64,000 bases of DNA, taken from positions 1 through 64,000 of the forward strand of contig CABYPD010000004.1 of NCBI GenBank assembly GCA_902520835.1, read 5' to 3'. This document shows, piece after piece, positions 1 to 64,000 of this stretch (position 1 is the first letter of the stretch; every line of letters starts with the position of its first letter). A program made the translations under genes and the position numbers. Below the pieces are notes generated by a model that saw only the letters and a program-made list of their open reading frames with translations, did not search any database and was not told the DNA's origin. This stretch comes from an uncultured Bacteroidota bacterium. GTDB taxonomy: Bacteria > Bacteroidota > Bacteroidia > Flavobacteriales > Flavobacteriaceae.

Positions 1-994
1 ATCCAATGGTAATTTGATGGAATCCACCAGAGCCAAAATTGATGTCTCCAAACTGATGTGAATAATTATATGAAAAAACAAAATCTTTGAAATCAATACC
101 AAATAAAGGAGTAATTAATTGTAAAGTTTGCTGTTTTAATTCCCCAGTTTCAGAATCAAGATATTCAGCACCTTCAAAACTATTTCTAAATGATAATCCA
201 GCCCACAATCTTCCTGAATTTAATTTATAATAAGCTTTAAAATTAGTATCTATTGCCTTTTCTCTAGTAAGCTCTGAAACCTGAAATAAAACAGAGGGTT
301 CAAATGACCAAGGTCTATCTGTGTAAAAAATATAACCCAGAGATGCAACTAATCTTCTAAACGATGTTTTATCTCTAGGATAATCATATTCAAAATCACC
401 ATACATGTTGTGAGGACTAAATAAAAGATTCTTAATTGTTAGATGAGCATAATATTTTGAATTAACATATGACATTCCAACATCCATATTAAAATAACCA
501 GTATTTTCTAAAAGTCCCGAAATCAAAGGATCTGGATCAAACAAATCAAATGAAGTTTGATCCAAGGAATTTTGAATACCTCCGACACTTATTCCAAAAG
601 ATAATTGATCAATTTCATCATATTTTGAAGGATAGGGTCTCTTGCTCAAAACAATATCATCATTAAAATTAATATGATGAGCGTATGTTAGATATAAGCC
701 TTTTTGTGAGTGATATCCATTTTGATCATTAAAAGCAGTTACACCAATTCCAGATCTTTCAGTTAATCTAAGATCAGCTGTAAGTGTTTGTAGTTCTGGA
801 GCTTCGACTTGGTCAAACCACTGTTTTCTAGCAGTCATTCGAAGTTTACCCCCGACTAAATTAACACCTGCCATTGATGGATGAACTAAATAATAGTTTT
901 CAGTCAAATAATCAAAATATACAGGAACTCCTTCTTGTGATTTAATCCCAAATGTGAAAAAAAATAATAAAATTAAAGAGGTAAAGAATCTCAC
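1..994 (-). CDS. Type IX secretion / gliding membrane protein, PorP/SprF family (3' end cut by window)
   Basis: The reading frame is open from a GTG at 992-994 to the window edge, giving about 331 residues without the C-terminus. It starts with a signal peptide (MRFFTSLILLFFFTFGIKSQ) and then shows the PorP/SprF pattern: an N-terminal 'YLVHPSMAGV' stretch, a central 'GISVGGIQNSLD' region and alternating beta strands typical of an outer-membrane barrel. In this family PorP/SprF proteins help deliver gliding adhesins or type IX substrates to the surface. An in-frame TAG two codons upstream of the GTG rules out an earlier ATG. In flavobacteria these genes are usually followed by an OmpA-like or gliding gene, which would lie outside the window. 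Confidence 0.82.
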   Translation of the reverse strand, partial: MRFFTSLILLFFFTFGIKSQEGVPVYFDYLTENYYLVHPSMAGVNLVGGKLRMTARKQWFDQVEAPELQTLTADLRLTERSGIGVTAFNDQNGYHSQKGLYLTYAHHINFNDDIVLSKRPYPSKYDEIDQLSFGISVGGIQNSLDQTSFDLFDPDPLISGLLENTGYFNMDVGMSYVNSKYYAHLTIKNLLFSPHNMYGDFEYDYPRDKTSFRRLVASLGYIFYTDRPWSFEPSVLFQVSELTREKAIDTNFKAYYKLNSGRLWAGLSFRNSFEGAEYLDSETGELKQQTLQLITPLFGIDFKDFVFSYNYSHQFGDINFGSGGFHQITIG

Positions 995-1060
995 AATCTA
1001 TAGTTATCAATAATTAGACCTTGTATTTTTAAAATGGTATAATTAGGCTTTAAAGATAAT

Positions 1061-1189
1061 TTAATTTTTCTTTCTGAATAAGAAACCTAGTGGTATGATT
1101 AGAAATAAAGCAAAAAAATTAAACATGTATGCAACAATTGGTACTAGGATCATTAATAAGACCCACCAAAAGGAATTATTAGTTTTCAT
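1061..1189 (-). CDS. Small membrane protein, 42 residues
   Basis: An ATG overlaps the end of the upstream sulfatase gene by 11 bases and opens a 42-codon frame ending in TAA. The product is almost entirely hydrophobic, starting MKTNNSFWWVLLMILVPIVA and ending PLGFLFRKKN, so it would be one or two membrane segments with a positively charged C-terminus. It lies 66 bases upstream of the PorP/SprF gene on the same strand. The stop-start overlap favours translational coupling with the sulfatase. I do not recognise a family, and the short length leaves open that it is chance. Confidence 0.45.
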   Translation of the reverse strand: MKTNNSFWWVLLMILVPIVAYMFNFFALFLIIPLGFLFRKKN

Positions 1190-2594
1190 TTGCAATCATT
1201 TTAACTAATTCTTTTTCTGGTATTTTACCTAAATCATCAATTTCATCAAGCCAATTATCTAAAATTTTATTAAATTTTATTATTTGGTCGGAATAATTAA
1301 TATCAACTGACAAATTATTTAATTCAAAAGGATCATTTTCTAAATCATATAACTCTTCTGCTAGTTTTGGTTGTCTAAACCATAAATTTGCGTTTTCAGA
1401 TAATTTATTTTGTAAGTGTAGTCCTGTTAAATGCCTCATCAATGGCATTTGAGTTCTGTATTCAACATCTAAAGCATGGGAATTTTCTGGATAGTAATTT
1501 CTAATATATTTATATTTTTTATTTCTTACAGCACGAATTCTATCTGGATTTTCATCAAACCTATCACTAGATGTAAATAAATACTCGCGTTTGTTTTCAG
1601 ATTTAAATTTTCCAAGGAATGGAATTCCTTGATACTCGCTTGGAATTTCAATTTCTGCAATTGATAAAACTGTAGGTGCAAAATCAACGAAACTTAAAAA
1701 TTGTTCTTTATCTATTTTTTCTTTTTTTCCATTCGGAAGTTTTACAAAAAATGGAACTTTAGTACCTGTTTCATATATAGCTCTTTTGTGTCGGGGGAAT
1801 GGACCACCATGATCACTATAGAAAAATATGTATGAGTTTTCATATAAACCTTCTTTTTTTAAATTTTTAACAAGATCTCCAACTTGTCTATCCATCTCAA
1901 TTAAATTTGAGTAATTTACAGCTAATGAATGTCTTATTATGGAGTCATCTGGAAAAACAGGTGGAATCATTTTTAAATCATTAGGATTAACTTTAAGCTT
2001 CTCTCTATCTCTTTTCCACATACTTGACTCATGAGTAACGTTAAAATTATAAACTGCAAAAATAGGAGCCTGATTTTTTGAAAGTTTAAAATTAGTTCTA
2101 TATCCAGACCATACAGAATTTATATCTAATATGTAATTGTAATCACCCTTTGCATCATTGTATGTATAGTAGCCATTTTCTCTTAAAATTTCTGGAAATG
2201 TTTTAATTGATTCAGCTAATTTAGATGAATAATAAGGAACTTCTAAAACTTGTTCTTTTTCACTCCTTTTTCCAAATTTTTGATCATTATTAAAATAATT
2301 ATCAAAATGCATTGCTCTCATATTATGAGTTCCTATTGAATTTGGATACATACCTGTAATTATTGAACTTCTAGCAGGTGCACAAACCGGATAGGTTGCA
2401 TACATGTTATCAAAAACTATACTCTCTTCTGCAATTTTTTCCAAGTTTGGTAGGGTAACATCTTGGTTGCCGTTAAATGGTAAAAGATATTGTGACTGAT
2501 CTTCAATCGTTATCCAAAATATATTAGGTTTTACATTTTTGTCGCATGAAATAAAAAAAGTGAAACTTAAAATGATTACAAAAACTCTATTCAT
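1179..2594 (-). CDS. Sulfatase family lipoprotein (type I, formylglycine)
   Basis: This 471-residue protein has a lipoprotein signal (FTFFISC, acyl Cys17) and the type I sulfatase signature with Cys71 in CAPARSSIITG, the C-x-A/P-x-R site where Cys is converted to formylglycine. Metal-ligand regions are visible as an early 'ITIEDQ' (one Asp fewer than the usual 'DDQ') and a later 'FFYSDHGGPFPRHKRAIYETGTKVPFF' type block with the DHG motif. It probably removes sulfate esters from a glycan at the cell surface or in the periplasm; the substrate cannot be read from sequence. It is divergent from a YdjC-type deacetylase, and the small membrane ORF and PorP/SprF follow it. Confidence 0.88.
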   Translation of the reverse strand: MNRVFVIILSFTFFISCDKNVKPNIFWITIEDQSQYLLPFNGNQDVTLPNLEKIAEESIVFDNMYATYPVCAPARSSIITGMYPNSIGTHNMRAMHFDNYFNNDQKFGKRSEKEQVLEVPYYSSKLAESIKTFPEILRENGYYTYNDAKGDYNYILDINSVWSGYRTNFKLSKNQAPIFAVYNFNVTHESSMWKRDREKLKVNPNDLKMIPPVFPDDSIIRHSLAVNYSNLIEMDRQVGDLVKNLKKEGLYENSYIFFYSDHGGPFPRHKRAIYETGTKVPFFVKLPNGKKEKIDKEQFLSFVDFAPTVLSIAEIEIPSEYQGIPFLGKFKSENKREYLFTSSDRFDENPDRIRAVRNKKYKYIRNYYPENSHALDVEYRTQMPLMRHLTGLHLQNKLSENANLWFRQPKLAEELYDLENDPFELNNLSVDINYSDQIIKFNKILDNWLDEIDDLGKIPEKELVKMIANEN

Positions 2595-2657
2595 TTTGTT
2601 AATTTAATGAAAATGGGAGCGATAAAAAAGTAGTTTTTTTTTACATTGGTTAAGATT

Positions 2658-3662
2658 ATGGTAAAAAAAACTATTTCACTATCAATGCTAATATTAGTGT
2701 CACTATTTATATCACTTATTTCTTATTTTCACTATAATCAATTACCAATTTACAATTGGGAGCTAGCTTACAAGTTTATCAAAAATTCAACTCAAACAGA
2801 AAATTTTGAAATACTCTCAAAAAATTTAGGATTTAGCTCTGATGAAAAACTATTAATCATTCACGCAGATGATCTCGGGCTTTCAGATTCTGTAAATGAT
2901 ACATCAATGGAATCTTTACTCAAAAATACAGTGACCTCAGCAAGTGTCATTATGAATGCTGAAAAAGTTCAAGAAATTGCTGATTTCTCTAAAAAATATC
3001 CTCAAATTGATTTAGGTGTTCATTTAACTGTAACGAGCGAGTGGAAATTTCACAAATGGGGTGGAGTCCTTAGCAATAATGATATTTCATCATTGCTTAA
3101 CTCAAAAAATAATTTTTATTGGAATAAAAGAAAATTTACAAAATATTCAAAAATCAAGGAGCTACATGATGAACTTCAAGCTCAAGTAGATTTAGCAATT
3201 TCCATGGGTATAAATGTCTCACATATTGATAGTCACGAAGGTGCACTATTTTTTGACCCCGATGTATTTAAAACTTATTTAAAAATTGCTGAAAACAATA
3301 ATTTACTTGCTTTTGTTCCTGTACAAGCAAGTGTTCATTTTGATGAAAGTTTTCCAAAACCAAAACACGCTGTAATTATTGATCAATTCTTTATGGCAGA
3401 AGCAGGAATTAAGCATGAAGAAATGGAGGAATATTATCTTGATATACTAGATAATCTTGAACCAGGTCTAAGTGAAATTATTGTGCACTTTGGTCTAGAT
3501 AATGATATAATGAAAGAAATCACAGTTGATAAAATTGATTATGGTTCAAAATGGCGTGAAATGGATTATAAAATTTTTAACAGTGAAAAATTCATCAGTT
3601 CAATTAAAAAAAATAATATAAAACTCATTAATTATAAAGATTTAGAAAATCATATTAGATAA
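2658..3662 (+). CDS. ChbG/YdjC-like carbohydrate deacetylase with N-terminal membrane anchor
   Basis: The start chosen is the ATG at 2658; a TTG four codons upstream is also in frame. An N-terminal hydrophobic helix (about residues 8-26) precedes a YdjC domain with H69-A-D71-D72-LG, the Asp pair being the conserved metal/catalytic motif of the family. Later ligands are visible in 'LGVHLTVTSEW' and 'HIDSHEG'. YdjC enzymes remove acetyl groups from amino sugars such as chitobiose. The SGNH lipoprotein gene starts just after it at 3664, so the two are likely co-transcribed and act on the same acylated glycan. Length (334 residues) is normal plus the anchor. Confidence 0.82.
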   Translation: MVKKTISLSMLILVSLFISLISYFHYNQLPIYNWELAYKFIKNSTQTENFEILSKNLGFSSDEKLLIIHADDLGLSDSVNDTSMESLLKNTVTSASVIMNAEKVQEIADFSKKYPQIDLGVHLTVTSEWKFHKWGGVLSNNDISSLLNSKNNFYWNKRKFTKYSKIKELHDELQAQVDLAISMGINVSHIDSHEGALFFDPDVFKTYLKIAENNNLLAFVPVQASVHFDESFPKPKHAVIIDQFFMAEAGIKHEEMEEYYLDILDNLEPGLSEIIVHFGLDNDIMKEITVDKIDYGSKWREMDYKIFNSEKFISSIKKNNIKLINYKDLENHIR

Positions 3663-3663
3663 A

Positions 3664-4359
3664 ATGAGAAATTTAATTTTTGTATTTATAGGTTTCCTTT
3701 TATCATGTTCACCATTAAAAAAATATGAGAATACGGCAAATATTTTTGAGGATGAAATCTTAAAGCTGGAGCAAAAAGATTATCAATCTAAATCAAGTGA
3801 GAATTCTTTACTATTTATAGGAAGTTCAAGTATAAGAGGTTGGGACAAAATTGAAGAAGACATGATTCCTTATAGTACAGTTAAAAGGGGCTATGGAGGA
3901 GCACATTACTATGACTTAATCCACTTTATTAATAGGTTAGTTAAAAATCATAACCCAAAAGCAATTTTAATTTTTGTTGCTAATGATATTACGGGCTCAA
4001 AAAATAGAATAAATAATCATAAAGATTTAAAACCCAAAGAGGTAAAAAAATTATTTAAATTTATTTATAAATCAATTAGAAAACTTCACAAAAATACTCC
4101 TATTCTTGTTATTGAGACAACTCCAACCCCTAGTAGATGGAAAGTTTGGGATAAAATTTCTAAAGCAAATGATTTAATAGAAAGATTTTGTAATAGCAAA
4201 CCACAACTACATTATATTAATACAAGAAAAAAGTTTATTGGAGATGATGGCCTGCCTATAAAATCTTTTTTTGTTAAAGATATGCTACATCTCAATAGGT
4301 CAGGTTACATTTTATGGTCTAATATTATTAAAGAAAAATTAAAAAAATTGAAAATTTAG
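3664..4359 (+). CDS. SGNH/GDSL-type esterase lipoprotein
   Basis: The 231-residue protein has a lipobox (FLLSC, Cys15). The SGNH blocks are all present: block I GSSSIRGW (residues 53-60, nucleophile probably Ser55), block II Gly in 'RGYGGAHY', block III Asn in 'VANDITGS', and block V with D and H in 'DMLHLNRSGY'. These enzymes hydrolyse O-acyl esters on sugars or lipids. It starts right after the YdjC gene and its last four bases overlap the convergent gene at 4356. A role in glycan deacylation beside the sulfatase is inferred from context. Confidence 0.85.
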   Translation: MRNLIFVFIGFLLSCSPLKKYENTANIFEDEILKLEQKDYQSKSSENSLLFIGSSSIRGWDKIEEDMIPYSTVKRGYGGAHYYDLIHFINRLVKNHNPKAILIFVANDITGSKNRINNHKDLKPKEVKKLFKFIYKSIRKLHKNTPILVIETTPTPSRWKVWDKISKANDLIERFCNSKPQLHYINTRKKFIGDDGLPIKSFFVKDMLHLNRSGYILWSNIIKEKLKKLKI

Positions 4360-4865
4360 TCTAGAATTATAACAGGGCTTTTCCAGGTTGTGGAATCTCC
4401 AGTTATATTATATTTTTCACTTATTATTTCAAATGATTTACACTTAATAATTAGAAGTCTATATTTTGATTTATCAGGATAAAACTTATCCCAATCTTCT
4501 TTCCAAAATTTATTTTTAAGATCAGTATCATCAGATACATAAGCATTTCCAGATATAGACACAAACCCATCATTTTTATTAGAATTAAAATGTACAGTTA
4601 CATTCTTATTTTTTTTTATTTGATTAACTTTTCTTGAGTCTGTGTTTGTTCCCATATAAATTATAAAATCATTTCCAACCTCAAAATGATCCATAGTCCT
4701 AGTGTAAGAATAATTATTTTCAATTGTTGTCAATACACTGTATTTTGATGAATTAATAATTTCTAAAGCAATTTCTTTAATAAAATTTTTATTATTTTCC
4801 TGAGAAGAAATTGTATTAATCATAAATAAGTAAAAAATTAATTTTATATAAATAAACAAATTCAT
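4356..4865 (-). CDS. Exported pyridoxamine 5'-phosphate oxidase-like (FMN-binding split barrel) protein
   Basis: Residues about 25-165 match the general-stress/PNPOx split-barrel pattern: 'YSVLTTIENN.SYTRTMDHFEVGNDFIIYMGTNTDSRKVNQIKKNKNVTVHF' followed by 'FVSISGNAYVSDD' and a closing 'WKEDW...FYPDKS.YRLLIIKCKSFEII'. Relatives bind FMN, heme or F420 and many are stress proteins. The first 20 residues look like a signal peptide ending 'INTISSQ', which is unusual because the family is mostly cytoplasmic. It is convergent with the SGNH gene. A true substrate or cofactor cannot be assigned. Confidence 0.7.
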   Translation of the reverse strand: MNLFIYIKLIFYLFMINTISSQENNKNFIKEIALEIINSSKYSVLTTIENNYSYTRTMDHFEVGNDFIIYMGTNTDSRKVNQIKKNKNVTVHFNSNKNDGFVSISGNAYVSDDTDLKNKFWKEDWDKFYPDKSKYRLLIIKCKSFEIISEKYNITGDSTTWKSPVIILD

Positions 4866-4989
4866 ATTAATCTAATTTAAATAAATTTGGTTTAACTGAG
4901 GTATAAAAATATCCAACAGGGAAGGATTTGATTTTTTTTTTATATATTAGAGGATATTAAAAAGTATACTAACTTAAAATTTAAAAAAA

Positions 4990-5184
4990 ATGGGATACAC
5001 TCACACAAACAGTAAAGGTAAAACTTATCACCTACATTCTAAGGATGTTACTTTAAAAGGTGGTAGAAACCAGACTATTTATTATTTTGCTAAAGATTCA
5101 AGATCTAATGCTTGCGATCTCCCTGCTGGAATGAAAGTAGTAGAAAGCCCAAAAACTGGACTTCCATTCGTAAAAGGTGCTTAA
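4990..5184 (+). CDS. Small conserved hypothetical protein, 64 residues
   Basis: The frame encodes MGYTHTNSKGKTYHLHSKDV followed by a basic stretch, 'NQTIYYFAKDSRSNACDLP' and 'GLPFVKGA'. I recall similar short soluble proteins of unknown role in Bacteroidetes and cyanobacteria, with the same 'QTIYYFAK' core and 'LPAGM' turn, but know no function. It stands alone, with 124 bases of leader and a strong GAAA-tetraloop terminator 23 bases after the stop, which suggests a well-expressed monocistronic message. One cysteine and two histidines are present but no metal motif. Confidence 0.7.
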   Translation: MGYTHTNSKGKTYHLHSKDVTLKGGRNQTIYYFAKDSRSNACDLPAGMKVVESPKTGLPFVKGA

Positions 5185-5207
5185 ACCTCGATCGAAATGT
5201 AAAAAAT

Positions 5208-5237
5208 AAATCCCATCGAAAGGTGGGATTTTTTTTT
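5208..5237. terminator. Rho-independent terminator, probably bidirectional
   Basis: A 10-base-pair stem AAATCCCATC / GGTGGGATTT (one U-G pair) closes a GAAA tetraloop (5218-5221) and is followed by a run of T. On the other strand the same stem is followed by ATTTTTT, so it can also end transcripts from the convergent gene at 5241-5687. Confidence 0.88.
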
Positions 5238-5240
5238 AAA

Positions 5241-5687
5241 TTATTTTGAATGATAATCTGCAGCTGAAGTAGCAATTTGATTAAATGGCTTGATATTGAC
5301 TTTAAAACCTAAAGAATTTGCCCAACCTTTAGCTACGGATACCAATTTATTTGAATAATATTTTTCATCGGAATTATAATCCATATCAATTTCGAGATTG
5401 ATTTCTTTGTTATCTAAGATTTGTGCAATTTCAATACTTAATTCAGTTTCTTTCCATAGTCTTTCCCATTTATCTATAATTTTTGGAAAATTACTTTTTG
5501 AATATATATAATGAACGCCTGATTGATTAAATCTATAGGCAATAGCTGTAATATATCTTGTATTATCGTTAATTGAGTGAGAGTCAGTCCCGACATGTAT
5601 TTTAACATCAGGATATTTTTTAATTATATTTAGAGTGTAGTCTAGCGGGTCTATTTTTTGTCCGTCTATTTTTAGAAATTTAATCAT
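5241..5687 (-). CDS. YkuK-like RNase H-fold protein (DUF458)
   Basis: The 148-residue product starts MIKFLKIDGQKIDPLDYTLN and carries 'VKIHVGTDSHSIN', the first beta strand and acidic residue of the RNase H fold, then 'TRYITAIAYRF', 'LEIDMDYNSDEKYYSNKLV' and 'VNIKPFNQIATSAADYHSK'. That order matches the DUF458/YkuK family, annotated as ribonuclease H-like; activity has not been firmly defined in what I know. It is monocistronic and shares the terminator with the small protein on its 3' side. Confidence 0.75.
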   Translation of the reverse strand: MIKFLKIDGQKIDPLDYTLNIIKKYPDVKIHVGTDSHSINDNTRYITAIAYRFNQSGVHYIYSKSNFPKIIDKWERLWKETELSIEIAQILDNKEINLEIDMDYNSDEKYYSNKLVSVAKGWANSLGFKVNIKPFNQIATSAADYHSK

Positions 5688-5820
5688 TTAAATACCTTTT
5701 AAATCTATTAAAAATTCAAATTCATTATAAATTATTTCAATTAAATTTATTGACAACTGTTAATATCTTGAATTAGCTCTAACTAAATGCCATTAATTTA
5801 TTTTTTGATTCAGTAACAAT

Positions 5821-5828
5821 TATATTTG
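5821..5828 (+). promoter_or_regulatory. Possible -7 box TATATTTG before the EEP-family gene
   Basis: The octamer matches the Bacteroidetes -7 consensus TAnnTTTG and lies five bases before the ATG at 5834, which would give a leaderless or nearly leaderless mRNA. A good -33 TTTG at the expected 19-base distance is not evident, so this is weak. Confidence 0.3.
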
Positions 5829-5833
5829 CATTA

Positions 5834-6868
5834 ATGAGGTTAATAATATTAATATTCGTCCTTTTATCTAACTCAATTACATCACAAGAAGACAAGTATC
5901 TTCTTAGCACAGTTGCTTTTTATAATGTAGAAAACCTATTCGATGTTAATGATGATCCAAAAAACAATTGGGATCAAAAATGGCTTGAAGAAGGTACGTG
6001 GACAGAGGAAATATATAATCAAAAGCTAGAAAATATATCAAAAGTTATCCCGGATATTGGTTATCAATATACACTAAGTCATCCAACTATAATTGGATTA
6101 TGCGAAGTTGAAAATAGAAAAGTATTAATTGATTTAGTACAAAGCAAATCAATGAAAGATTTAAGTTATGGTTTAATACATTTTGATTCACCAGATGAAA
6201 GAGGAATTGATGTAGCTCTTTTGTTTGATAGGAAAAGATTTAAGCCTATAAAATCAAAAATATATCCATTATTATTAATTAAAGGAAATGGAGATAGAGA
6301 TTATACTCGGGATCAATTACTGGTTGAAGGTTATTTGGATGGAGAGAAAATTTATGTAATTGTAAATCACTGGCCATCAAGGTCAGGTGGACAAATTAAA
6401 AGTGAACCCTACAGGATTGAGGCAGGAAGATTAAATAAAAAAATTATAGATTCGATTCAATCGATTGACATGAATGCTAAAATAATTTCAATGGGTGATT
6501 TTAACGACGATCCAAAAGACATTAGCATTAAATTGACATTAAATACTAGCTCTAAAAAAAATAAACTTGGAAAAGGTCAAATCTACAATCCATTTGAAAT
6601 ATTACATAGAAAGGGATATGGATCACTTAAATACAGAGGAAATTGGAATATGCTTGATCAATTATTATTGACTGAATCTTTAGTAAACAATTCTTCAATT
6701 TCATTCATTAAAGCTGGTATTTACAACAAAAAATATCTAATTAATCCTGAAGGACGCTACAAAGGCTATCCTTTTAAAGCTTTTTATAACAAATGGCTTG
6801 GAGGTTATAGTGATCATTTTCCAGTTTTTTTGATTTTAGGAAAAAAATTGACTAAAGACTCTTTTTGA
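5834..6868 (+). CDS. Secreted endonuclease/exonuclease/phosphatase (EEP) family protein
   Basis: A signal peptide (MRLIILIFVLLSNSITSQ) leads into a 325-residue EEP domain: 'VAFYNVENLFD' (metal-binding Asn), 'IIGLCEVENRKVL' (catalytic Glu), 'VIVNHWPSRSGG' (His), 'ISMGDFNDDP' (Asp/Asn) and 'YSDHFPVFL' (terminal Asp-His). All catalytic blocks are present, so the enzyme should be active as a metal-dependent nuclease or phosphodiesterase outside the cytoplasm, perhaps for phosphate or nucleotide scavenging. Its 3' end overlaps the convergent glycosyltransferase gene by 55 bases. Confidence 0.85.
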   Translation: MRLIILIFVLLSNSITSQEDKYLLSTVAFYNVENLFDVNDDPKNNWDQKWLEEGTWTEEIYNQKLENISKVIPDIGYQYTLSHPTIIGLCEVENRKVLIDLVQSKSMKDLSYGLIHFDSPDERGIDVALLFDRKRFKPIKSKIYPLLLIKGNGDRDYTRDQLLVEGYLDGEKIYVIVNHWPSRSGGQIKSEPYRIEAGRLNKKIIDSIQSIDMNAKIISMGDFNDDPKDISIKLTLNTSSKKNKLGKGQIYNPFEILHRKGYGSLKYRGNWNMLDQLLLTESLVNNSSISFIKAGIYNKKYLINPEGRYKGYPFKAFYNKWLGGYSDHFPVFLILGKKLTKDSF

Positions 6869-7815
6869 TTTGTCATATTAAAAAACTTTTCCATTACCAA
6901 TAGAGAGATTATTTTTTCTTTTTTCAAATCTCTGAATTTTGAAATAAATTCATTAGCATTCTTAACGATATATTTAAGTTTATCAATGTTCTCTATATAA
7001 TACTTTATTTTTTTTTCTAAATCAGAGTAATCATCTTTTATCATTATGTAATGAAAATCTGGAATTAATTTTCCCTCCATAAACCATGTTTCAAATTTAG
7101 GTTTTGGCATAACAGCAACTGAATTTGAGGACATAACCCATTTGAGGTTTGAAGCTACATCATTACCCTCAATGCAAAGAATAAATTTGTGTTTTAAATG
7201 ATAATCAAGTGATACTTTTCTTTTAAATAAAAAATCATGGTCAGTTCCCCTATTAATTTGACCTAAATCACACAATTGATGATTGAAAAATTTATTATAA
7301 AAATCAAATCTTTTGTTCTGATATTTATATACAGCAGCTCTTCCAAAAAGAATATTTTTCTTTTTTTCAATTGAAAAATTATCATTGACAAAATTAAAAT
7401 GCCTTACTTTATTTAACTTTAGTATTATAGAGTTTTGATTATTACTTGAAATTGGTCTAGATTTTACGAAGGAAGGTATTTCAGGCACAAGATTAACGTC
7501 ACCAAAAACAAAATTTGCTTTGTAATTTCTAAAATATCTAAACACCGAAAATGAATCAAAAAAATAAGTTTTATTTTTTTTCCCAAGCTTTATTTCCGAA
7601 AGTAAATTTGAGTTGTCAGGACATTTAATTTCATTATTAATTTTATTATAATAATTAACTCTTGTGAAAATTTCTTCAAAATCTGCTTTTGGAATATCGC
7701 TAAGTTTATTATTTAATAAAACTCTAAAAAAATAATTTGGGATAATTAATGAAAGGTATGATCTTAAATAATATATAAACTTATTATTCTTATGATTTTT
7801 GTTTAAAAATCTCAT
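6814..7815 (-). CDS. Family 90 (CAP10/LpsA-like) glycosyltransferase
   Basis: The 333-residue protein has the C-terminal signature of glycosyltransferase family 90: 'HKFILCIEGNDVASNLKWVMSSNSVAVMPKPKFETWFMEGKLIPDFHYIMIKDDYSDLEKKI', with the conserved EGN, W-x-MSS and P-E-x-W blocks, and 'LFGRAAVYKYQNKRFDF' upstream. Members transfer xylose or other sugars onto lipopolysaccharide or capsule. It is cytoplasmic, without signal peptide. It begins six bases after the photolyase gene, so the two probably share a transcript even though their functions are unrelated. Confidence 0.82.
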   Translation of the reverse strand: MRFLNKNHKNNKFIYYLRSYLSLIIPNYFFRVLLNNKLSDIPKADFEEIFTRVNYYNKINNEIKCPDNSNLLSEIKLGKKNKTYFFDSFSVFRYFRNYKANFVFGDVNLVPEIPSFVKSRPISSNNQNSIILKLNKVRHFNFVNDNFSIEKKKNILFGRAAVYKYQNKRFDFYNKFFNHQLCDLGQINRGTDHDFLFKRKVSLDYHLKHKFILCIEGNDVASNLKWVMSSNSVAVMPKPKFETWFMEGKLIPDFHYIMIKDDYSDLEKKIKYYIENIDKLKYIVKNANEFISKFRDLKKEKIISLLVMEKFFNMTNQKESLVNFFPKIKKTGK

Positions 7816-7821
7816 TCATAC

Positions 7822-9144
7822 CTAAAATAAAGATAACTTTTCTTGGAGCCAAAGATTTTGAAATTTATTGCTCGGGTCATACCTATCGCTTTGAAATTTT
7901 ATATTAAATTTTCTGTCTCTAGGGTCATTTCCCACACCCGACACATACATCCAATTTCCATAATTACTATGTACATCATAATCAATTAATTTAGATTCAA
8001 AATATTTAGCTCCCCATCTCCAATCAATTTTATTTTCTTTAGCTAAATAACTTGCGACATTTTGTCTTCCCCTATTACTCATCCATCCTGTAAGTTTTAA
8101 TTCAATCATATTTGCATTCACAAATGGTTCTGGTGTTTTACCATTTATCCAGTTTTCAAATAACTTTTTATCATGATTCCATGTATATTCTTTTTCTAAA
8201 ATACCTCCAATTTTAAAAATTTTACTTCCATGTATTTTTGAAATATATTTAAAAAAATCTCTCCATATTATTTCAAAGATCATCCAATATGTAGACTGAT
8301 TTTTTTCAACTTTAGATTCATAATCTTTAATATTATGGTATATAATTCTTGGTGATAATGAACCGTTAGCTAGCCAGGATGATAACTTTGAGCTGTAATC
8401 AATACCTAATAAACCATTCCTTGTTTTCTTGTAAAAACTAACCTTTTTTGATTCCCATAAATAATAATTTAATCTTTTAATTCCTTCTTTGTATCCACCC
8501 TTGAAGGGAAATGCTGATCTTTTATCATTTTCAAAACTATCTAAACCTAAGTCTTTAAGGGATGGTGATTTAAAATCATTTTGCAGTAGATTATTTTTAG
8601 GCATAGAAAAATTCAAATTGTATGACGCTCTCACACCAAGTTTTTTTTCACAATATTTACGAAAATTTGTGAAAATATTTGAAATTTTTTCTAAATCAAC
8701 ATCTTGAGGATGATATAAAAATTGATCATTAAACTTAAATAAATTAATATTTTTTTTATGAAGAAACTTTTCTTCATTTATTTCTTCATCTGTCCACTCT
8801 TCTTGCAAATAAATTCTATTAATTTCATGATCGTCAATGATTTTAGAAATTAATTTTTCAGGTTTTTCAATAGCTACCAAAAGAGTTATATTAATTTTTT
8901 TTAGTTCATCTTTCAAACAATTTACTGATTCAATTAAAAACTTAGCTCTAAAGGAATCTGTTCGAGGAAAACCCAAATCATTTAACTCATATTTTTCTTT
9001 ACTAAAACAAAAAACTCCTATAACTTTGCTAGAGTTTTGAATAGCATGAAATAATCCAGAATGATCATCAACCCTAAGATCATTTCTAAACCAAATTAGA
9101 GAATTTATTTTTTTTACATCTTTTACTACAATATTTGACATCAT
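7822..9144 (-). CDS. Cryptochrome/photolyase, DASH type
   Basis: The 440-residue protein starts with the photolyase antenna domain ('[19 protein letters not shown]') and ends with the FAD-binding domain, where '[20 protein letters not shown]' and '[40 protein letters not shown]' are diagnostic of DASH cryptochromes. These bind FAD and usually methenyltetrahydrofolate and repair cyclobutane pyrimidine dimers, mainly in single-stranded DNA. Two adjacent ATGs (9142-9144, 9139-9141) are the only standard starts. The first 12 residues ([12 protein letters not shown]) are not family-like and come from DNA that encodes the end of a DUF2256 zinc protein in another frame. Confidence 0.9.
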
Positions 9145-9229
9145 TCCAGTTTTTTTCCCACTTTTTTCTCCATGTAAAAGGCAATTTACAGATTGGACAA
9201 ATCTTAGTAGGTAAGTTTATTTTTTTCAA
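9086..9229 (-). CDS. DUF2256 zinc-binding small protein overlapping the photolyase start
   Basis: A TTG-started 47-codon frame encodes '[20 protein letters not shown]' continuing '[13 protein letters not shown]', a clear DUF2256 domain with four Cys (C11, C14, C34, C38) arranged to bind zinc. In many bacteria this domain is encoded beside photolyase genes. The frame ends at a TAG 59 bases inside the photolyase gene. No ATG or GTG is available, since an in-frame TGA lies five codons upstream of the TTG. Removing a single A from the A8 tract at 9108-9115 would fuse it directly to the photolyase at '[10 protein letters not shown]'. Confidence 0.75.
9108..9115 (-). other. A8 homopolymer at the DUF2256/photolyase frame junction
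   Basis: Eight consecutive A (coding strand) sit exactly where the DUF2256 frame and the photolyase frame would join. Loss of one A, transcript slippage or a +1 ribosomal shift would each produce an in-frame fusion. A homopolymer sequencing or assembly error is the simplest alternative. Confidence 0.6.
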
Positions 9230-9284
9230 AATATTATCAATTCATTTTGAACAATTCAAAAACTTTGCCAGTGAATATGTGTGT

Positions 9285-9308
9285 AAAAGTTAATAACAAT
9301 TAACTTTT
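9285..9308. promoter_or_regulatory. Perfect 10-bp inverted repeat between divergent repair genes
   Basis: AAAAGTTAAT (9285-9294), spacer AACA, ATTAACTTTT (9299-9308). It lies between the DUF2256/photolyase start (minus) and the AlkA-like gene (plus, 9342). It could be an operator shared by the two DNA-repair transcripts or simply a hairpin; no regulator is known from this window. Confidence 0.5.
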
Positions 9309-9341
9309 CAAATAAAGCATAAAATTTGATAGATTAAAAAT

Positions 9342-10001
9342 ATGACTGAACTAATTAATAACCCAAAAGTTATTAAAAACGCATTTAGATATCTTTCAAA
9401 GGATCCGGTGATGAAATTTTTTATTTCAAAATTTGGTAATAAAATCAATCCAATTGAAAGATATAATTCAAACCATGCGATATCAATTTGTAACTTAATA
9501 ATTGAACAACAGATTAGCTTTAAAGCAGCGATTACAATTAAAAATAAATTTTTAAAACTAATTTGTAATAAATCTAATACTGAAATCTTAAAAATGAAAA
9601 ATGAAAAAATTCAGAAAATTGGGATTTCATATAGAAAAGTTGAATACATTAAAAATGTATTAAATTTTTTTGAGCATAATAATCTAAAAATTAAGGAATT
9701 ATCAAATGATGAAATAATAAAATCATTAAGCAAAATTAAAGGTGTTGGAAATTGGACGTGTGAAATGTTTTTAATGTTTGTTTGCTTTAGAAAAGATATT
9801 TTTTCGTTCGGTGATCTGGCTTTGGTTAATAGCATGAAGATTAACTATCAAATAAATGAAACAGAAACCTTAAAATTAATTGTACTTAAATGGAAACCTT
9901 ATAGAACGATAGCAGCACTTTTACTTTGGTTTTCAATCGAAAACAAAATTTTTTTTCAATCAAATAATTTATTAAATAAATTTTTATCAACTCTAAAATA
10001 A
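9342..10001 (+). CDS. DNA-3-methyladenine glycosylase II-like HhH-GPD protein
   Basis: The 219-residue protein has the HhH-GPD fold: 'ICNLIIEQQISFKAAITIKNKF', the helix-hairpin-helix 'LSKIKGVGNWTCEMFLMF' and the downstream catalytic Asp region 'DIFSFGDLALVNSMKINY', then 'WKPYRTIAALLLWFS', a pattern shared with AlkA/MAG enzymes. These excise alkylated purines. It is shorter than E. coli AlkA because it lacks the N-terminal domain, as in the Mag1-like group. It is divergent from the photolyase, so the locus groups light repair and base excision. The last 46 bases overlap a small ORF on the other strand. Confidence 0.82.
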   Translation: MTELINNPKVIKNAFRYLSKDPVMKFFISKFGNKINPIERYNSNHAISICNLIIEQQISFKAAITIKNKFLKLICNKSNTEILKMKNEKIQKIGISYRKVEYIKNVLNFFEHNNLKIKELSNDEIIKSLSKIKGVGNWTCEMFLMFVCFRKDIFSFGDLALVNSMKINYQINETETLKLIVLKWKPYRTIAALLLWFSIENKIFFQSNNLLNKFLSTLK

Positions 10002-10129
10002 TATCCATTTTCCTCATGGATACTACCATCAGGTTTAGATTTAGATGTATGGTATTTCAAAATATGATTTTTAAATTCAATTAGATTAGGAATTTTATAA
10101 TCTCTACCGTTTAAATCTTTAATTATCAT
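9956..10129 (-). CDS. Small hypothetical protein, 57 residues
   Basis: An ATG overlaps the stop region of the upstream PlsC-SGNH gene (10119-11504) by 11 bases and opens 57 codons ending in TGA inside the 3' end of the convergent glycosylase gene. The product (MIIKDLNGRDYKIPNLIEFK, later 'KPDGSIHEENGYYFRVDKNL') looks like a folded soluble protein with ordinary composition, not random translation. The overlap implies translational coupling as the last gene of the trehalose operon. I do not recognise a function. Confidence 0.6.
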   Translation of the reverse strand: MIIKDLNGRDYKIPNLIEFKNHILKYHTSKSKPDGSIHEENGYYFRVDKNLFNKLFD

Positions 10130-11504
10130 TACTTAATAGTTTGTTTAATTTATTAATTATGAGTTCATATCCATTTCTGTTCAAATGTAGACCATCTCTT
10201 AAAAAAAAACTTTTATCAATCATTCCATTTTGGATTATTTCTTCAAAACAATTTAATTGTATCAAATTGTCATACTTTTTAAAATGATCTGTTATCATTG
10301 AGTTAAGAAAAATAATGTCAGTTAATTTTGAAACTCTTTCAATTGATGGTTTTAATTGAATATTAATTATTTTAATATTCTTATATTTTTGGTTAATCAT
10401 TTTTATTAATTCAACTAGCTTATTAAAAATTTCTTTAGGTGAAAATCCTAGTGCCAAGTCATTTCCTCCACAATAAAGAACAATAGTTTTTGGTGAAATT
10501 GTTTTAAATAAATTATGAAAATTATGAATCATTGAATCTATTGATGAACCACCGAAACCTAAATTAAGAGTGTTGTGATTTTTAAAATCTTTATCAAAAG
10601 ATTTCCAAAGTCTTAATGTTGAACTACCATAAAGAACTAAAAGATCATTTTTATTCTTCTTTGAAATAATCTTATTTTTTAAAGCTATGATTTCTTGCTG
10701 AAAATCTAAATTAAATTCTCTAAGAGTATTTATTTTTTTCTTAAACTTTTTATTTAAATGAATTAAAAATTTCTCAATTTTTGAATCATTAGGATCACAG
10801 ATCCCAAAATCACTCATTTTAAATGGTTTTAAAATCTCGCATTTTAATACATTTTTAGAAATTACTTTATCAAAATTCACCAATACAATAGGAACAATAA
10901 ATGGTTCTTTTTTTGCCATAGTCGCAAGCTTAAAAGCACCCGATTTAAAAGATCCTGGTGAATTTTCAGTTTCTTGAGAAACACCTTCTGGGCTAATAAT
11001 AATTCCATTATTATTTTCAAGTTCTTTTAAGGCATTTTGAAAAAAATTCAAATTGAATTTTCTTATTTTATCTGTATCTAAATTTTTAGGAATAAAATTT
11101 TTTGAGAAAACTCTTATGTATCCAAATCTGTCGTAGTATGATTTATGCTTTTTTTCATTTTCTAAGGAACATCTAACAATTCTTGTTCCTGGTTTTTTGT
11201 AATACTTATTTAAAATAAAACTGCTTATAAAATGACTATCAAGAGTAATTTGAAAATCTGATCCTATCAAATAATCAGGATTATTATTTAAATGATTATA
11301 TATGAATATTGATGATGACTGATAAGGTAAGTGCTCCGATCCCTTGATTATTAAATTTGCATTTGAAAAAAGCTCATAAAACTTATTTGCTGCTAATAAT
11401 CTTGCCTCTTTCTCGGACTTGGTTTCATCTAAATTAACTACAGTTTTAAACAAATCATTTAATCCTTTTTTAAAATAATTTTCACCAAATAAATTATTTT
11501 TCAC
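10119..11504 (-). CDS. Fused PlsC-like acyltransferase and SGNH hydrolase
   Basis: Residues about 50-245 are a glycerolipid-type acyltransferase: 'IFIYNHLNNNPDYLIGSD' in the acceptor-site position, then 'ISPEGVSQETENSPGSFKSGAFKLATMA' and 'FIVPIVLVNFDK'. The catalytic spacing reads H-x5-D rather than the usual H-x4-D. Residues about 285-461 are an SGNH hydrolase: 'VLYGSSTLRLWKSF', 'NLGFGGSSIDSM', 'LYCGGNDLALG', and 'RDGLHLNRNGYELI'. The start is a GTG immediately after the stop of the trehalose synthase gene. The protein could move or trim acyl groups on a lipid or sugar; trehalose as acceptor is only a context-based guess. Confidence 0.78.
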   Translation of the reverse strand: MKNNLFGENYFKKGLNDLFKTVVNLDETKSEKEARLLAANKFYELFSNANLIIKGSEHLPYQSSSIFIYNHLNNNPDYLIGSDFQITLDSHFISSFILNKYYKKPGTRIVRCSLENEKKHKSYYDRFGYIRVFSKNFIPKNLDTDKIRKFNLNFFQNALKELENNNGIIISPEGVSQETENSPGSFKSGAFKLATMAKKEPFIVPIVLVNFDKVISKNVLKCEILKPFKMSDFGICDPNDSKIEKFLIHLNKKFKKKINTLREFNLDFQQEIIALKNKIISKKNKNDLLVLYGSSTLRLWKSFDKDFKNHNTLNLGFGGSSIDSMIHNFHNLFKTISPKTIVLYCGGNDLALGFSPKEIFNKLVELIKMINQKYKNIKIINIQLKPSIERVSKLTDIIFLNSMITDHFKKYDNLIQLNCFEEIIQNGMIDKSFFLRDGLHLNRNGYELIINKLNKLLSNDN

Positions 11505-13706
11505 CTAATTAAGATTTGATAGTATTGACTTGATTTTATCAGAATTTTTTACAAAATACTTAGCTGAAGTATTCTTTTCACCAACTTTTATTGAAATTGA
11601 ATTTTCTGGGAGAGCATTAAACATATATTCATCGGAGGCATCATCACCACAACAAAAAATAAAATCATAATTTTCATTACTCAACAACTCATTTATGATA
11701 TTCCCTTTATTAATTGAAAGATTGGTAACTTCCAAAGCCTTATTACCATCAATAACAGAAATATTTTCTGAAATCAAACTTGATAAAACTGTTTTTAATT
11801 CCATTATTCTTCTTTTTGCAAGCTCTGGATCTGTTTTTCTGTAATGCCAAACTAAAGTGTTTTTTTTATTCTCAATAAATGTACCTGGTGTATTGTCAGT
11901 AAATGACTCAAATATTGGTGAAACATCATTTTTCCATTCAATATCATCATTATTTTTAGAAAGCCATTTTGAGGAATCAGAATATTTTATAAAATTTCCA
12001 TGTTCAGCAACTAAGTTTATATTTAATTTGCCGAACCATTTATCTAGAAAAAATTGATCTCTTCCACTAACTATAAAAAGCTCTGTTTTATCTTTTGTAT
12101 TGATTGATTTTAATATTTTCAATAAATTTTTGTCAGGAACCGCTAATTCAGGATCATTATTGAATTTTACTAATGTACCATCATAATCTAAAAACAAAAC
12201 TTTTTTTGAAGATTTTTTAAATTTTTTATAAATGGTCTTTTCAATTGTTTTGTTAATTTCAATAGTTTCTTTTTCTAAATTAAAACTTGATTTTTTTGAA
12301 AGATTATCGATAAAGTCTTTTGCCCACCTTTGGACTGTGTATCTAGATAACCTTTTTTGCATGGTTAACATTCTCCTTTTTTGTTCTTTAGCAGGCATTT
12401 CAAGTGCTTTAAGAATACTTTCAGACATTTGATCTAAATCAAATGGGTTAACGAGTATTGAATCAAATAACTCAATTGATGCACCAGCCATTTCGCTTAG
12501 AATTAATACTCCATCTAAGTTTACTCTCGTTGAAACGAACTCTTTTGCAACTAAGTTCATTCCATCTCTTAAAGGTGTTATCATAGCAATGTCAGAGTTC
12601 ATATATAAGTCAATTAAATCATCAAAATTCATGGCCCTGTAATAATACCAAATTGGCGTCCAGTTTACTGTTGCAAATTTTCCATTAATTCTACCAACTA
12701 ATTCATCAGTTTCTTTTTTTAGATTTTTATAGTCAGAAACATCCGATCTTGATGGAACAGTTAGCATCACAAGTCTTACTTTACCTAAAAATTGAGGATA
12801 CTTCTCTAGAAATATTTCAAATGCTTTGACTCTATTAATAATCCCTTTTGTATAGTCAAGCCTATCAATAGAAAGTATTAGCTTTCCCTTTTGTGAAGAT
12901 TTTTTATGTAAGTCTAATTGCTTTTTAAGATTAGATTCTTGAGATTTTTTCAACCTTTCATGAGTTTTTGCAGCGTTATGAAATTTTTCATAATCTATTC
13001 CCATTGGGAATGTATTTACAGCTATTTCTCTTGAATCATGTGAAATCCTATTAAAATTAACTTCCTTTCTTAAAATTCTCTTAATTGAACTTAGAAAATG
13101 TCTTTCATAATTATAAGTGTGAAATCCAACAAGATCAGCACCCAAAATTCCTTCAAGAAGTTCTTTACGCCTAGGGAAAATCCTAAATATCTCATAAGAT
13201 GGAAAAGGGATATGTAAGAAAAATCCAATTGAAAGATCAGGTCGTAAATCTCTTATCATTTTAGGTAAAAGCATTAACTGATAATCATGCACCCATACAG
13301 CCCCGTTTTTTTCAACATTTGAAACTACAGCATCACAGAACTTCTTATTAACCTCAAAATAAGTATCCCAGTGATTATCATTAAATTTTGAATAATCAAT
13401 AAAATAATGAAATAATGGCCATAAGCTTTTGTTAGACAATCCGTAGTAATAATTTTCAATTTCAATAGAGCTTAGCTCAACTTGTATTAAGTTTTGATCT
13501 TTTAAAATTTTTTTAATATGATTATTAGATTTGGTTGTAAACTCCTCTGATTTTATTCCACTCCACCCAATCCATACTGAGTTATCATCACGAATTGAAT
13601 TAACACCAGTGGCTAATCCTCCTGAAGAGGGTGTTATATCGAAAGAATTTTCTAATTTTGATAATTGAATCGGAAGTCGGTTCGATACTATTACATTTTT
13701 TACCAT
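11505..13706 (-). CDS. Bifunctional trehalose-6-phosphate synthase/phosphatase (OtsA-OtsB fusion)
   Basis: I chose the ATG at 13706 (MVKNVIVSNRLPIQLS), which begins the GT20 fold; a start 13 codons further up would add non-homologous residues. Residues 1 to about 470 are trehalose-6-phosphate synthase ('VWIGWSG', 'VWVHDYQLMLLPKMIRDLRPDLSIGFFLHIPFPSYEIFR', 'SIDRLDYTKGI', 'RDGMNLVAKEFV'). Residues about 500-733 are the HAD phosphatase ('VLFLDYDGTLVKF', 'IVSGRDQFFL', 'FCCGDDASDEYMF'). It makes trehalose from UDP- or ADP-glucose and glucose-6-phosphate. Start codons of this gene and the GH15 gene are only 14 bases apart. Confidence 0.92.
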   Translation of the reverse strand: MVKNVIVSNRLPIQLSKLENSFDITPSSGGLATGVNSIRDDNSVWIGWSGIKSEEFTTKSNNHIKKILKDQNLIQVELSSIEIENYYYGLSNKSLWPLFHYFIDYSKFNDNHWDTYFEVNKKFCDAVVSNVEKNGAVWVHDYQLMLLPKMIRDLRPDLSIGFFLHIPFPSYEIFRIFPRRKELLEGILGADLVGFHTYNYERHFLSSIKRILRKEVNFNRISHDSREIAVNTFPMGIDYEKFHNAAKTHERLKKSQESNLKKQLDLHKKSSQKGKLILSIDRLDYTKGIINRVKAFEIFLEKYPQFLGKVRLVMLTVPSRSDVSDYKNLKKETDELVGRINGKFATVNWTPIWYYYRAMNFDDLIDLYMNSDIAMITPLRDGMNLVAKEFVSTRVNLDGVLILSEMAGASIELFDSILVNPFDLDQMSESILKALEMPAKEQKRRMLTMQKRLSRYTVQRWAKDFIDNLSKKSSFNLEKETIEINKTIEKTIYKKFKKSSKKVLFLDYDGTLVKFNNDPELAVPDKNLLKILKSINTKDKTELFIVSGRDQFFLDKWFGKLNINLVAEHGNFIKYSDSSKWLSKNNDDIEWKNDVSPIFESFTDNTPGTFIENKKNTLVWHYRKTDPELAKRRIMELKTVLSSLISENISVIDGNKALEVTNLSINKGNIINELLSNENYDFIFCCGDDASDEYMFNALPENSISIKVGEKNTSAKYFVKNSDKIKSILSNLN

Positions 13707-13720
13707 TTCAAACGCAATGT

Positions 13721-15514
13721 ATGCATAGCAACAAACTTCATGCAAAAAAAAATCTACTTAATTATGGTATTATAGGGAATTGTAAATCTAGTGCATTAAT
13801 TTTTGAAGATTCCTCAATAAATTGGTGCTGTTTACCTCAATTTGATTCTTCTTCAGTTTTTGGAAAAATTTTAGATGATGAAATTGGAGGACATTTCAAG
13901 ATAACAGTTGATGATTCGTACTCTATTTCTCAAAATTATTACAATAATACTGCTATCCTCAAAACTAACTTTAAAAATAATGAATGTGAGTTTGAATTAA
14001 TTGATTACATGCCAAGATTCAAAAATGACAATGGGTCTTATTATTCCTCACCTGAAATTCATAGAATTTTAATACCAATAAAAGGTAACCCAAAAATAAA
14101 GGTTGAATATGAGCCAAAACTTGAATATTCAATTGGTAAAACTCTAAACTATTTGAAAAAGAATTTTATCGTTAGTATAGTTGAAGACAAAAATTATGAA
14201 ACACTTTTTCTTTACACTGATTTAGATAAAAAAGATATTTTAAATGGTAATGAAATAGTAATTAATAATAAAATATTTTTTTGTGTTTCATATAACGAAA
14301 AAATAAATATACCAAACTTCGATAGTATTTATTTAGAGTATGAAAAAACTAAAGTTTACTGGCTTAATTGGACAAATAAAAATCCACAATATAAAAATTA
14401 CACAGATCAAATTAATAGAAGTGCGATAACCTTGAAACTTCTAACTTTTGAAAAAACTGGAGCGGTATTGGCTGCGGCAACAACCTCAATTCCTGAAACT
14501 ATAGGTGAGGTTAGAAATTGGGACTATAGATTTTGTTGGATAAGAGATGCTTCGATGGTTATAAAAATAATAACAAAACTAGGGCATGTAAAAATAGTTA
14601 AGAATTTTATCGATTTTATTGTAAATCTAATTCCTAACAAAAATGAAAAGCTTCAAATTATGTACGGAATTAATGGAGAAAAGATTCTTACAGAAAAAAA
14701 ATTAGATCATTTGTCAGGTTTTATGAGTTCTAAGCCTGTTCGTATTGGAAATGCAGCATACTTTCAAAAACAAAATGATATTTACGGTATTTTGATGGAT
14801 GCAATTCATTTTCAAATTTTAAAATTTCAAGAAAATAAATATCAACAAGAGCAACTATGGTCAATTGTAAAATCAATTGTTTGGTCAGTAAATAAAAATT
14901 GGAAGAAAGCAGATAAAGGCATTTGGGAGTTCAGAAATAAAGAAATGCACTTTACTTTTTCTAAATTATTGTGTTGGGTTGCTGTAGATAGAGCAATTAA
15001 GATATCAAAATTAATTCAGAGAGGAGAAAAAGCTAAGAAATGGGAATCATTGAGAAAAGAAATTCATGATGACATTATAACCAATGCTTGGTCAAAGAAA
15101 AAACAAGCTTTCACTCAGTCTTATGGTTCTGAGGAATTAGATTCTTCAGTGCTTTTAATGGAAAGTTACGGATTTATCAAAGCCAATAATATTAAGTTTA
15201 TAAAAACAGTTAAGTCAATTGAAAATGAACTGATGTTTGAAGGATTACTATTCAGATATAAAAATAAAGATGATTTTGGTGAACCTAAATCTTCTTTTAC
15301 AGTTTGTACTTTTTGGTTCATTGATAGTTTATATAAAATAGGTGAAAAAAAGAAAGCAAAAAAAATGTTTGATCAGCTTTTATCTTACAGTAATCATTTA
15401 GGCTTATTTAGCGAGGATCTTGATTTTAAATCAAAAGAATTACTTGGAAATTTTCCACAAGCATATTCTCATTTAGCTTTAATTGAAACGGCACTAAATT
15501 TTAATTATGAATAA
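13721..15514 (+). CDS. Glycoside hydrolase family 15 protein (glucoamylase/trehalase-like)
   Basis: The ATG at 13721 is used; the reading frame continues upstream but into DNA antisense to the trehalose synthase. The 597-residue protein begins 'LLNYGIIGNCKSSALIFEDSSINWCCLPQFDSSSVFGKILD', the N-terminal beta-sandwich pattern of bacterial GH15, and the catalytic (alpha/alpha)6 barrel is marked by 'VRNWDYRFCWIRDASMVI' and 'GIWEFRNKEMHFTFSKLLCWVAVDRAI'. No signal peptide. GH15 proteins beside OtsAB act as cytoplasmic trehalases or glucoamylases in known systems, so this may recycle the trehalose made next door. Confidence 0.86.
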   Translation: MHSNKLHAKKNLLNYGIIGNCKSSALIFEDSSINWCCLPQFDSSSVFGKILDDEIGGHFKITVDDSYSISQNYYNNTAILKTNFKNNECEFELIDYMPRFKNDNGSYYSSPEIHRILIPIKGNPKIKVEYEPKLEYSIGKTLNYLKKNFIVSIVEDKNYETLFLYTDLDKKDILNGNEIVINNKIFFCVSYNEKINIPNFDSIYLEYEKTKVYWLNWTNKNPQYKNYTDQINRSAITLKLLTFEKTGAVLAAATTSIPETIGEVRNWDYRFCWIRDASMVIKIITKLGHVKIVKNFIDFIVNLIPNKNEKLQIMYGINGEKILTEKKLDHLSGFMSSKPVRIGNAAYFQKQNDIYGILMDAIHFQILKFQENKYQQEQLWSIVKSIVWSVNKNWKKADKGIWEFRNKEMHFTFSKLLCWVAVDRAIKISKLIQRGEKAKKWESLRKEIHDDIITNAWSKKKQAFTQSYGSEELDSSVLLMESYGFIKANNIKFIKTVKSIENELMFEGLLFRYKNKDDFGEPKSSFTVCTFWFIDSLYKIGEKKKAKKMFDQLLSYSNHLGLFSEDLDFKSKELLGNFPQAYSHLALIETALNFNYE

Positions 15515-15522
15515 ATTTATAA

Positions 15523-15840
15523 TCATTTTTTAAAATTTTTATTTGACTGATATATGAAAATTGGAAGAGGTAGCATAAGAGATATTGAATAAACTATTAC
15601 AACACCTAACTCATCAAAAAAGAAATAACTAGAAATTGTTAGTAATGAATTATACAAAAGAAGTTTATTCCAAAATTTTTTTAAATAAATTAAATACTCC
15701 TTTATTTTAAAATTTTCTCTTTCTTCTTTTGACATAGTATTGTAACCGGCAAGTAGGTATTTGGCATTATTTTCATTTAATGAGCATATGACAAGAAGAA
15801 TAAATAGATTTGTTAATATTAATACTATTACAATTTCCAT
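15523..15840 (-). CDS. DUF3784-like small membrane protein
   Basis: A 105-residue protein with an N-terminal membrane helix, the 'YLLAGYNTMSKEERENF' motif typical of DUF3784, a short soluble region and two further membrane helices near the C-terminus. Function is unknown in the family. It is convergent with the GH15 gene eight bases away and divergent from the next small membrane protein. Confidence 0.68.
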   Translation of the reverse strand: MEIVIVLILTNLFILLVICSLNENNAKYLLAGYNTMSKEERENFKIKEYLIYLKKFWNKLLLYNSLLTISSYFFFDELGVVIVYSISLMLPLPIFIYQSNKNFKK

Positions 15841-15867
15841 ATATCTAATTTACATATATTTGACTGC

Positions 15868-16128
15868 TTGAAAAAAATTTTTAAAATACTCATTATTGCT
15901 AATGCATGTTTTATTTCATTAGCATTTATACTATCACAATTTGAAATCAAATCTGTCTTATTTGGTGTTTTTTGGGAACTATTAATACTTCCTTCATTTT
16001 TTCTTCAATTTGCATTAAGCTCAATTGCATTGTTTTTATTATTGGTAAAAGAATACAAAATTGAATTTTTCGGGATTTTTAATTTTATATTTTCCATTCT
16101 ACTGATTATTAGTTTAATTTTTGTTTGA
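15868..16128 (+). CDS. Small integral membrane protein, 86 residues
   Basis: The frame starts at TTG (15868-15870) with MKKIFKILIIANACFISLAF and contains three hydrophobic stretches ('FISLAFIL', 'SFFLQFALSSIALFLLLV', 'GIFNFIFSILLIISLIFV'). Its start is 27 bases from the start of the divergent DUF3784-like gene. I do not recognise a family and can only say it is an inner-membrane protein. Confidence 0.55.
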   Translation: MKKIFKILIIANACFISLAFILSQFEIKSVLFGVFWELLILPSFFLQFALSSIALFLLLVKEYKIEFFGIFNFIFSILLIISLIFV

Positions 16129-16173
16129 AGTTTTTAAAAATATGCATGAAAATTGTTATCAAGATAATTATCT

Positions 16174-17076
16174 ATGCTAAAGGTTGCTTACAGTAAAATA
16201 TATAATCATCCACTCCCTGAAAATCATAGATTTCCAATGAAAAAATATGATTTAATTCCAAAAAAACTAATTGCTGAAAAAACACTTTCAATAGAAAATT
16301 TTTTTGAACCTGGATCTATAAACAATGAAGATGTTTTATTAACACATAGTCATAATTATTATGATAAATTAATTAATCAGTCTTTGACTAAAAAAGAAAT
16401 TCGTCCTGTAGGCTTTCCAATGAGTAAACTTTTAATTGAAAGGGAAAAAAAAATAGCTCAAGGAACAATTGAGTGCACTAATTTTTCTATTAAAAATGGA
16501 ATTTCTATGAATATTGCAGGTGGAACTCATCATGCATTTAAAGATAAAGGTGAGGGATTTTGTATGTTAAATGATCAAGCAATAGCAGCTAATTATTTAT
16601 TAAAAAATAAATTGGCAAAAAAAATATTTATTATTGACCTAGACGTACATCAAGGAAATGGAACTGCTTCTATTTTTAAAAATAACACTAATGTTTATAC
16701 ATTATCATTTCATGGTAAAAAAAACTATCCATTTAAGAAGGAAAAAAGTGATTTAGATATTGAGCTTGATGATGGAACACAAGATATTGAATATTTAACT
16801 AAGCTTAAAGATATTGTTCCAAATGTGATAAAAATGATTAATCCTGATTTTATATTTTACTTGTCTGGTGTTGATATACTTAAAACAGATAAATTAGGTA
16901 GACTTGAATTAAGCATTGAAGGCTGTAAAGAAAGAGATTATTATATATTAAATCTTTGTAAAATTTATAATATTCCAATACAGATTAGCATGGGTGGTGG
17001 GTACTCAAGTAATATTAAGGATATAATTGAAGCCCATTGTAATACATTTAGGCTAGCTCAAAAAATATACTTTTGA
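16174..17076 (+). CDS. Histone deacetylase-superfamily (acetylpolyamine/acetoin amidohydrolase-like) protein
   Basis: The 300-residue protein carries the Zn-hydrolase motifs of class II HDAC relatives: 'AGGTHHAFKDKGEGFCMLND' with the tandem catalytic His, 'IFIIDLDVHQGNGTASIF' with the Asp and His metal ligands, and 'FYLSGVDILKTDKLGRLELSIEGCKERD' with the third ligand Asp. In bacteria such enzymes deacetylate polyamines, lysines or small molecules. It starts 45 bases after the membrane protein gene and may share its transcript. Confidence 0.85.
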   Translation: MLKVAYSKIYNHPLPENHRFPMKKYDLIPKKLIAEKTLSIENFFEPGSINNEDVLLTHSHNYYDKLINQSLTKKEIRPVGFPMSKLLIEREKKIAQGTIECTNFSIKNGISMNIAGGTHHAFKDKGEGFCMLNDQAIAANYLLKNKLAKKIFIIDLDVHQGNGTASIFKNNTNVYTLSFHGKKNYPFKKEKSDLDIELDDGTQDIEYLTKLKDIVPNVIKMINPDFIFYLSGVDILKTDKLGRLELSIEGCKERDYYILNLCKIYNIPIQISMGGGYSSNIKDIIEAHCNTFRLAQKIYF

Positions 17077-17079
17077 ATC

Positions 17080-17451
17080 TTACTTTTTTTGAGAACAACA
17101 CTCTTCATCTTGACACTGACAATATTTCAAATTATAAATGTGTAAAAATGCAAGATTTGACGCAGCAATATAAGTTACAAATTCAGGTAAGTGATAGAAT
17201 CCTATTTCTTCATTAAGAATTAAAGAAGAAAGAAAAATAAAACCTAACCAAAGTAAAGGTTTCATTATTTTTCTGGAGGTTTTTTTTACTGAGCTATACA
17301 CAGCAAAAAAAGAAACAATAAGAAAAATGAAATTAAGACCTGTCCACCAAAATGGAACAAAAAAAAGTAATGGAGTTACAATACAATGGATTAAACACAA
17401 TGTTGATGAGGCAGCTCCAAAAATATCCGAATTTTTTAATATTATTCTCAT
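17080..17451 (-). CDS. MerC-domain membrane protein
   Basis: Four membrane segments and the MerC pattern near the N-terminus ('SSTLCLIHCIVTPLLFFVPFW', Cys19 and Cys23 in a membrane helix) identify the family, followed by a Cys-rich tail 'YCQCQDEECCSQKK'. MerC proteins move mercuric or other soft metal ions in mercury-resistance systems, but flavobacterial homologues stand alone and their metal is not known. No mer genes are nearby. The Cys-rich tail supports metal binding. Confidence 0.8.
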   Translation of the reverse strand: MRIILKNSDIFGAASSTLCLIHCIVTPLLFFVPFWWTGLNFIFLIVSFFAVYSSVKKTSRKIMKPLLWLGFIFLSSLILNEEIGFYHLPEFVTYIAASNLAFLHIYNLKYCQCQDEECCSQKK

Positions 17452-17558
17452 TAATTTTTAATTAATCAACAAAAAAACAAATATAAATTATAATATCAAA
17501 GTTAAGATAAGATTTTAATAATGAACATTTTGGTATAAATTAGCAAAATTATAGATGA

Positions 17559-19667
17559 ATGACACGTCACATTTCAAAATTACTGATCTTAATTTCCTTT
17601 ATTTCTTGTAACATGATAGATAGAGTTCCTTCAGCACAAAAAATTAAAAAAGAGTTAATAGCTCATAAAGATATTAGAATAGATAATTATTATTGGCTCA
17701 ATGATAAAAATGACAAAAATGTCATTAAATATTTAAATGATGAAAATAATTTCACTCAAAAAACATTAAAAAATACTGAAGATTTACAACAGATTTTATT
17801 TGATGAAATGAAATCAAGAATAAAAGAAGATGACAAGTCTGTTCCATATTTTTTTAATGAATATTGGTATATAAAAAGGTTTGAAAAAGGAAAAGACTAT
17901 CCAATTTATTCCAGAAAATATAAAAGCTTAGATAATGAAGAAGAAATATTACTTGATGTAAATAAATTGGCATCAAAGCATGCTTATTATAGTGTTGGTA
18001 GTATTAGTGTTAGTCCAAATAATAAAATATTAGCATATAGTTTTGACACACTTTCTCGAAGATTATACTCAATAAAATTTTTAGAATTAAAAACAAAAAA
18101 ACAGTTTAAAGAAACTATTAAAAATACTACTGGTTCTATTACTTGGGCAAATGATAATAAAACAATTTTTTATTCAAAAAAAGAAGATAAAACTTTGAGA
18201 GTAAACAAAATTTATAGACATCAATTAAATTCAGATATCAAGAATGACATATTAGTATTTGAGGAAAAAGATGATCAGTTTAGTACTGGAGTTTATAAAA
18301 CTAAGTCACAAGAATTTTTAATTATTGCATCAAGAAGTACTTTAACTTCAGAAATGAGATTTCTAAATGCAAATACACCTGATGATGAATTTAAACTATT
18401 TGCAAAAAGGGAGAAAAACCATGAGTATAGTATAAATCACTTTGGCGATAGTTTTTACATATTAACAAATTCTGAAAATTCTAAAAACTTTAGGATTATG
18501 CGTTGTTCTGTGAAAGATACTTCCATATCAAGTTGGGAAGAAATTATACCACACAGTAAAGAAATTTTAATTGAAGATATTGAACTATTTGATGAATATT
18601 TTGTCATTTCTGAAAGAGAAAAAGGATTAGTGAAATTCAGAATTAAAAAATGGAAAACAAACGATGAATTCTATCTTCCTTTTGAAGGAGAAACATATAA
18701 TGCCTCGTTGGGTATAAATCTCGATTTCAAATCGAAAAAACTAAGATATAACTTTACCTCTTTAACTAACCCTTCTTCTGTAATTGAATATGATATGTCT
18801 AAAAAATCAAAGAATATTTTAAAAACACAAGAAGTAGTAGATAAAAATTTTAAATCAACTAATTATGAATCTAAGCGTGTTTGGGCCATTTCTCATGATG
18901 GAACAAGAGTTCCGATCTCTATCGTAAAAAGAAAAGAGACTGTTTATGGTGAAGACACTCCTCTTCTTTTATATGGGTACGGCTCGTATGGGATAACCAT
19001 TGACCCATATTTTTCATCAACAAGATTAAGTTTACTAGACAGAGGATTTGTATTTGCGATTGCTCATGTAAGAGGAAGTGAATATTTAGGAAGAGATTGG
19101 TATGAGAATGGTAAATTATTAAAAAAGAAAAATACATTTTTTGATTTTATTTCCTCAGCAAAATATTTAATAAGTGAGCAATATACATCTAGTAAAAATC
19201 TTTACGCAATGGGAGGCTCAGCAGGTGGCTTATTAATGGGAGCCGTAATAAATATGGAACCTGAATTATTTAATGGAGTTATTGCAACTGTACCATTTGT
19301 AGATGTCATGACAACTATGCTAGATGAATCTATTCCATTAACAACACTTGAGTATGATGAGTGGGGTAATCCAAATGATTTAGAATTTTATAACTATATG
19401 CTATCCTACTCACCATATGATAATGTTTCTAATCTTAATTATCCGAATCTACTTATTACAACTGGACTTCATGATTCACAAGTACAATATTGGGAGCCTG
19501 CAAAATGGATTGCAAAACTTAGAGATTATAATTTTTCAAAAAATCATCTCTTACTCCACACAAACATGGATACTGGCCATGGAGGTGCATCAGGAAGATT
19601 CAATGCATTAAAAGAAATTGCAATGGAATATGCTTTTCTTATTGGTTTAGAACAAAAGCTATTCTGA
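17559..19667 (+). CDS. Prolyl oligopeptidase family S9A peptidase (oligopeptidase B-like), lipoprotein
   Basis: A lipobox (LISFISC) is followed by the oligopeptidase B N-terminal signature 'DNYYWLNDKND...VIKYLNDENNF', a beta-propeller, and the alpha/beta hydrolase domain with nucleophile Ser554 in 'MGGSAGGLLMG', Asp in 'GLHDSQVQYWEP' and His in 'DTGHGGASGR'. Length 702 is typical. Oligopeptidase B cleaves short peptides after basic residues. Location would be periplasmic or outer-membrane. The 3' end overlaps the convergent gene by nine bases. Confidence 0.9.
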   Translation: MTRHISKLLILISFISCNMIDRVPSAQKIKKELIAHKDIRIDNYYWLNDKNDKNVIKYLNDENNFTQKTLKNTEDLQQILFDEMKSRIKEDDKSVPYFFNEYWYIKRFEKGKDYPIYSRKYKSLDNEEEILLDVNKLASKHAYYSVGSISVSPNNKILAYSFDTLSRRLYSIKFLELKTKKQFKETIKNTTGSITWANDNKTIFYSKKEDKTLRVNKIYRHQLNSDIKNDILVFEEKDDQFSTGVYKTKSQEFLIIASRSTLTSEMRFLNANTPDDEFKLFAKREKNHEYSINHFGDSFYILTNSENSKNFRIMRCSVKDTSISSWEEIIPHSKEILIEDIELFDEYFVISEREKGLVKFRIKKWKTNDEFYLPFEGETYNASLGINLDFKSKKLRYNFTSLTNPSSVIEYDMSKKSKNILKTQEVVDKNFKSTNYESKRVWAISHDGTRVPISIVKRKETVYGEDTPLLLYGYGSYGITIDPYFSSTRLSLLDRGFVFAIAHVRGSEYLGRDWYENGKLLKKKNTFFDFISSAKYLISEQYTSSKNLYAMGGSAGGLLMGAVINMEPELFNGVIATVPFVDVMTTMLDESIPLTTLEYDEWGNPNDLEFYNYMLSYSPYDNVSNLNYPNLLITTGLHDSQVQYWEPAKWIAKLRDYNFSKNHLLLHTNMDTGHGGASGRFNALKEIAMEYAFLIGLEQKLF

Positions 19668-20516
19668 CTCAGCTAAAATTCTAAGAAGATCTATAAATAA
19701 ATTTATAATATCGAGATATAAGTTTACGGCAATATCAATTGCTGTTGACCAAGATGAATCACCAGCTGCAATTGCTTTTTCCAATCGATTAAAATCATAA
19801 ATTAAATAAAGAGTAAAAATAATTACACCTGCATAAGCTTGTAATAATCTTCTTCTTTTAGATTTAAAGTAAAAAGCATTCAAAAATTCCATAATAATTA
19901 ATGCAAAAAGGCATATAAATAAAATAGGGCCTAAAAAACCAAAATCATAATCAAATGAAAAATTAATTAAAGCAGTTAGTAGAACAGCTAGGGTTGTACC
20001 AATTAAAGCTTGAAAAACAATATTTTGCCATTCTTGATTATATCTGTCATGGGGTAGAATATTTTTTTCAAAATCATCTTTTAATTTTCTAAATTCTTCT
20101 GATTCTCTTTCAAAAATTTTTTCAGGAGAATGTTTGAAGTAATAAACCGTATGTTTTTCTTCTTTTGTACCAAAAAATTTTTCGATGTTGGATTTTTCAA
20201 CTTTTGCGACAGATTTAGAAACAACCTGTTTTGATTTTAAATATTTTCTAAACTTAAAATTTTCTCCTATGTATGCTATTGTTGGTCCTAGAGACCATCC
20301 CATGAATAAAGAAAAAATTCCAATAAAAATTATATTAATTGGGTAAGTTTCTGCATTAAACATTACGAGAAATAACATTAAAAAACTACCTCCAACTGTA
20401 ATAAACGTTTCTAAAGGTGTTTCAAAAGCTTTATTGATTCTAGCTGTAAATGTTGTTAGAACTAACATGCCGCCAAGAATCATAAAAGTTCTTGATAACA
20501 ATAAGTTTGAATCCAT
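19659..20516 (-). CDS. Bax inhibitor-1 family membrane protein with large hydrophilic insertion
   Basis: The N-terminus (MDSNLLLSRTFMILGGMLVL) and the C-terminal block 'LIYDFNRLEKAIAAG' followed by 'AVNLYLDIINLFIDLLRIL' are the BI-1/YccA signature. Between the third and fourth membrane helices lies a charged, probably coiled segment of about 80 residues (roughly 88-168, 'KYLKSKQVVSKS...FEKNILPHDRYNQEWQN') that ordinary BI-1 proteins of about 220-235 residues lack. BI-1 proteins act as pH-sensitive calcium leak channels or as FtsH modulators. The insertion might be a cytosolic partner-binding domain. Confidence 0.78.
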   Translation of the reverse strand: MDSNLLLSRTFMILGGMLVLTTFTARINKAFETPLETFITVGGSFLMLFLVMFNAETYPINIIFIGIFSLFMGWSLGPTIAYIGENFKFRKYLKSKQVVSKSVAKVEKSNIEKFFGTKEEKHTVYYFKHSPEKIFERESEEFRKLKDDFEKNILPHDRYNQEWQNIVFQALIGTTLAVLLTALINFSFDYDFGFLGPILFICLFALIIMEFLNAFYFKSKRRRLLQAYAGVIIFTLYLIYDFNRLEKAIAAGDSSWSTAIDIAVNLYLDIINLFIDLLRILAESE

Positions 20517-20582
20517 AATAAAAATTTAATAAAAACTCTTTAATTTTAAAAATATTCTTTATGTGAATATTAACTTGTAATT

Positions 20583-22121
20583 ATGAAAAAATTATACTCA
20601 CTAATAATATCAATATTATTGATTTCATGTAGTAATGGAATTGAAAAACCTAGAATTGGTATAGCTGGTATAGCTATTGAATCTAGTAGTTTTTCACCTG
20701 CAAGGACGACTATTAATGACTTTAATATTAAAACAAATGAAGATATTTTTTCAAGTTATTCTTTTTTTAATGCTAACTATGAAAACAAAGCTAAATGGTT
20801 TCCCACAATGCGAGCACGGGCATTGCCTGGTGGAATTGTAACCAGAGAATCATATGAGATAATGGTTAACCAAATTCTTGAAATGACAAAAAAAACATTA
20901 CCATTAGATGGGTTATTTTTTGATATACATGGAGCTATGAATGTTGAGGGAATGAATGATCCTGAAGGTGATTTCATTAATAGATTACGTGAGGTTATAG
21001 GTGAAAAAACAATTATATCTACTTCAATGGATTCTCATGGTAATGTGTCTAAACTATTGGCCGAACATTCTGATTTAATTACTTGTTACAGGATGGCTCC
21101 TCATGAGGATGCTATGGAATCAAAACAACGAGCATTAGATAATTTAATTGAAAGGTTAACTTCTGGAAAAGGAAAACCAAAATATAAGGCTTGGATTCCT
21201 GTACCAATATTGCTGCCAGGTGAGCAAACAAGCACAAGGGTTGATCCTGGAAAAACCTTATATAGTAAGGTAGCTCCAATGACTGAGAAAAAAGGGGTTA
21301 TTGACGCTGCAATATGGGTTGGTTATGCTTGGGGAGATGCACCAAGAAATCATGCAGTTGTAATGGCATATGGTGACAATAAAATTGAAGTAGTTGAAAG
21401 TGCAGAAGAACTAGCTAATGATTTTTGGAATTTTAGACATGATTTTGATTTTGTTGCTCCTACTACAGACTTAAGTAGTGCATTTAATCAAGCCTTTGAT
21501 TATTTAAAAATGAGAAAAAATAATAAACCTTTTATAATTAGTGATATGGGTGATAATCCTACAGCAGGAGGTGCTGGTGATGTAACTTGGACTCTAGATA
21601 AAATATTAAAAATGAAAGAGTTTAAACAAAAAAATGGACCCAGTTTAATTTATGCCTCAATCCCAGGACCTAATCTAATTTCAAATGCCATTAAAGCTGG
21701 TATTGGTAATCATGTAGAAGGAATAGTTGGTGCTGAGGTAGACAGTAGATATTCCCCACCAATTAGAATTAAAGGTGTCGTTCATTCTTTAAAAAAAGGG
21801 GATCGAAATGCTGAATATGAAGCAGTAATTAAAGTGAATAATGTTTTTGTAATTGTAACAAAAAAAAGAAAACCTTATCATTATATTTCAGATTTTACAG
21901 ATATAAATTTAGATCCAAAAAATTCAGATTTATTGGTTGTAAAAATTGGCTATTTAGTTCCAGAACTTTATGATATTCGTGGAGATTGGGTAATGGCATT
22001 GACACCTGGAGGTGTTGATCAAGATTTAGAAAGATTAGGTTATAAAAATATAATAAGGCCGATGTATCCACTAGATAAGGAAATGGAAGATCCAGATTTA
22101 TCAGCAAGATTGATTAATTAA
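20583..22121 (+). CDS. M81 family metallopeptidase (MlrC-like), lipoprotein
   Basis: A lipobox (ISILLISC) precedes 'PRIGIAGIAIESSSFSPARTTINDF', the family opening, then 'LFFDIHGAMNVEGMNDPEGDFINRLREVIG' and 'ISTSMDSHGNVS', with the conserved Asp-His metal ligands, and C-terminal 'DVTWTLDKIL' and 'IKGVVHSL'. M81 proteins include microcystinase C, which degrades linear microcystin, and DUF1485-type hydrolases in environmental bacteria. The true substrate here is unknown. It leads a co-directional run of seven genes to 25995. Confidence 0.85.
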   Translation: MKKLYSLIISILLISCSNGIEKPRIGIAGIAIESSSFSPARTTINDFNIKTNEDIFSSYSFFNANYENKAKWFPTMRARALPGGIVTRESYEIMVNQILEMTKKTLPLDGLFFDIHGAMNVEGMNDPEGDFINRLREVIGEKTIISTSMDSHGNVSKLLAEHSDLITCYRMAPHEDAMESKQRALDNLIERLTSGKGKPKYKAWIPVPILLPGEQTSTRVDPGKTLYSKVAPMTEKKGVIDAAIWVGYAWGDAPRNHAVVMAYGDNKIEVVESAEELANDFWNFRHDFDFVAPTTDLSSAFNQAFDYLKMRKNNKPFIISDMGDNPTAGGAGDVTWTLDKILKMKEFKQKNGPSLIYASIPGPNLISNAIKAGIGNHVEGIVGAEVDSRYSPPIRIKGVVHSLKKGDRNAEYEAVIKVNNVFVIVTKKRKPYHYISDFTDINLDPKNSDLLVVKIGYLVPELYDIRGDWVMALTPGGVDQDLERLGYKNIIRPMYPLDKEMEDPDLSARLIN

Positions 22122-22135
22122 GATCAAAATTACCA

Positions 22136-22558
22136 ATGAAAATAAAACTTAAAAATATTTATGACTCACATTCAATAATTGAAAATGAAACAGGTAATTC
22201 AATTTTAATTGATGATAAAACATCTCAAAATCCAAAAGGTGTGTCTCCCATGGAACTTCTTTTGATGGGAGTTGCAGGGTGTAGTAGTATAGACATAATT
22301 TCCATATTAAAAAAACAAAAACAAAAATTTGAAAAGTTAACAATTGAGGTTGAAGGAATTAGGGAAGAAGGTGAATTACCAGCTTTATTTCAAAAAATAC
22401 ATTCTAAAATAAAATTTGATGGAAATATTGATGAAAAAAAAGCTTTTCGCGCATGTGAACTTTCTTTTACAAAATATTGTTCTGTTTCAAAAACACTTGA
22501 AGCAACAGCTGATATCACTTTTTCAGTTTACATAAACAATAAAAAGGTTTTAACTTAA
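22136..22558 (+). CDS. OsmC family peroxiredoxin-like protein
   Basis: The 140-residue protein has the two redox-active cysteines of OsmC/Ohr proteins: Cys49 in 'MELLLMGVAGCSSIDII' and the second in 'ACELSFTKYCSVSKT', with the typical 'NPKGVSPMELL' lead-in. OsmC proteins reduce organic hydroperoxides as dimers. It follows the M81 gene by 14 bases. Confidence 0.88.
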   Translation: MKIKLKNIYDSHSIIENETGNSILIDDKTSQNPKGVSPMELLLMGVAGCSSIDIISILKKQKQKFEKLTIEVEGIREEGELPALFQKIHSKIKFDGNIDEKKAFRACELSFTKYCSVSKTLEATADITFSVYINNKKVLT

Positions 22559-22597
22559 AATACATTTAAGTTTTGTAATTTCAAGTATTTTGTTCAA

Positions 22598-22909
22598 ATG
22601 AATTTAAGAAGTATCGAAGAAAAAGAATTTTTTCCTGGATTTAAAGGGAAATTTGTTCATGGAAAAAGTATTAGTTGGGCTTTTTGGGATGTTAAAAAAG
22701 GAGCTAAAGTAGATTTACACAAACATTATCATGAGCAAATCATGCATGTAATTGATGGAGAATTTGAATTTACATTAAGTGATGAAACAAAAATATACAG
22801 GTCTGGTGATATTGTTTTAATACCTTCAAATATTGAACATTCTGGCACTGCCCTCACAGATTGTAAACTAATGGATGTTTTTAGCCCAGCAAGAGAAGAA
22901 TATAAATGA
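22598..22909 (+). CDS. Cupin domain protein
   Basis: The 103-residue protein is a single cupin: 'VDLHKHYHEQIMHVIDGEFEFTLSDETKIYRSGDIVLIPSNIEHSG', with motif 1 (H-x-H-x4-E, G) and motif 2 (G-D-x4-P-x3-H) intact, so it should bind a metal. Substrate is unknown. Its last four bases overlap the next start (ATGA), implying coupling to the short-chain dehydrogenase. Confidence 0.85.
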   Translation: MNLRSIEEKEFFPGFKGKFVHGKSISWAFWDVKKGAKVDLHKHYHEQIMHVIDGEFEFTLSDETKIYRSGDIVLIPSNIEHSGTALTDCKLMDVFSPAREEYK

Positions 22910-23691
22910 ACATATCATTAAAAGGAAAAAGCGCTCTAATTGGAGGAAGCTCTAGAGGTTTAGGATTAGCAGTTGCAAATCAATTAGCGCATTCTGGAGC
23001 AAATGTTACATTAATGTCTAGAAATGAAAAAAAGCTAAAAGAGCTTGTCGAAATTTTAGAGGATAAAACTGGAATAAAACACAATTATATTAAAGTTGAT
23101 TTTAATGATTTTGATTCATATAAAAAAATTATTAAGTCTTATGTAAAAAAAAATCCAATTGATATTTTAATAAATAATACGCAAGGACCGATATCGGGAG
23201 ATATAAATAATTTGTCCATTAAAGATTATCAAAAAGCATTTGATCTATTGTTTAAGTCTGTAGTATTTACTACAATGTTAGTTCTTCCATTTATGAAAAA
23301 AAATAATTGGGGAAGGATTCTAAATATGACTTCAATTTCAATTAAAGAACCTCTGAGTTATTTAGCTTTATCAAATACTATTAGATCATCAGTAGCTACA
23401 TGGGGGAAGACACTTGCTAATGATGTTGCTATAAATAATATAACAGTAAATAACATATTAACAGGATATTTTAAAACTGAAAGGATTGAAGAACTTAATA
23501 TTGTAAAAGCAAAAAAATTAAATGTTTCCGTGGATAAAGTTTATGAACAAATTAAGAATCAAGTTCCAATGAAAAGAATTGGCAATCCAAAGGAGTTTGC
23601 ATATTTGGCTTCTTTTTTGTGTTCAGATAATGCGAATTATATAACTGGAATTAATATTCCAATTGATGGTGGATTGATAAAATCACTGTAA
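22906..23691 (+). CDS. Short-chain dehydrogenase/reductase-like protein lacking the usual Tyr-Lys pair
   Basis: The Rossmann motif is present ('ALIGGSSRGLGLAVANQLA') and the C-terminus ends in the classical 'NYITGINIPIDGGLI'. At the active site the expected Y-x3-K is replaced: the region reads 'SYLALSNTIRSSVATWGKTLA', with Leu in place of Tyr and Asn in place of Lys. A subgroup of ketoacyl-reductase-like SDRs with 'LSN..R' at this site is known, so this is a family trait and not a decayed gene. Catalysis may be altered. It is coupled to the cupin upstream. Confidence 0.82.
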   Translation: MNISLKGKSALIGGSSRGLGLAVANQLAHSGANVTLMSRNEKKLKELVEILEDKTGIKHNYIKVDFNDFDSYKKIIKSYVKKNPIDILINNTQGPISGDINNLSIKDYQKAFDLLFKSVVFTTMLVLPFMKKNNWGRILNMTSISIKEPLSYLALSNTIRSSVATWGKTLANDVAINNITVNNILTGYFKTERIEELNIVKAKKLNVSVDKVYEQIKNQVPMKRIGNPKEFAYLASFLCSDNANYITGINIPIDGGLIKSL

Positions 23692-23694
23692 AAA

Positions 23695-24315
23695 ATGATA
23701 GAAACAAAATCATTAAAATTTAGCTATGATGGAAAGTTTGTATTTGAATTTCCAGATATTAAACTTAAAGATGGTGAAAATTTACTTATTCTTGGAAATT
23801 CCGGGATAGGTAAATCAACGCTTCTTCACAACTTAGCAGGTATACTGACTCCTCAGTCTGGTTCCATAAAAATTTTTGGAAATGATATTTCTAAATTTTC
23901 CGAAATTGAAATTGATAAATTTAGAGGTGAAAATATTGGAATAATTTTTCAAAGACCTCACTTTGTAAATTCATTGACTGTCAAAGAAAATTTACAACTA
24001 GCTAAATATCTAGGAAAAAATTTAGAAGGTGACATAAAAGAAACTCTAAGTAGTTTAAAAATTTTAGATAAAATTGATAAAAAGCCTAATGATTTAAGTC
24101 AAGGTGAAAAGCAAAGAGTTTCGATTGCAATTGCAATTATTAACTCTCCAAAATTAATTCTTGCTGATGAACCAACATCCAGTCTTGATGATAGCAATTG
24201 TAATAATGTAGTTAATATTTTAAAAGAACAAGCATCAAAAAAAAATGCTCAACTAATTGTAATAACTCACGATAGTAGATTAAAAAAACATTTTAGAACA
24301 TCACTCCAACTATGA
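23695..24315 (+). CDS. ABC transporter ATP-binding protein (MacB/LolD type)
   Basis: Walker A 'LGNSGIGKSTLLHN', Q-loop 'IIFQRPHF', signature 'DLSQGEKQRVSIA', Walker B 'LILADEPTSSLD' and H-loop 'VITHDSRL' are all intact in 206 residues. It overlaps the permease gene by four bases and therefore energises it. ATPases of this branch pair with FtsX/MacB permeases that act on lipoproteins, peptides or, in the Vibrio zrg system, zinc uptake. Confidence 0.9.
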   Translation: MIETKSLKFSYDGKFVFEFPDIKLKDGENLLILGNSGIGKSTLLHNLAGILTPQSGSIKIFGNDISKFSEIEIDKFRGENIGIIFQRPHFVNSLTVKENLQLAKYLGKNLEGDIKETLSSLKILDKIDKKPNDLSQGEKQRVSIAIAIINSPKLILADEPTSSLDDSNCNNVVNILKEQASKKNAQLIVITHDSRLKKHFRTSLQL

Positions 24316-25568
24316 ATATTTTCAAGCTTAGCATAAAAAATATTTTTAATAGACCTTTAAGTTCTGTTCTAAGTGTAATTCTTTTATCACTCGGGGTTAG
24401 TATGATATCACTGCTCATTCTCATAAATACAGTTTTAAAAGAGCAAATGGATAACAATCTGAAAGGAATTGATATGGTAGTAGGTGCTAAAGGAAGTCCA
24501 CTCCAATTGATTTTATCTAGCGTATATCATGTTGATTCCCCAACCGGAAACATTCCACTAAATGAAGCTAAAGCGATTGAAAAAAATAAAATGGTTGGCA
24601 ATAGCGTTCCTTTACTATATGGAGATAATTTTAAAGGTTATAGAATTGTTGGTACTAATTCTAATTTTTTTGAATTATACAATTTAAAGATTAAAGCTGG
24701 TAATTATTTTAATAATTATTTTGAAGCAGTCATAGGCGCAAAGGTCGCTGAAAAATTAAATTTAAATCTTGGTGACGAATTTGTTAGCTCACATGGATTA
24801 AGAGAAACAGGTGAAACTCATGATGATAGCTCATTTATTGTGACTGGAATATTAGAATATTCAAATTCTGTAGCAGATAATTTGATTTTGACATCGCCTA
24901 ATAGTATATGGGAAATTCATGCAGATCATAATCACAGTGAACAAATTGATCATGATGATGAACATGATCACGATGAACATGATCACGATGAACATGATCA
25001 CGATGAACATGATCACGATAATGAAAGAGAAATTACTGCAATGCTAGTTAAGTTTAAAAGTCCAATGAATATTATTCAATTCCCAAGATATATTAATGAG
25101 CAAACTAATTTGCAATCTGCTGTTCCATCATATGAGATTTCTAGACTATTTAAACTTTTTGGATTCGGAATAGAAACAATTTCATTATTAGCATATTTGA
25201 TTATTATTGTTTCTGGTATAAGTATATTTATTACTTTGTTTAACTCGATGAAAGAAAGAAAATATGATTTGGCTTTAATAAGAACATTAGGGGGAACTAG
25301 AATTCAGTTGACTATGATGCTGATTTTTGAATCTTTATTTTTAACAATTTTTGGGTTTCTAATGGGTGTTTTTTTGAGCAGAATTGGTCTTCTTTTTATT
25401 TCAAATTTTATTGAAGCTAGCTTCAATTTTAGTTTAAATAATATTATCATAATAAATGAAGAATGGTGGTTATTTTTAATTTCTGTAATAATTGGTTTAG
25501 TTTCATGTTTAATTCCAAGCATTCAAGTGTACAAAATGGATATTTCAAAAATATTATCAAATGAGTAA
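24312..25568 (+). CDS. FtsX/MacB-type ABC permease with His/Asp-rich periplasmic loop
   Basis: The 418-residue permease has one N-terminal membrane helix ('PLSSVLSVILLSLGVSMISLLILINTVL'), a large periplasmic domain, and three C-terminal helices with the FtsX motif 'ERKYDLALIRTLGGTR'. Inside the periplasmic domain, near residues 205-236, sits an array of His, Asp and Glu made by tandem HDHDE units, a strong candidate site for Zn or another divalent metal. The gene overlaps both neighbours. Zinc transport is inferred from the loop and gene order, not shown. Confidence 0.87.
   Translation: MNIFKLSIKNIFNRPLSSVLSVILLSLGVSMISLLILINTVLKEQMDNNLKGIDMVVGAKGSPLQLILSSVYHVDSPTGNIPLNEAKAIEKNKMVGNSVPLLYGDNFKGYRIVGTNSNFFELYNLKIKAGNYFNNYFEAVIGAKVAEKLNLNLGDEFVSSHGLRETGETHDDSSFIVTGILEYSNSVADNLILTSPNSIWEIHADHNHSEQIDHDDEHDHDEHDHDEHDHDEHDHDNEREITAMLVKFKSPMNIIQFPRYINEQTNLQSAVPSYEISRLFKLFGFGIETISLLAYLIIIVSGISIFITLFNSMKERKYDLALIRTLGGTRIQLTMMLIFESLFLTIFGFLMGVFLSRIGLLFISNFIEASFNFSLNNIIIINEEWWLFLISVIIGLVSCLIPSIQVYKMDISKILSNE
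24961..25020 (+). repeat. Four tandem 15-bp repeats coding HDHDE units
   Basis: The unit AACATGATCACGATG occurs four times head to tail; the last copy differs in its final base. It is in frame within the permease gene, so copy-number change by slippage would lengthen or shorten the His/Asp loop without a frameshift. Confidence 0.93.
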
Positions 25569-25995
25569 ACTTTTAAATTTATTTTTTCTTTTAATCTCAT
25601 TCTCAGTTTTTTCGCAAATTAAAACCGATTGGATTGAATTGAGAGATGTTCATTATAAATCACAATATAATGAGGAATTTGACAGCTATTTTCAAGTACC
25701 TTTTTTTGGAAAAAATGTTGAAGCACTAAATAATAAGGAGGTAAAAATTACAGGTTACATGCTCACTTTAGCACCAGATGAAGGTGTTTATGTGCTTTCA
25801 CAAAACCCATATGCAGATTGTTTTTTCTGTGGCTATGGTGGACCTGAGACAGCAATAGAATTAGTACTAAAACCTGGACATGATGATTTTTTAATGGATG
25901 AACTAGTAACAGTAACGGGTACTTTGAAATTAATTTACGATGATATTACTAGTGGTGTTTACAGAATGATAAATGCAACTGCAATTAAAGAGTAA
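25561..25995 (+). CDS. Small secreted protein, possibly DUF3299-like, linked to the ABC system
   Basis: A signal peptide (MSKLLNLFFLLISFSVFSQ) precedes about 125 residues with 'VEALNNKEVKITGYMLTL...GVYVLSQNPYADCFFCGYGGPETAIEL' and 'ELVTVTGTLKL', an OB-like or DUF3299-like pattern with a C-F-F-C pair. The start overlaps the permease stop, so it is part of the same transcript. In Vibrio zinc-regulated zrg operons, as I recall, a small periplasmic protein of this kind accompanies an ABC permease and ATPase. The family call is tentative. Confidence 0.68.
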   Translation: MSKLLNLFFLLISFSVFSQIKTDWIELRDVHYKSQYNEEFDSYFQVPFFGKNVEALNNKEVKITGYMLTLAPDEGVYVLSQNPYADCFFCGYGGPETAIELVLKPGHDDFLMDELVTVTGTLKLIYDDITSGVYRMINATAIKE

Positions 25996-26089
25996 TTTTT
26001 AACTAAAATTAGTATCCAAATTAGGATTTCAAATCTTGTAATTTAAAAAAAATTATCGTAATATAAAGCTCTGATTTTAATCATGTTAT

Positions 26090-29000
26090 ATGAACAGAAA
26101 TCTTAAAATAAGTATTTTATTAAGTTTTCTATTAGTTATTTTACATCTAATTCCTTTAGATGGGAGAATTGAAAATACGTTTGTGTTTTTTATCGGACGA
26201 TTTCACCCTATTCTTTTACATCTTCCAATTGGTGGGTTAATAGCATTATTTGTAATGGAAATTATAAATAGTTATAAGCCAAAACTTAAACTTGATTCTG
26301 CATGTAACATTTTACTTTGGTTTTCGATTATTACTATTTTTCCAACTACACTCCTTGGTTTTCTTCTTGCATCAAATGCAAGTTATGATGACGAATTGTT
26401 AAACATACATAAGTGGCTAGGCTGGTTTACTGCTTTGTCCTGTATATGGCTATTTTATCTTAAGAGTCTAAAAAATAAAAAAGGGGTTTTTCAATACAAA
26501 TATGTACTTTACTTTAATGTGATTTTTTTATCATTAGCTGGACACTTTGGGGGGATGCTTACTCACGGAGAGGACTATCTAACTAAATATATGCCAAAAG
26601 GATTAAAAACAGTTTTGAATATTTCTGATGAAGAAGATTTTATTTTAGTTGATAGAAAAATTGATTCAAGCTCTGTTGAATTAACTTATTATACAAATCA
26701 TATTCAACCAATTATTCAAAATTATTGTTATAAATGTCATGGTGAGGAAAAACAAAAAGGAGAAATGCGGTTTGATAATTTAGACTGGGATATGATAAAT
26801 GGATTTGATGGTGAAAAATGGAATTTGATGCTAAATGAAATTAATTTAGGAGAAATGCCGCCAGAAGATCAAGATCAACTTACTGATAAGGAAAGGAGAA
26901 TGTTAGTTGATTGGATTTCAAAAAATTTAGAGATAGCTGCTGAAGCAAAACAAAAAGACAATAAGATAGTAATGAGAAGAATGACAAAATCTCAATATAC
27001 TAATTCATTAAATGAACTTTTAGGTGTAGATATAAATTTTGGAGATGTTTTACCAAACGATGGAAAATCTAAAATGGGATTTAGTAATAATGGAAATATT
27101 CTTCAAACTTCATCACTTCATATTGATTATTATCAAAAATTAGCAAGGGAAGCTTTAAACAAAGCAATTGTCAATGGAAAGAAACCTGAGTCAAAAAAAT
27201 ACAAAGTCACACTAGGCAAAAATAAGGGTGATGGGGTTTCGGGTGCCGAATTTGGAGGCTACCAAACAGCACCTATCAGCAATGAAGATTTTATTGTTCA
27301 AATATTTGGAAAGAACGATTCCGTTAGAAATATCAAAAATAAAATTGGAATTGGCATGAGAGGATCAGCAAGTAATAGATACTATGTGGTTGATGATGGT
27401 ATGATTTTGAATTCTGCTCTTCCTGCAAAAGAAGTAACTCCAAAATCATGGCAAGGACCCTCCCCGAATTTAAAACTACTTATAAAACAGGACTTTCCAA
27501 GAGAAGGTAAATATGCTTTTAGGGTTGAAGCGTCCAAAGGTTATAATTCTTTGTCTATTGAAAGACTAATTGACTTAAGAGAAAAGAATCTTTTAATGGA
27601 TTTAACTAATGCTGTAACAATTCATGCTAAAGATTTAGAAGAGAACAAAAAATTTATTTTAAAGGATAAAAAATGGCTTATTCCTAAAGAATTTGCTAGT
27701 TGGTCTGAAATCGAATTTTCATATAATATTCCAAAAGATGGAATTTATAAAATTGATTTAATTCATCCCTATGTTGATTCTGATGTAATGCCATCTTACA
27801 GAGTTAGTTTATTTGGCAAAAAAGAACATGGAATTGTTAGTAAGAGATTAGACAGAATGAATAGAACAAGTAATAATGAAATTACAACGCCAGTTACATT
27901 AGCCTATTTTTCAAAAGGTGAGCATAAGGGCTACATAGGTGGTAAGTTTTTTGTTGGTTTCAGTAAACTAGTATTCACACCCATAAGTGACGATGATCCA
28001 TTACCAAAAATTTTAGAAGATGAAGAATTGAAAAATAATTCTAAGTATTTAAATGCAAATCCTTCAATATTAGCTTTCGCTGGTTCAAGAACTGATGATG
28101 GAATGGATTATAAAGCTCTTGATGATCCAGTTGAGGTTAAAACACCTTATGGAAAAAGTAAAATATTTGAATTTACTGGAATGCTTGAAAATTTACCTAT
28201 ACCTATGGCTGATAATGATGTAAGTGGTGAATTGGCCAATATATTGACTTTCGGCCTCTGGAATAATCATTTAGTAAAAGAAAGTAAACTGAAAGGGCCT
28301 CCCTTACTTGTTAAGTCAGTAGAGTTCGAAGCTCCATATTTTCCTACATGGCCTCCAAAATCTTATACCGATATATTTTTTGAGTCTCAAAATAGAAATA
28401 ATAATCAACTGTATGCAAAAGAGGTTATTGAAAAATTTATGATTAGAGCATTTAGAAGACCTCTTAACGAAGGTGAATTAGATAGATATTTAGATTTTTG
28501 GAACAATATAAAATTTGATTTTAAATCTTTTGAAGATAGTGTTAAAGAAGTTCTAATTGCTATTTTATGTTCACCAAACTTCATTTACTTAAATCAACCA
28601 GTAGAATATGAGAATGAAAATATTAATGATGAGTTCTATTTAGCATCTCAATTATCTTATTTTTTATGGAATTCACCACCTGATGAAAGGTTAATTGAAT
28701 TAGCTTCTAAAGACAAGCTATACAATAATTTGACAAGAGAAATTGACAGAATGATTGACAGCCCCAAAATTAAAAATTTTATTGATGGATTTTCATACGA
28801 ATGGTTAAGATTGGATAGACATAAAAATATGGATGTTGATGTTAATAAGTATGTAGATTACACAAGGTTTGTCAAAGAAGACATGTTCAATGAAACTTAT
28901 GAGTTCATGAAATACGTCCTTAAAAATGATCTGAGTATTTTAAGCTTTATTGACTCAGATTTTGCTATGCTAAATCAAAATCTGGCTGAATTTTATGGAA

Positions 29001-29665
29001 TTAATGGTGTTTTAGGAAATGAATTTCGACCTGTAAAATTGGACAAAGATCAAAATAGGGGTGGACTTTTATCTCAGGGCTCTTTCTTGACAGGACACTC
29101 AGATGGTGTTCAGCCTCATGCGATTAAGAGAGCTGTCTGGTTAAAAGAAAAAATATTAGGAGATCACCCACCACCACCACCACCTAATGTGCCTGAACTT
29201 AATCCTGAAACACCAGGATTTGAAAATTTAACCCTAAAAGAACAACTATTTTTACATAGAAATAAAGCTTCTTGTATTGACTGTCATATGAAAATAGACC
29301 CATATGGTGTAGTGTTTGAAAATTATGATGCTACTGGAAGATATCAAAAAATATATAATGGAAATTTAATAGATTCGAAATCTACATTACCGGATGGTAA
29401 TGAGGTTGAAGGTATTCAAGGGATTAAAGACTATATTTTGAATTTTAAAACAGATGAATTTACAAAATCACTAGTTTCAAATATGTTTGCTTATGCAAAT
29501 GGACGTGATGTTGGTTTTGCAGATAAAAATGAAATTAATTATATTGTAAATCAAGTAATTAAAGATAAATATAGTTTTAGGACCCTGATTAAGGAAATTA
29601 TTTTCAGTTCCTCGTTCTATAAAACAGATAAAAATTGGTTGAGTAAACTATTTGCATTAAAATGA
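26090..29665 (+). CDS. PSD1-type cytochrome c/DUF1587-DUF1592-DUF1588-DUF1585 protein with N-terminal membrane domain
   Basis: About 150 N-terminal residues form a multi-helix membrane domain ('FHPILLHLPIGGLIALFVMEI...GGMLTHGEDYL'), like DUF2231. A cytochrome c-type site follows at Cys213-Y-K-Cys216-His217. Then come DUF1587-like ('RRMTKSQYTNSLNELLGVD'), DUF1592-like ('ANILTFGLW...EVIEKFMIRAFRRPLNEGELDRYLDFW...SYFLWNSPPDERLIELA') and DUF1588/1585-like blocks, the latter with Cys1062-I-D-Cys1065-His. Proteins of this kind abound in Planctomycetes and Verrucomicrobia, paired with DUF1552; their role is not established but is often linked to polysaccharide breakdown or redox chemistry. The stop overlaps the DUF1552 start. 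Confidence 0.85.
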   Translation: MNRNLKISILLSFLLVILHLIPLDGRIENTFVFFIGRFHPILLHLPIGGLIALFVMEIINSYKPKLKLDSACNILLWFSIITIFPTTLLGFLLASNASYDDELLNIHKWLGWFTALSCIWLFYLKSLKNKKGVFQYKYVLYFNVIFLSLAGHFGGMLTHGEDYLTKYMPKGLKTVLNISDEEDFILVDRKIDSSSVELTYYTNHIQPIIQNYCYKCHGEEKQKGEMRFDNLDWDMINGFDGEKWNLMLNEINLGEMPPEDQDQLTDKERRMLVDWISKNLEIAAEAKQKDNKIVMRRMTKSQYTNSLNELLGVDINFGDVLPNDGKSKMGFSNNGNILQTSSLHIDYYQKLAREALNKAIVNGKKPESKKYKVTLGKNKGDGVSGAEFGGYQTAPISNEDFIVQIFGKNDSVRNIKNKIGIGMRGSASNRYYVVDDGMILNSALPAKEVTPKSWQGPSPNLKLLIKQDFPREGKYAFRVEASKGYNSLSIERLIDLREKNLLMDLTNAVTIHAKDLEENKKFILKDKKWLIPKEFASWSEIEFSYNIPKDGIYKIDLIHPYVDSDVMPSYRVSLFGKKEHGIVSKRLDRMNRTSNNEITTPVTLAYFSKGEHKGYIGGKFFVGFSKLVFTPISDDDPLPKILEDEELKNNSKYLNANPSILAFAGSRTDDGMDYKALDDPVEVKTPYGKSKIFEFTGMLENLPIPMADNDVSGELANILTFGLWNNHLVKESKLKGPPLLVKSVEFEAPYFPTWPPKSYTDIFFESQNRNNNQLYAKEVIEKFMIRAFRRPLNEGELDRYLDFWNNIKFDFKSFEDSVKEVLIAILCSPNFIYLNQPVEYENENINDEFYLASQLSYFLWNSPPDERLIELASKDKLYNNLTREIDRMIDSPKIKNFIDGFSYEWLRLDRHKNMDVDVNKYVDYTRFVKEDMFNETYEFMKYVLKNDLSILSFIDSDFAMLNQNLAEFYGINGVLGNEFRPVKLDKDQNRGGLLSQGSFLTGHSDGVQPHAIKRAVWLKEKILGDHPPPPPPNVPELNPETPGFENLTLKEQLFLHRNKASCIDCHMKIDPYGVVFENYDATGRYQKIYNGNLIDSKSTLPDGNEVEGIQGIKDYILNFKTDEFTKSLVSNMFAYANGRDVGFADKNEINYIVNQVIKDKYSFRTLIKEIIFSSSFYKTDKNWLSKLFALK

Positions 29666-31008
29666 GTAAAAAATCTTGGCATTTGGACAGGCGAACCTTT
29701 TTAAAAGGCTTAGGAGTAACATGTATGTTACCATACTTTGAAGCAATGTCAATGACAAATTTTTCTAACTTATCAGAACCTGCTGCCACCAAAAGACTTT
29801 GTTTTCTTTATTTTCCAAATGGTGTAGGGTTACCTCCAGTTGATAGTGAATATTATAGTAATTGGCATTGGTTTCCAATTGGCGAAGGCAAAAATTATAA
29901 GTTAACTAAATCACTATCCCATCTTGAAAGGCATAGAAACGATATTTCGATAATTGGTGGTCTTAGCCATCCAAATAGTAGAAGTGTATTGGGTCATATG
30001 GCAGGTGATTCTTTTTTAACAGGAGGTGATTTAAGAGGGTTATACAAAAATAGCATTTCTGTTGACCAAGTTGCTGCTGATAAATTAAGTCAATATACTC
30101 GATTTCCATATTTATCTTTATCAACTGACGGAGGTGTTGGTTATAAGTCTAGAACTTCAACATTATCATTTAATTCATCCGGAAAACCAATCCCTTCAGA
30201 ACATAGATTAAGAGATATTTTTGAACGTTATTTTTCACCTAATGGAGGATCATCCACTAACGATAGAAAAAAAAGTCTTAAACAAGGAAAAAAAATTGTT
30301 GATTTAGTCCTAGAAGATAGTAAAAGTTTGAAAAATAAGCTTGGATCTAATGACCAATCAAAACTTGATGAATACATGACATCACTCAACCAAGTAGAAA
30401 TGCAACTTGTTAGAAATGAAAAATGGTTAGATATTCCTATGAAAGAGTTTGATGCAAGTCTTTTAAATTTAGATGTTGACCCTACATCTGCTCCTCAGGA
30501 TTACGTTCGCTCAATGATGGATCTTATTGTTTTAGGTTTTCAAACTGATTGTACAAGGGTAATTAATTACATGATGGCACGTGAAGATGGAATGGGATTT
30601 GGTGATAACTTTCCCAAAATTGCCTTAGGATTAGCTGGACATCACACAATTTCTCATGATGTCACTACAGGTCACTGGGAAGAATGGGGGCGTTTAGATA
30701 GGTGGTATTCAAAACAATTCTCATATTTTCTCGATAAAATGAAAAACACCAAAGATATTAATGGTTCTTTATTAGATAATACTCTTGTTTTATATGGGAG
30801 TGCATGTAGTACAACTCACAATGCTAGAAATTATCCTTTAATTCTTGCAGGAGGATCTAAATTGGGGTTGAATCATGGTGCATACACAATATTCGATGAG
30901 AAACATGAAAGACTTTCTAACTTATATTTAAGTATGCTACACAAGCTTGATATTGAACAAGAAAGTTTTTCAGATAGTACTGGAAAATTACATACTAACA
31001 TTATTTAA
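29662..31008 (+). CDS. DUF1552 domain protein
   Basis: The protein begins 'SWHLDRRTFLKGLGVTCMLPYFEAM', a twin-arginine-type leader, then shows 'RLCFLYFPNGV', 'ISIIGGLSHPNSRSVLGHMAGDSFLTG' and 'LYGSACSTTHNARNYPLILAGGSKLGLNHGAY', all features of DUF1552, an alkaline-phosphatase-fold relative also called DUF1501-like. It is the standard partner of PSD1 proteins. ATGA overlap with the gene before and one-base overlap with the gene after show a tight operon. Function is unproved. Confidence 0.85.
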   Translation: MSKKSWHLDRRTFLKGLGVTCMLPYFEAMSMTNFSNLSEPAATKRLCFLYFPNGVGLPPVDSEYYSNWHWFPIGEGKNYKLTKSLSHLERHRNDISIIGGLSHPNSRSVLGHMAGDSFLTGGDLRGLYKNSISVDQVAADKLSQYTRFPYLSLSTDGGVGYKSRTSTLSFNSSGKPIPSEHRLRDIFERYFSPNGGSSTNDRKKSLKQGKKIVDLVLEDSKSLKNKLGSNDQSKLDEYMTSLNQVEMQLVRNEKWLDIPMKEFDASLLNLDVDPTSAPQDYVRSMMDLIVLGFQTDCTRVINYMMAREDGMGFGDNFPKIALGLAGHHTISHDVTTGHWEEWGRLDRWYSKQFSYFLDKMKNTKDINGSLLDNTLVLYGSACSTTHNARNYPLILAGGSKLGLNHGAYTIFDEKHERLSNLYLSMLHKLDIEQESFSDSTGKLHTNII

Positions 31009-31364
31009 TGTACATGAAAATGAAAAAAATTATAATTCTAATTACTTTATTAATTCCTTGTTTAACGTTTTCTCAAACCGCAACAAAAAGTCAAGAAAAC
31101 AGGTCTAATATGATAACTAGTTACGTGATTGAAAAACTGGAATTAAATCAGGAAAATGCTGATTTTTTTAGAAAAGTTCACCTGTTTCAAATTGTAGACA
31201 ATGCTTTGAAAATAAAGGAAAATAATGCGACATCTGCTGAAGAAAAAAGAATTATCTACAGAAAAGGTTATGAAAACTTAAAAGCTAAACTTTCAGAAAA
31301 GATGGGAAATAAAAAGGCACTGGCAATTTTAAGAACTGCAAACGAAGCTAGAACTAAGCAATAA
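31008..31364 (+). CDS. Small secreted protein of unknown function in the PSD1/DUF1552 operon
   Basis: 118 residues with a signal peptide ('KKIIILITLLIPCLTFSQ') and a helical, Lys/Glu-rich mature part of about 95 residues ('MITSYVIEKLELNQENADFFRKVHLFQIVDNALKI'). The pattern of an alpha-helical periplasmic protein, like Spy/CpxP-type small chaperones, is suggestive only. The ATG overlaps the stop of the DUF1552 gene by one base, so it is the third gene of the operon. No cysteine or heme motif appears in the mature part. Confidence 0.65.
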   Translation: MYMKMKKIIILITLLIPCLTFSQTATKSQENRSNMITSYVIEKLELNQENADFFRKVHLFQIVDNALKIKENNATSAEEKRIIYRKGYENLKAKLSEKMGNKKALAILRTANEARTKQ

Positions 31365-31369
31365 TTTTT

Positions 31370-32500
31370 TTATTCAATTATTGAAAACTTAAATGATGTT
31401 TTGGAATAAAATTTTTTTCCAGGCTCAAGTTTTGTTGATGGAAAATTTTGATTATTTGGTGAGTTTGGATAAAACTGAGTTTCTAAGCAAAAACCTGATC
31501 GATTAATATATTTTAAATGCTTTTTCGAATTTAATGAACCATCTAAAAAATTACCTGTATATAATTGAACACCAGGGAGATCAGAAAAAATCTCCATATT
31601 AATTTTGGTTTTATTACTATTTACTTCACCTATTTTTCTAGATTTTTTATTGTAATCATTTAAAACCCAACAATGATCATATCCATTACCTAGTTTTAAC
31701 TGTTTATCTTCAATATTTATATCCTTGCCAATTTTTTTAATTTTTCTAAAATCAAATGGAGTGTTCTCAACACTTTTAATTTCCCCGGTTGGAATTATCT
31801 TTTCATTAACAGGCAAAAATGAATCTGCATTTATTAAAAGATTATGATCGAGTATATCACCTGAACTTTCACCTGATAAATTAAAATAAGTATGTTGGGT
31901 TAAATTAAGTACAGTTGGTTTATCAGTTTCTGCTTGATACTCAACGACTAGTTCATTATCTTCAGTTAAGGTATACTTAACATAAGTATTAAGATTACCA
32001 GGATATCCTTCCTCCATGTGTTTGGACAAATAATTAAGTTTTATGGAATTATGATTAATCGAATCATAACTTACCACATTCCAATTCACTTTATCAAATC
32101 CCTTAATTCCACCATGTAGGGATGTTCCATTATTATTTATCGTTATATTATAATCATTATCGTCAATTGAAAAAGAACCATTATCAATTCTATTAGCATA
32201 CCTGCCTACAATAGCACCGAAATATGGATGACCCTCTAAATATGAATCGAAATCATTAAATCCCAAAGCTACATCAATCAAATTACCATTTAAATCTGGA
32301 ACTTTAATACTGGTAATTATACCTCCATAAGTAATTAATTCAACTTCACATTTATCATTTTTTAATAAATACTTATACACGTTTTCTCCATTTTCTAACT
32401 TTCCAAAAATCATTTCATTTTGTTTTTGTAAATCACATGAATTTATCATTAAAAATTTTAAAATTAAAAATGTTAAAAAAAAATTTAATCCTTTAAACAT
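31370..32500 (-). CDS. Aldose 1-epimerase (galactose mutarotase), lipoprotein
   Basis: The protein has a lipobox near residue 22 ('FLMINSC') and the mutarotase fold: 'YGGIITSIKVPDLNGNLIDVALGFNDFDSYLEGHPYFGAIVGRYANRI', 'LTQHTYFNLSGESSGDILDH' with the catalytic His, and 'RSGFCLETQFYPNSPNNQNFPS' with the catalytic Glu. The enzyme interconverts anomers of galactose and similar sugars. A lipid-anchored version is common in Bacteroidetes and would act in the periplasm. It is convergent with the previous operon five bases away. Confidence 0.9.
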   Translation of the reverse strand: MFKGLNFFLTFLILKFLMINSCDLQKQNEMIFGKLENGENVYKYLLKNDKCEVELITYGGIITSIKVPDLNGNLIDVALGFNDFDSYLEGHPYFGAIVGRYANRIDNGSFSIDDNDYNITINNNGTSLHGGIKGFDKVNWNVVSYDSINHNSIKLNYLSKHMEEGYPGNLNTYVKYTLTEDNELVVEYQAETDKPTVLNLTQHTYFNLSGESSGDILDHNLLINADSFLPVNEKIIPTGEIKSVENTPFDFRKIKKIGKDINIEDKQLKLGNGYDHCWVLNDYNKKSRKIGEVNSNKTKINMEIFSDLPGVQLYTGNFLDGSLNSKKHLKYINRSGFCLETQFYPNSPNNQNFPSTKLEPGKKFYSKTSFKFSIIE

Positions 32501-32540
32501 CGTTTAGGTCTAACTTTTGATTTAATATTATAAATATAAT

Positions 32541-33746
32541 ATGAAGTTTAATTTCTTTTTTATTTTTTTTATTTTTTCACTTCTAACCTTCAGTCAAGAA
32601 AAACAAATAAAAGCATACTTAGATTGCAGATGTGACGACAATTATTTAAAACAAAACACATCTTTCCTTGAATATGTAAGGGATCAGGATTTAGCTGATA
32701 TAGAAATTTTTATCCTTGATGTATATACTCCAACAGGATCAAGATCTTTTGAAATTAATATAGATGGGAATAATAGTTTCCAAGGAATAAATTCTACTAT
32801 GAAAGTTGTTGGATTTTCTAATGATACATCCAGTACCCTAAGAGATAAATTATTAAAAAAATTAAAATTGGCATTGGTTCCATTTTTGGATAAAGGAGGA
32901 TATAATTTAAATGTCAATATTGACAATCAATTCGAAGATCTGACCATTAATGATAAAAAGTGGAAAAATTGGGTTTTTGAGCTTTCTGGTTCATACAACA
33001 ATGACAAAGAAGAAAGTCGAAAAACAAACAGATATCAAGTTGAATTTGAAATTGATAAACTAACCCCTGAATGGAGAATTGGAATTGAACTAAGCAGAAG
33101 TGAATCTAATAGAAATTTTTACAGTGACAATAATATTTATAAAAGTAACAGAAAAACCACAAGTTTAAGGGCTAGAGTTGTAAGAAGTATATCTAATAAT
33201 TTCTCGGCAGGTGTATTTCTTGGTGGATTTCAAAACACTTATGAAAATGTAAATTTTCAAAGATATTTTATGCCTGCAATCGAATATAGTCTATTCCCTT
33301 ATGAAGATGTCTTAAGTAAAGAGGTTACACTTGCATATAGAATTGGTACTGGTAAAAGAAATTATATTGAAAAAACAATTTATGGTTACACAGAACAAGT
33401 GGTATTTCCTCATGGATTAACTTTAAATGTTAAGTTTAGGAAAAAGTGGGGAAATATAAGTTCAAACATCAGAGGCGATCAATTTTTAAATGATGGTACT
33501 AAAAAAAGGTTAACGTTGAGAAGCAATATTGATATAAGATTATTTGAAGGATTAGCAGTAAGGTTTTCAAGCAATATTAGTTTGATCAGAGATCAATATA
33601 ATTTAGCTGCTAACAGTAGCTCAACAATTGAAGACTTATTACTTCAACAAAGACAAATTGCTACTGATTATAAAACTGATTTTTCCATTGGACTAAGCTA
33701 TACATTTGGATCCATTTATAATAGTGTTATTAATACTAGATTATAA
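32541..33746 (+). CDS. Secreted, outer-membrane beta-barrel-like protein of unknown function
   Basis: A signal peptide ends at 'LLTFSQ'. Residues about 22-130 form an N-terminal domain ('KAYLDCRCDDNYLKQNTSFLEYVRDQDLADIEIFILD', then 'LKLALVPFLDKGGY'), and the rest is a series of alternating aromatic/polar strands ('WRIGIELSRSESNRNF', 'TSLRARVVRSISNNFSAGVFLGGF', 'TDFSIGLSYTFGSIYN') ending near the C-terminus as a membrane barrel would. I recognise no named family, though the domain with the D-C-R-C motif recurs, as I recall, in flavobacterial hypothetical proteins. Confidence 0.6.
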   Translation: MKFNFFFIFFIFSLLTFSQEKQIKAYLDCRCDDNYLKQNTSFLEYVRDQDLADIEIFILDVYTPTGSRSFEINIDGNNSFQGINSTMKVVGFSNDTSSTLRDKLLKKLKLALVPFLDKGGYNLNVNIDNQFEDLTINDKKWKNWVFELSGSYNNDKEESRKTNRYQVEFEIDKLTPEWRIGIELSRSESNRNFYSDNNIYKSNRKTTSLRARVVRSISNNFSAGVFLGGFQNTYENVNFQRYFMPAIEYSLFPYEDVLSKEVTLAYRIGTGKRNYIEKTIYGYTEQVVFPHGLTLNVKFRKKWGNISSNIRGDQFLNDGTKKRLTLRSNIDIRLFEGLAVRFSSNISLIRDQYNLAANSSSTIEDLLLQQRQIATDYKTDFSIGLSYTFGSIYNSVINTRL

Positions 33747-33779
33747 AAAGTATTTAATTATTTTAGATTACTGTTAATC

Positions 33780-35924
33780 ATGAAAAATAATATTTTTCTT
33801 TCGCTTTTTTTATGCCTCATTATTTCTTGTGATAATTCATTAAAAAAGATTAATGAAGATGCTTACATCAATGCTTTAAATCATATGCCAGAAAATTTAG
33901 ATAATTTTTTAAAAAACCAAATTATAGCGCAAAAATGGTTTGATGGATCTTTTTACTTTAAAACCAAAAGTGACTCAGTATCAAAATCTTATAAGCTTAA
34001 CATAAATAATCTTAGAATTATTGAAGAAAAATTTCCAAAAAATAATAAAAGTTCTAATTCTTTAGAGTTTGTATCGCCTGATGGCAAAAAAAGTATTTTT
34101 ATTAAAAACCATAATCTGTGGGTAAAGAATTTAGAAAGTAACTCTACAAAGCAACTCACATTTGATGGTTATAAAAACTATGGATATGGTACTAACAATG
34201 CAGGTTGGATAAGGAACAATAGACCTGTTTTAAAATGGTCACCTGACTCTAAAACCATAGTAACTTTCAGGCAAGATGCAAGAGAGGTTGGAGAAATGTA
34301 CTTAGCTTCGACTAATGTAGGTCATCCAAAATTAGAAAAATGGAAATATGCTCTTCCCGGCGATAAGAAAATCTTCGAAATTGAAAGAATATTTATAAAT
34401 ATCATTTCTGGGAAAATAACAACTTTTAAAATGGGTAGAGATTTTCAAAGATCAACAACAACAGATCATATTGCGGATAGAGATGGAACTTTACTTGATG
34501 CAAATTTTAGTGATGACAGTAAGAAACTTGCATTCATATCCTCAAGTAGAGATCATAAAGTTGCTCACTTACAAGTGGCAGATGTTAAATCTGGAAACAT
34601 CAAATCCATTTATAAAGAAAAAACTAATACTTATTATGAATCTGGTGTAAGTGGAGAAAATTGGAGAGTTTTTTTTAATTCCAATGAATTTCTTTGGTAC
34701 TCAGAAAAGGATAATTGGGGGCACTTGTATCTTCACGATTTAGCAACAGGAAATTTAAAAAATAGGGTTACTGAAGGTAATTGGCTTGTTAGAGATGTTT
34801 TACATGTCGATGAAAAAACAAGGGAAATTTTTTTTACAGGTGGAGGTAAAGAAAAAGGTAATCCATATCATATTTACTTATATAAAGTCAATTTTGATGG
34901 ATCAGGTTTAGTTTGTTTAACACCAGAAAAAGGAACTCATACTATTTTCGCAGCAAATGATTGGAAACATTTTGTTACAACATTTTCTTCTACAGAAAAT
35001 GCGCCAATCACATTATTAAAAAATATTGAGGGAATCACGTTGAAGGAAATTAACAGAGTTAATATCTCAGATCTTGTAAACAATAATTGGCAAAAGCCAA
35101 TTGAGTTTACCGTAAAAGCTAGAGATAACGTAACTGATTTATATGGAATAATGCATTTACCAAGTTTTTACAATGAAAAAGAAAAATACCCGGTTTTAAA
35201 TTATATATATCCTGGTCCACAAGCTGGTAGTATTCGAGATTACTCATTTAAAACAACTACTCGTGATTTTCAATCACTAGCTGAATTAGGTTTTGTTGTT
35301 GTTGCTGTAAATGCAATGGGGACACCTGGTAGGTCTAAATCTTTTCATGATGTATATTATGGTAATATGGGTGATAATGGTTTAGCTGATAATATTAAAA
35401 CGATTACAGATCTTTCAAAAAAATATAAGGGAATGGATATAGAAAGAGTTGGTATTTGGGGACATTCTGGTGGTGGATTTGCATCAACTAGAGCAATTTT
35501 AGAGTATCCTGATTTTTATGATGTAGCTGTTTCAAGTGGAGGAAATCATGATAATAGAAACTATGCTGCTGATTGGGGAGAAAAATGGCAAGGACTACTA
35601 AAAATTTTAGATGATAAAAGATCAGATGATAATAATTTAAAAAAAACAAATTACGACAATCAAGCAAATCAACTTTTAGTGAAAAATTTAAAGGGAAAAT
35701 TATTATTGGCGCACGGAAATATGGATAATAATGTTCCTCCTAATAGTACTTTACTAGTTGTTGATGAATTGATTAAAGCTAATAAAGACTTTGATCTAAT
35801 TATTTTTCCTAATAAAAGACATGGATTTGGAGATCAAAGCAATTATTTCACTAGAAGAAAATGGGATTATTTTGTGGAACATTTACTAGGACTAACTCCA
35901 CCAGATGAGTTTAATTTAGATTAA
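33780..35924 (+). CDS. S9 family peptidase, DPP4-like, lipoprotein
   Basis: A lipobox (LIISC) precedes a DPP4-type beta-propeller ('WSPDSKTIVTFRQDAREVGEMY', 'RDGTLLDANFSDDSKKLAFIS') and a peptidase S9 domain with Ser563 in 'GIWGHSGGGFAS', the Asp in 'LLAHGNMDNNVPP' and the His in 'FPNKRHGFGDQ'. Such peptidases release dipeptides, often Xaa-Pro, in the periplasm. The active-site triad is complete and length (714) is normal. It overlaps the convergent PepSY gene by 14 bases. Confidence 0.9.
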   Translation: MKNNIFLSLFLCLIISCDNSLKKINEDAYINALNHMPENLDNFLKNQIIAQKWFDGSFYFKTKSDSVSKSYKLNINNLRIIEEKFPKNNKSSNSLEFVSPDGKKSIFIKNHNLWVKNLESNSTKQLTFDGYKNYGYGTNNAGWIRNNRPVLKWSPDSKTIVTFRQDAREVGEMYLASTNVGHPKLEKWKYALPGDKKIFEIERIFINIISGKITTFKMGRDFQRSTTTDHIADRDGTLLDANFSDDSKKLAFISSSRDHKVAHLQVADVKSGNIKSIYKEKTNTYYESGVSGENWRVFFNSNEFLWYSEKDNWGHLYLHDLATGNLKNRVTEGNWLVRDVLHVDEKTREIFFTGGGKEKGNPYHIYLYKVNFDGSGLVCLTPEKGTHTIFAANDWKHFVTTFSSTENAPITLLKNIEGITLKEINRVNISDLVNNNWQKPIEFTVKARDNVTDLYGIMHLPSFYNEKEKYPVLNYIYPGPQAGSIRDYSFKTTTRDFQSLAELGFVVVAVNAMGTPGRSKSFHDVYYGNMGDNGLADNIKTITDLSKKYKGMDIERVGIWGHSGGGFASTRAILEYPDFYDVAVSSGGNHDNRNYAADWGEKWQGLLKILDDKRSDDNNLKKTNYDNQANQLLVKNLKGKLLLAHGNMDNNVPPNSTLLVVDELIKANKDFDLIIFPNKRHGFGDQSNYFTRRKWDYFVEHLLGLTPPDEFNLD

Positions 35925-36630
35925 ATTTATTTTTAAAAATTTTTCTAATTGTTTTAGAAGTTACAAGCCAAAGTAAAAAACCACTCATTACAGTTATTAA
36001 CCCCAAAATAGAAAAAGCTCTAATTAATTTATTGTTGAAATCATCTCTAGTTTCATAATCCATTGTATGGGTCATCCATAAAAAATCAAACCATCTCCAA
36101 CTTCTGTGCCTTATAGTTTGGAATTGACCATCCTTGATAGATATGTAAGATTTTAATTTGTCACTACCTTCATAAGATATTACATAAGCAGGTAATGGTC
36201 TTCCTCTGTATTCATGATGATTTCCTACCTCATTAATAATTTTCACATCCAGTATTTTATATTCATCAAGAATATTATTATTTGAAATTATTATAGCCTC
36301 TTCTTTTGTAATTGAATCTTTTACAAATCCATCGTATGCATTTATCAATTTGTTTTCATTAATCCAATAGTAAGGGGTATCTGCAATTTCTCTTAGTTCT
36401 AATGATTTAATTCCATTACTAAAATTGATCTTAGATGGACTTAATAAGTTTTCATATTCCTTTTTAATATAAGATTTCCTAAAGTGGTCTCCATGAATTT
36501 CATCTAAATCAGTCCATGAGAAATAGAGACCACTAATTGTCCAGAAAAGAAATTGAATGCCCAGGAATAAACCTAGGTAACGATGAGCAGTTCTAATTTT
36601 TTTTGATGTTTTACTTTTTACAAAAACCAA
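35911..36630 (-). CDS. PepSY domain-containing membrane protein
   Basis: Starts at TTG with 'KKIRTAHRYLGLFLGIQFLFWTISGLYFSWTDLDEIHGDHF', the classic first helix and metal-adjacent motif of PepSY-associated proteins, then a periplasmic PepSY-like region ('SYEGSDKLKSYISIKDGQFQTIRHRSWRWFDFLWMTHTMDYETRDD') and a C-terminal helix. Such proteins often serve as reductases or accessory proteins in iron or copper uptake. It is the last gene of a run from the TonB receptor and the HMA protein. Confidence 0.82.
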   Translation of the reverse strand: MVFVKSKTSKKIRTAHRYLGLFLGIQFLFWTISGLYFSWTDLDEIHGDHFRKSYIKKEYENLLSPSKINFSNGIKSLELREIADTPYYWINENKLINAYDGFVKDSITKEEAIIISNNNILDEYKILDVKIINEVGNHHEYRGRPLPAYVISYEGSDKLKSYISIKDGQFQTIRHRSWRWFDFLWMTHTMDYETRDDFNNKLIRAFSILGLITVMSGFLLWLVTSKTIRKIFKNKFNLN

Positions 36631-36635
36631 TTGAT

Positions 36636-36977
36636 TTAATGTTTTTCTGAGTCTCTGTATTTACAACATTTGGGTAATTTATCATATACCTCAATTGCAG
36701 AAATGTATTCACCATTATCGTGTCCTGATTGCGCAATTTTAGTTCTAATTTCTTCAATGTCAACCTTATTGTTATTGTAAATAATTGATAAATCATCAGT
36801 CCTCTTATTCCAGTTGACATATTTTACACCATCAAGAGATAGTGTAGCCTTTTCAATTCTTTTTTTACACATAGAACAATTTCCATCTACCTTGAAAGTC
36901 TCTTTCTTACTTTTATCATTACTTTGGCTAAATGAAAAAAAAGGGACAATCAAAAATAATAATATATACTTTTTCAT
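36636..36977 (-). CDS. Secreted heavy-metal-associated (HMA) domain protein
   Basis: A signal peptide (MKKYILLFLIVPFFSFSQ) is followed by an HMA-like fold with the metal pair Cys34-S-M-Cys37 ('KVDGNCSMCKKRIEKATLSLDGVKYVNWN'), and further His and Cys near the C-terminus ('QSGHD', 'LPKCCKYRDSEKH'). It likely binds copper or another soft metal in the periplasm. It lies four bases after the TonB receptor gene and just before the PepSY gene, so they are one transcript. Confidence 0.86.
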   Translation of the reverse strand: MKKYILLFLIVPFFSFSQSNDKSKKETFKVDGNCSMCKKRIEKATLSLDGVKYVNWNKRTDDLSIIYNNNKVDIEEIRTKIAQSGHDNGEYISAIEVYDKLPKCCKYRDSEKH

Positions 36978-36981
36978 AATT

Positions 36982-39204
36982 CTAATTTAATATTTTAAAT
37001 CTTAAACCCAAGTAATATATAGAACCAAAAATTGGACCATGTATAATCGATGCATCAAACATAGGATCAAAAGGATTATTTGCCATAATAATTGGATTAT
37101 CTTGTTTAAAATTATTTATATTTTCTCCTCCTAGATAAACTTCAAATTTTGAACTAAAAACTCTTGTAATTTGAGAATTAATAGAAAAATGAGGATCTAC
37201 AAGTTCAAAATTGTCTCTTGGATTTCTAACAAGTCTTTGTTTACCAAGTCTATTGTATGTTACATCAAATTTCCAGTTTTTATCATTGATTTTATTGGAT
37301 TCAATACCATAATTAAAAAATATAATGTTTCTAGGTTGTATTGGTTTTTCTTTTAACCCAGAATTATAATAAGATTTTACATCGTATTTTTTATATGCCG
37401 CTGTTATGTTCCAATTATTTTTTGAAAATAAAAACTCAGCCTGAAAACTATTCGATTTTGATTTTCCAAAAGTTGAATTATAGAAATTAAATTCACCTGG
37501 TGTTTCAAAATCAATAATAACTCTATTTTCAAAAGTAGTATTATAATAGTCAAAGATTATATTTCCTTGACCCCCAAATAAAAATACTTTGTGATCTAAG
37601 CTAAATCCAAAGTTAGTAGCTTTTTCTGGGCTAACACCATATAACTTTTCAGTAAATGTCTTATTTAAATTTATTCTATTACTTAAGAATATCACCTGAT
37701 TTTCAGCAAAAATATTTGCTATCTTTCTTCCAGTACCTGCTGAACCTTTAATTGAAAAATTATCATTCAATAAATATCTAAAGTGAAGTCTTGGGGTAAA
37801 AAATGAACCAAGGTTATTATGATTGTCATACCTCAAACCAAATACCAAATTCAAGTTGATAAGGTTGTCGAAACTATATTCAAAAAAACCTCCAAATGAT
37901 CTATCTGTTCTTTCAATATTTGATTTAAACACAAACTCATCGTATGAATCACTTGAAAAATTCAACCCAACTTTAATTTTATTCTTGGTATTAGAAATAA
38001 TAGAATTGTATATCAAATTTGCAAATAAACTTTTTTGAGAAATATTATAATCATTTAAACCATAATAAGATTCTTGATCATGAAAATTATATGCTAATTG
38101 AAAACCTAAGCTTTGATATGGAATATTTGGGTTTACATAACCAAGCTTGAATGAAGAATCAAATCTGTTTGTAAATATTTCACCTCCCCAAAATCTAGAT
38201 AAATCAGATTTTTCATTAAAATCAACACTCCCAACTTTTTTATTATCATCTAAATACCTAATATTTAAAAAACTAACAATACCATTAGCTGCATCTGTAT
38301 ACTGCCACTTGCTTAGTAAATTTAACTGATCTTGGATAGGTTTATCTAGAAACTTATCTGTATTTTTATCGTTAGCTCTTTTTCTATCATTGTAATGGAT
38401 AAAAGAAGTAGTTTGAATTTTTTCACTTACTGTTGATTTTAGGTGGGCATTAGCTTCAACTCTTCCATCAACACTATTGAATAGATTGAAAAAAAATGGG
38501 ATATCGCTGTAAGGTTTTTTAATCTCAGTATTAATTTGTCCAACAATACTTTCGTAACCATTAGTCACACTCCCCATCCCTTTCGTAACTTGTATACTTT
38601 CTATCCATGTACCAGGGGTAAATCCTAATCCATATGTTTGAGAAGCGCCTCTGACCATGGGAATATTTTCTTCAGTTATAAGAATGTAGGGACTTTTTAA
38701 ACCTAACATTTCAATTTGCTTAGTTCCAGTTATCGCATCATTGTGATTTACATCAACTGAGGGGTTAGTTTCAAAACTTTCAGAAAGGTTGCAACATGCT
38801 GCTTTCAATAACTCTTCTTCAGAAATTTTGACAATGTTTTGAGGCATTAAATATGTTCTTTGAATTGTTTTTCTTTTTTTAGAAACAGTTACTTCATCTA
38901 ATTCATTATCATCAGAAAAAGTTAAATAATGATTTATAAATTTTTTGTCTTCAATATCAATTGTATCTGTTTTAAAACCTATGTAACTAATTACAAGACT
39001 TTTTACATCTTTTATTTTTTGAATATTGAACTCTCCTGTAGCTTTTGTAATAGTTCCTTGATTAGTATTTAGCCAAAAAACATTAGCTCCTTCAATAGGA
39101 AAATCAATTCCATTATCCTTAAAAAGAACTTTCCCTGATATAGTTTGGGAATAAGAATAGTTTATTATAAAAAAAAGAACAAAAAAAGGAATTCTTTTAA
39201 TCAT
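36982..39204 (-). CDS. TonB-dependent receptor (metal-linked group)
   Basis: The ATG at 39204 starts a signal peptide (MIKRIPFFVLFFIINYSYSQ); a frame 13 codons longer exists but does not look like a leader. After it comes a CarboxypepD-like region ('ISGKVLFKDNGIDFPIEGANVFW'), the plug ('YILITEENIPMVRGASQTYGLGFTPGTWIESIQVTKGMGSVTNG') and a large barrel. 'ELLKAACCNLSESFETNPSVDVNH' is, in my memory, a motif of receptors neighbouring HMA proteins in Bacteroidetes. The ligand is probably a metal or metallophore; copper is the best guess from the downstream HMA protein. Confidence 0.86.
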   Translation of the reverse strand: MIKRIPFFVLFFIINYSYSQTISGKVLFKDNGIDFPIEGANVFWLNTNQGTITKATGEFNIQKIKDVKSLVISYIGFKTDTIDIEDKKFINHYLTFSDDNELDEVTVSKKRKTIQRTYLMPQNIVKISEEELLKAACCNLSESFETNPSVDVNHNDAITGTKQIEMLGLKSPYILITEENIPMVRGASQTYGLGFTPGTWIESIQVTKGMGSVTNGYESIVGQINTEIKKPYSDIPFFFNLFNSVDGRVEANAHLKSTVSEKIQTTSFIHYNDRKRANDKNTDKFLDKPIQDQLNLLSKWQYTDAANGIVSFLNIRYLDDNKKVGSVDFNEKSDLSRFWGGEIFTNRFDSSFKLGYVNPNIPYQSLGFQLAYNFHDQESYYGLNDYNISQKSLFANLIYNSIISNTKNKIKVGLNFSSDSYDEFVFKSNIERTDRSFGGFFEYSFDNLINLNLVFGLRYDNHNNLGSFFTPRLHFRYLLNDNFSIKGSAGTGRKIANIFAENQVIFLSNRINLNKTFTEKLYGVSPEKATNFGFSLDHKVFLFGGQGNIIFDYYNTTFENRVIIDFETPGEFNFYNSTFGKSKSNSFQAEFLFSKNNWNITAAYKKYDVKSYYNSGLKEKPIQPRNIIFFNYGIESNKINDKNWKFDVTYNRLGKQRLVRNPRDNFELVDPHFSINSQITRVFSSKFEVYLGGENINNFKQDNPIIMANNPFDPMFDASIIHGPIFGSIYYLGLRFKILN

Positions 39205-39240
39205 TAAGCAAATTAACTTATTATGAGATAAAATAACTTT

Positions 39241-39271
39241 CAACTTTTATGAAAAAAGTTGCAAAATTTTG
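39241..39271. promoter_or_regulatory. Adjacent inverted repeats upstream of the TonB receptor gene
   Basis: CAACTTTT (39241-39248), a 5-base spacer and AAAAGTTG (39254-39261) form an 8-bp inverted repeat, directly followed by the perfect palindrome CAAAATTTTG (39262-39271). Both lie between the AraC-type regulator gene and the receptor start at 39204, so they may be operator sites; chance in AT-rich DNA is possible. Confidence 0.42.
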
Positions 39272-39277
39272 ACATTT

Positions 39278-39823
39278 TTAGGTGAACATGTTTTTTTTGA
39301 ACTGAGATGGAGTCATACCAGTCTCTTTTTTAAAGTGATTTGACATGTGAGAAGGTGAATTATAATTTAATGAAAAGGAAATTTGCTTAAGACTTTCATT
39401 CTCATAGCGAATTAATTCTTTGATTTTTTGAATTTTACAATTCATCAAAAATCTTTCAATTGATTTTCCCTCAACTGCAGAAAAAATTCTACTTAAATAG
39501 CTATAATTATATCCCAAAGTTCTCGAAATTTCAACAGATAATTTAGAATTATCAAAACTCATAGATGAGACTTTAGAAATAATTAACTGCTTTATCCTTT
39601 CTACAATTACGGTTTTCTCGCTCTCTAAAATTTCAAATCCTTTTGACTTTAATTTCGAGTTAATAAGCTTTAGCTCACCTTCACTTACATCTTGATTAAG
39701 TTTTATTAAACCAATTTCAACATTTTCGTAATTGATCTTTAAATCATCAAATATTTGACTTACTGAATCAATACATCTAGGACAAACCATGTTTTTAATG
39801 ACTATTCTATTATTATTAATCAT
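39278..39823 (-). CDS. AraC-family regulator with N-terminal CxxC metal-binding-like leader
   Basis: The N-terminus (residues about 5-80) resembles an HMA-like fold carrying 'IKNMVCPRCIDSV' (Cys14, Cys17). The C-terminal 100 residues are an AraC/XylS helix-turn-helix pair: 'LSVEISRTLGYNYSYLSRIFSAVEGKSIERFLMNCKIQKIKELIRYENESLKQISFSLNYNSPSHMSNHFKKETGMTPSQFKK'. Similar regulators occur beside HMA proteins and copper receptors. It probably senses a metal through the Cys pair and controls the receptor operon downstream. Total length is 181 residues. Confidence 0.82.
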   Translation of the reverse strand: MINNNRIVIKNMVCPRCIDSVSQIFDDLKINYENVEIGLIKLNQDVSEGELKLINSKLKSKGFEILESEKTVIVERIKQLIISKVSSMSFDNSKLSVEISRTLGYNYSYLSRIFSAVEGKSIERFLMNCKIQKIKELIRYENESLKQISFSLNYNSPSHMSNHFKKETGMTPSQFKKNMFT

Positions 39824-39848
39824 ACTTTTGTGAATATAATATCTTTTG

Positions 39849-40076
39849 ATGGATTATTTAGAATTAATAGGCTGGATAGGAAATGTATTTGTAGTTATTT
39901 CATTTCTAAATAACGATACTTTAAAACTAAGATCTTACAACCTAGTTGGTGCATCACTGTGGTTATTTTATGGAATTGTTGCTGGATCTTTTTCTATTAT
40001 TTTTTTGAATGTTGTAGTAATATCAATTCAGACTGTTAAAATATCTCAAATTATTAAGGAGAGGAAAAAGTCATAG
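39849..40076 (+). CDS. Small membrane protein, YgjV/SemiSWEET-like
   Basis: 75 residues after the ATG at 39849 (a TTG lies one codon before). It has three hydrophobic segments ('LIGWIGNVFVVISFLNNDTLKLRSYNLVGASLWLFYGIVAGSFSIIFLNVVVISIQTVKI'), with a pattern like the PQ-loop/YgjV group of small membrane proteins, but without a clear PQ motif. Its start is about 25 bases from the divergent AraC gene. The last six bases overlap the convergent sulfatase. Substrate unknown. Confidence 0.6.
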   Translation: MDYLELIGWIGNVFVVISFLNNDTLKLRSYNLVGASLWLFYGIVAGSFSIIFLNVVVISIQTVKISQIIKERKKS

Positions 40077-41792
40077 TTTATTTATTTCTACCCAAAAGGG
40101 CAATATATTTTTTCTTTCATTTCTAAAAAATGGAGTTATATCAAATTCTCCTTCATTCAAATGAATATTTTCCATTAAAACATATCCATTCTCATCTGTT
40201 TCAACTTTTTTACTGAATACCTGACTACCAACTTCAATTACCATTTGGCCTGATGTTAAATTCAAATTATTAAACTTAAATCTAAAATTATATTTTCCCT
40301 TATACACTTTAGTTCGCCAAAATCCAAAAATTTCGTTCTGTGCCCAAATACCTCTTTGTCCAGAAGCGTCATTTCTGTTTAGAAAACTAGGGTTTTCAAA
40401 CTCACTTCCAATAATTATCCTTGGCTTATTAATTATATTATTTGAATTAATTAATTCATTATAAATATTATCCATTTCAATTTTCATTTCATAAGCAAGT
40501 TCCTTTTTATTATCAATTAAATTTTCAATCTCATATGGATCCCTATCAATATCAAAAAGTTCAAAACTTTCAATAGGTGAATCATAATTTGTGTTTCCAA
40601 CTAATTTATATTTTCCTTTATTTAAAGACATATTTTGATATAATTCAGGGGATTTTCGAGTCCAATAAGAAAAAAATGATCTTTCTTTTAGGGGCTTATT
40701 TAGAAAATTTTTTCCATCAATTTTTTTTTCTTTTGGAATCTCAATATCACATAAATTCAACAAGGAAGGTAAAACATCTATATGAGCTGATAGGCTATTA
40801 ATATCTTTACCATTATTTCCATGAATTTTAGGAAATTTTAAATAAAAGGGTACTTTTATTCCTCCCTCATAAACTTTTCCTTTCAAACCTCTTAAATTAG
40901 ATGCATATCTTTTTTGTTGAGCCCCATTATCTGTCATAAAAATTAGTATAGTGTTTTTATCGATTTTAAGCTCATTTAATTTTTTAATTAACTTTCCTAC
41001 ATTATGATCAATATTAGTAATCATACCGTATATTTTTTTTGCATCATTAATGTCTTTTTTTGACATTTTAATTTTTTCATCTTCATAAATCAAAGATGGA
41101 TCTAAATCTTTATATAAATCATAATATTTTTCAGGTAGCTGTAATGGTGTGTGAGGAGCATTAAAAGATAAATAGCAAAAAAATTGATTAGACTTGTTAC
41201 TTTCAATAAATTTTAAAGCTTCATCAGTGAAAATATCTGAGCAGTATCCATCATATTTTTTTTGCTCATTATTATGCCAAAGTATAGGATCAAAGTAACT
41301 GCGGTTGCCTGCATAGTAGTTGGTAAAATCTCCTACTTGACCTATACCTCCTGACAAATGAATTAATGATTCATTAAATCCTTGATCTGTAGGTCTAAAT
41401 GGATAACTATCTCCTAAATGCCATTTCCCAAAAATACCTGTGTTGTAATTATTTTCTCTTAATATCTCAGATAAAGTTAGTTCATCCGTTGACATCATAG
41501 CTCCACCATTATAAGTGTCAGTAACTCCAGTTCTTAAAGAATACCTCCCTGTAAGTAAACTTGATCTTGTAGGAGCACAAACTGGAGAAACATAAAAATT
41601 ATTAAATCTAATACTTTGACTAGCTAGTAAATCCAGATTTGATGTAAGAATCTGACTATTATTATTAAATCCAATATCTCCATAACCCTGATCATCAGTT
41701 ATAATAATAATAATATTTGGCTTTTGTTTAACCTTATTGGTACAGCCTAAATGGAGAGTAAAAACGAATAAAATGAATAAACAAATTCTCAT
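40071..41792 (-). CDS. Sulfatase family lipoprotein (arylsulfatase-like)
   Basis: A lipobox (TLHLGC, Cys17) leads to 'IIIIITDDQGYGDIG' with the Asp pair of the metal site, and Cys72 in 'PVCAPTRSSLLTGRYS', the formylglycine motif. 'FMTDNGAQQKRYASNLRGLKGKVYEGGIKVPF' and 'LSAHIDVLPSLLNL' give the C-terminal metal and substrate blocks. A domain after about residue 440 ('RIIIGSEFENPSFLNRNDASGQRGIWAQNEIFGFWRTKVYKGKYNFRFKF') looks like a sugar-binding beta-sandwich. The gene overlaps the hydrolase upstream by four bases, so they share substrate and transcript. Confidence 0.9.
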   Translation of the reverse strand: MRICLFILFVFTLHLGCTNKVKQKPNIIIIITDDQGYGDIGFNNNSQILTSNLDLLASQSIRFNNFYVSPVCAPTRSSLLTGRYSLRTGVTDTYNGGAMMSTDELTLSEILRENNYNTGIFGKWHLGDSYPFRPTDQGFNESLIHLSGGIGQVGDFTNYYAGNRSYFDPILWHNNEQKKYDGYCSDIFTDEALKFIESNKSNQFFCYLSFNAPHTPLQLPEKYYDLYKDLDPSLIYEDEKIKMSKKDINDAKKIYGMITNIDHNVGKLIKKLNELKIDKNTILIFMTDNGAQQKRYASNLRGLKGKVYEGGIKVPFYLKFPKIHGNNGKDINSLSAHIDVLPSLLNLCDIEIPKEKKIDGKNFLNKPLKERSFFSYWTRKSPELYQNMSLNKGKYKLVGNTNYDSPIESFELFDIDRDPYEIENLIDNKKELAYEMKIEMDNIYNELINSNNIINKPRIIIGSEFENPSFLNRNDASGQRGIWAQNEIFGFWRTKVYKGKYNFRFKFNNLNLTSGQMVIEVGSQVFSKKVETDENGYVLMENIHLNEGEFDITPFFRNERKNILPFWVEINKL

Positions 41793-42847
41793 TTATTAAA
41801 TTTTTGTGAAAGCTCAATTAATATTTTTTGTTGATCTTTATTTAAACCATCCGCTGTAAAAATTGAAACACCTGATGCACCATTTTCTTTTGATATAACT
41901 ATAGCTTTTTTTAAATCTTCAGGGTTTCTCAAAGCAGGAGCGTATAAACCAGAAATTAGAGGAATATCAACATCCATAGTTCCCTGCTTAGTTGCAAAAC
42001 CTATCCAATTAATATTTTCTCTATAAAAATTTTGATAAAGCATTGGATATACTTGATCTAAATTCCAATCATTCCAAGCCTGCCTTACCATTTGTCTTGA
42101 CATTTCAGGAAATGGGAAAACAGCAGCTGTTACTTTTTTATTTTTTGAATGCGATATTGCAATTATTTCATTTACCAATGAAGAAACAGCATTTAATCTA
42201 AATTGCCTCCACTCTGTTGATAATTCAGGGTTTTTAAAATCTATAGGATCTTTATCAAAAATTTTCTTAAACTCTTTTCTAGCAATAGGATGATATCCAA
42301 AATCATACTCAGGTAATTCTTTGTCTTGAACTATGTTATATTTGGGCTGCAAATCAGCGCCTAAAATAACATCTGGAAATCTAACATAATCTAAATGAAC
42401 AGATTCAAGACCATCAACCTGCATAAGTCTTTTAGCATTGTTAATAATATGATTTCTAGCATCGGGATGAAAAGGTGAGAGCCATTGATAATAATCTACA
42501 TAAGCTCTATAGTTTAAGGAATTCTGACCATTTCTGTTAACAGCATACCAATCTGGATTTTTGTTAGCTATAGTATCCCCAGGACGATTTAATGTCCACA
42601 TCCATCCATGGACCTTGATGTTTTTTTTCTTAGCTAAGGGGATAATTTTTCTTAACACATCAGGCGAAGCACTAACTAATATTTCAGAAATACCTAATGA
42701 ATCATAATAATTTAATTTTTTTACCCATTTATCATTTTCAAATGAGTTCCCAGCTCCTGTCCATGTACTAAAGGTGAAATTCTTTTCATTGGAATTACAT
42801 GATATTATTATTGAAAAAATAATTAAAACTAAATTGATTTTTTTCAT
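41789..42847 (-). CDS. GHL10-like family glycoside hydrolase, lipoprotein
   Basis: A lipobox (IFSIIISC) precedes a TIM-barrel-like sequence with 'IKVHGWMWTLNRPG', 'WLSPFHPDARNHIINNAKRLMQVDGLESVHLDYVRFPDV', 'VTAAVFPFPEMSRQMVRQAWNDWNLDQVYPMLYQNFY' and 'GASGVSIFTADGL'. The H-L-D-Y-x-R-F-P motif is that of GHL10/DUF187-type hydrolases. Its substrate is not known. It overlaps both neighbours by four bases and is sandwiched between a sulfatase and a CBM9-like protein. Confidence 0.8.
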   Translation of the reverse strand: MKKINLVLIIFSIIISCNSNEKNFTFSTWTGAGNSFENDKWVKKLNYYDSLGISEILVSASPDVLRKIIPLAKKKNIKVHGWMWTLNRPGDTIANKNPDWYAVNRNGQNSLNYRAYVDYYQWLSPFHPDARNHIINNAKRLMQVDGLESVHLDYVRFPDVILGADLQPKYNIVQDKELPEYDFGYHPIARKEFKKIFDKDPIDFKNPELSTEWRQFRLNAVSSLVNEIIAISHSKNKKVTAAVFPFPEMSRQMVRQAWNDWNLDQVYPMLYQNFYRENINWIGFATKQGTMDVDIPLISGLYAPALRNPEDLKKAIVISKENGASGVSIFTADGLNKDQQKILIELSQKFNK

Positions 42848-43923
42848 AGTTGATTTCTACTAATAAGACCATTTTGATCAATAGAATAATTTAAAATTCC
42901 AATTTCAAAATGTGTATTAATATTAAAGCCTTGATTAGTTTTTGTAAAATAACTAAAAATTGTTTTTTTATTTATTTTTTCAGGTTTAAAATTAATAATT
43001 GTTCCTTCTTTACTATCCATTAGATATTTGTAATCACCAAATTTGATTTTCCTAAAAATCGCATATAATGTTTGTTCCAGCTCAAGATCGGTTTTTAATG
43101 ACAAATTTGAGTTTTCTTGATCATCATTAAAGACTAAAAATCCCCAGTTTTCAGGAATGTGCATATTTATTTCTCCTTGATTTGTCCATACCCAATTATA
43201 CTCAGGTAAAAATTTTTCATCAATTTTTTTTCTATAATATTTATTATTTTTTAAATCAAAATCCCAATTAACTCTAGAAAAATTTATTCTCCAAATATCA
43301 CCAGATTGAACCTTTTTGTTAGATTTAGGTTTCTTTAGTAGGTTAATTTGATTTAAAGGAATTGCTAATTCAACCGTCCAATATTTATCTATATCATTTG
43401 GATTATTTAATGTTCCATTCACTGAAATTGCTGATTTTAATCCTTGAATATTCCAACTTGAATCAGCTTTACCTCCAAGTCTATATGGTTTATCCAAAAA
43501 CAAATCCCATTCTGTTCCCAATGCATTAATTTCAATTTCTCCATAGCTAAAGACATGATCATTAGGGTTAATAAATACTTCAAAGTCATTATTGTAGTAA
43601 ATAACTTCATCTCTAATTTTAATGTCAGCCCAAATATGTTTTTCATATAATCGAGCAAAAACATACAAATTTTTATCATCCCATAGCATTTTGACATTGG
43701 TTTGCTGACTAGGAATTTTAGAGCCTTCAATATCAATAAAATTTGATGTGAATAATGAATTATTCCATTCATTATCATTTCCATCAATAATAATTTTATT
43801 TTTTGATTTATTAACAATATAAGTTTTAGGGATAATTACTTCGTCTGAAAGCTTTAGATTAACATAGGATTTATTTGAACATGATGTTATAAAGGCTATA
43901 AATAAAACCAAAAAAAATTTCAT
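42844..43923 (-). CDS. CBM9-like carbohydrate-binding lipoprotein
   Basis: A lipobox (IAFITSC) is followed by a CBM family 9-like beta-sandwich: 'IIIDGNDNEWNNSLFTSNFIDIEG', 'VKMLWDDKNLYVFARLYEKHIWADIKIRDEVIYYNNDFEVFINPN', 'YGEIEINALGTEWDLFLDKPY' and 'YWTVELAIPLNQI...WRINFSRVNWDF'. The order of strands and aromatic residues is typical. It probably binds a sugar for the hydrolase and sulfatase next to it. The product is 359 residues with a C-terminal domain of unclear role. Confidence 0.82.
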   Translation of the reverse strand: MKFFLVLFIAFITSCSNKSYVNLKLSDEVIIPKTYIVNKSKNKIIIDGNDNEWNNSLFTSNFIDIEGSKIPSQQTNVKMLWDDKNLYVFARLYEKHIWADIKIRDEVIYYNNDFEVFINPNDHVFSYGEIEINALGTEWDLFLDKPYRLGGKADSSWNIQGLKSAISVNGTLNNPNDIDKYWTVELAIPLNQINLLKKPKSNKKVQSGDIWRINFSRVNWDFDLKNNKYYRKKIDEKFLPEYNWVWTNQGEINMHIPENWGFLVFNDDQENSNLSLKTDLELEQTLYAIFRKIKFGDYKYLMDSKEGTIINFKPEKINKKTIFSYFTKTNQGFNINTHFEIGILNYSIDQNGLISRNQL

Positions 43924-43926
43924 ATT

Positions 43927-44289
43927 TCAGACAAATATATATGGGTAATAAATAAAAAATAATATTATTAGAGAAAGAATTACTGCAAAGGATACTGCTC
44001 CGGCTCCAAAATCTTTAATTAGACCTATTTTTTTACTGTATTCAGGATTAATAAAATCACATAATTTTTCAATTGAAGTATTCAAAGCTTCAATTGATAA
44101 TATAAATCCGGAAAGGAAAATCTGGATTATCCATTCATTTAAAGAAATTTCAAAATAAAAACCAGCAAAGACAAAAAATAGAATAAAAACGAATTGCACT
44201 TGAATTGAAGCCTCTGTAATTAGTAATAAACACATTCCTTTAAGCGCAGTAAATATTCTTTTAATTCTGATTTTAAAGAATTTAAACAT
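43927..44289 (-). CDS. dgkA: Diacylglycerol kinase (DgkA family)
   Basis: 120 residues with the DgkA core: 'FTALKGMCLLLITEASIQVQFVFILFFVFAGFYFEIS', 'FLSGFILSIEALNTSIEKLCDFINPEYSKKIGLIKDFGAGAVSFAVILSLIILFFIYY', including the E-A-x-N-T and D-x-G-A-G-A-V motifs of this membrane kinase. It phosphorylates diacylglycerol to recycle it into phospholipid synthesis, or undecaprenol in Gram-positives. Its start overlaps the stop of the DUF1080 gene by one base. Confidence 0.88.
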   Translation of the reverse strand: MFKFFKIRIKRIFTALKGMCLLLITEASIQVQFVFILFFVFAGFYFEISLNEWIIQIFLSGFILSIEALNTSIEKLCDFINPEYSKKIGLIKDFGAGAVSFAVILSLIILFFIYYPYIFV

Positions 44290-45041
44290 TAAAGTTTTTT
44301 GATCATGATATTTCTAAATGACACTGGGTGACCTTCAGACTGCAAGGAAATATATCCCTCTTTTAATGGCATACCAATTTTATCAACAAAATTTAGTGGA
44401 ACTTTGTTGCCTCCAACTTTTAGATTAGTATAAGTCAAGACTTTCTCGCCTTCAACTATATGATGAATTAATGAGTCTGAATAAACAATTACTTCGACGT
44501 TAACCCAATCATCTTCGTGATAGGTCTTTGAGTTTGAATTAATACAGTGTTTTTTAGCTAATGAGTCATCAATATCAACATCAGTACCAGGTGTACAAAT
44601 ATTAGCAGTTGACCTCTCATCTTCACCCAATCCACCTAACAGTTGAGTTTCAGCACTAACTGGAAACTCTTGATCCATAAGCATAGAACTTGGGTGTTGA
44701 CAATGTAACATAATACCACTATTTTTGACAGACCAACCTGGAGCACCTTTTAAATGTTCTCCACTAAATTTATAATCAAGGCTTAAATGATAGTTTTTAA
44801 ATTTTTCCTTGGTGTAGAATATATGTCCAAATTTCTCTTCAAATTCATCATATTGTTCATAAGAAACATTCATCTGTCCATCACTAGCTTTAAAAGTATC
44901 ATTATAATTATCACCAAAGTCATGATATCTAATCTTCACTTCCCAGCCATCTAAAGATTCACCATCAAAAATTTTTTTCCATTCATTTTCTTTGCTACAA
45001 GAACAAAAGACGATTAATATAAATACAAATATTTTTTTCAT
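44289..45041 (-). CDS. DUF1080 (3-keto-disaccharide hydrolase-like) lipoprotein
   Basis: A lipobox (ILIVFCSC) precedes a DUF1080 jelly-roll: 'WKKIFDGESLDGWEVK', 'YHLSLDYKFSGEHLKGAPGWSVKNSGIMLHCQHPSSM', 'VSAETQLLGGLGEDERSTANICTPGTDV' and 'GYISLQSEGHPVSFRNIMIKKL'. These domains occur in 3-keto-disaccharide hydrolases and in many secreted sugar-active proteins. The upstream gene (45077) is separated by 35 bases. Confidence 0.85.
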   Translation of the reverse strand: MKKIFVFILIVFCSCSKENEWKKIFDGESLDGWEVKIRYHDFGDNYNDTFKASDGQMNVSYEQYDEFEEKFGHIFYTKEKFKNYHLSLDYKFSGEHLKGAPGWSVKNSGIMLHCQHPSSMLMDQEFPVSAETQLLGGLGEDERSTANICTPGTDVDIDDSLAKKHCINSNSKTYHEDDWVNVEVIVYSDSLIHHIVEGEKVLTYTNLKVGGNKVPLNFVDKIGMPLKEGYISLQSEGHPVSFRNIMIKKL

Positions 45042-45076
45042 AATATAAAGTTGTTAAATAAAGTTAGTAAAAACAT

Positions 45077-45901
45077 TTAACCCTTCAGACCAGCTGCTTT
45101 TAAAAATAATTCGAAAATTCTGTCGCCGAAAAAACCTCTTACAAATAACATTAACCTAGCACCATAGCCAACTAAATATCTCTTTTTTGGATTTTTTGAC
45201 AAAATTATTTTTTCAACACATTTTGCAACAACAATTGGGTGAGAACCAATTGGGTTCTGAATATTTTTTTTCAGTCCTCTGATCATAGCTTGATTTAATT
45301 TATGATAGGGTGATTTTTTTGAGTTCTTTTCTAAATTTTCTAACATAATATTTCCAAATTCAGATACAATCATTCCAGGTTGTAATAATGATATGTTAAT
45401 TCCGAATTTTTTAACCTCAAATCCTAAACAATCAGACCATCCCTCTATGGCATGTTTTGTTGAGTGATACCAAGACCCTAATGGAGTATAAATTTTACCT
45501 CCTACTGATGAAGTATTAATAATTAATCCACTATTTTTTTTTCTCATGTGAGGAAGTACTTCTTTTGTCATTCTTGCTAGCCCAAATAAATTAACATCAA
45601 ATTGATATTTAGCTCTATCTATTGATATATCCTCGACGGCTCCCCACAAACCAAAACCAGCATTATTCCATAATACATCAATTTTTTTCTCAATTTTAAT
45701 TACATGTTCAACAATATTTATAATTTCATTTTCATTAGTTACATCAAGTTTTAAAGCAAATCCACCAGCACTTATAATAGGTTGCATTCTATCTAACCTT
45801 CTTGAACATCCGTATACTATAAATTTCTTTTTTGCAAGATATACTGCTGTTTCTAAGCCAATTCCTGACGATGCTCCTGTAATTAAGATGACTTTTGACA
45901 T
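45077..45901 (-). CDS. Short-chain dehydrogenase/reductase, SDR family
   Basis: Standard SDR features are complete: 'ILITGASSGIGLETAVYLAKK' (glycine-rich NAD(P) motif), 'LWNNAGFGLWG', and the catalytic Ser-Tyr-Lys in 'NTSSVGGKIYTPLGSWYHSTKHAIEGWSD'. The C-terminal region 'FVRGFFGDRIFELFLKAAGL' resembles the SDR branch acting on lipids or retinol-like molecules. Substrate is unknown. It lies 14 bases after the PH-domain protein gene. Confidence 0.88.
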   Translation of the reverse strand: MSKVILITGASSGIGLETAVYLAKKKFIVYGCSRRLDRMQPIISAGGFALKLDVTNENEIINIVEHVIKIEKKIDVLWNNAGFGLWGAVEDISIDRAKYQFDVNLFGLARMTKEVLPHMRKKNSGLIINTSSVGGKIYTPLGSWYHSTKHAIEGWSDCLGFEVKKFGINISLLQPGMIVSEFGNIMLENLEKNSKKSPYHKLNQAMIRGLKKNIQNPIGSHPIVVAKCVEKIILSKNPKKRYLVGYGARLMLFVRGFFGDRIFELFLKAAGLKG

Positions 45902-45914
45902 TCCGATTTAAAAT

Positions 45915-47423
45915 TTACATCCAACTTCTATTGGACAGCTCTACTTTATAAATAAGGTTATCAGTTATTAACTTTAATTTATTAAAATCAATAAAGCTAA
46001 ATCTAATCATGCCTCCTGCAGTACAAATCGTTAAATCTGCTAAATTTAATCTTTTATACCAGATATCCTGATCAATAACAATAGATTGAATTTTGTGGAT
46101 TTCAATAATTCTAGTTTTGATATCCCAAAATCCAGATTGAACCTTTATAAAATTTTCTGAAACACTCAAGAAACTATTTTTATAAAGTCTGTAGGAAATT
46201 AAAAATGAAAACATTATAAAAATTAATTGAATTACCAAATAATTAATTGTTTCAAAAAAATTAAAAAAATAATTTAAAGTGAAGAATATAGCTGATGGTA
46301 AAATTCCTATCAAGAAAAGATTAACAAAAAACTTTCTGATATTTGGTTTAATTAAAATCTCATTTTTATCATTTGATTTATAAATAAATTGAAATATTTT
46401 TTTTCTATCAAAGGAATTTGCACCAGGAATGTAAACCTTTGAGCCATCATTTGATTTTTCACTTGAAGTGCTAATACTACTTGATGCTTGATAAATAACT
46501 ATATTACACAAATCTATTTTATTTTGAATCCAATTTTGGGTATAAGAAAAAACTTGAACTTTATTGGGTGACATCAGTATAGTTTTTGAAGAAATTAAAC
46601 CATAACTTAACGTCAAATTATTATTTAACTTTTTAGCTGAAAATCTGTAAAATTTAATTACAGTAGAAATTAAGTTTGATGAAAAAACAGCAAAAATAAT
46701 GATCACTGTATAAATTAAAATTGCAACAAATCCAAAATTTCCACTTTTAATGAATGAAGAAAAACTTGGAATTATGTTGATATTTAAAGCATTTAAATAT
46801 TCAAGCGCTCCAAAAAACAAGGCTACAATAAATCCTAAAGTCTGAAAATATCTCGATGTCAAACCAATTTTGATTAAAGTAAAAAAATCTATCTCTAATT
46901 CGTCAACGTTAATTGTTTTTTTAATTTCAATTTTTGAATCATTATTCTTTAAAAAATCGGTGAATTTTTTAATATCTAATGCTATATTTTTATCAACAGC
47001 TTTAATACTTACTTCTTTGGAGTCGGATCCAGCTGTATCCATTTGAATTTCATATAAATTGAGTATTTTATGAATAAAGTTTTGATTTAGATTTATTTGC
47101 TGAATCTTACTTAGGGGAACGCTTAATTTAGTTTTCTTAAAAAACCCTTTTTTTATAATAAAGTCATTTTTATCAAAATCAAATTGGAATGTAAAATATT
47201 TGAAATCAATGAATGTAATAACAGCGGTAATTAATGCAGTAATTAAAATGGTTATTATAAAAAAAACTATATCAAAATCATTGATCATTGGAATAATTAA
47301 AAAAATCAAAAAGTTTTTAACTATTTTAATGAATTTATCAAAGAAAATAACCAACATTCCTGTTTTCGATTGTCTTTGTTCAATAGAAAATGTTTTAATT
47401 AATAAATTATCAAGCTTAGACAA
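45915..47423 (-). CDS. Bacterial PH-domain membrane protein (YdbT-like)
   Basis: 502 residues with three membrane-linked bPH2 repeats; recognisable units are 'KNDFIIKKGFFKKTKLSVPLSKIQQINLNQNFIHKILNLYEIQMDTAGS', 'NLTLSYGLISSKTILMSPNKVQVFSYTQNWIQNKIDLCNIVIYQASSS' and 'ENFIKVQSGFWDIKTRIIEIHKIQSIVIDQDIWYKRLNLADLTICTAGG'. Each ends in a short strand with a characteristic TAG/ASS. The YdbS-YdbT pair is widespread and, as known in Bacillus, protects against antimicrobial peptides such as rhizocticins and amylocyclicin; function here is an inference. Confidence 0.82.
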   Translation of the reverse strand: MSKLDNLLIKTFSIEQRQSKTGMLVIFFDKFIKIVKNFLIFLIIPMINDFDIVFFIITILITALITAVITFIDFKYFTFQFDFDKNDFIIKKGFFKKTKLSVPLSKIQQINLNQNFIHKILNLYEIQMDTAGSDSKEVSIKAVDKNIALDIKKFTDFLKNNDSKIEIKKTINVDELEIDFFTLIKIGLTSRYFQTLGFIVALFFGALEYLNALNINIIPSFSSFIKSGNFGFVAILIYTVIIIFAVFSSNLISTVIKFYRFSAKKLNNNLTLSYGLISSKTILMSPNKVQVFSYTQNWIQNKIDLCNIVIYQASSSISTSSEKSNDGSKVYIPGANSFDRKKIFQFIYKSNDKNEILIKPNIRKFFVNLFLIGILPSAIFFTLNYFFNFFETINYLVIQLIFIMFSFLISYRLYKNSFLSVSENFIKVQSGFWDIKTRIIEIHKIQSIVIDQDIWYKRLNLADLTICTAGGMIRFSFIDFNKLKLITDNLIYKVELSNRSWM

Positions 47424-47426
47424 AAT

Positions 47427-47945
47427 TTATTTTTTTAATTTTTCAATTTTTGCAGAAACGAATTCTTTCCATTTTTCTGCATCCTCTTTAGAAAGACCTT
47501 TAATGCTAATATCAGTATACGAACCACCTGCCGTATAAAATTGAATAGATGATAAATCAAATATTCGTGAGATAAAACTTTGGTGTATGGCTAAATGCTG
47601 AATTCTATTATAAGGAATTATAGTGGTTGACGTAAAAATTACTCCCGATGAATATATCAAATCATGATCACGGAAAGCATATTTTTTTTTTTGAAAGCTA
47701 ATTCTAGTAAAAGAAAATATTAATATAAATAGAACTATAAATGAAATATAAATAGCAATTGAATAATTATCAAGTATTTCAATATTTGATATTATAACAC
47801 AGCCAATAAAAGAAATTATAAACCATATCGTTCTATTGATCAACATAATGAATATGTATTTATCTTCGATTTTCGATAATTCAACTTGCTCGACTTGAGG
47901 AATATTTTCCTTAAGTATTTTATTATTGGTAAAAGAGTTTTTCAA
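47427..47945 (-). CDS. Bacterial PH-domain membrane protein (YdbS-like)
   Basis: I use the TTG at 47945 (KNSFTNNKILKENIPQVEQV), 11 codons inside the longest frame, since the earlier part looks like AT-rich intergenic translation; the longer start at 47978 remains possible. Two membrane helices ('TIWFIISFIGCVIISNIEI', 'SIAIYISFIVLFILIFSF') precede one bPH2 domain ('HDLIYSSGVIFTSTTIIPYNRIQHLAIHQSFISRIFDLSSIQFYTAGGSYTDISIKGLSKEDAEKWKEFVSAKI'). It is three bases from the YdbT-like gene and is the smaller partner. Confidence 0.8.
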   Translation of the reverse strand: MKNSFTNNKILKENIPQVEQVELSKIEDKYIFIMLINRTIWFIISFIGCVIISNIEILDNYSIAIYISFIVLFILIFSFTRISFQKKKYAFRDHDLIYSSGVIFTSTTIIPYNRIQHLAIHQSFISRIFDLSSIQFYTAGGSYTDISIKGLSKEDAEKWKEFVSAKIEKLKK

Positions 47946-48095
47946 ATGAATATTTTTAACAAAGATAATTAAGAGCAATTAATTATATCCATGATTAAAA
48001 AATCTAAAACATACTAATTAAAGTCATTATTAATAAAATTGAATTAAAAAGGGATTAATTTTAAATACAATTGATTTTTTTTTGGATTCATAAAA

Positions 48096-48119
48096 TAAAA
48101 AACCCCCATAAATGGGGGC
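48096..48119 (-). terminator. Rho-independent terminator of the cold-shock gene
   Basis: On the minus strand a stem GCCCCCA-type arm pairs with TGGGGG around a short AT loop and is followed by TTTTTT. It lies 27 bases past the stop of the CspA-like gene. Confidence 0.82.
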
Positions 48120-48145
48120 TGTTCTTCTAGTTATTTTGTTAAAAA

Positions 48146-48340
48146 TTAACTAACAACTTTAACGTTAAAAGCATTCATGCCTTTTTTTCCTTCTTTTAGC
48201 TCATATTCAACTTCATCATCTTCATTGATTCTATCAACTAGACCTGTTGAATGAACAAAATACTCTTCACCTGACTCATTGTCTTTAATAAAACCGAAAC
48301 CTTTGGTGACGTTAAAAAATTTTACTTTTCCTGTGTTCAT
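48146..48340 (-). CDS. Cold shock protein, CspA family
   Basis: The 64-residue protein is a single cold-shock domain with RNP1 'KGFGFI', RNP2 'EYFVH' and the opening 'GKVKFFNV' and ending 'GMNAFNVKVVS'. It binds single-stranded RNA or DNA and prevents secondary structure at low temperature. It is monocistronic, terminated just downstream, with a 92-base gap to a divergent small basic protein gene, part of which may be its cold-responsive leader. Confidence 0.93.
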   Translation of the reverse strand: MNTGKVKFFNVTKGFGFIKDNESGEEYFVHSTGLVDRINEDDEVEYELKEGKKGMNAFNVKVVS

Positions 48341-48392
48341 AAATAATAATATTAGATCGCGAATCTAGTTTAAATAATTGATTAATAGCATA

Positions 48393-48400
48393 TAAATTTG
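48393..48400 (+). promoter_or_regulatory. Candidate -7 box TAAATTTG of the small basic protein gene
   Basis: This octamer fits TAnnTTTG and lies 33 bases upstream of the ATG at 48433. A weak TTTA is near the expected -33 position. Only moderately convincing in AT-rich DNA. Confidence 0.35.
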
Positions 48401-48432
48401 AATATTTAACTTTATAATTTAATATTTATACT

Positions 48433-48564
48433 ATGTCAAGTAAATTTTTTGGTAATAGAATACAAAAAAAATCTCCAAGGAATAAGGGGGTAAAACAAAA
48501 TTTTAATAATAAAAATAATAAATCAAAATCATCAGGTGTAAGGAAGGTAGGAAGAGGGGGATAA
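48433..48564 (+). CDS. Small basic protein, 43 residues, divergent from cspA
   Basis: An ATG opens 43 codons ('MSSKFFGNRIQKKSPRNKGV' ... 'KSSGVRKVGRGG') ending with TAA two bases before the convergent HupE gene. The product is strongly basic (Lys/Arg/Asn-rich, no acidic residue) with a Gly-Arg-rich tail, as in small RNA- or ribosome-associated proteins. I recall similar short proteins next to cold-shock genes in flavobacteria, but have no function to assign. It was not on the list of long frames because of its size. Confidence 0.6.
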   Translation: MSSKFFGNRIQKKSPRNKGVKQNFNNKNNKSKSSGVRKVGRGG

Positions 48565-48566
48565 AC

Positions 48567-49313
48567 CTAGATTAAACTCTCTATAAACCAATAAAGACCA
48601 AAGATCCCTATTAAAATTGATGCGGGAATTTTAAGTTGATTATTACTTTTATATTTTCTAAAAATTAATCTAATTAAAATAAAAGCTACTAATAAAACTG
48701 TAAGTTGACCAATCTCAACACCAACATTGAAAGCTAGTAATAAAGAAATAAAATTATCTTTTGGTAAGCCATACTGTGAAAGTAAAGCTGCAAATCCAAG
48801 ACCGTGAAGTAATCCAAAAATAAAAACAATTAATGGTCTCCATTTTGTAGTTTGCTTAAATAAACAATTTTCAAAGGCAACCCAAACGACAGATAGAAAA
48901 ATTAATGGCTCAACAACAGATAATTGTAGCTTAACAAATCCTAAAGCAGCAAGAGCTAATGTAATACTGTGAGCCAAAGTAAATGCTGAAACCTGTAATA
49001 TTAATGATCTAAATTTTAGAGTTGAAAAAAATAAACCAAGGACAAAAAGAATGTGATCAATACCCTGTGGAATAATATGCTCAAACCCTGCTTTAATAAA
49101 AATATAAACCTTTTTTATCCAAGTCATTGCGTTAAGCCTTCGAATTCTTTGTCTTTTTAATGCAGCATTATATTCAGCAGCAATTTGATCATTTTCAAAT
49201 GTTAGTTGACCACGTTCAATCTCAGATATAACAAGTCTTTCAGGATTATGAGAATTTGCTGTAAGACTTGTAAATAATAAAATTAAAGTAAAACTTACTC
49301 TGTTTAATCTCAT
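48567..49313 (-). CDS. HupE/UreJ family membrane protein
   Basis: Signal-like start (LFTSLTANS) and a charged segment of about 50 residues, then six hydrophobic helices with the family motifs 'AGFEHIIPQGIDHILFVLGLFF', 'FTLAHSITLALAALG' and 'FIFGLLHGLGFAALL'. HupE/UreJ proteins are nickel or related permeases, but this subgroup is common in marine Bacteroidetes without urease or hydrogenase. The cargo is not known. It follows the M3 peptidase gene by 15 bases and probably shares its transcript. Confidence 0.84.
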   Translation of the reverse strand: MRLNRVSFTLILLFTSLTANSHNPERLVISEIERGQLTFENDQIAAEYNAALKRQRIRRLNAMTWIKKVYIFIKAGFEHIIPQGIDHILFVLGLFFSTLKFRSLILQVSAFTLAHSITLALAALGFVKLQLSVVEPLIFLSVVWVAFENCLFKQTTKWRPLIVFIFGLLHGLGFAALLSQYGLPKDNFISLLLAFNVGVEIGQLTVLLVAFILIRLIFRKYKSNNQLKIPASILIGIFGLYWFIESLI

Positions 49314-49328
49314 TTAGTGAGGATAAAT

Positions 49329-51479
49329 TTAATCCAAAGATCCGTCCAAGCCTCTTACTTTTAAAAGTGGTTCAATAATTGGTTTACGTCCTCTAAAGTT
49401 TATATATAGATCCATTGCTTCTTCAGTAGAACCTTTTTCATAAATCTCTTTTCTTAATCTTGATGAAAGATTTGAATCAAAAACATTTCCAATTTCCTTA
49501 AAAGCTTCAAAAGCATCAGAGTCTAGTACTGCTGCATGAATATAACTGTAATAACCTGAAGAGTATCCACCTGAAAAAATATGAGCAAAGTATGTACTTC
49601 GATATCGTGGCGCTATTTCATCAATCAAACCAATTTTATTCAAAGATTTTTTTTCAAAATCATTAGAGTTGCTTAAGATATCTTCTTTTGTTAATGTATG
49701 CCAATCCATATCCAATAATGAAGCTGCTAAGTACTCAGTATTGATGAAACCTTGATTAAATTTTGCAGCTTTCAATAGCTTTTCAACTAATTCATCAGGA
49801 ATTGATTCTCCGGTCTGGTAATGTACCGCAAAAGATTTTAAAACTTCAGGCTCACTAACCCAATGCTCAAGTAATTGTGATGGTAACTCAATAAAATCTC
49901 TTGGGCCAGAAGTTCCTGCCATACTTCCATAAGTTACATTTGTTAAAATACCATGCATAGCATGACCAAACTCATGAAATAAAGTAACAGCATTTTCAAA
50001 ACTCAATAATGATGGATTATCACCAACAGGGGCAGGAAAGTTACATACATTTACAACTATTGGTCTTTCTCTCCCATCTAAATTTGATTGACCTTTAAAA
50101 CTGCTCATCCAAGCTCCGCCTCTTTTATTTGATCTGGTAAAATAGTCACCAATGAACATAGCTAAATGACTTCCATCTTTATCAGTAACTTCCCAAATAC
50201 GTGCATCTGGATGATACAGATCAATATCAAAAATTTCTCTAAAATTTAATCCCCACAACTTATTAGTAGTGTTAAAAACACCTTGGATTACATTATCTAA
50301 AGACAAGTATGGTCTAATTGCTGATTCATCTAAATCATATTTTTGTTTTCTGACTTTTTCTGAGTAATGCCACCAATCCCATGCAGCTATTTTAAAATCT
50401 TTACCCTCAGCATCTGCAACTGCTTGCATATCATCAACTTCTGCCTTAGCTCTTTTGAGTGCAGGTTTCCAAAGCTGAATTAATAAATCATATACTTCAT
50501 CAGGACTCTTTAACATATTTTCTTCAAGTACATAATGTGCATGAGTTTGATAACCCATTATGTTTGCTCTTTCAACTCTAAGTTTTGCTATTTGAACAGC
50601 AATTTTTTTATTATCAGTTTCATTATTATTATCACCTCTCATAACATATGAATTATATAACTTTTCCCTAAGATCTCTTCTTGTTGACTCTGTCAAAAAG
50701 GGATACATGCTCGTTCGGTGAGGGGTAAAAAGATATTTATCTTTATATTTTTCTCTATCATTATCAGACTCAGCATTATCCATTTTTTGAGTTGCTGATT
50801 CGTAAGCCGCTGAGATTACACTCTCTGATAAACCATCTAGATCTGAATTATCTAAAATCAACTCAAATCCATTTGTTTCTGCAAGTAAATTTTGACCAAA
50901 AGCAGTTGTAAGTTCAGAAATTTTAGAATTTATTTCTACAATTTGTTTTTTTTCAGAGTTACTTAATAATGCTCCACTTCTTACAAACCTTTTTCTAGTA
51001 TCACTTAATAATTTTTGTTGTTCTTTTGATAGATTTAAATTTTCTCTATCATTCCAAATTAATTCAACACGATTAAACAGATCTTCGTTTAGCCTAATCT
51101 TATCGTAGTGAGCAGAAAGCATAGGACTTAAATCTCGTTGTAATTCTTGTAATTGAGAATTGGTATTAGAACTAGCTAAGTTTGAAAAAACACGTTGTAC
51201 CTTACCTAAAAGCTTCCCGCTTCTTTCAAGCTCTTCAATTGTATTTTCAAACGTGGGTTCTTGAGTGTTATCAACAATAATATCAATTTCTTTTAAATTT
51301 TCTTCCATTCCTTTTTTAAAAGCAGGCATATAATGCTCATCTTTTATATCCAAAAATGGGGGAACTTCAAACTGTGTATTCCATTCTTGGAAGAATGGAT
51401 TAATATTTGGGTCTAATTTAAATTTTTGTTCGCAAGATACAATTAGAATTAAGCCTAAAATCAATAAAATATCTTTCAT
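49329..51479 (-). CDS. M3 family peptidyl-dipeptidase (Dcp-like), lipoprotein
   Basis: I use the ATG at 51479, which begins a lipoprotein leader (KDILLILGLILIVSC, Cys17); the longer frame adds 22 non-leader residues. Peptidase M3 is shown by 'LFHEFGHAMHG' with the first zinc His near residue 502, then 'INTEYLAASLLDMDWHTL' and 'YFAHIFSGGYSSGYYSYIHAAVLDSDAFEAF'. It cleaves dipeptides from the C-terminus of short peptides. Length 716 fits bacterial Dcp. A TATATTTG box lies about 23 bases upstream. Confidence 0.92.
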   Translation of the reverse strand: MKDILLILGLILIVSCEQKFKLDPNINPFFQEWNTQFEVPPFLDIKDEHYMPAFKKGMEENLKEIDIIVDNTQEPTFENTIEELERSGKLLGKVQRVFSNLASSNTNSQLQELQRDLSPMLSAHYDKIRLNEDLFNRVELIWNDRENLNLSKEQQKLLSDTRKRFVRSGALLSNSEKKQIVEINSKISELTTAFGQNLLAETNGFELILDNSDLDGLSESVISAAYESATQKMDNAESDNDREKYKDKYLFTPHRTSMYPFLTESTRRDLREKLYNSYVMRGDNNNETDNKKIAVQIAKLRVERANIMGYQTHAHYVLEENMLKSPDEVYDLLIQLWKPALKRAKAEVDDMQAVADAEGKDFKIAAWDWWHYSEKVRKQKYDLDESAIRPYLSLDNVIQGVFNTTNKLWGLNFREIFDIDLYHPDARIWEVTDKDGSHLAMFIGDYFTRSNKRGGAWMSSFKGQSNLDGRERPIVVNVCNFPAPVGDNPSLLSFENAVTLFHEFGHAMHGILTNVTYGSMAGTSGPRDFIELPSQLLEHWVSEPEVLKSFAVHYQTGESIPDELVEKLLKAAKFNQGFINTEYLAASLLDMDWHTLTKEDILSNSNDFEKKSLNKIGLIDEIAPRYRSTYFAHIFSGGYSSGYYSYIHAAVLDSDAFEAFKEIGNVFDSNLSSRLRKEIYEKGSTEEAMDLYINFRGRKPIIEPLLKVRGLDGSLD

Positions 51480-51501
51480 AAAAGTGGATTTTGATAGTTG
51501 A

Positions 51502-51509
51502 CAAATATA
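51502..51509 (-). promoter_or_regulatory. Candidate -7 box TATATTTG of the M3 peptidase gene
   Basis: On the minus strand the octamer matches TAnnTTTG and ends 23 bases before the chosen start at 51479. No clear -33 TTTG at 19 bases was found, so support is moderate and also backs the downstream choice of start codon. Confidence 0.38.
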
Positions 51510-51536
51510 ATATTTTTGATCAACTGGTTTTACAAT

Positions 51537-51567
51537 AAAAAACAAAAACCCTACTAATTGCAGGGTT
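51537..51567 (-). terminator. Rho-independent terminator between the DUF1579-like and M3 peptidase genes
   Basis: On the minus strand AACCCT and AGGGTT pair around a nine-base loop, followed by TTTTTGTTTTTT. It can end the transcript of the DUF1579-like gene upstream. The 179 bases between it and that gene's stop (51568-51746) hold no frame I can support. Confidence 0.6.
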
Positions 51568-51746
51568 GTAAGAATATGTCATGTAGCGGTAAACTTGCTC
51601 CCCCTATTATTCAAAGTTGCAGAACAAGTCAAATTATTTGTGAATGATGTTTGATATTAAATCATCCACTCTAGTTTAAATGTATCTCTAGGCTATTTGA
51701 GAGGGTTAGAAGGATGAGAACTAAAAGAAAAGGAGATGCCTATGAT

Positions 51747-52265
51747 TTAGATTTTGTTTGCCTTTGAGAATATTCGAAGTAGATTGTCACCTTTTTTATC
51801 TTTTATAACGATATTTACATGAATGGTGTCATCAGAACTAAAAGCCTCAATTATTTCTCCACTAGTTTCATTATTTGAGAAATCGACATAATTCCAAGTC
51901 ATTGTTTTTTTACTCTGATTCCACTTTCCTGTCCAAAAAGAATTACTACCGTCGCTTTTAAATTCCCATCGATTGAACTGCTTTAAATTTTGGTCATAAC
52001 GAATGATATGTTTACTAGTCTCATCACTATTATGGGTCATCATTTCAAGGTAGTTATTTGAAAGGGTTAATTTTGAATCTGTAATTCCTCGTGTTTCAAA
52101 ACTTTTAGATACCCAAATAGATTCCTCAAAAACCACACTATTTTTCCATTTACCTTCCCATTTTGATATTACATCAAACACCTCATTTTTAGATAAATTT
52201 TGTCCATATAAATTGTATGTAACGAAAACGGGATATACAATAAATAAGAATATGATTTTTTTCAT
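51747..52265 (-). CDS. Secreted DUF1579-like protein
   Basis: A signal peptide (MKKIIFLFIVYPVFVTYNLYGQ) precedes about 150 residues of a lipocalin-like fold: 'ISKWEGKWKNSVVFEESIWVSKSFETRGITDSKLTLSNNYLEMM', 'HIIRYDQNLKQFNRWEFKSDGSNSFWTGKWNQSKKTMTWNYVDFSNNE' and 'DTIHVNIVIKDKKGDNL'. W-E-G-x-W and the W-T-G-x-W-N block match DUF1579/DUF1579-like proteins of unknown function. It stands alone between tRNA-Asn and a terminator. Confidence 0.72.
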   Translation of the reverse strand: MKKIIFLFIVYPVFVTYNLYGQNLSKNEVFDVISKWEGKWKNSVVFEESIWVSKSFETRGITDSKLTLSNNYLEMMTHNSDETSKHIIRYDQNLKQFNRWEFKSDGSNSFWTGKWNQSKKTMTWNYVDFSNNETSGEIIEAFSSDDTIHVNIVIKDKKGDNLLRIFSKANKI

Positions 52266-52275
52266 TTTACGAATA

Positions 52276-52310
52276 TAAAAAAACCGCTACACTTTCATAG
52301 GATAACGGTT
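52276..52310 (-). terminator. Terminator of tRNA-Asn
   Basis: On the minus strand AACCGTTA and TAGCGGTT pair (one U-G) around a 13-base loop, followed by a run of seven T. It starts 17 bases past the tRNA 3' end. Confidence 0.78.
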
Positions 52311-52326
52311 ATATCATTATAAGTTG

Positions 52327-52400
52327 CTCCCCCTCTTGGGCTCGAACCAAGGACCCTCTGATTAACAGTCAGATGCTCTAACCAACTGAGCTAAGGAGGA
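52327..52400 (-). tRNA. tRNA-Asn (anticodon GTT)
   Basis: 74 bases fold as a full cloverleaf. The acceptor stem pairs TCCTCCT with AGGGGGA (one U-G), the D arm is GCTC/GAGC, the anticodon arm TCTGA-CTGTTAA-TCAGA has GTT, and the T arm CTTGG-TTCGAGC-CCAAG follows. The discriminator base is G and CCA is not encoded. It is on the same strand as rseP and the DUF1579-like gene and has its own terminator. Confidence 0.97.
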
Positions 52401-52459
52401 ATTTAAGTGACGGCAAATATAAATATATTTTGAATTAAATTTAAGGTATAAATTATTTT

Positions 52460-53770
52460 TTAAGAAAATGCTCTAAAAATATCCATACCATTAGCATACA
52501 ATACTAGACCAAGTAATAAAAATACACCTATCATCGTTGCATATTCCATGAATTTGTCATTTGGTTTTCTACCAGTTATCATTTCATAAAGTAAAAACAT
52601 TGTGTGACCTCCATCAAGAGCTGGTATTGGAAGAACATTCATGAATCCTAAAATTATTGAAAGAAAAGCTGTCATTTCCCAAAATCTTTTCCAATCCCAT
52701 TTAGCTGGAAAAATATTACCAATTGTACCAAAACCACCAAGTTGAGAGGCACCCTCAGCACTTGCTAAATATTTCATTTGATTTACATAATCAGTTAGAG
52801 TATAATAAGCAGTCTCTGCACCTTTAGAAATACTTTCAAAAAAACCATAATTAAGCGTAGTTCCCTCTAAGCTATACCTTGGATATATACCAATTTTTTT
52901 GTCTTCGCTTGAAAATGGAATAACTGTTGTTAAAATATTTCCATCTCTAATTAACTCTAATTCAACATAATCAACATTAATTTTTTTTGCTTCTTCAAGA
53001 TCTTCAAATGTGTAAATCTTAGACCCATTAGCTCTATTAATTATATCTCCCACCATTATGTTACTGGAGGAAGATGGGGATAAGCTTACAATTGAATCAA
53101 CTTGAAAGTTAGGAAGTGGAGTAAAAGGAGATTCACTTGATGCAATAATTTTAAGTCCAATATCTTCAGGGATATCAATAAAATCTCTTGAACCATCATC
53201 ATGAATAACCTCGACATTTGAAACATCTCGAGAAACCATCATCATAGGAATTTCTAATTGGTTTTCGACTTCAGAACCATCAATTTTCAAAATTTTATCT
53301 CCATCTTGAAAACCAATTTCTTTCATTGTTTCTGAAACTTTGAATCCAGAATTTAGGTCGTCGTATGTGACAATGGTTTTCCCCCAAACAAATGTAATCA
53401 TCATATATATCAAAAATCCTAGGATAAAATTTACAATAACACCTCCTAACATTATGATTAATCTCTGCCATGTTGGCTTTGATCTGAACTCCCAATCTTG
53501 AGGTTCATTTTTAAGTTGTTCAGTATCAAAACTTTCATCAACCATTCCAGCAATCTTAACATAACCTCCTAGCGGAAGTAAGCCAACTCCATACTCAGTG
53601 TCACCTATTTTCTTTTTAAAAAGTGAAAAAGGCCAATCAAAAAACAAATAAAATTTTTCAACTCTAGTTCCAAAAAGCTTAGCAGGGATAAAATGTCCAA
53701 GCTCATGCAACACTACTAAAATTGATAGGCTAAGAATTAATTGAAATGCTTTGATTAAAAAAACTTCCAT
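52460..53770 (-). CDS. rseP: RIP metalloprotease RseP (site-2 protease)
   Basis: The ATG at 53770 gives 436 residues with 'LVVLHELGHFIPAKLFG' (His22-E-x-x-His26, zinc site in the first membrane helix), 'GGYVKIAGM', a PDZ region in the middle, and the C-terminal 'FLSIILGFMNVLPIPALDGGHTMFLLYE', the second metal motif (L-D-G). It cuts anti-sigma factors and signal peptides within the membrane. A TTG two codons further up is the alternative start. It lies 59 bases before tRNA-Asn. Confidence 0.93.
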   Translation of the reverse strand: MEVFLIKAFQLILSLSILVVLHELGHFIPAKLFGTRVEKFYLFFDWPFSLFKKKIGDTEYGVGLLPLGGYVKIAGMVDESFDTEQLKNEPQDWEFRSKPTWQRLIIMLGGVIVNFILGFLIYMMITFVWGKTIVTYDDLNSGFKVSETMKEIGFQDGDKILKIDGSEVENQLEIPMMMVSRDVSNVEVIHDDGSRDFIDIPEDIGLKIIASSESPFTPLPNFQVDSIVSLSPSSSSNIMVGDIINRANGSKIYTFEDLEEAKKINVDYVELELIRDGNILTTVIPFSSEDKKIGIYPRYSLEGTTLNYGFFESISKGAETAYYTLTDYVNQMKYLASAEGASQLGGFGTIGNIFPAKWDWKRFWEMTAFLSIILGFMNVLPIPALDGGHTMFLLYEMITGRKPNDKFMEYATMIGVFLLLGLVLYANGMDIFRAFS

Positions 53771-53865
53771 AAACAAATTTTGGTTTCCAAAAATAACCTT
53801 TTTTAGTCTTTCAAAAAAATGGTGTAATAATTGATGTGTTGTTTTTTTAAATTAATTTAGTAAGA

Positions 53866-54546
53866 ATGAAAAAGGGTGAATTTTGGAATAGGTATAAATA
53901 TCTTATTTTTTTTATTATAATTTTTACAGTTTCTGGTGTTTCAATATTTAATTATACCCTAACTCCTGAAAAAAAACTTCCTGTATTTAGTCCTTCAATG
54001 GTAAGTTCTGAATTAGTTGATGAAGAGCTTTCTCACGTTAAAAAATATCATAAGATTTCTGATTTTAATTTGCAAAATCAGAATGGTGAAAATATAACTC
54101 ATGAAAATTATGATAATAAAATTTATGTTGCAGACTTTTTCTTTACTACCTGCCCTAGTATTTGTCCTATTATGACTGGAAACATGATTTATTTACAAAA
54201 CGAATTAGAAAAAGAAAATGTAATGTTTGCTTCATTTACCGTCACGCCTGAAATTGACTCAGTTGAGGTGTTAAAAAAATATGCTTTAGATAAAGGCGTT
54301 AATGATGAAAAATGGAATCTGATGACAGGTGATAAAAAAGAAATATATGACCTAGCAAGAAAATCTTACCTAGTTGTAAAAAATAATTCTGAGACTGGAT
54401 CTCATGATATGATTCATACTGAAAATTTTGTTTTAGTTGATAAGGAACGAAGAATTAGAGGTTTTTACGATGGTACTAATTTTGAAGATATGAGTAAAAT
54501 TATTTCAGATATTAAAATACTACAAGAAACTTATAATAAATCTTGA
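53866..54546 (+). CDS. SCO1/SenC-type copper chaperone
   Basis: An N-terminal membrane anchor ('YLIFFIIIFTVSGVSIF') is followed by a thioredoxin fold with the copper pair Cys96-PSI-Cys100 ('FFFTTCPSICPIMTGN') and a later His in 'IHTENFVLVDKERRIRGFYDGTN'. SCO proteins insert copper into cytochrome oxidase CuA. The next gene begins three bases inside the stop as TTG, or five bases later as ATG. It is divergent from rseP. Confidence 0.9.
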   Translation: MKKGEFWNRYKYLIFFIIIFTVSGVSIFNYTLTPEKKLPVFSPSMVSSELVDEELSHVKKYHKISDFNLQNQNGENITHENYDNKIYVADFFFTTCPSICPIMTGNMIYLQNELEKENVMFASFTVTPEIDSVEVLKKYALDKGVNDEKWNLMTGDKKEIYDLARKSYLVVKNNSETGSHDMIHTENFVLVDKERRIRGFYDGTNFEDMSKIISDIKILQETYNKS

Positions 54547-54548
54547 AA

Positions 54549-55091
54549 ATGAATTATTTAAAAATAATTTTCTCTATAATTTTTATATCAAATATTTCAT
54601 TTTCACAAGAACTTATAATTGGAGAGGAGAGAATTGATCCTGGAATTATTTTAATTTTTGAGAGTGCGATAAAGGATGAAGTATTCCCAAGATCTAATAA
54701 TCTAAACGTCAATGAAACCAATATTCATATTGAAGCAAGAGTTAATTGGGATACTAAAAATACACCTCCCGGAACTCCTGCTGGTGGATTTATTCCCTAC
54801 ATGAAAATTAATTCTAGAATAGTAAATACATCCTCTGGTTTAAGTACGTTTATAGATTTATTGCCTCACATTAATCTAATTGATAATTTTCACTACGCTA
54901 GAAATATCTCTCTGCCTGGAAAAATATCCGATAAATATGATGTAATTTTTAATGTTCTTCCCCCATCTAATTACGACTTAAACCTACATAAAGATTGGAA
55001 TGAAGGTTATGGGAATAATCTTTTTAATGGTCAAACATTCCGTTATTCAAATATTGATTTTGAAGAAATAGCCAAAGCCAACAGAGACTAA
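54549..55091 (+). CDS. Periplasmic P19/FetP-like iron-transport protein
   Basis: I prefer the ATG at 54549; a TTG two codons earlier overlaps the SCO1 stop. After a signal peptide (IIFSIIFISNISFS) comes 'IEARVNWDTKNTPPGTPAGGFIPYMKINSRI', 'FHYARNISLPGKISDKYDVIFNVLPPSNYDLNLHKDWNEG'. Conserved E-A, W, G-G-F-I-P-Y and H-K-D positions recall the P19/FetP proteins, copper-dimer proteins that help ferrous iron uptake with FTR1-type permeases; no FTR1 is in the window. The family call is by pattern and not certain. Confidence 0.68.
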   Translation: MNYLKIIFSIIFISNISFSQELIIGEERIDPGIILIFESAIKDEVFPRSNNLNVNETNIHIEARVNWDTKNTPPGTPAGGFIPYMKINSRIVNTSSGLSTFIDLLPHINLIDNFHYARNISLPGKISDKYDVIFNVLPPSNYDLNLHKDWNEGYGNNLFNGQTFRYSNIDFEEIAKANRD

Positions 55092-55124
55092 TTTTTTTAC
55101 TAAATTTATATAAAATCAATTGTT

Positions 55125-55970
55125 ATGAAAAAACTAATAATGGTATTATGTATAATCTTCATTGGTTGTGAAGCAAATCAAAACAGAGAAAATGCCAATT
55201 GGGATTTTGACTCTTCAACTGGTGACTACATACAATGGCAAAGTGATAATGACTTTGCTAATGAAATGACCAATGCAGGTATGGAATATCTATATAATTT
55301 TGAATATGATAAATCTATGGTGTTTTTTGAGAAAGCACTTGAATATGATCCTAGTCTTTTTGGTCCCCATGTTGTTTTAGCAGGTTTTGCTATTAATGGC
55401 TCTGACAAACAGAAAATGCATATTGAAAAAGCAAAAGAAAATGTTGAAGATAATAACGAAACTTCAAAACTTTTTGTAAAACTATTGGACAATCCAAGAG
55501 AACCTTTTTGGCCACTTGGTAATAAAGGAAGTCATGAGCTTTGGAAAAAAATGAGAGAAATTGAACCTAAGGGTAAGCTCATCCATTATTATTTTGCCTT
55601 TACAAAACCTACAAATGAAGAGGTAATTGATGAATTAAATATTTTATTGAAAGAAATTGTTGAGAAAGAAGGAGATAATGAATCTCTTGCTGTTAGTGGA
55701 GATCACTCTTTTATGGAGGCTCCTATATATAACAGTCTCGGATATCTGCACTATTGGATTGGAGAAAAAGAAAAATCAAAAGAATATTTTGAAAAATATA
55801 TTGATGTTTATCCTGATGGCTATAATTCTTATGATTCAATGGGAGAATGGTATTTTAATGAAAAAGATTATGAGTCAGCACTAACTTATTATAAAAAGGC
55901 AAGAGAGATAAACCCAAGAGCTATGTCTGCAAACAATAAAATTAGGAACATAAATCAAATGAATAAATAA
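55125..55970 (+). CDS. TPR-repeat lipoprotein
   Basis: A lipobox (MVLCIIFIGC) is followed by an N-terminal TPR-like helix pair ('YLYNFEYDKSMVFFEKALEYDPSLFGPHVVLAGFAI') and two more near the C-terminus ('NSLGYLHYWIGEKEKSKEYFEKYIDVYPDGYNSYDSMGEWYFNEKDYESALTYYKKAREINPRA'). It should be a periplasmic or outer-membrane-facing scaffold. The middle segment lacks clear repeats. It follows the P19-like gene by 33 bases. Confidence 0.78.
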   Translation: MKKLIMVLCIIFIGCEANQNRENANWDFDSSTGDYIQWQSDNDFANEMTNAGMEYLYNFEYDKSMVFFEKALEYDPSLFGPHVVLAGFAINGSDKQKMHIEKAKENVEDNNETSKLFVKLLDNPREPFWPLGNKGSHELWKKMREIEPKGKLIHYYFAFTKPTNEEVIDELNILLKEIVEKEGDNESLAVSGDHSFMEAPIYNSLGYLHYWIGEKEKSKEYFEKYIDVYPDGYNSYDSMGEWYFNEKDYESALTYYKKAREINPRAMSANNKIRNINQMNK

Positions 55971-55986
55971 TTTTATTTAGAAAAAA

Positions 55987-56835
55987 TTATCCTAATGCAA
56001 CATCTAAACTCATCATTACAATGAATCCAGCAATAAGACCCATTGTTGCTAAATCAGTATTTCCTCCCCTTTGACTTTCAGGTATAACTTCTTCTACAAC
56101 GATAAAAATCATTGCCCCTGCTGCAAACGAAAGAGCGTAAGGTAAAATAGGCCAAACTAAAATAACAAGAGCGGCTCCAATCACCGCAAAAATAGGCTCC
56201 ACAATTGCTGACAATTGTCCCCAATACCATGATTTTCTTCTGCTGAACCCAGCTCTTCTAAGTGGCATTGACACAGCAAATCCCTCAGGAAAATTTTGAA
56301 TTCCAATTCCAATTCCAAGTGCAACTGCAGCTCCAAGTGAATATACATTTGCAAATTCTGGTATGACTAAAGCTCCAAAGGCTACCCCTACAGCTAGACC
56401 TTCAGGTATATTATGTATTGCGATAGCCAAAACTAATAGAGAAGTTTTCTTAAGATCAGTTTTCGGTCCCTCAGCTTCTTTCATTTTACCAAAAATATGT
56501 AAGTGAGGAATTGACTTATCTAAAATAAACATGAAAATTGCTCCAAGAAAAAAACCAATGGCAGGAGGTAAAAATGATGGTAAACTTGATTGACCTAATT
56601 CATTTTGAACCTCCACTGCATGTATAGCTGGGGCAATTAAAGACCAAAAGCTTGCAGCTATCATAACACCTCCAGTGAATCCAAGAGCAGCATCCAGAAA
56701 TTTTCTGTTTGAAGATTTGAAAAGAAAAACTAAAGCAGCACCAAAAGATGTAAGTATCCATGTAAATAATCCAGCATATAAAGCTTGTAACACAGGACTA
56801 GACTCAGACCTAAAAAATTCTAATATAGATTCCAA
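55987..56835 (-). CDS. ZIP family metal transporter
   Basis: 282 residues with eight membrane helices; the signature pair is 'AIAIHNIPEGLAVGVAFGALV' (helix IV) and 'IGIGIQNFPEGFAVSMPLRRAG' (helix V), both with the N-x-P-E-G metal-coordinating motif. ZIP proteins import zinc, iron or manganese. It is convergent with the TPR gene, 16 bases away, and divergent regulation is not obvious. Confidence 0.9.
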   Translation of the reverse strand: MESILEFFRSESSPVLQALYAGLFTWILTSFGAALVFLFKSSNRKFLDAALGFTGGVMIAASFWSLIAPAIHAVEVQNELGQSSLPSFLPPAIGFFLGAIFMFILDKSIPHLHIFGKMKEAEGPKTDLKKTSLLVLAIAIHNIPEGLAVGVAFGALVIPEFANVYSLGAAVALGIGIGIQNFPEGFAVSMPLRRAGFSRRKSWYWGQLSAIVEPIFAVIGAALVILVWPILPYALSFAAGAMIFIVVEEVIPESQRGGNTDLATMGLIAGFIVMMSLDVALG

Positions 56836-56895
56836 AATATTTGTTTTTAAAAGTTCACCAGTGCAAAACTAATAAAAATATTTTACTATGAAAGT

Positions 56896-57855
56896 TTAAA
56901 ATTTTCTTGTGATTAAAAGCTGTGAAAGGTCAATTAACTCTTGTTTTTTTGATCGATTAACATTTAAATCATTAATCGATTTAATGGCAAGATCAGAATA
57001 TTTTTTTACCAAATTTAATGCTAGTTGATCAGCTTTAGTTTCAACAAATAGCTTTTTGGCTTTTTCAACTTTATTTGAATCATCAGAATTATAAATTTCT
57101 TTTAAAAGCGATTTTTGATCATTACTAGATTTTGTAAAACACATGTGATAAAGAATCGTTTTCTTATTTTCAATTACATCACCCCCCACTTTTTTACCAA
57201 TAACTTCTTGGTCTCCAAATAGATCTAAATAATCATCTTGAATTTGAAAAGCTAATCCCAAATTAATACCACATTCGTATAAAAGCTTAGAATCAATTTC
57301 ATTTACATTATTTATTATTGCTCCCATCTGCATTGATGAGCCAAGTAATACGGCAGTTTTATATTTGATCATTTTTATATAACTCTCATAATTAACATTT
57401 ATTTGGTTTTCAAAGTCCATATCCATTTGTTGACCTTCACAAATTAATAATGCAGTATCATTAAATAATTGCAATAGTTTTTTTTGGATATCTTCAGAAT
57501 AATTTTCAAATAATTTGTACGAAAGTATAAGCATTGAATCTCCAGAAAGTATAGCTTGATTCAAATTCCATTTGATATGTACAGTTTCTTTTCCTCTTCT
57601 TATTTTGGATGAATCCATTATATCATCATGAATCAAGGTGAAGTTGTGAAAAACTTCGTTCGCCAAAGACGCAGGTAATGCAAATTCAATATCATTATTA
57701 AATAAATTACTTGAAATTATAGTTGATATTGGTCGAATTCTTTTGGAGGGAAGTTTCAAAAAATATTTAATTGGATCATAAATTTTAGAATCGTTTAATT
57801 GATTTAAAAAAAATTGAATTGAATTATTTATTTTATTGTGATAATCTATAAACAT
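56896..57855 (-). CDS. Polyprenyl diphosphate synthase (isoprenyl transferase, IspA/IspB family)
   Basis: The ATG at 57855 is used; a GTG three codons further up is possible. First Asp-rich motif 'FTLIHDDIMDSSKIRRG', second 'AFQIQDDYLDLFGD', with 'GKKVGGDVIENKKT' after it, define a trans-prenyltransferase. At about 319 residues it could make geranylgeranyl, farnesyl or octaprenyl diphosphate; chain length cannot be read safely. It is divergent from the TetR operon. Confidence 0.88.
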   Translation of the reverse strand: MFIDYHNKINNSIQFFLNQLNDSKIYDPIKYFLKLPSKRIRPISTIISSNLFNNDIEFALPASLANEVFHNFTLIHDDIMDSSKIRRGKETVHIKWNLNQAILSGDSMLILSYKLFENYSEDIQKKLLQLFNDTALLICEGQQMDMDFENQINVNYESYIKMIKYKTAVLLGSSMQMGAIINNVNEIDSKLLYECGINLGLAFQIQDDYLDLFGDQEVIGKKVGGDVIENKKTILYHMCFTKSSNDQKSLLKEIYNSDDSNKVEKAKKLFVETKADQLALNLVKKYSDLAIKSINDLNVNRSKKQELIDLSQLLITRKF

Positions 57856-57910
57856 ATTAAGCACTAAAATACATTATCTGATTGTTAATTAACAGTAATT
57901 TAAAAAAGAA

Positions 57911-57949
57911 ACTTTGGAAACTAATTTGGTTTTTAAAGTTTCCTAAAGT
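57911..57949. promoter_or_regulatory. Candidate TetR operator, near-perfect inverted repeat
   Basis: ACTTTGGAAACT (57911-57922) and AGTTTCCTAAAGT (57937-57949) are inverted copies, differing by one extra base in the right arm. The left arm lies just before the -33 box and the right arm runs into the -7 box of the tetR promoter, the geometry expected for autorepression. Confidence 0.6.
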
Positions 57950-57956
57950 ATATTTG
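57925..57956 (+). promoter_or_regulatory. Bacteroidetes-type promoter of the tetR-efflux operon
   Basis: -33 box TTTGG at 57925-57929, then exactly 19 bases, then -7 box TATATTTG (TAnnTTTG) at 57949-57956. Transcription would start about 6-7 bases later, leaving a short leader before the TTG start at 57974. Confidence 0.65.
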
Positions 57957-57973
57957 CACTCCAATTTTAAGAC

Positions 57974-58573
57974 TTGAAAGAAAAAATAATTCAGAAGGCT
58001 CAATATCTTTTTGTAGCATTTGGCTTCAAAACTGTGACTATGGATGACATAGCTAATGAACTTGCTATATCAAAAAAAACAATCTACAATTTTTTTGAAA
58101 ATAAAACTGAATTAGTTGATGCTACTGTAAATAATTTACATAAACAATTAGTTGCTGGAATTTCAAATATTAGAGAAAATTCTGTCGATCCAATTAAAGA
58201 GTTCTTTGAAGTAAAAGATCTAGTTATGGAACACTTGCATGATCAAAAAAATCATTCCGTTTTTCAACTTGAAAAGTTTTACCCTGAAATATATGCTAAG
58301 GTCAAAAATAAACATCTAGATTTTATGATAAAATCTTTTGGGGAAGTGTTGACAAATGGTATAGAATTTGGATTATTTCGAAAAAATATTGACGTAGATT
58401 TTATCTCAAGAGTTTACTTCAATAGTATAAGTGGACTAATGAACCCTGAAATATATCCTTCAAAAATTTATACTCTAGACAGTTGTCTCGAAAGTTACCG
58501 TGAGTATTTTTTGAGATCAATTGTAACTGAGAAAGGTTTAAAAAAACTCGATTTAATTTTAAAAAATGACTAA
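57974..58573 (+). CDS. TetR/AcrR-family regulator of the efflux operon
   Basis: Starts at TTG. The first 50 residues are a TetR helix-turn-helix: 'KEKIIQKAQYLFVAFGFKTVTMDDIANELAISKKTIYNFFENKTELVDATV'. The C-terminal ligand domain is of the TetR_C type without a known ligand. It overlaps the TolC gene by eight bases, so it is the first cistron of the efflux operon and likely represses it through the inverted repeat upstream. Confidence 0.9.
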   Translation: MKEKIIQKAQYLFVAFGFKTVTMDDIANELAISKKTIYNFFENKTELVDATVNNLHKQLVAGISNIRENSVDPIKEFFEVKDLVMEHLHDQKNHSVFQLEKFYPEIYAKVKNKHLDFMIKSFGEVLTNGIEFGLFRKNIDVDFISRVYFNSISGLMNPEIYPSKIYTLDSCLESYREYFLRSIVTEKGLKKLDLILKND

Positions 58574-59903
58574 AAAGAATTTATTTTCAATTATCTGTTT
58601 TATTTTTTGTAATTGTTTATTTGGGCAAAATCAGTATTCGTTTAGTTTAGATGAAGCAGTTGTATTTGCATTAGAAAATAATAAAAACTCTATATATGCT
58701 GAAAAAAATATTTTAATATCTCAAAAAGAGAAATGGGAAACTATCGCTGTAGGACTTCCTCAAATATCATCTTTTTTTGAATTTAACAATAGAATAAAAG
58801 ACCCAATCTCACTTATTCCAGCTGAATTTTTTGGAGGAAATGAAGGTGAATTTGCCGAAATAAGTTTTGGTACTAAACAAAGTATAAGTGGTGAGTTAAT
58901 TTTAAATCAATTACTTTTTGATGGGTCTTATTTGATAGGATTACAATCGATAGAACTATTTTTACAACTTTCAACCCAAGCTAAAATCAAGACTGATCTT
59001 GAAGTTAAAAGACAAGTTATAAATGCTTATGGAAATGCTCTAGTAAGCGCTGAGAGAGTTAAAATACTTATAAATAATTTAAATAACCTTAAAAAAACTT
59101 TATTAGAAACTAAAAAAATATATGAAAATGGATTAACTGAAATAGAAAATGTTGAGCAACTTACAATAACAACAAGTTCAGTTGAAAATTCACTTAATTA
59201 TGCTGAGAAATTTGAATTATTATCCTTGAATATTCTAAAACTTTTATTGGGTATTGAACTGAGTGATGATTTAATTTTAAAAGATAGTATTGAAACTATA
59301 GCAATTAAAAATATTAATCCATCACTAGTTAATCAAGTGTTCGAAGTTTCAGATAATATTGATTATAAAATTGCTCTAAATGCAAGTGAAGGAAATAAGA
59401 AAAGATTACAATTAGAAAAATTTAAGTCCTTACCAACAGTGAGCGCTTATATTTCTGGATCTTATAATGGATACAATGAATCATTTAGAATCACTAATCC
59501 AAAACAAAACTGGTATGGATCATCTCAGTTAGGAATTAATATGTCATTACCGATCTTTAGCTCCCTCAAAAGGACTGCTTCAACTCAAAAAGCAAAAATA
59601 GAATTGGATAAAGCTCTTTTAAATTTAAAAGAAACCGAAAACACGTTAAATCTTGAAGTTGAAAAAGCGAAAAGTGATTATACATATTCAATTAATAACT
59701 ACGAGACAACGCTAAAAAATTTAACTCTAGCGGAAAGTATTGAAAAGAAAAATCAAATAAAATTTTATGAGGGATTGGCATCAAGTTTTGATTTAAGACA
59801 AGCACAAAATCAGCTTTACGCTATTCAAAATGAATACCTAGAAGCAACTCTTAAAATTATTGAGAATAAAATTAACCTTGAAATTCTTTTAAACAAATCA
59901 TGA
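58566..59903 (+). CDS. TolC family outer-membrane efflux protein
   Basis: A signal peptide ('NLFSIICFIFCNCLFGQ') precedes two TolC/OEP repeats, from 'SFSLDEAVVFALENNKNSIYAEKNILISQKEKWETIAVGLPQI' to 'NQIKFYEGLASSFDLRQAQNQLYAIQNEYLEATLKIIENKINLEILLNKS'. The coiled-coil parts with A-x-x-x-L-P and the repeat pattern are clear. It forms the outer-membrane channel. It overlaps both the regulator and the adaptor gene by a few bases. Confidence 0.92.
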   Translation: MTKKNLFSIICFIFCNCLFGQNQYSFSLDEAVVFALENNKNSIYAEKNILISQKEKWETIAVGLPQISSFFEFNNRIKDPISLIPAEFFGGNEGEFAEISFGTKQSISGELILNQLLFDGSYLIGLQSIELFLQLSTQAKIKTDLEVKRQVINAYGNALVSAERVKILINNLNNLKKTLLETKKIYENGLTEIENVEQLTITTSSVENSLNYAEKFELLSLNILKLLLGIELSDDLILKDSIETIAIKNINPSLVNQVFEVSDNIDYKIALNASEGNKKRLQLEKFKSLPTVSAYISGSYNGYNESFRITNPKQNWYGSSQLGINMSLPIFSSLKRTASTQKAKIELDKALLNLKETENTLNLEVEKAKSDYTYSINNYETTLKNLTLAESIEKKNQIKFYEGLASSFDLRQAQNQLYAIQNEYLEATLKIIENKINLEILLNKS

Positions 59904-61063
59904 AAAAATATTTTTACACATTATTTATTTTAATTGCCGGATGTAGTGGTGATAATAAAAAAACAATTGAAGAGTTAATAAAAGTAGGGAATTTAGAAGA
60001 GCTTCAAGAAAGAAGATCTAATCTTATTATTCAAAAAGGACAAATAAACAAAGAATTAAATGAAATAACAGAGGGTGTTTCAATACTTGATACTGCTAAG
60101 AGTTTTGTTTTGGTTAATACTATTACTACCAAAAAACAAAGTATTAATCACTATTCAAAATTTCAAGGTATTATAAAAACTGATCAGAACATGATACTGT
60201 ATCCTGAGTTCAGTGGAAGAATTACAAAAATATATGTTAATGAGGGAGACAGGGTCAATAAAGGACAAGCTTTGGCTAAAATTGACGATGGAGGTCTTTA
60301 CAATGAATTGAAGTTAGTTGAAAGCCAAACTAAATTAGCTAAAACTATTTATGAAAGACAATCAAAACTATGGGAAGATAAAATTGGTTCAGAAATTCAG
60401 TATCTAGAAGCTCAAACCAATTATGATATTCAAAAAAATAGATTAGAAAGCTTAAAGCAATCTTTAGCCAAAACTACTATTACTGCACCTTTTAGTGGCA
60501 CTATCGATGAAATTTTTATAGAGGAAGGAAACTTAGTTTCACCTCCCATGATGCCTGATCAAGGAAATGCTTTTAGAATAGTGAATCTAAATGAATTATA
60601 TGTTGAAGCTGTTATTCCTGAAAATTTTATTGGTAAAATAAAGAAAGGTACCCAGGTTTTAGTTGAAATACCAGTCCTGAATATAACTTTTAACTCTACA
60701 ATCAAACACTCTGTTAGTTCAATTAATAAATTATCTAGAACATTCAAAATTGAAGTCTCTGTCCCGAAAAATGAATTAGACTTAATTCCAAATTTAAACG
60801 TTGAAATCAATATATTGGATTATGCAAATTCAGAAGCAATTTTAGTCCCAGAGTCAATTGTTTCTGAAGACTCTGAAAACAATAAATTCCTCTACACTAT
60901 TGAAAATAATAAAGCTAAGAAAACCATTGTAGAAACGGGTTATACTCAAAACGGAATGATCGAAATAACTAGCGGTCTAAGTTTAAATCAAACTGTAATC
61001 AATGAGGGAGGAAGAATTGTTAAGGATGGACAAAATGTAAAAATCTACAATGACAATGAGTAA
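59900..61063 (+). CDS. RND efflux membrane-fusion (adaptor) lipoprotein
   Basis: A lipobox (TLFILIAGC) precedes a hairpin coiled-coil ('LEELQERRSNLIIQKGQINKELNEI') and lipoyl/biotinyl half-motifs 'GRITKIYVNEGDRVNKGQALAKIDDG' and 'AKTTITAPFSGTIDEIFIEEGNLVSPP'. The beta-barrel and C-terminal domains follow. It links the RND pump to the TolC channel. The pump gene starts inside its last codons. Confidence 0.92.
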   Translation: MKKYFYTLFILIAGCSGDNKKTIEELIKVGNLEELQERRSNLIIQKGQINKELNEITEGVSILDTAKSFVLVNTITTKKQSINHYSKFQGIIKTDQNMILYPEFSGRITKIYVNEGDRVNKGQALAKIDDGGLYNELKLVESQTKLAKTIYERQSKLWEDKIGSEIQYLEAQTNYDIQKNRLESLKQSLAKTTITAPFSGTIDEIFIEEGNLVSPPMMPDQGNAFRIVNLNELYVEAVIPENFIGKIKKGTQVLVEIPVLNITFNSTIKHSVSSINKLSRTFKIEVSVPKNELDLIPNLNVEINILDYANSEAILVPESIVSEDSENNKFLYTIENNKAKKTIVETGYTQNGMIEITSGLSLNQTVINEGGRIVKDGQNVKIYNDNE

Positions 61064-64000
61064 AGTAGATAAAGAATTTAAACCATCTGTTTGGGCTATT
61101 AGCAAATCAAACATCATTTATTTTTTGATGTTTATTTTTCTGGCATTTGGAATTAATGCTTATAACACTCTTCCTAGAGAAGATTTTCCAGAAATAATTA
61201 CAAGTGAAGTTTTTATAAGTACAATAAACCCAGGAAATACACCTGAAGACATTGAAAGATTCATCACAGTTCCACTTGAAGAAGCAGTAAAAGGTGTCAG
61301 CAATTTAGTAGATATTAAGTCTACTTCTTTAGAAAACTACTCTATAATTAGTTTAGAATTTGATGAAGAAATTAATATTGAACTAGCAAAGCAAAAAGTC
61401 AGGGATGAAATTGACTCAGTAATTTCAGGCGAAGACTGGCCAACATTTAATAATGTAAAAGTTGAACCAGATATTTTGAGCATGAGTTTGGCTGAAGAAA
61501 TGCCAATTTTAAATGTAAATATTCAAGGTGACTATCCAACAGAACAACTAAAAAAATATGCAGAATTTCTAGAGGATAGAATCGAAAAACTAGATGAAAT
61601 TAAAGAGGTAGATATTTTAGGTGCCCAAGAGGAAGAAATTGAAGTAGCCGTTGATATTAAAAAAATGACAGCAGCTAAAGTTAGTTTTGAAGATATATTG
61701 AGTGCCATTGCATTTGGAAACAGAACAATTGCCGCAGGTAATATTGTTTCTGATGGTCAAAGAAGAACACTAAGAATAATTGGTGAAATTGAAAATCCTG
61801 AGGACTTAAAAAACTTTGTTGTTAAAAATGAATTTGGTCCAGTTTACCTAAACGACGTTGCAAAAATAAATTTTGAAGAGAGTGAAAAGAAAAGTTATGC
61901 TCGTGAATTTGCAAAAAATTTAGTTTCACTTGCCGTTAAAAAAAGATCAGGTAAAAATTTAATAAATGCTGCTGACAAAATTGATTTAATTGTAAAGGAA
62001 GTTGTCAAAAATGAGTTTCCAAAAGATCTCAAAGTTGTAATAACGAACGATATGTCAAATAGAATTATTAGCCAAGTTGATGATTTAGTTAATAATATTT
62101 TATTTGGAATTTTTCTAGTTACAACCGTACTTATGTTTTTTCTAGGTTTTAGAAATGCATTGTTTGTAGGATTTGCAATTCCTATGTCAATGTTTATGTC
62201 ATTAATGATAATATCGGCATTAGGTTACAGCTTAAACACTATGATTTTATTTGCCTTGGTTATGGGCCTTGGGATGCTAGTTGATAATGGAATTGTAGTC
62301 GTTGAAAATGTATACAGACTGATGGAGAAAGAAGGCATGTCAAAGGTTGAAGCTGCTAAGCTTGGTATAAGCGAAATTGCTTACCCTATCATAGTTTCTA
62401 CTGCAACTACAGTATTAGCTTTTGTACCACTTGGTTTGTGGCCTGGCACAATCGGTCAATTCATGATCTATCTGCCAATTACACTTTCCATTGTATTAGG
62501 CTCATCTTTATTTGTTGCTATATTTTTTAATTCAATGTTAGTTTCAAAATTCATGAGCATTGATGAAAAAAATCTTTCAAAGAAAGATTTAATTAGATTA
62601 ACATACTTTCTCTCCGGTATTGGATTAGTTCTTTTCATAATTGGAGGTGTTTCGAGAGGGTTTGGAACATTATTCATTGTAATAAATATTTTCTTTTGGC
62701 TATACTCCTATTACATGAAAGCATTAGCGCTAAAATTTAGAACAATATTTTTAGGTTGGCTTGAAGATAGATACGAAAGATTTTTAAGATTTGCACTTCG
62801 CGGATGGAGAGCATTTGCTTTCCTTTTCGGAACAATTGCTTTATTATTCCTAACAATGATTATTGTTGGAATTGCTGGTCCAAAAATAGAATTTTTTCCA
62901 GATAATCAACCAAATCAAATAATCGTTTACGCTGAATATCCTCAAGGTACTGATATCGAAAAAACCAATTCCGTAACAAAAAAACTTGAATCCGAAATAA
63001 TAGAAGTCATAAATAATAAAAAATATTTTGAGGGAGCTTATAACTTCATGGTTGAATCTATGCTTGCTCAGGTTGGAGAGGGTGCTGGTAATCAACAAAA
63101 TGATTTTGGTTCACAAGCTGATATGCCTCAAAAAGCTAAAATAACCGTTACAATGAGAGAATTCAAATACAGGAGAGGATTCTCAAGTGAAGATTTAAGA
63201 AGTGATGTTCAAAAAAAATTAAGTGGTAAATATCCAGGTTTAGCTGTTTCAGTTGAAAAAGATGAAAATGGACCACCAGCTGGATATCCAGTCAACATAG
63301 AGATTACTGGCAAGGATTATCTTGAACTAATTAAAACTGCTGAAGAAATGCGGATTTTTATTAATAATCAAAAAATTGCAGGAATTGAAGAATTAAAAAT
63401 TGATGTAAATAAAAATAAGCCATCCATTCAGATTGAAGTTGATAGAGAAAAAGCTGGAGAACTTGGTATTAATCCAAGTCAAATTGGACTTGTATTGAGA
63501 AGATCACTTTTTGGAGAGAAAGCAGGTATTTATAAAAAAGATGGAGAAGACTATGATATTAATGTAAGATTTAATGAAGACGATAGATATGACAAATCAC
63601 TACTATTTAACCAAAATGTTATTTTTAAAAACATGAACAATGGTAAATTAGTTGAGGTGCCAATAGCGTCATTAGTTAAATCTAAAAATATTGAAACTTA
63701 CAGCGCCATAAAACACAGAAATTTGACTAGGGTTGTTACTTTATATTCATCAATTTTTGCAGGCTATAATGCAAAAGAAATTGTTGACCAAATCAAATTT
63801 CAATTGGATGGTTTTGATATATCAGAAAATGTAAAATACAAGTTTACTGGTGAAATTGAAGAGCAAGACAAAAATCAGGATTTTTTAAATACCGCACTCA
63901 TAATGGCATTAATGCTAATTCTATTACTTCTCGTTTTTCAATTTAATTCTATTGTTAAACCACTAATTATAATTTTGTCTATTTTCTTGAGTTTTATTGG
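61050..64000 (+). CDS. RND efflux permease (AcrB/HAE-like), cut by window end
   Basis: The frame is open from the ATG at 61050 (second ATG at 61056) to 64000, at least 983 residues without the stop. It shows the first transmembrane helix ('IIYFLMFIFLAFGINAYNTLPREDFPEI'), the porter-domain opening 'STINPGNTPEDIERFITVPLEEAVKGV', and in TM4 'LGMLVDNGIVVVENVYRLMEKEG', with the Asp of the proton relay. A second half with a new periplasmic lead 'GPKIEFFPDNQPNQIIVYAEYPQGTDIEKT' follows. Substrate could be a drug, bile-like lipid or metal; the motifs favour HAE1 type. Confidence 0.92.
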   Translation, partial: MTMSKVDKEFKPSVWAISKSNIIYFLMFIFLAFGINAYNTLPREDFPEIITSEVFISTINPGNTPEDIERFITVPLEEAVKGVSNLVDIKSTSLENYSIISLEFDEEINIELAKQKVRDEIDSVISGEDWPTFNNVKVEPDILSMSLAEEMPILNVNIQGDYPTEQLKKYAEFLEDRIEKLDEIKEVDILGAQEEEIEVAVDIKKMTAAKVSFEDILSAIAFGNRTIAAGNIVSDGQRRTLRIIGEIENPEDLKNFVVKNEFGPVYLNDVAKINFEESEKKSYAREFAKNLVSLAVKKRSGKNLINAADKIDLIVKEVVKNEFPKDLKVVITNDMSNRIISQVDDLVNNILFGIFLVTTVLMFFLGFRNALFVGFAIPMSMFMSLMIISALGYSLNTMILFALVMGLGMLVDNGIVVVENVYRLMEKEGMSKVEAAKLGISEIAYPIIVSTATTVLAFVPLGLWPGTIGQFMIYLPITLSIVLGSSLFVAIFFNSMLVSKFMSIDEKNLSKKDLIRLTYFLSGIGLVLFIIGGVSRGFGTLFIVINIFFWLYSYYMKALALKFRTIFLGWLEDRYERFLRFALRGWRAFAFLFGTIALLFLTMIIVGIAGPKIEFFPDNQPNQIIVYAEYPQGTDIEKTNSVTKKLESEIIEVINNKKYFEGAYNFMVESMLAQVGEGAGNQQNDFGSQADMPQKAKITVTMREFKYRRGFSSEDLRSDVQKKLSGKYPGLAVSVEKDENGPPAGYPVNIEITGKDYLELIKTAEEMRIFINNQKIAGIEELKIDVNKNKPSIQIEVDREKAGELGINPSQIGLVLRRSLFGEKAGIYKKDGEDYDINVRFNEDDRYDKSLLFNQNVIFKNMNNGKLVEVPIASLVKSKNIETYSAIKHRNLTRVVTLYSSIFAGYNAKEIVDQIKFQLDGFDISENVKYKFTGEIEEQDKNQDFLNTALIMALMLILLLLVFQFNSIVKPLIIILSIFLSFI

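Follow-up and report, generated by a model that had tools for sequence, protein, structure and literature searches.

Gene layout of the OtsAB locus

The window, that is, the whole stretch of 64,000 nucleotides that was analysed, carries a gene for trehalose synthesis which is followed on the reverse strand by a gene for a two-domain protein. The features of the locus are the following:

11505–13706, reverse strand: OtsA-OtsB, bifunctional trehalose-6-phosphate synthase/phosphatase (NF011071; PF00982, 8.9e-155; PF02358, 4.6e-50)
10119–11504, reverse strand: LPLAT (PlsC-superfamily)-SGNH fusion, 461 aa, whose GTG start abuts the OtsAB stop
10710–11504, reverse strand: N-terminal acyltransferase domain of the fusion, residues 1–265 (PF01553, hhalign, predicted model)
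10122–10721, reverse strand: C-terminal SGNH/GDSL domain of the fusion, residues 262–461 (PF13472, 1.5e-10; PDB profile matches; predicted model)
9956–10129, reverse strand: lineage-specific ORF of 57 codons (57 aa) that overlaps the fusion gene at its end
13721–15514, forward strand: GH15 trehalase-like glycosidase, divergent partner of OtsAB (PF00723, 2e-63); this start codon is our choice, the ORF list having 13631

OtsAB reaches 968.5 bits against NF011071 (cut-off 634), which places it among the bifunctional enzymes, and it also matches the Pfam families Glyco_transf_20 and Trehalose_PPase. A preliminary description of this DNA had reported OtsAB followed without a gap by the GTG-started fusion gene, and both the arrangement and its coordinates are confirmed. 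The GH15 gene, omitted from that description, is part of the neighbourhood and adjoins OtsAB in all five outgroup loci read; its product scores 429 bits against NF041084 (TreH1), which does not reach the cut-off of 820. The 57-codon gene, which had been listed as the next gene of the operon, is indeed present, but it is rejected as a core part, since just 3/13 loci have it, those of the window genome and of two relatives, and it has no Pfam or NCBIfam match. A promoter scan returned 26 promoter-like sites, where shuffled sequence led one to expect 29.3, and a terminator scan returned no terminators.

The acyltransferase and SGNH halves of the fusion

Both domains belong to known superfamilies, and PF01553 and PF13472 match all 13 members of the fusion family at E ≤ 0.1, with 6.5e-7 as the best value for PF01553. 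(One member with unknown bases, L071, is included in all counts of 13 and excluded from the structure alignments.) The window fusion itself matches PF01553 weakly (residues 153–208, 22.1 bits, cut-off 23) and the NCBIfam model AGP_acyltrn at 23.3 bits, far under its cut-off. A scan of whole genomes with PF01553 at E ≤ 0.001 picked up the fusion in 10 of the 13, with two of them above the cut-off (G017, G006), and missed it in G000, G012 and G020. In a profile comparison by hhalign, the N-terminal half aligns with 11 ordinary PlsC proteins, seven of which were selected for having already matched it, at a probability of 96.7% and a pairwise E of 4e-10. Judged by these comparisons, the N-terminal half is significantly similar in sequence to the PlsC/LPLAT superfamily.

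The first full-length structure model predicted the SGNH half well and the N-terminal half poorly. A second model of the N-terminal half (pLDDT 80.4, pTM 0.82) is nearest to TmPlsC (5kym; Z 18.0, rmsd 4.4, 217 aligned), followed by squash GPAT (Z 13.7) and PatA (Z 10.7, 13% identity). However, ordinary PlsC proteins make up 11 of the 23 alignment rows behind this model, and without them it is poor, so it is no independent test of the fold.

His71, Asp89 and Glu173-Gly174 are invariant in all 13 members, together with long surrounding blocks, and the PEG motif of block 3 (P172-E173-G174) is likewise complete. The HX4D motif is not, since the invariant His71 is followed by no conserved Asp at H+5. 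At H+6 the members carry D (4), N (5), F (2), E (1) or T (1). The preliminary description had taken H-x5-D as a possible sign of a different acceptor; the window copy does carry the motif, but the Asp varies among the members (present in 4/13), and HX5D is also described for the yeast glycerol-3-phosphate acyltransferases Sct1 and Gpt2 in the available part of PMC7613133, so that it is rejected as a diagnostic motif and finds no support as an acceptor-determining one. The fusion thereby also differs from SalA: in this LPLAT enzyme motif I is altered too, but its HX5D is strictly conserved as far as the accessible text of PMC8319176 describes it. The phosphate-contact Arg of FPEGTR was rejected as a clue to the acceptor, as it is missing from the 11 ordinary PlsC proteins compared as well.

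Another LPLAT enzyme, PatA, acylates mannose in mycobacterial PIM; the portion of the source available describes a His126-Glu200 relay and 37% residual activity in the variant D131A of the HX4D motif (PMC4792965). The residues of the fusion are compatible with such a His-Glu relay of the PatA/HtrB type, and Asp89 may serve instead of Glu or may simply replace the HX4D Asp. Because Glu173 is conserved in ordinary PlsC too, the PatA-like reading rests on the loss of the HX4D Asp. His71 and Glu173 are 30 residues further apart than in one ordinary PlsC (L100, counted by hand). The missing Asp of either HX4D or HX5D would also fit an N-terminal half that has degenerated into a non-catalytic acyl-binding domain regulating OtsAB or the SGNH esterase. 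This is quite improbable, given the invariant residues and blocks, dN/dS values of 0.13–0.28 for this half in three close pairs, and the activity that PatA retains without its own Asp.

The SGNH half matches PF13472 (Lipase_GDSL_2) at residues 298–448 with 42.3 bits (cut-off 32.9). Ser295, Gly319, Asn348, Asp437 and His440 are invariant across the 13 members, and we take Ser295, Gly319, Asn348 and Asp437-x2-His440 to be the SGNH blocks; by its sequence, this is an SGNH domain with an intact triad. Profile matches in the PDB are 4iyj, with which Ser, Asn and Asp-x2-His align, and PAF-AH Ib. The predicted structure is nearest in fold to PAF-AH, and TesA appears further down the ranking; the TesA-type NCBIfam model gives 25 bits, far under its cut-off. 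The fusion thus shares the SGNH fold and Ser-His-Asp arrangement of PAF-AH Ib, Bacteroides sialate O-acetylesterase and TesA; unlike these stand-alone enzymes, it has its SGNH part as the C-terminal half of a two-domain protein that lacks a signal peptide.

Some close folds of the SGNH half are sialate O-acetylesterases, and OtsAB also matches the glucosylglycerol-phosphate synthase model TIGR02398 below its cut-off (382.5 bits, cut-off 569). Both would suit an enzyme that modifies not trehalose but another OtsAB-dependent or cell-envelope acceptor, such as a lipid A-like sugar, a capsular sugar or another glycoside. OtsAB lies far above the cut-off of the trehalose model, and the neighbouring GH15 protein resembles trehalases most, without reaching the cut-off of their model, which makes such an acceptor improbable.

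An SGNH tree was built from the 13 fusions and 41 stand-alone SGNH sequences, the latter being 40 of the 54 SGNH-only loci (L016–L060, L126–L134), chosen by us, and the window's paralogue; a fragment filled to 13% inside the fusion clade (G003_L031) is not trusted. Another family of the order has long reading frames for SGNH proteins; considered as further PlsC fusions, they were rejected in all eight stretches. Seven encode secreted SGNH proteins whose C-terminal part is unassigned, next to a large glycosidase/phosphorylase-like gene, five of them also with a GH16-like gene, and the eighth a plain secreted SGNH protein (gene names assigned by eye).

Conserved pairing with OtsAB

The fusion occurs in 13 of the 23 genomes of the genus, which comprises small-genome marine flavobacteria. 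It lies directly downstream of OtsAB in every case, and no fusion was found away from it. This order, whose conservation the preliminary description had proposed to check, is kept by all 13 homologues at 46–93% identity, so the pairing is more than chance. The two genes overlap by 4 nt in eight loci and by 11 nt in three, and abut in two, as measured with the first plausible start codon of the fusion gene, which is GTG or TTG in 11 of the 13.

The pair sits in four different gene neighbourhoods. In one of them, represented by G004, GH15 has the reverse relative orientation and the pair itself stays the same; in G012, G005, G006 and G016 the contig covers only one side of it. As adjacent genes go missing together in incomplete genomes, co-occurrence is weak evidence, and it is the four neighbourhoods that carry the argument for linkage, in agreement with the connection to trehalose synthesis first proposed.

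Two genomes keep OtsAB without the fusion, which is a case of nested loss, and five OtsAB loci from other genera lack such a gene. Among 395 genomes sampled across the phylum, the acyltransferase half had one match, in the window genome itself. The Bacteroidota samples overlap (60 relatives, 296 genomes of the order, 395 of the phylum and 395 of the class), and in three of the searches a first-look filter scored at most five, six (phylum) and four candidates per genome. Within these samples the fusion is restricted to the genus, and the wide occurrence without OtsAB that had been named as speaking against a trehalose link was not encountered. A scan of viral contigs with the N-half profile gave 142 stretches, none of which was confirmed.

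In the 10 of 13 genomes with full-length or near-full-length OtsAB, the OtsAB and fusion trees have six of seven splits in common. By a simple Nei-Gojobori count on three close pairs of equal length, the fusion halves show dN/dS of 0.13–0.46, the highest value resting on a dS of 0.04. The fusion evolves faster than OtsAB (0.28 and 0.20 against 0.07, window versus G012).

A candidate acyl-sugar enzyme

These observations are best read, with a probability of roughly 0.4, as a two-domain acyl-sugar enzyme of the cytoplasm, soluble or peripheral, whose translation is coupled to that of OtsAB. OtsAB would make trehalose, and the fusion probably acylates trehalose or a derivative. His71 would be the general base, with Glu173 or Asp89 as the acid partner replacing the HX4D Asp, and, with a fatty acyl-ACP or acyl-CoA as donor, the LPLAT domain would acylate a hydroxyl of trehalose or of an acceptor derived from it. 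The SGNH domain (Ser295-His440-Asp437) could then transfer a second acyl group or remove one, setting the final acylation state. The persistence of the pair in four neighbourhoods hints at an acylated sugar as the product.

Several observations count against acyl-trehalose: the nearest solved folds of the N-terminal half are glycerolipid enzymes, ahead of PatA; the fusion evolves faster than OtsAB; two genomes keep OtsAB alone; and the coupling of the genes can reflect shared regulation only. The main rival is membrane-lipid remodelling, with the LPLAT domain returning an acyl chain to a lysolipid or aminolipid and the SGNH domain acting as a lysophospholipase or thioesterase, giving a deacylation-reacylation cycle in one protein that is co-expressed with trehalose synthesis in an osmotic or desiccation response. 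The folds (PlsC and GPAT for one half, PAF acetylhydrolase and, lower, TesA for the other), the PF01553 and sub-cut-off TesA-type matches, and the typical induction of trehalose synthesis by abiotic stress, as stated in the available part of PMC7549927, all agree with it. However, the eight of the 13 fusion members that were measured have no long hydrophobic segment (highest KD-19 1.42), whereas two ordinary PlsC proteins reach 2.28 and 2.62; the genome encodes three other PF01553 proteins, so candidates for routine PlsC work exist; and shared regulation needs no overlaps of 4–11 nt kept in four neighbourhoods. We regard remodelling as rather unlikely.

Compared with known systems, the fusion resembles PlsC/LPLAT enzymes (PF01553; TmPlsC, 5kym) in sequence, motif I His, block 3 PEG and, in a model built partly on ordinary PlsC rows, predicted fold, and departs from them in lacking the HX4D Asp and a hydrophobic N-terminal segment, in its SGNH domain and in its coupling to OtsAB. 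Acyltransferase and SGNH parts acting on sugar acceptors are also combined in the AT3-SGNH and MBOAT-SGNH systems (OafB, PatA/PatB of peptidoglycan), which are membrane acyltransferases with the SGNH part outside the cytoplasm; in contrast, both domains of the fusion appear soluble. In Flavobacterium johnsoniae, OlsF joins a PlsC-type acyltransferase to a second acyl enzyme, an N-acyltransferase, and its product is an aminolipid.

Mycobacterial PatA (5f2z) has an LPLAT fold and acylates a sugar with a relay independent of the HX4D Asp, which makes it a precedent for the N-terminal half; it acts on a mannolipid and, unlike the fusion, has no SGNH domain. OctT (Rv2418c), annotated as an SGNH hydrolase, works as a mycobacterial sugar octanoyltransferase and, as an SGNH-superfamily transferase of a sugar pathway, is by description a precedent for the C-terminal half; the accessible text mentions no LPLAT domain, and reports a preference for glucosylglycerate-type acceptors and insignificant use of trehalose, which also counts against acyl-trehalose (PMC4555173). 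Acyltrehaloses of mycobacteria are acylated further through transesterification by Chp2, according to the part of PMC4183827 available.

A literature search found no paper combining PlsC and SGNH, and an OtsAB-coupled acyltransferase in flavobacteria is absent among the literature matches listed, in line with the novelty first claimed. It is a tentative proposal that marine Bacteroidota have a dedicated acyl-trehalose pathway, in which OtsAB works with one soluble protein that adds and rearranges or removes fatty acyl groups on trehalose, through an LPLAT site without the HX4D Asp; this glycolipid or acyl-osmolyte route would be unrelated to that of mycobacterial trehalose lipids. With its two genes, the unit lends itself to direct testing by expression in E. 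coli. Should an acylated trehalose indeed be the product, it would be a sugar lipid of streamlined ocean bacteria that we know from no member of their phylum, and would add to the LPLAT superfamily a branch that acylates sugars with an altered catalytic motif.

The OtsAB-fusion pair within the genus

The window genome (1.41 Mb, 84% complete) belongs to a genus from which 23 genomes were compared, itself included, ranging from 0.9 to 1.5 Mb in size and from 55 to 87% in completeness.

Genes of the OtsAB locus in the window, and a second SGNH gene
3664-4359, +: second, separate SGNH protein (231 aa, lipoprotein-like signal; 31% identity to the SGNH half of the fusion)
9342-10001, +: HhH-GPD glycosylase gene, beside the 57-codon gene
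9956-10129, -: 57-codon ORF, overlapping the end of the fusion gene
10119-11504, -: LPLAT-SGNH fusion (GTG start directly after the OtsAB TAG)
11505-13706, -: OtsAB, bifunctional trehalose-6-phosphate synthase/phosphatase (clear match, 968.5 bits; cut-off 634)
13721-15514, +: GH15 trehalase-like glycosidase (start codon chosen by the analyst)

The unit of OtsAB and the LPLAT-SGNH fusion is a real physical feature of these genomes. Homologues of the fusion are present in 13 of the 23 genomes, window genome included, and all 13 lie immediately downstream of OtsAB on the same strand, the gene order that the preliminary description proposed to check being conserved; in G005 and G006 the contig carries just the end of OtsAB, and in G016 the contig end cuts it. 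A copy at 93% identity lies within a sequence recorded as Cryomorphaceae bacterium MED-G14, assigned to the Flavobacteriales by NCBI. Two genomes (G018 and G021) have OtsAB without the fusion, and the remaining eight show neither gene, which, given their completeness, may reflect missing sequence.

Counted from the first plausible start at each locus, the overlap of the fusion gene with the OtsAB stop is 4 nt at eight loci and 11 nt at three, and at two the genes abut; the start codon is TTG (7), GTG (4), or ATG (2). Such start-stop overlaps are typical of translational coupling, by which the two genes are presumably linked. The dN/dS of the fusion halves is 0.13-0.46 in three close pairs, versus 0.07 for OtsAB in the window pair; the fusion is thus under constraint, though weaker than that on OtsAB. 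The neighboring GH15 protein scores 429 bits against the archaeal TreH1 model, below its cut-off of 820. On the other side of the locus, the HhH-GPD glycosylase gene runs convergently into the 57-codon gene, with an overlap of 46 nt (9956-10001).

The acyltransferase-like half

The N-terminal half (residues 1-265) matches PF01553 weakly in all 13 members, and three further PF01553 proteins are encoded in the window genome. Profile comparison (hhalign) with 11 ordinary PlsC proteins, seven from other families of the order that were selected for matching this half and four from the genus, gave 96.7% (pairwise E 4e-10), the similarity lying mostly around the PEG block, which we take to be block 3, and the subsequent FK.G.FKLA. 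Modelled with the ordinary PlsC rows, which bias the model towards a PlsC-type fold, the half reached a pLDDT of 80.4 and a pTM of 0.82, with a helix from residue 88; its nearest solved folds are TmPlsC (Z 18.0), plant, algal, and human GPAT (12.4-13.7), PatA (10.7), and LpxM (8.4). Without those rows it was modelled poorly. The kinship with PlsC suggested by Pfam and hhalign is independent of the structure model. No long hydrophobic segment was detected in the eight fusion members measured, and two ordinary PlsC measured alongside both have one at the N-terminus. That the fusion is a membrane-lipid remodelling enzyme, the main alternative to acylation of trehalose or a derivative, is somewhat unlikely.

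The residues invariant in 13/13 members include His71, Tyr78, Asp89, His91, Arg108, Arg111, Glu173, and Gly174. The invariance of His71, Asp89, Glu173, and Gly174 argues against a non-catalytic N-terminal half, which is very improbable. The H-x5-D sequence, initially taken as a motif and a hint of a different acceptor, does not hold up as such, the position six residues past His71 being variable (Asp in 4, Asn in 5, Phe in 2, Glu in 1, and Thr in 1 of 13). HX5D is, in contrast, strictly conserved in SalA, a marine LPLAT (PMC8319176), and the yeast GPATs Sct1 and Gpt2 carry it as well (PMC7613133); HX5D by itself is therefore no proof of a new acceptor.

In PatA, the catalytic His is reported to have Glu200 as its acid partner and D131A to retain 37% activity, and the authors put forward a Glu/Asp of block 3 for HtrB, MsbB, and PatA alike (PMC4792965). 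The fusion family is compatible with the PatA mode: its His and its block-3 Glu are invariant, and it lacks the HX4D Asp. Asp89 could instead substitute for the HX4D Asp: MAFFT aligns it with the Asp of ordinary HX4D, shifting the His, and hhalign pairs that Asp with Gln85, a disagreement that makes the alignment here unsure.

The SGNH half and the candidate substrate

In the C-terminal half (residues 262-461), Ser295, Gly319, Asn348, Asp437, and His440 are invariant in 13/13 members, and the Ser, Asn, and Asp-x2-His align with those of a solved SGNH protein. This half is well predicted, its top folds being PAF acetylhydrolase Ib, Bacteroides acylhydrolases, and sialate O-acetylesterase, with TesA lower. 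In the SGNH tree the fusion domains form a single clade, interrupted by one 13%-filled fragment that falls within it. The closest stand-alone row of that tree by profile score (G291, 155 bits) sits in a group of six stand-alone SGNH proteins without evident signal peptide, as judged by eye.

Fusion of an acyltransferase-like domain to an SGNH domain directly behind OtsAB suggests that the enzyme may acylate trehalose or a derivative, to which a probability of roughly 0.4 is given; another sugar acceptor is considerably less likely. OctT is an example of an SGNH protein acting as a sugar acyltransferase (PMC4555173).

In the group of six (L114, L115, and L135-L138, from distant Bacteroidota), the gene adjoins a PF00756-like esterase at 6/6 loci, called by Pfam at two and by a look-alike start at the other four. 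At seven loci (L073-L079), secreted SGNH proteins of ~540 aa, whose C-terminal part is unassigned, stand beside a large glycosidase/phosphorylase-like gene, with a GH16-like gene at five of the seven (names by eye), possibly a glucan-use cluster. Proteins similar to the 231-aa SGNH protein of the window (3664-4359) occur in several genus genomes.

Distribution and origin of the fusion

The full fusion protein was searched against 60 relatives and 296 genomes of the order. Outside the genus, all matches listed start at residue 248 at least and so fall on the SGNH half, except one in a broken frame (G222, query 197-450). The N-terminal half alone matched in 8/296 order genomes, namely the window genome and seven with weak matches (8e-5 to 1e-3) to ordinary frames of 244-262 aa, and its profile at 1e-6 matched one of 395 phylum genomes, again that of the window. 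At 1e-25, the full fusion profile matched 58/395 class genomes; window genome aside, all matches listed begin at position 232 at least. Within these samples, which overlap, lie entirely in the Bacteroidota, and had few candidates scored per genome, the unit was seen in this genus only.

Four gene-order types surround the pair: (a) in the window, G012, and G017; (b) in G020 and G006; (c) in six genomes; and (d) in G004 and G016. In G004 (L071), GH15 is co-oriented with OtsAB, not divergent, and the pair is unaltered. The two fusion-less genomes, G018 (L107) and G021 (L108), have neighborhood (b), with OtsAB adjoining the same downstream gene as in G020 and G006, and are nested among fusion carriers in the OtsAB tree, so natural loss of the fusion is the simplest account. 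The OtsAB and fusion trees of ten genomes have 6/7 splits in common and conflict in the seventh over G004, where support is 0.989 for the OtsAB tree and 0.648 for the fusion tree. In five genomes from other genera of the family, OtsAB adjoins GH15 with no fusion behind it. It is thus probable that OtsAB and GH15 formed the older pair and that the fusion was added to it no later than at the base of the genus.
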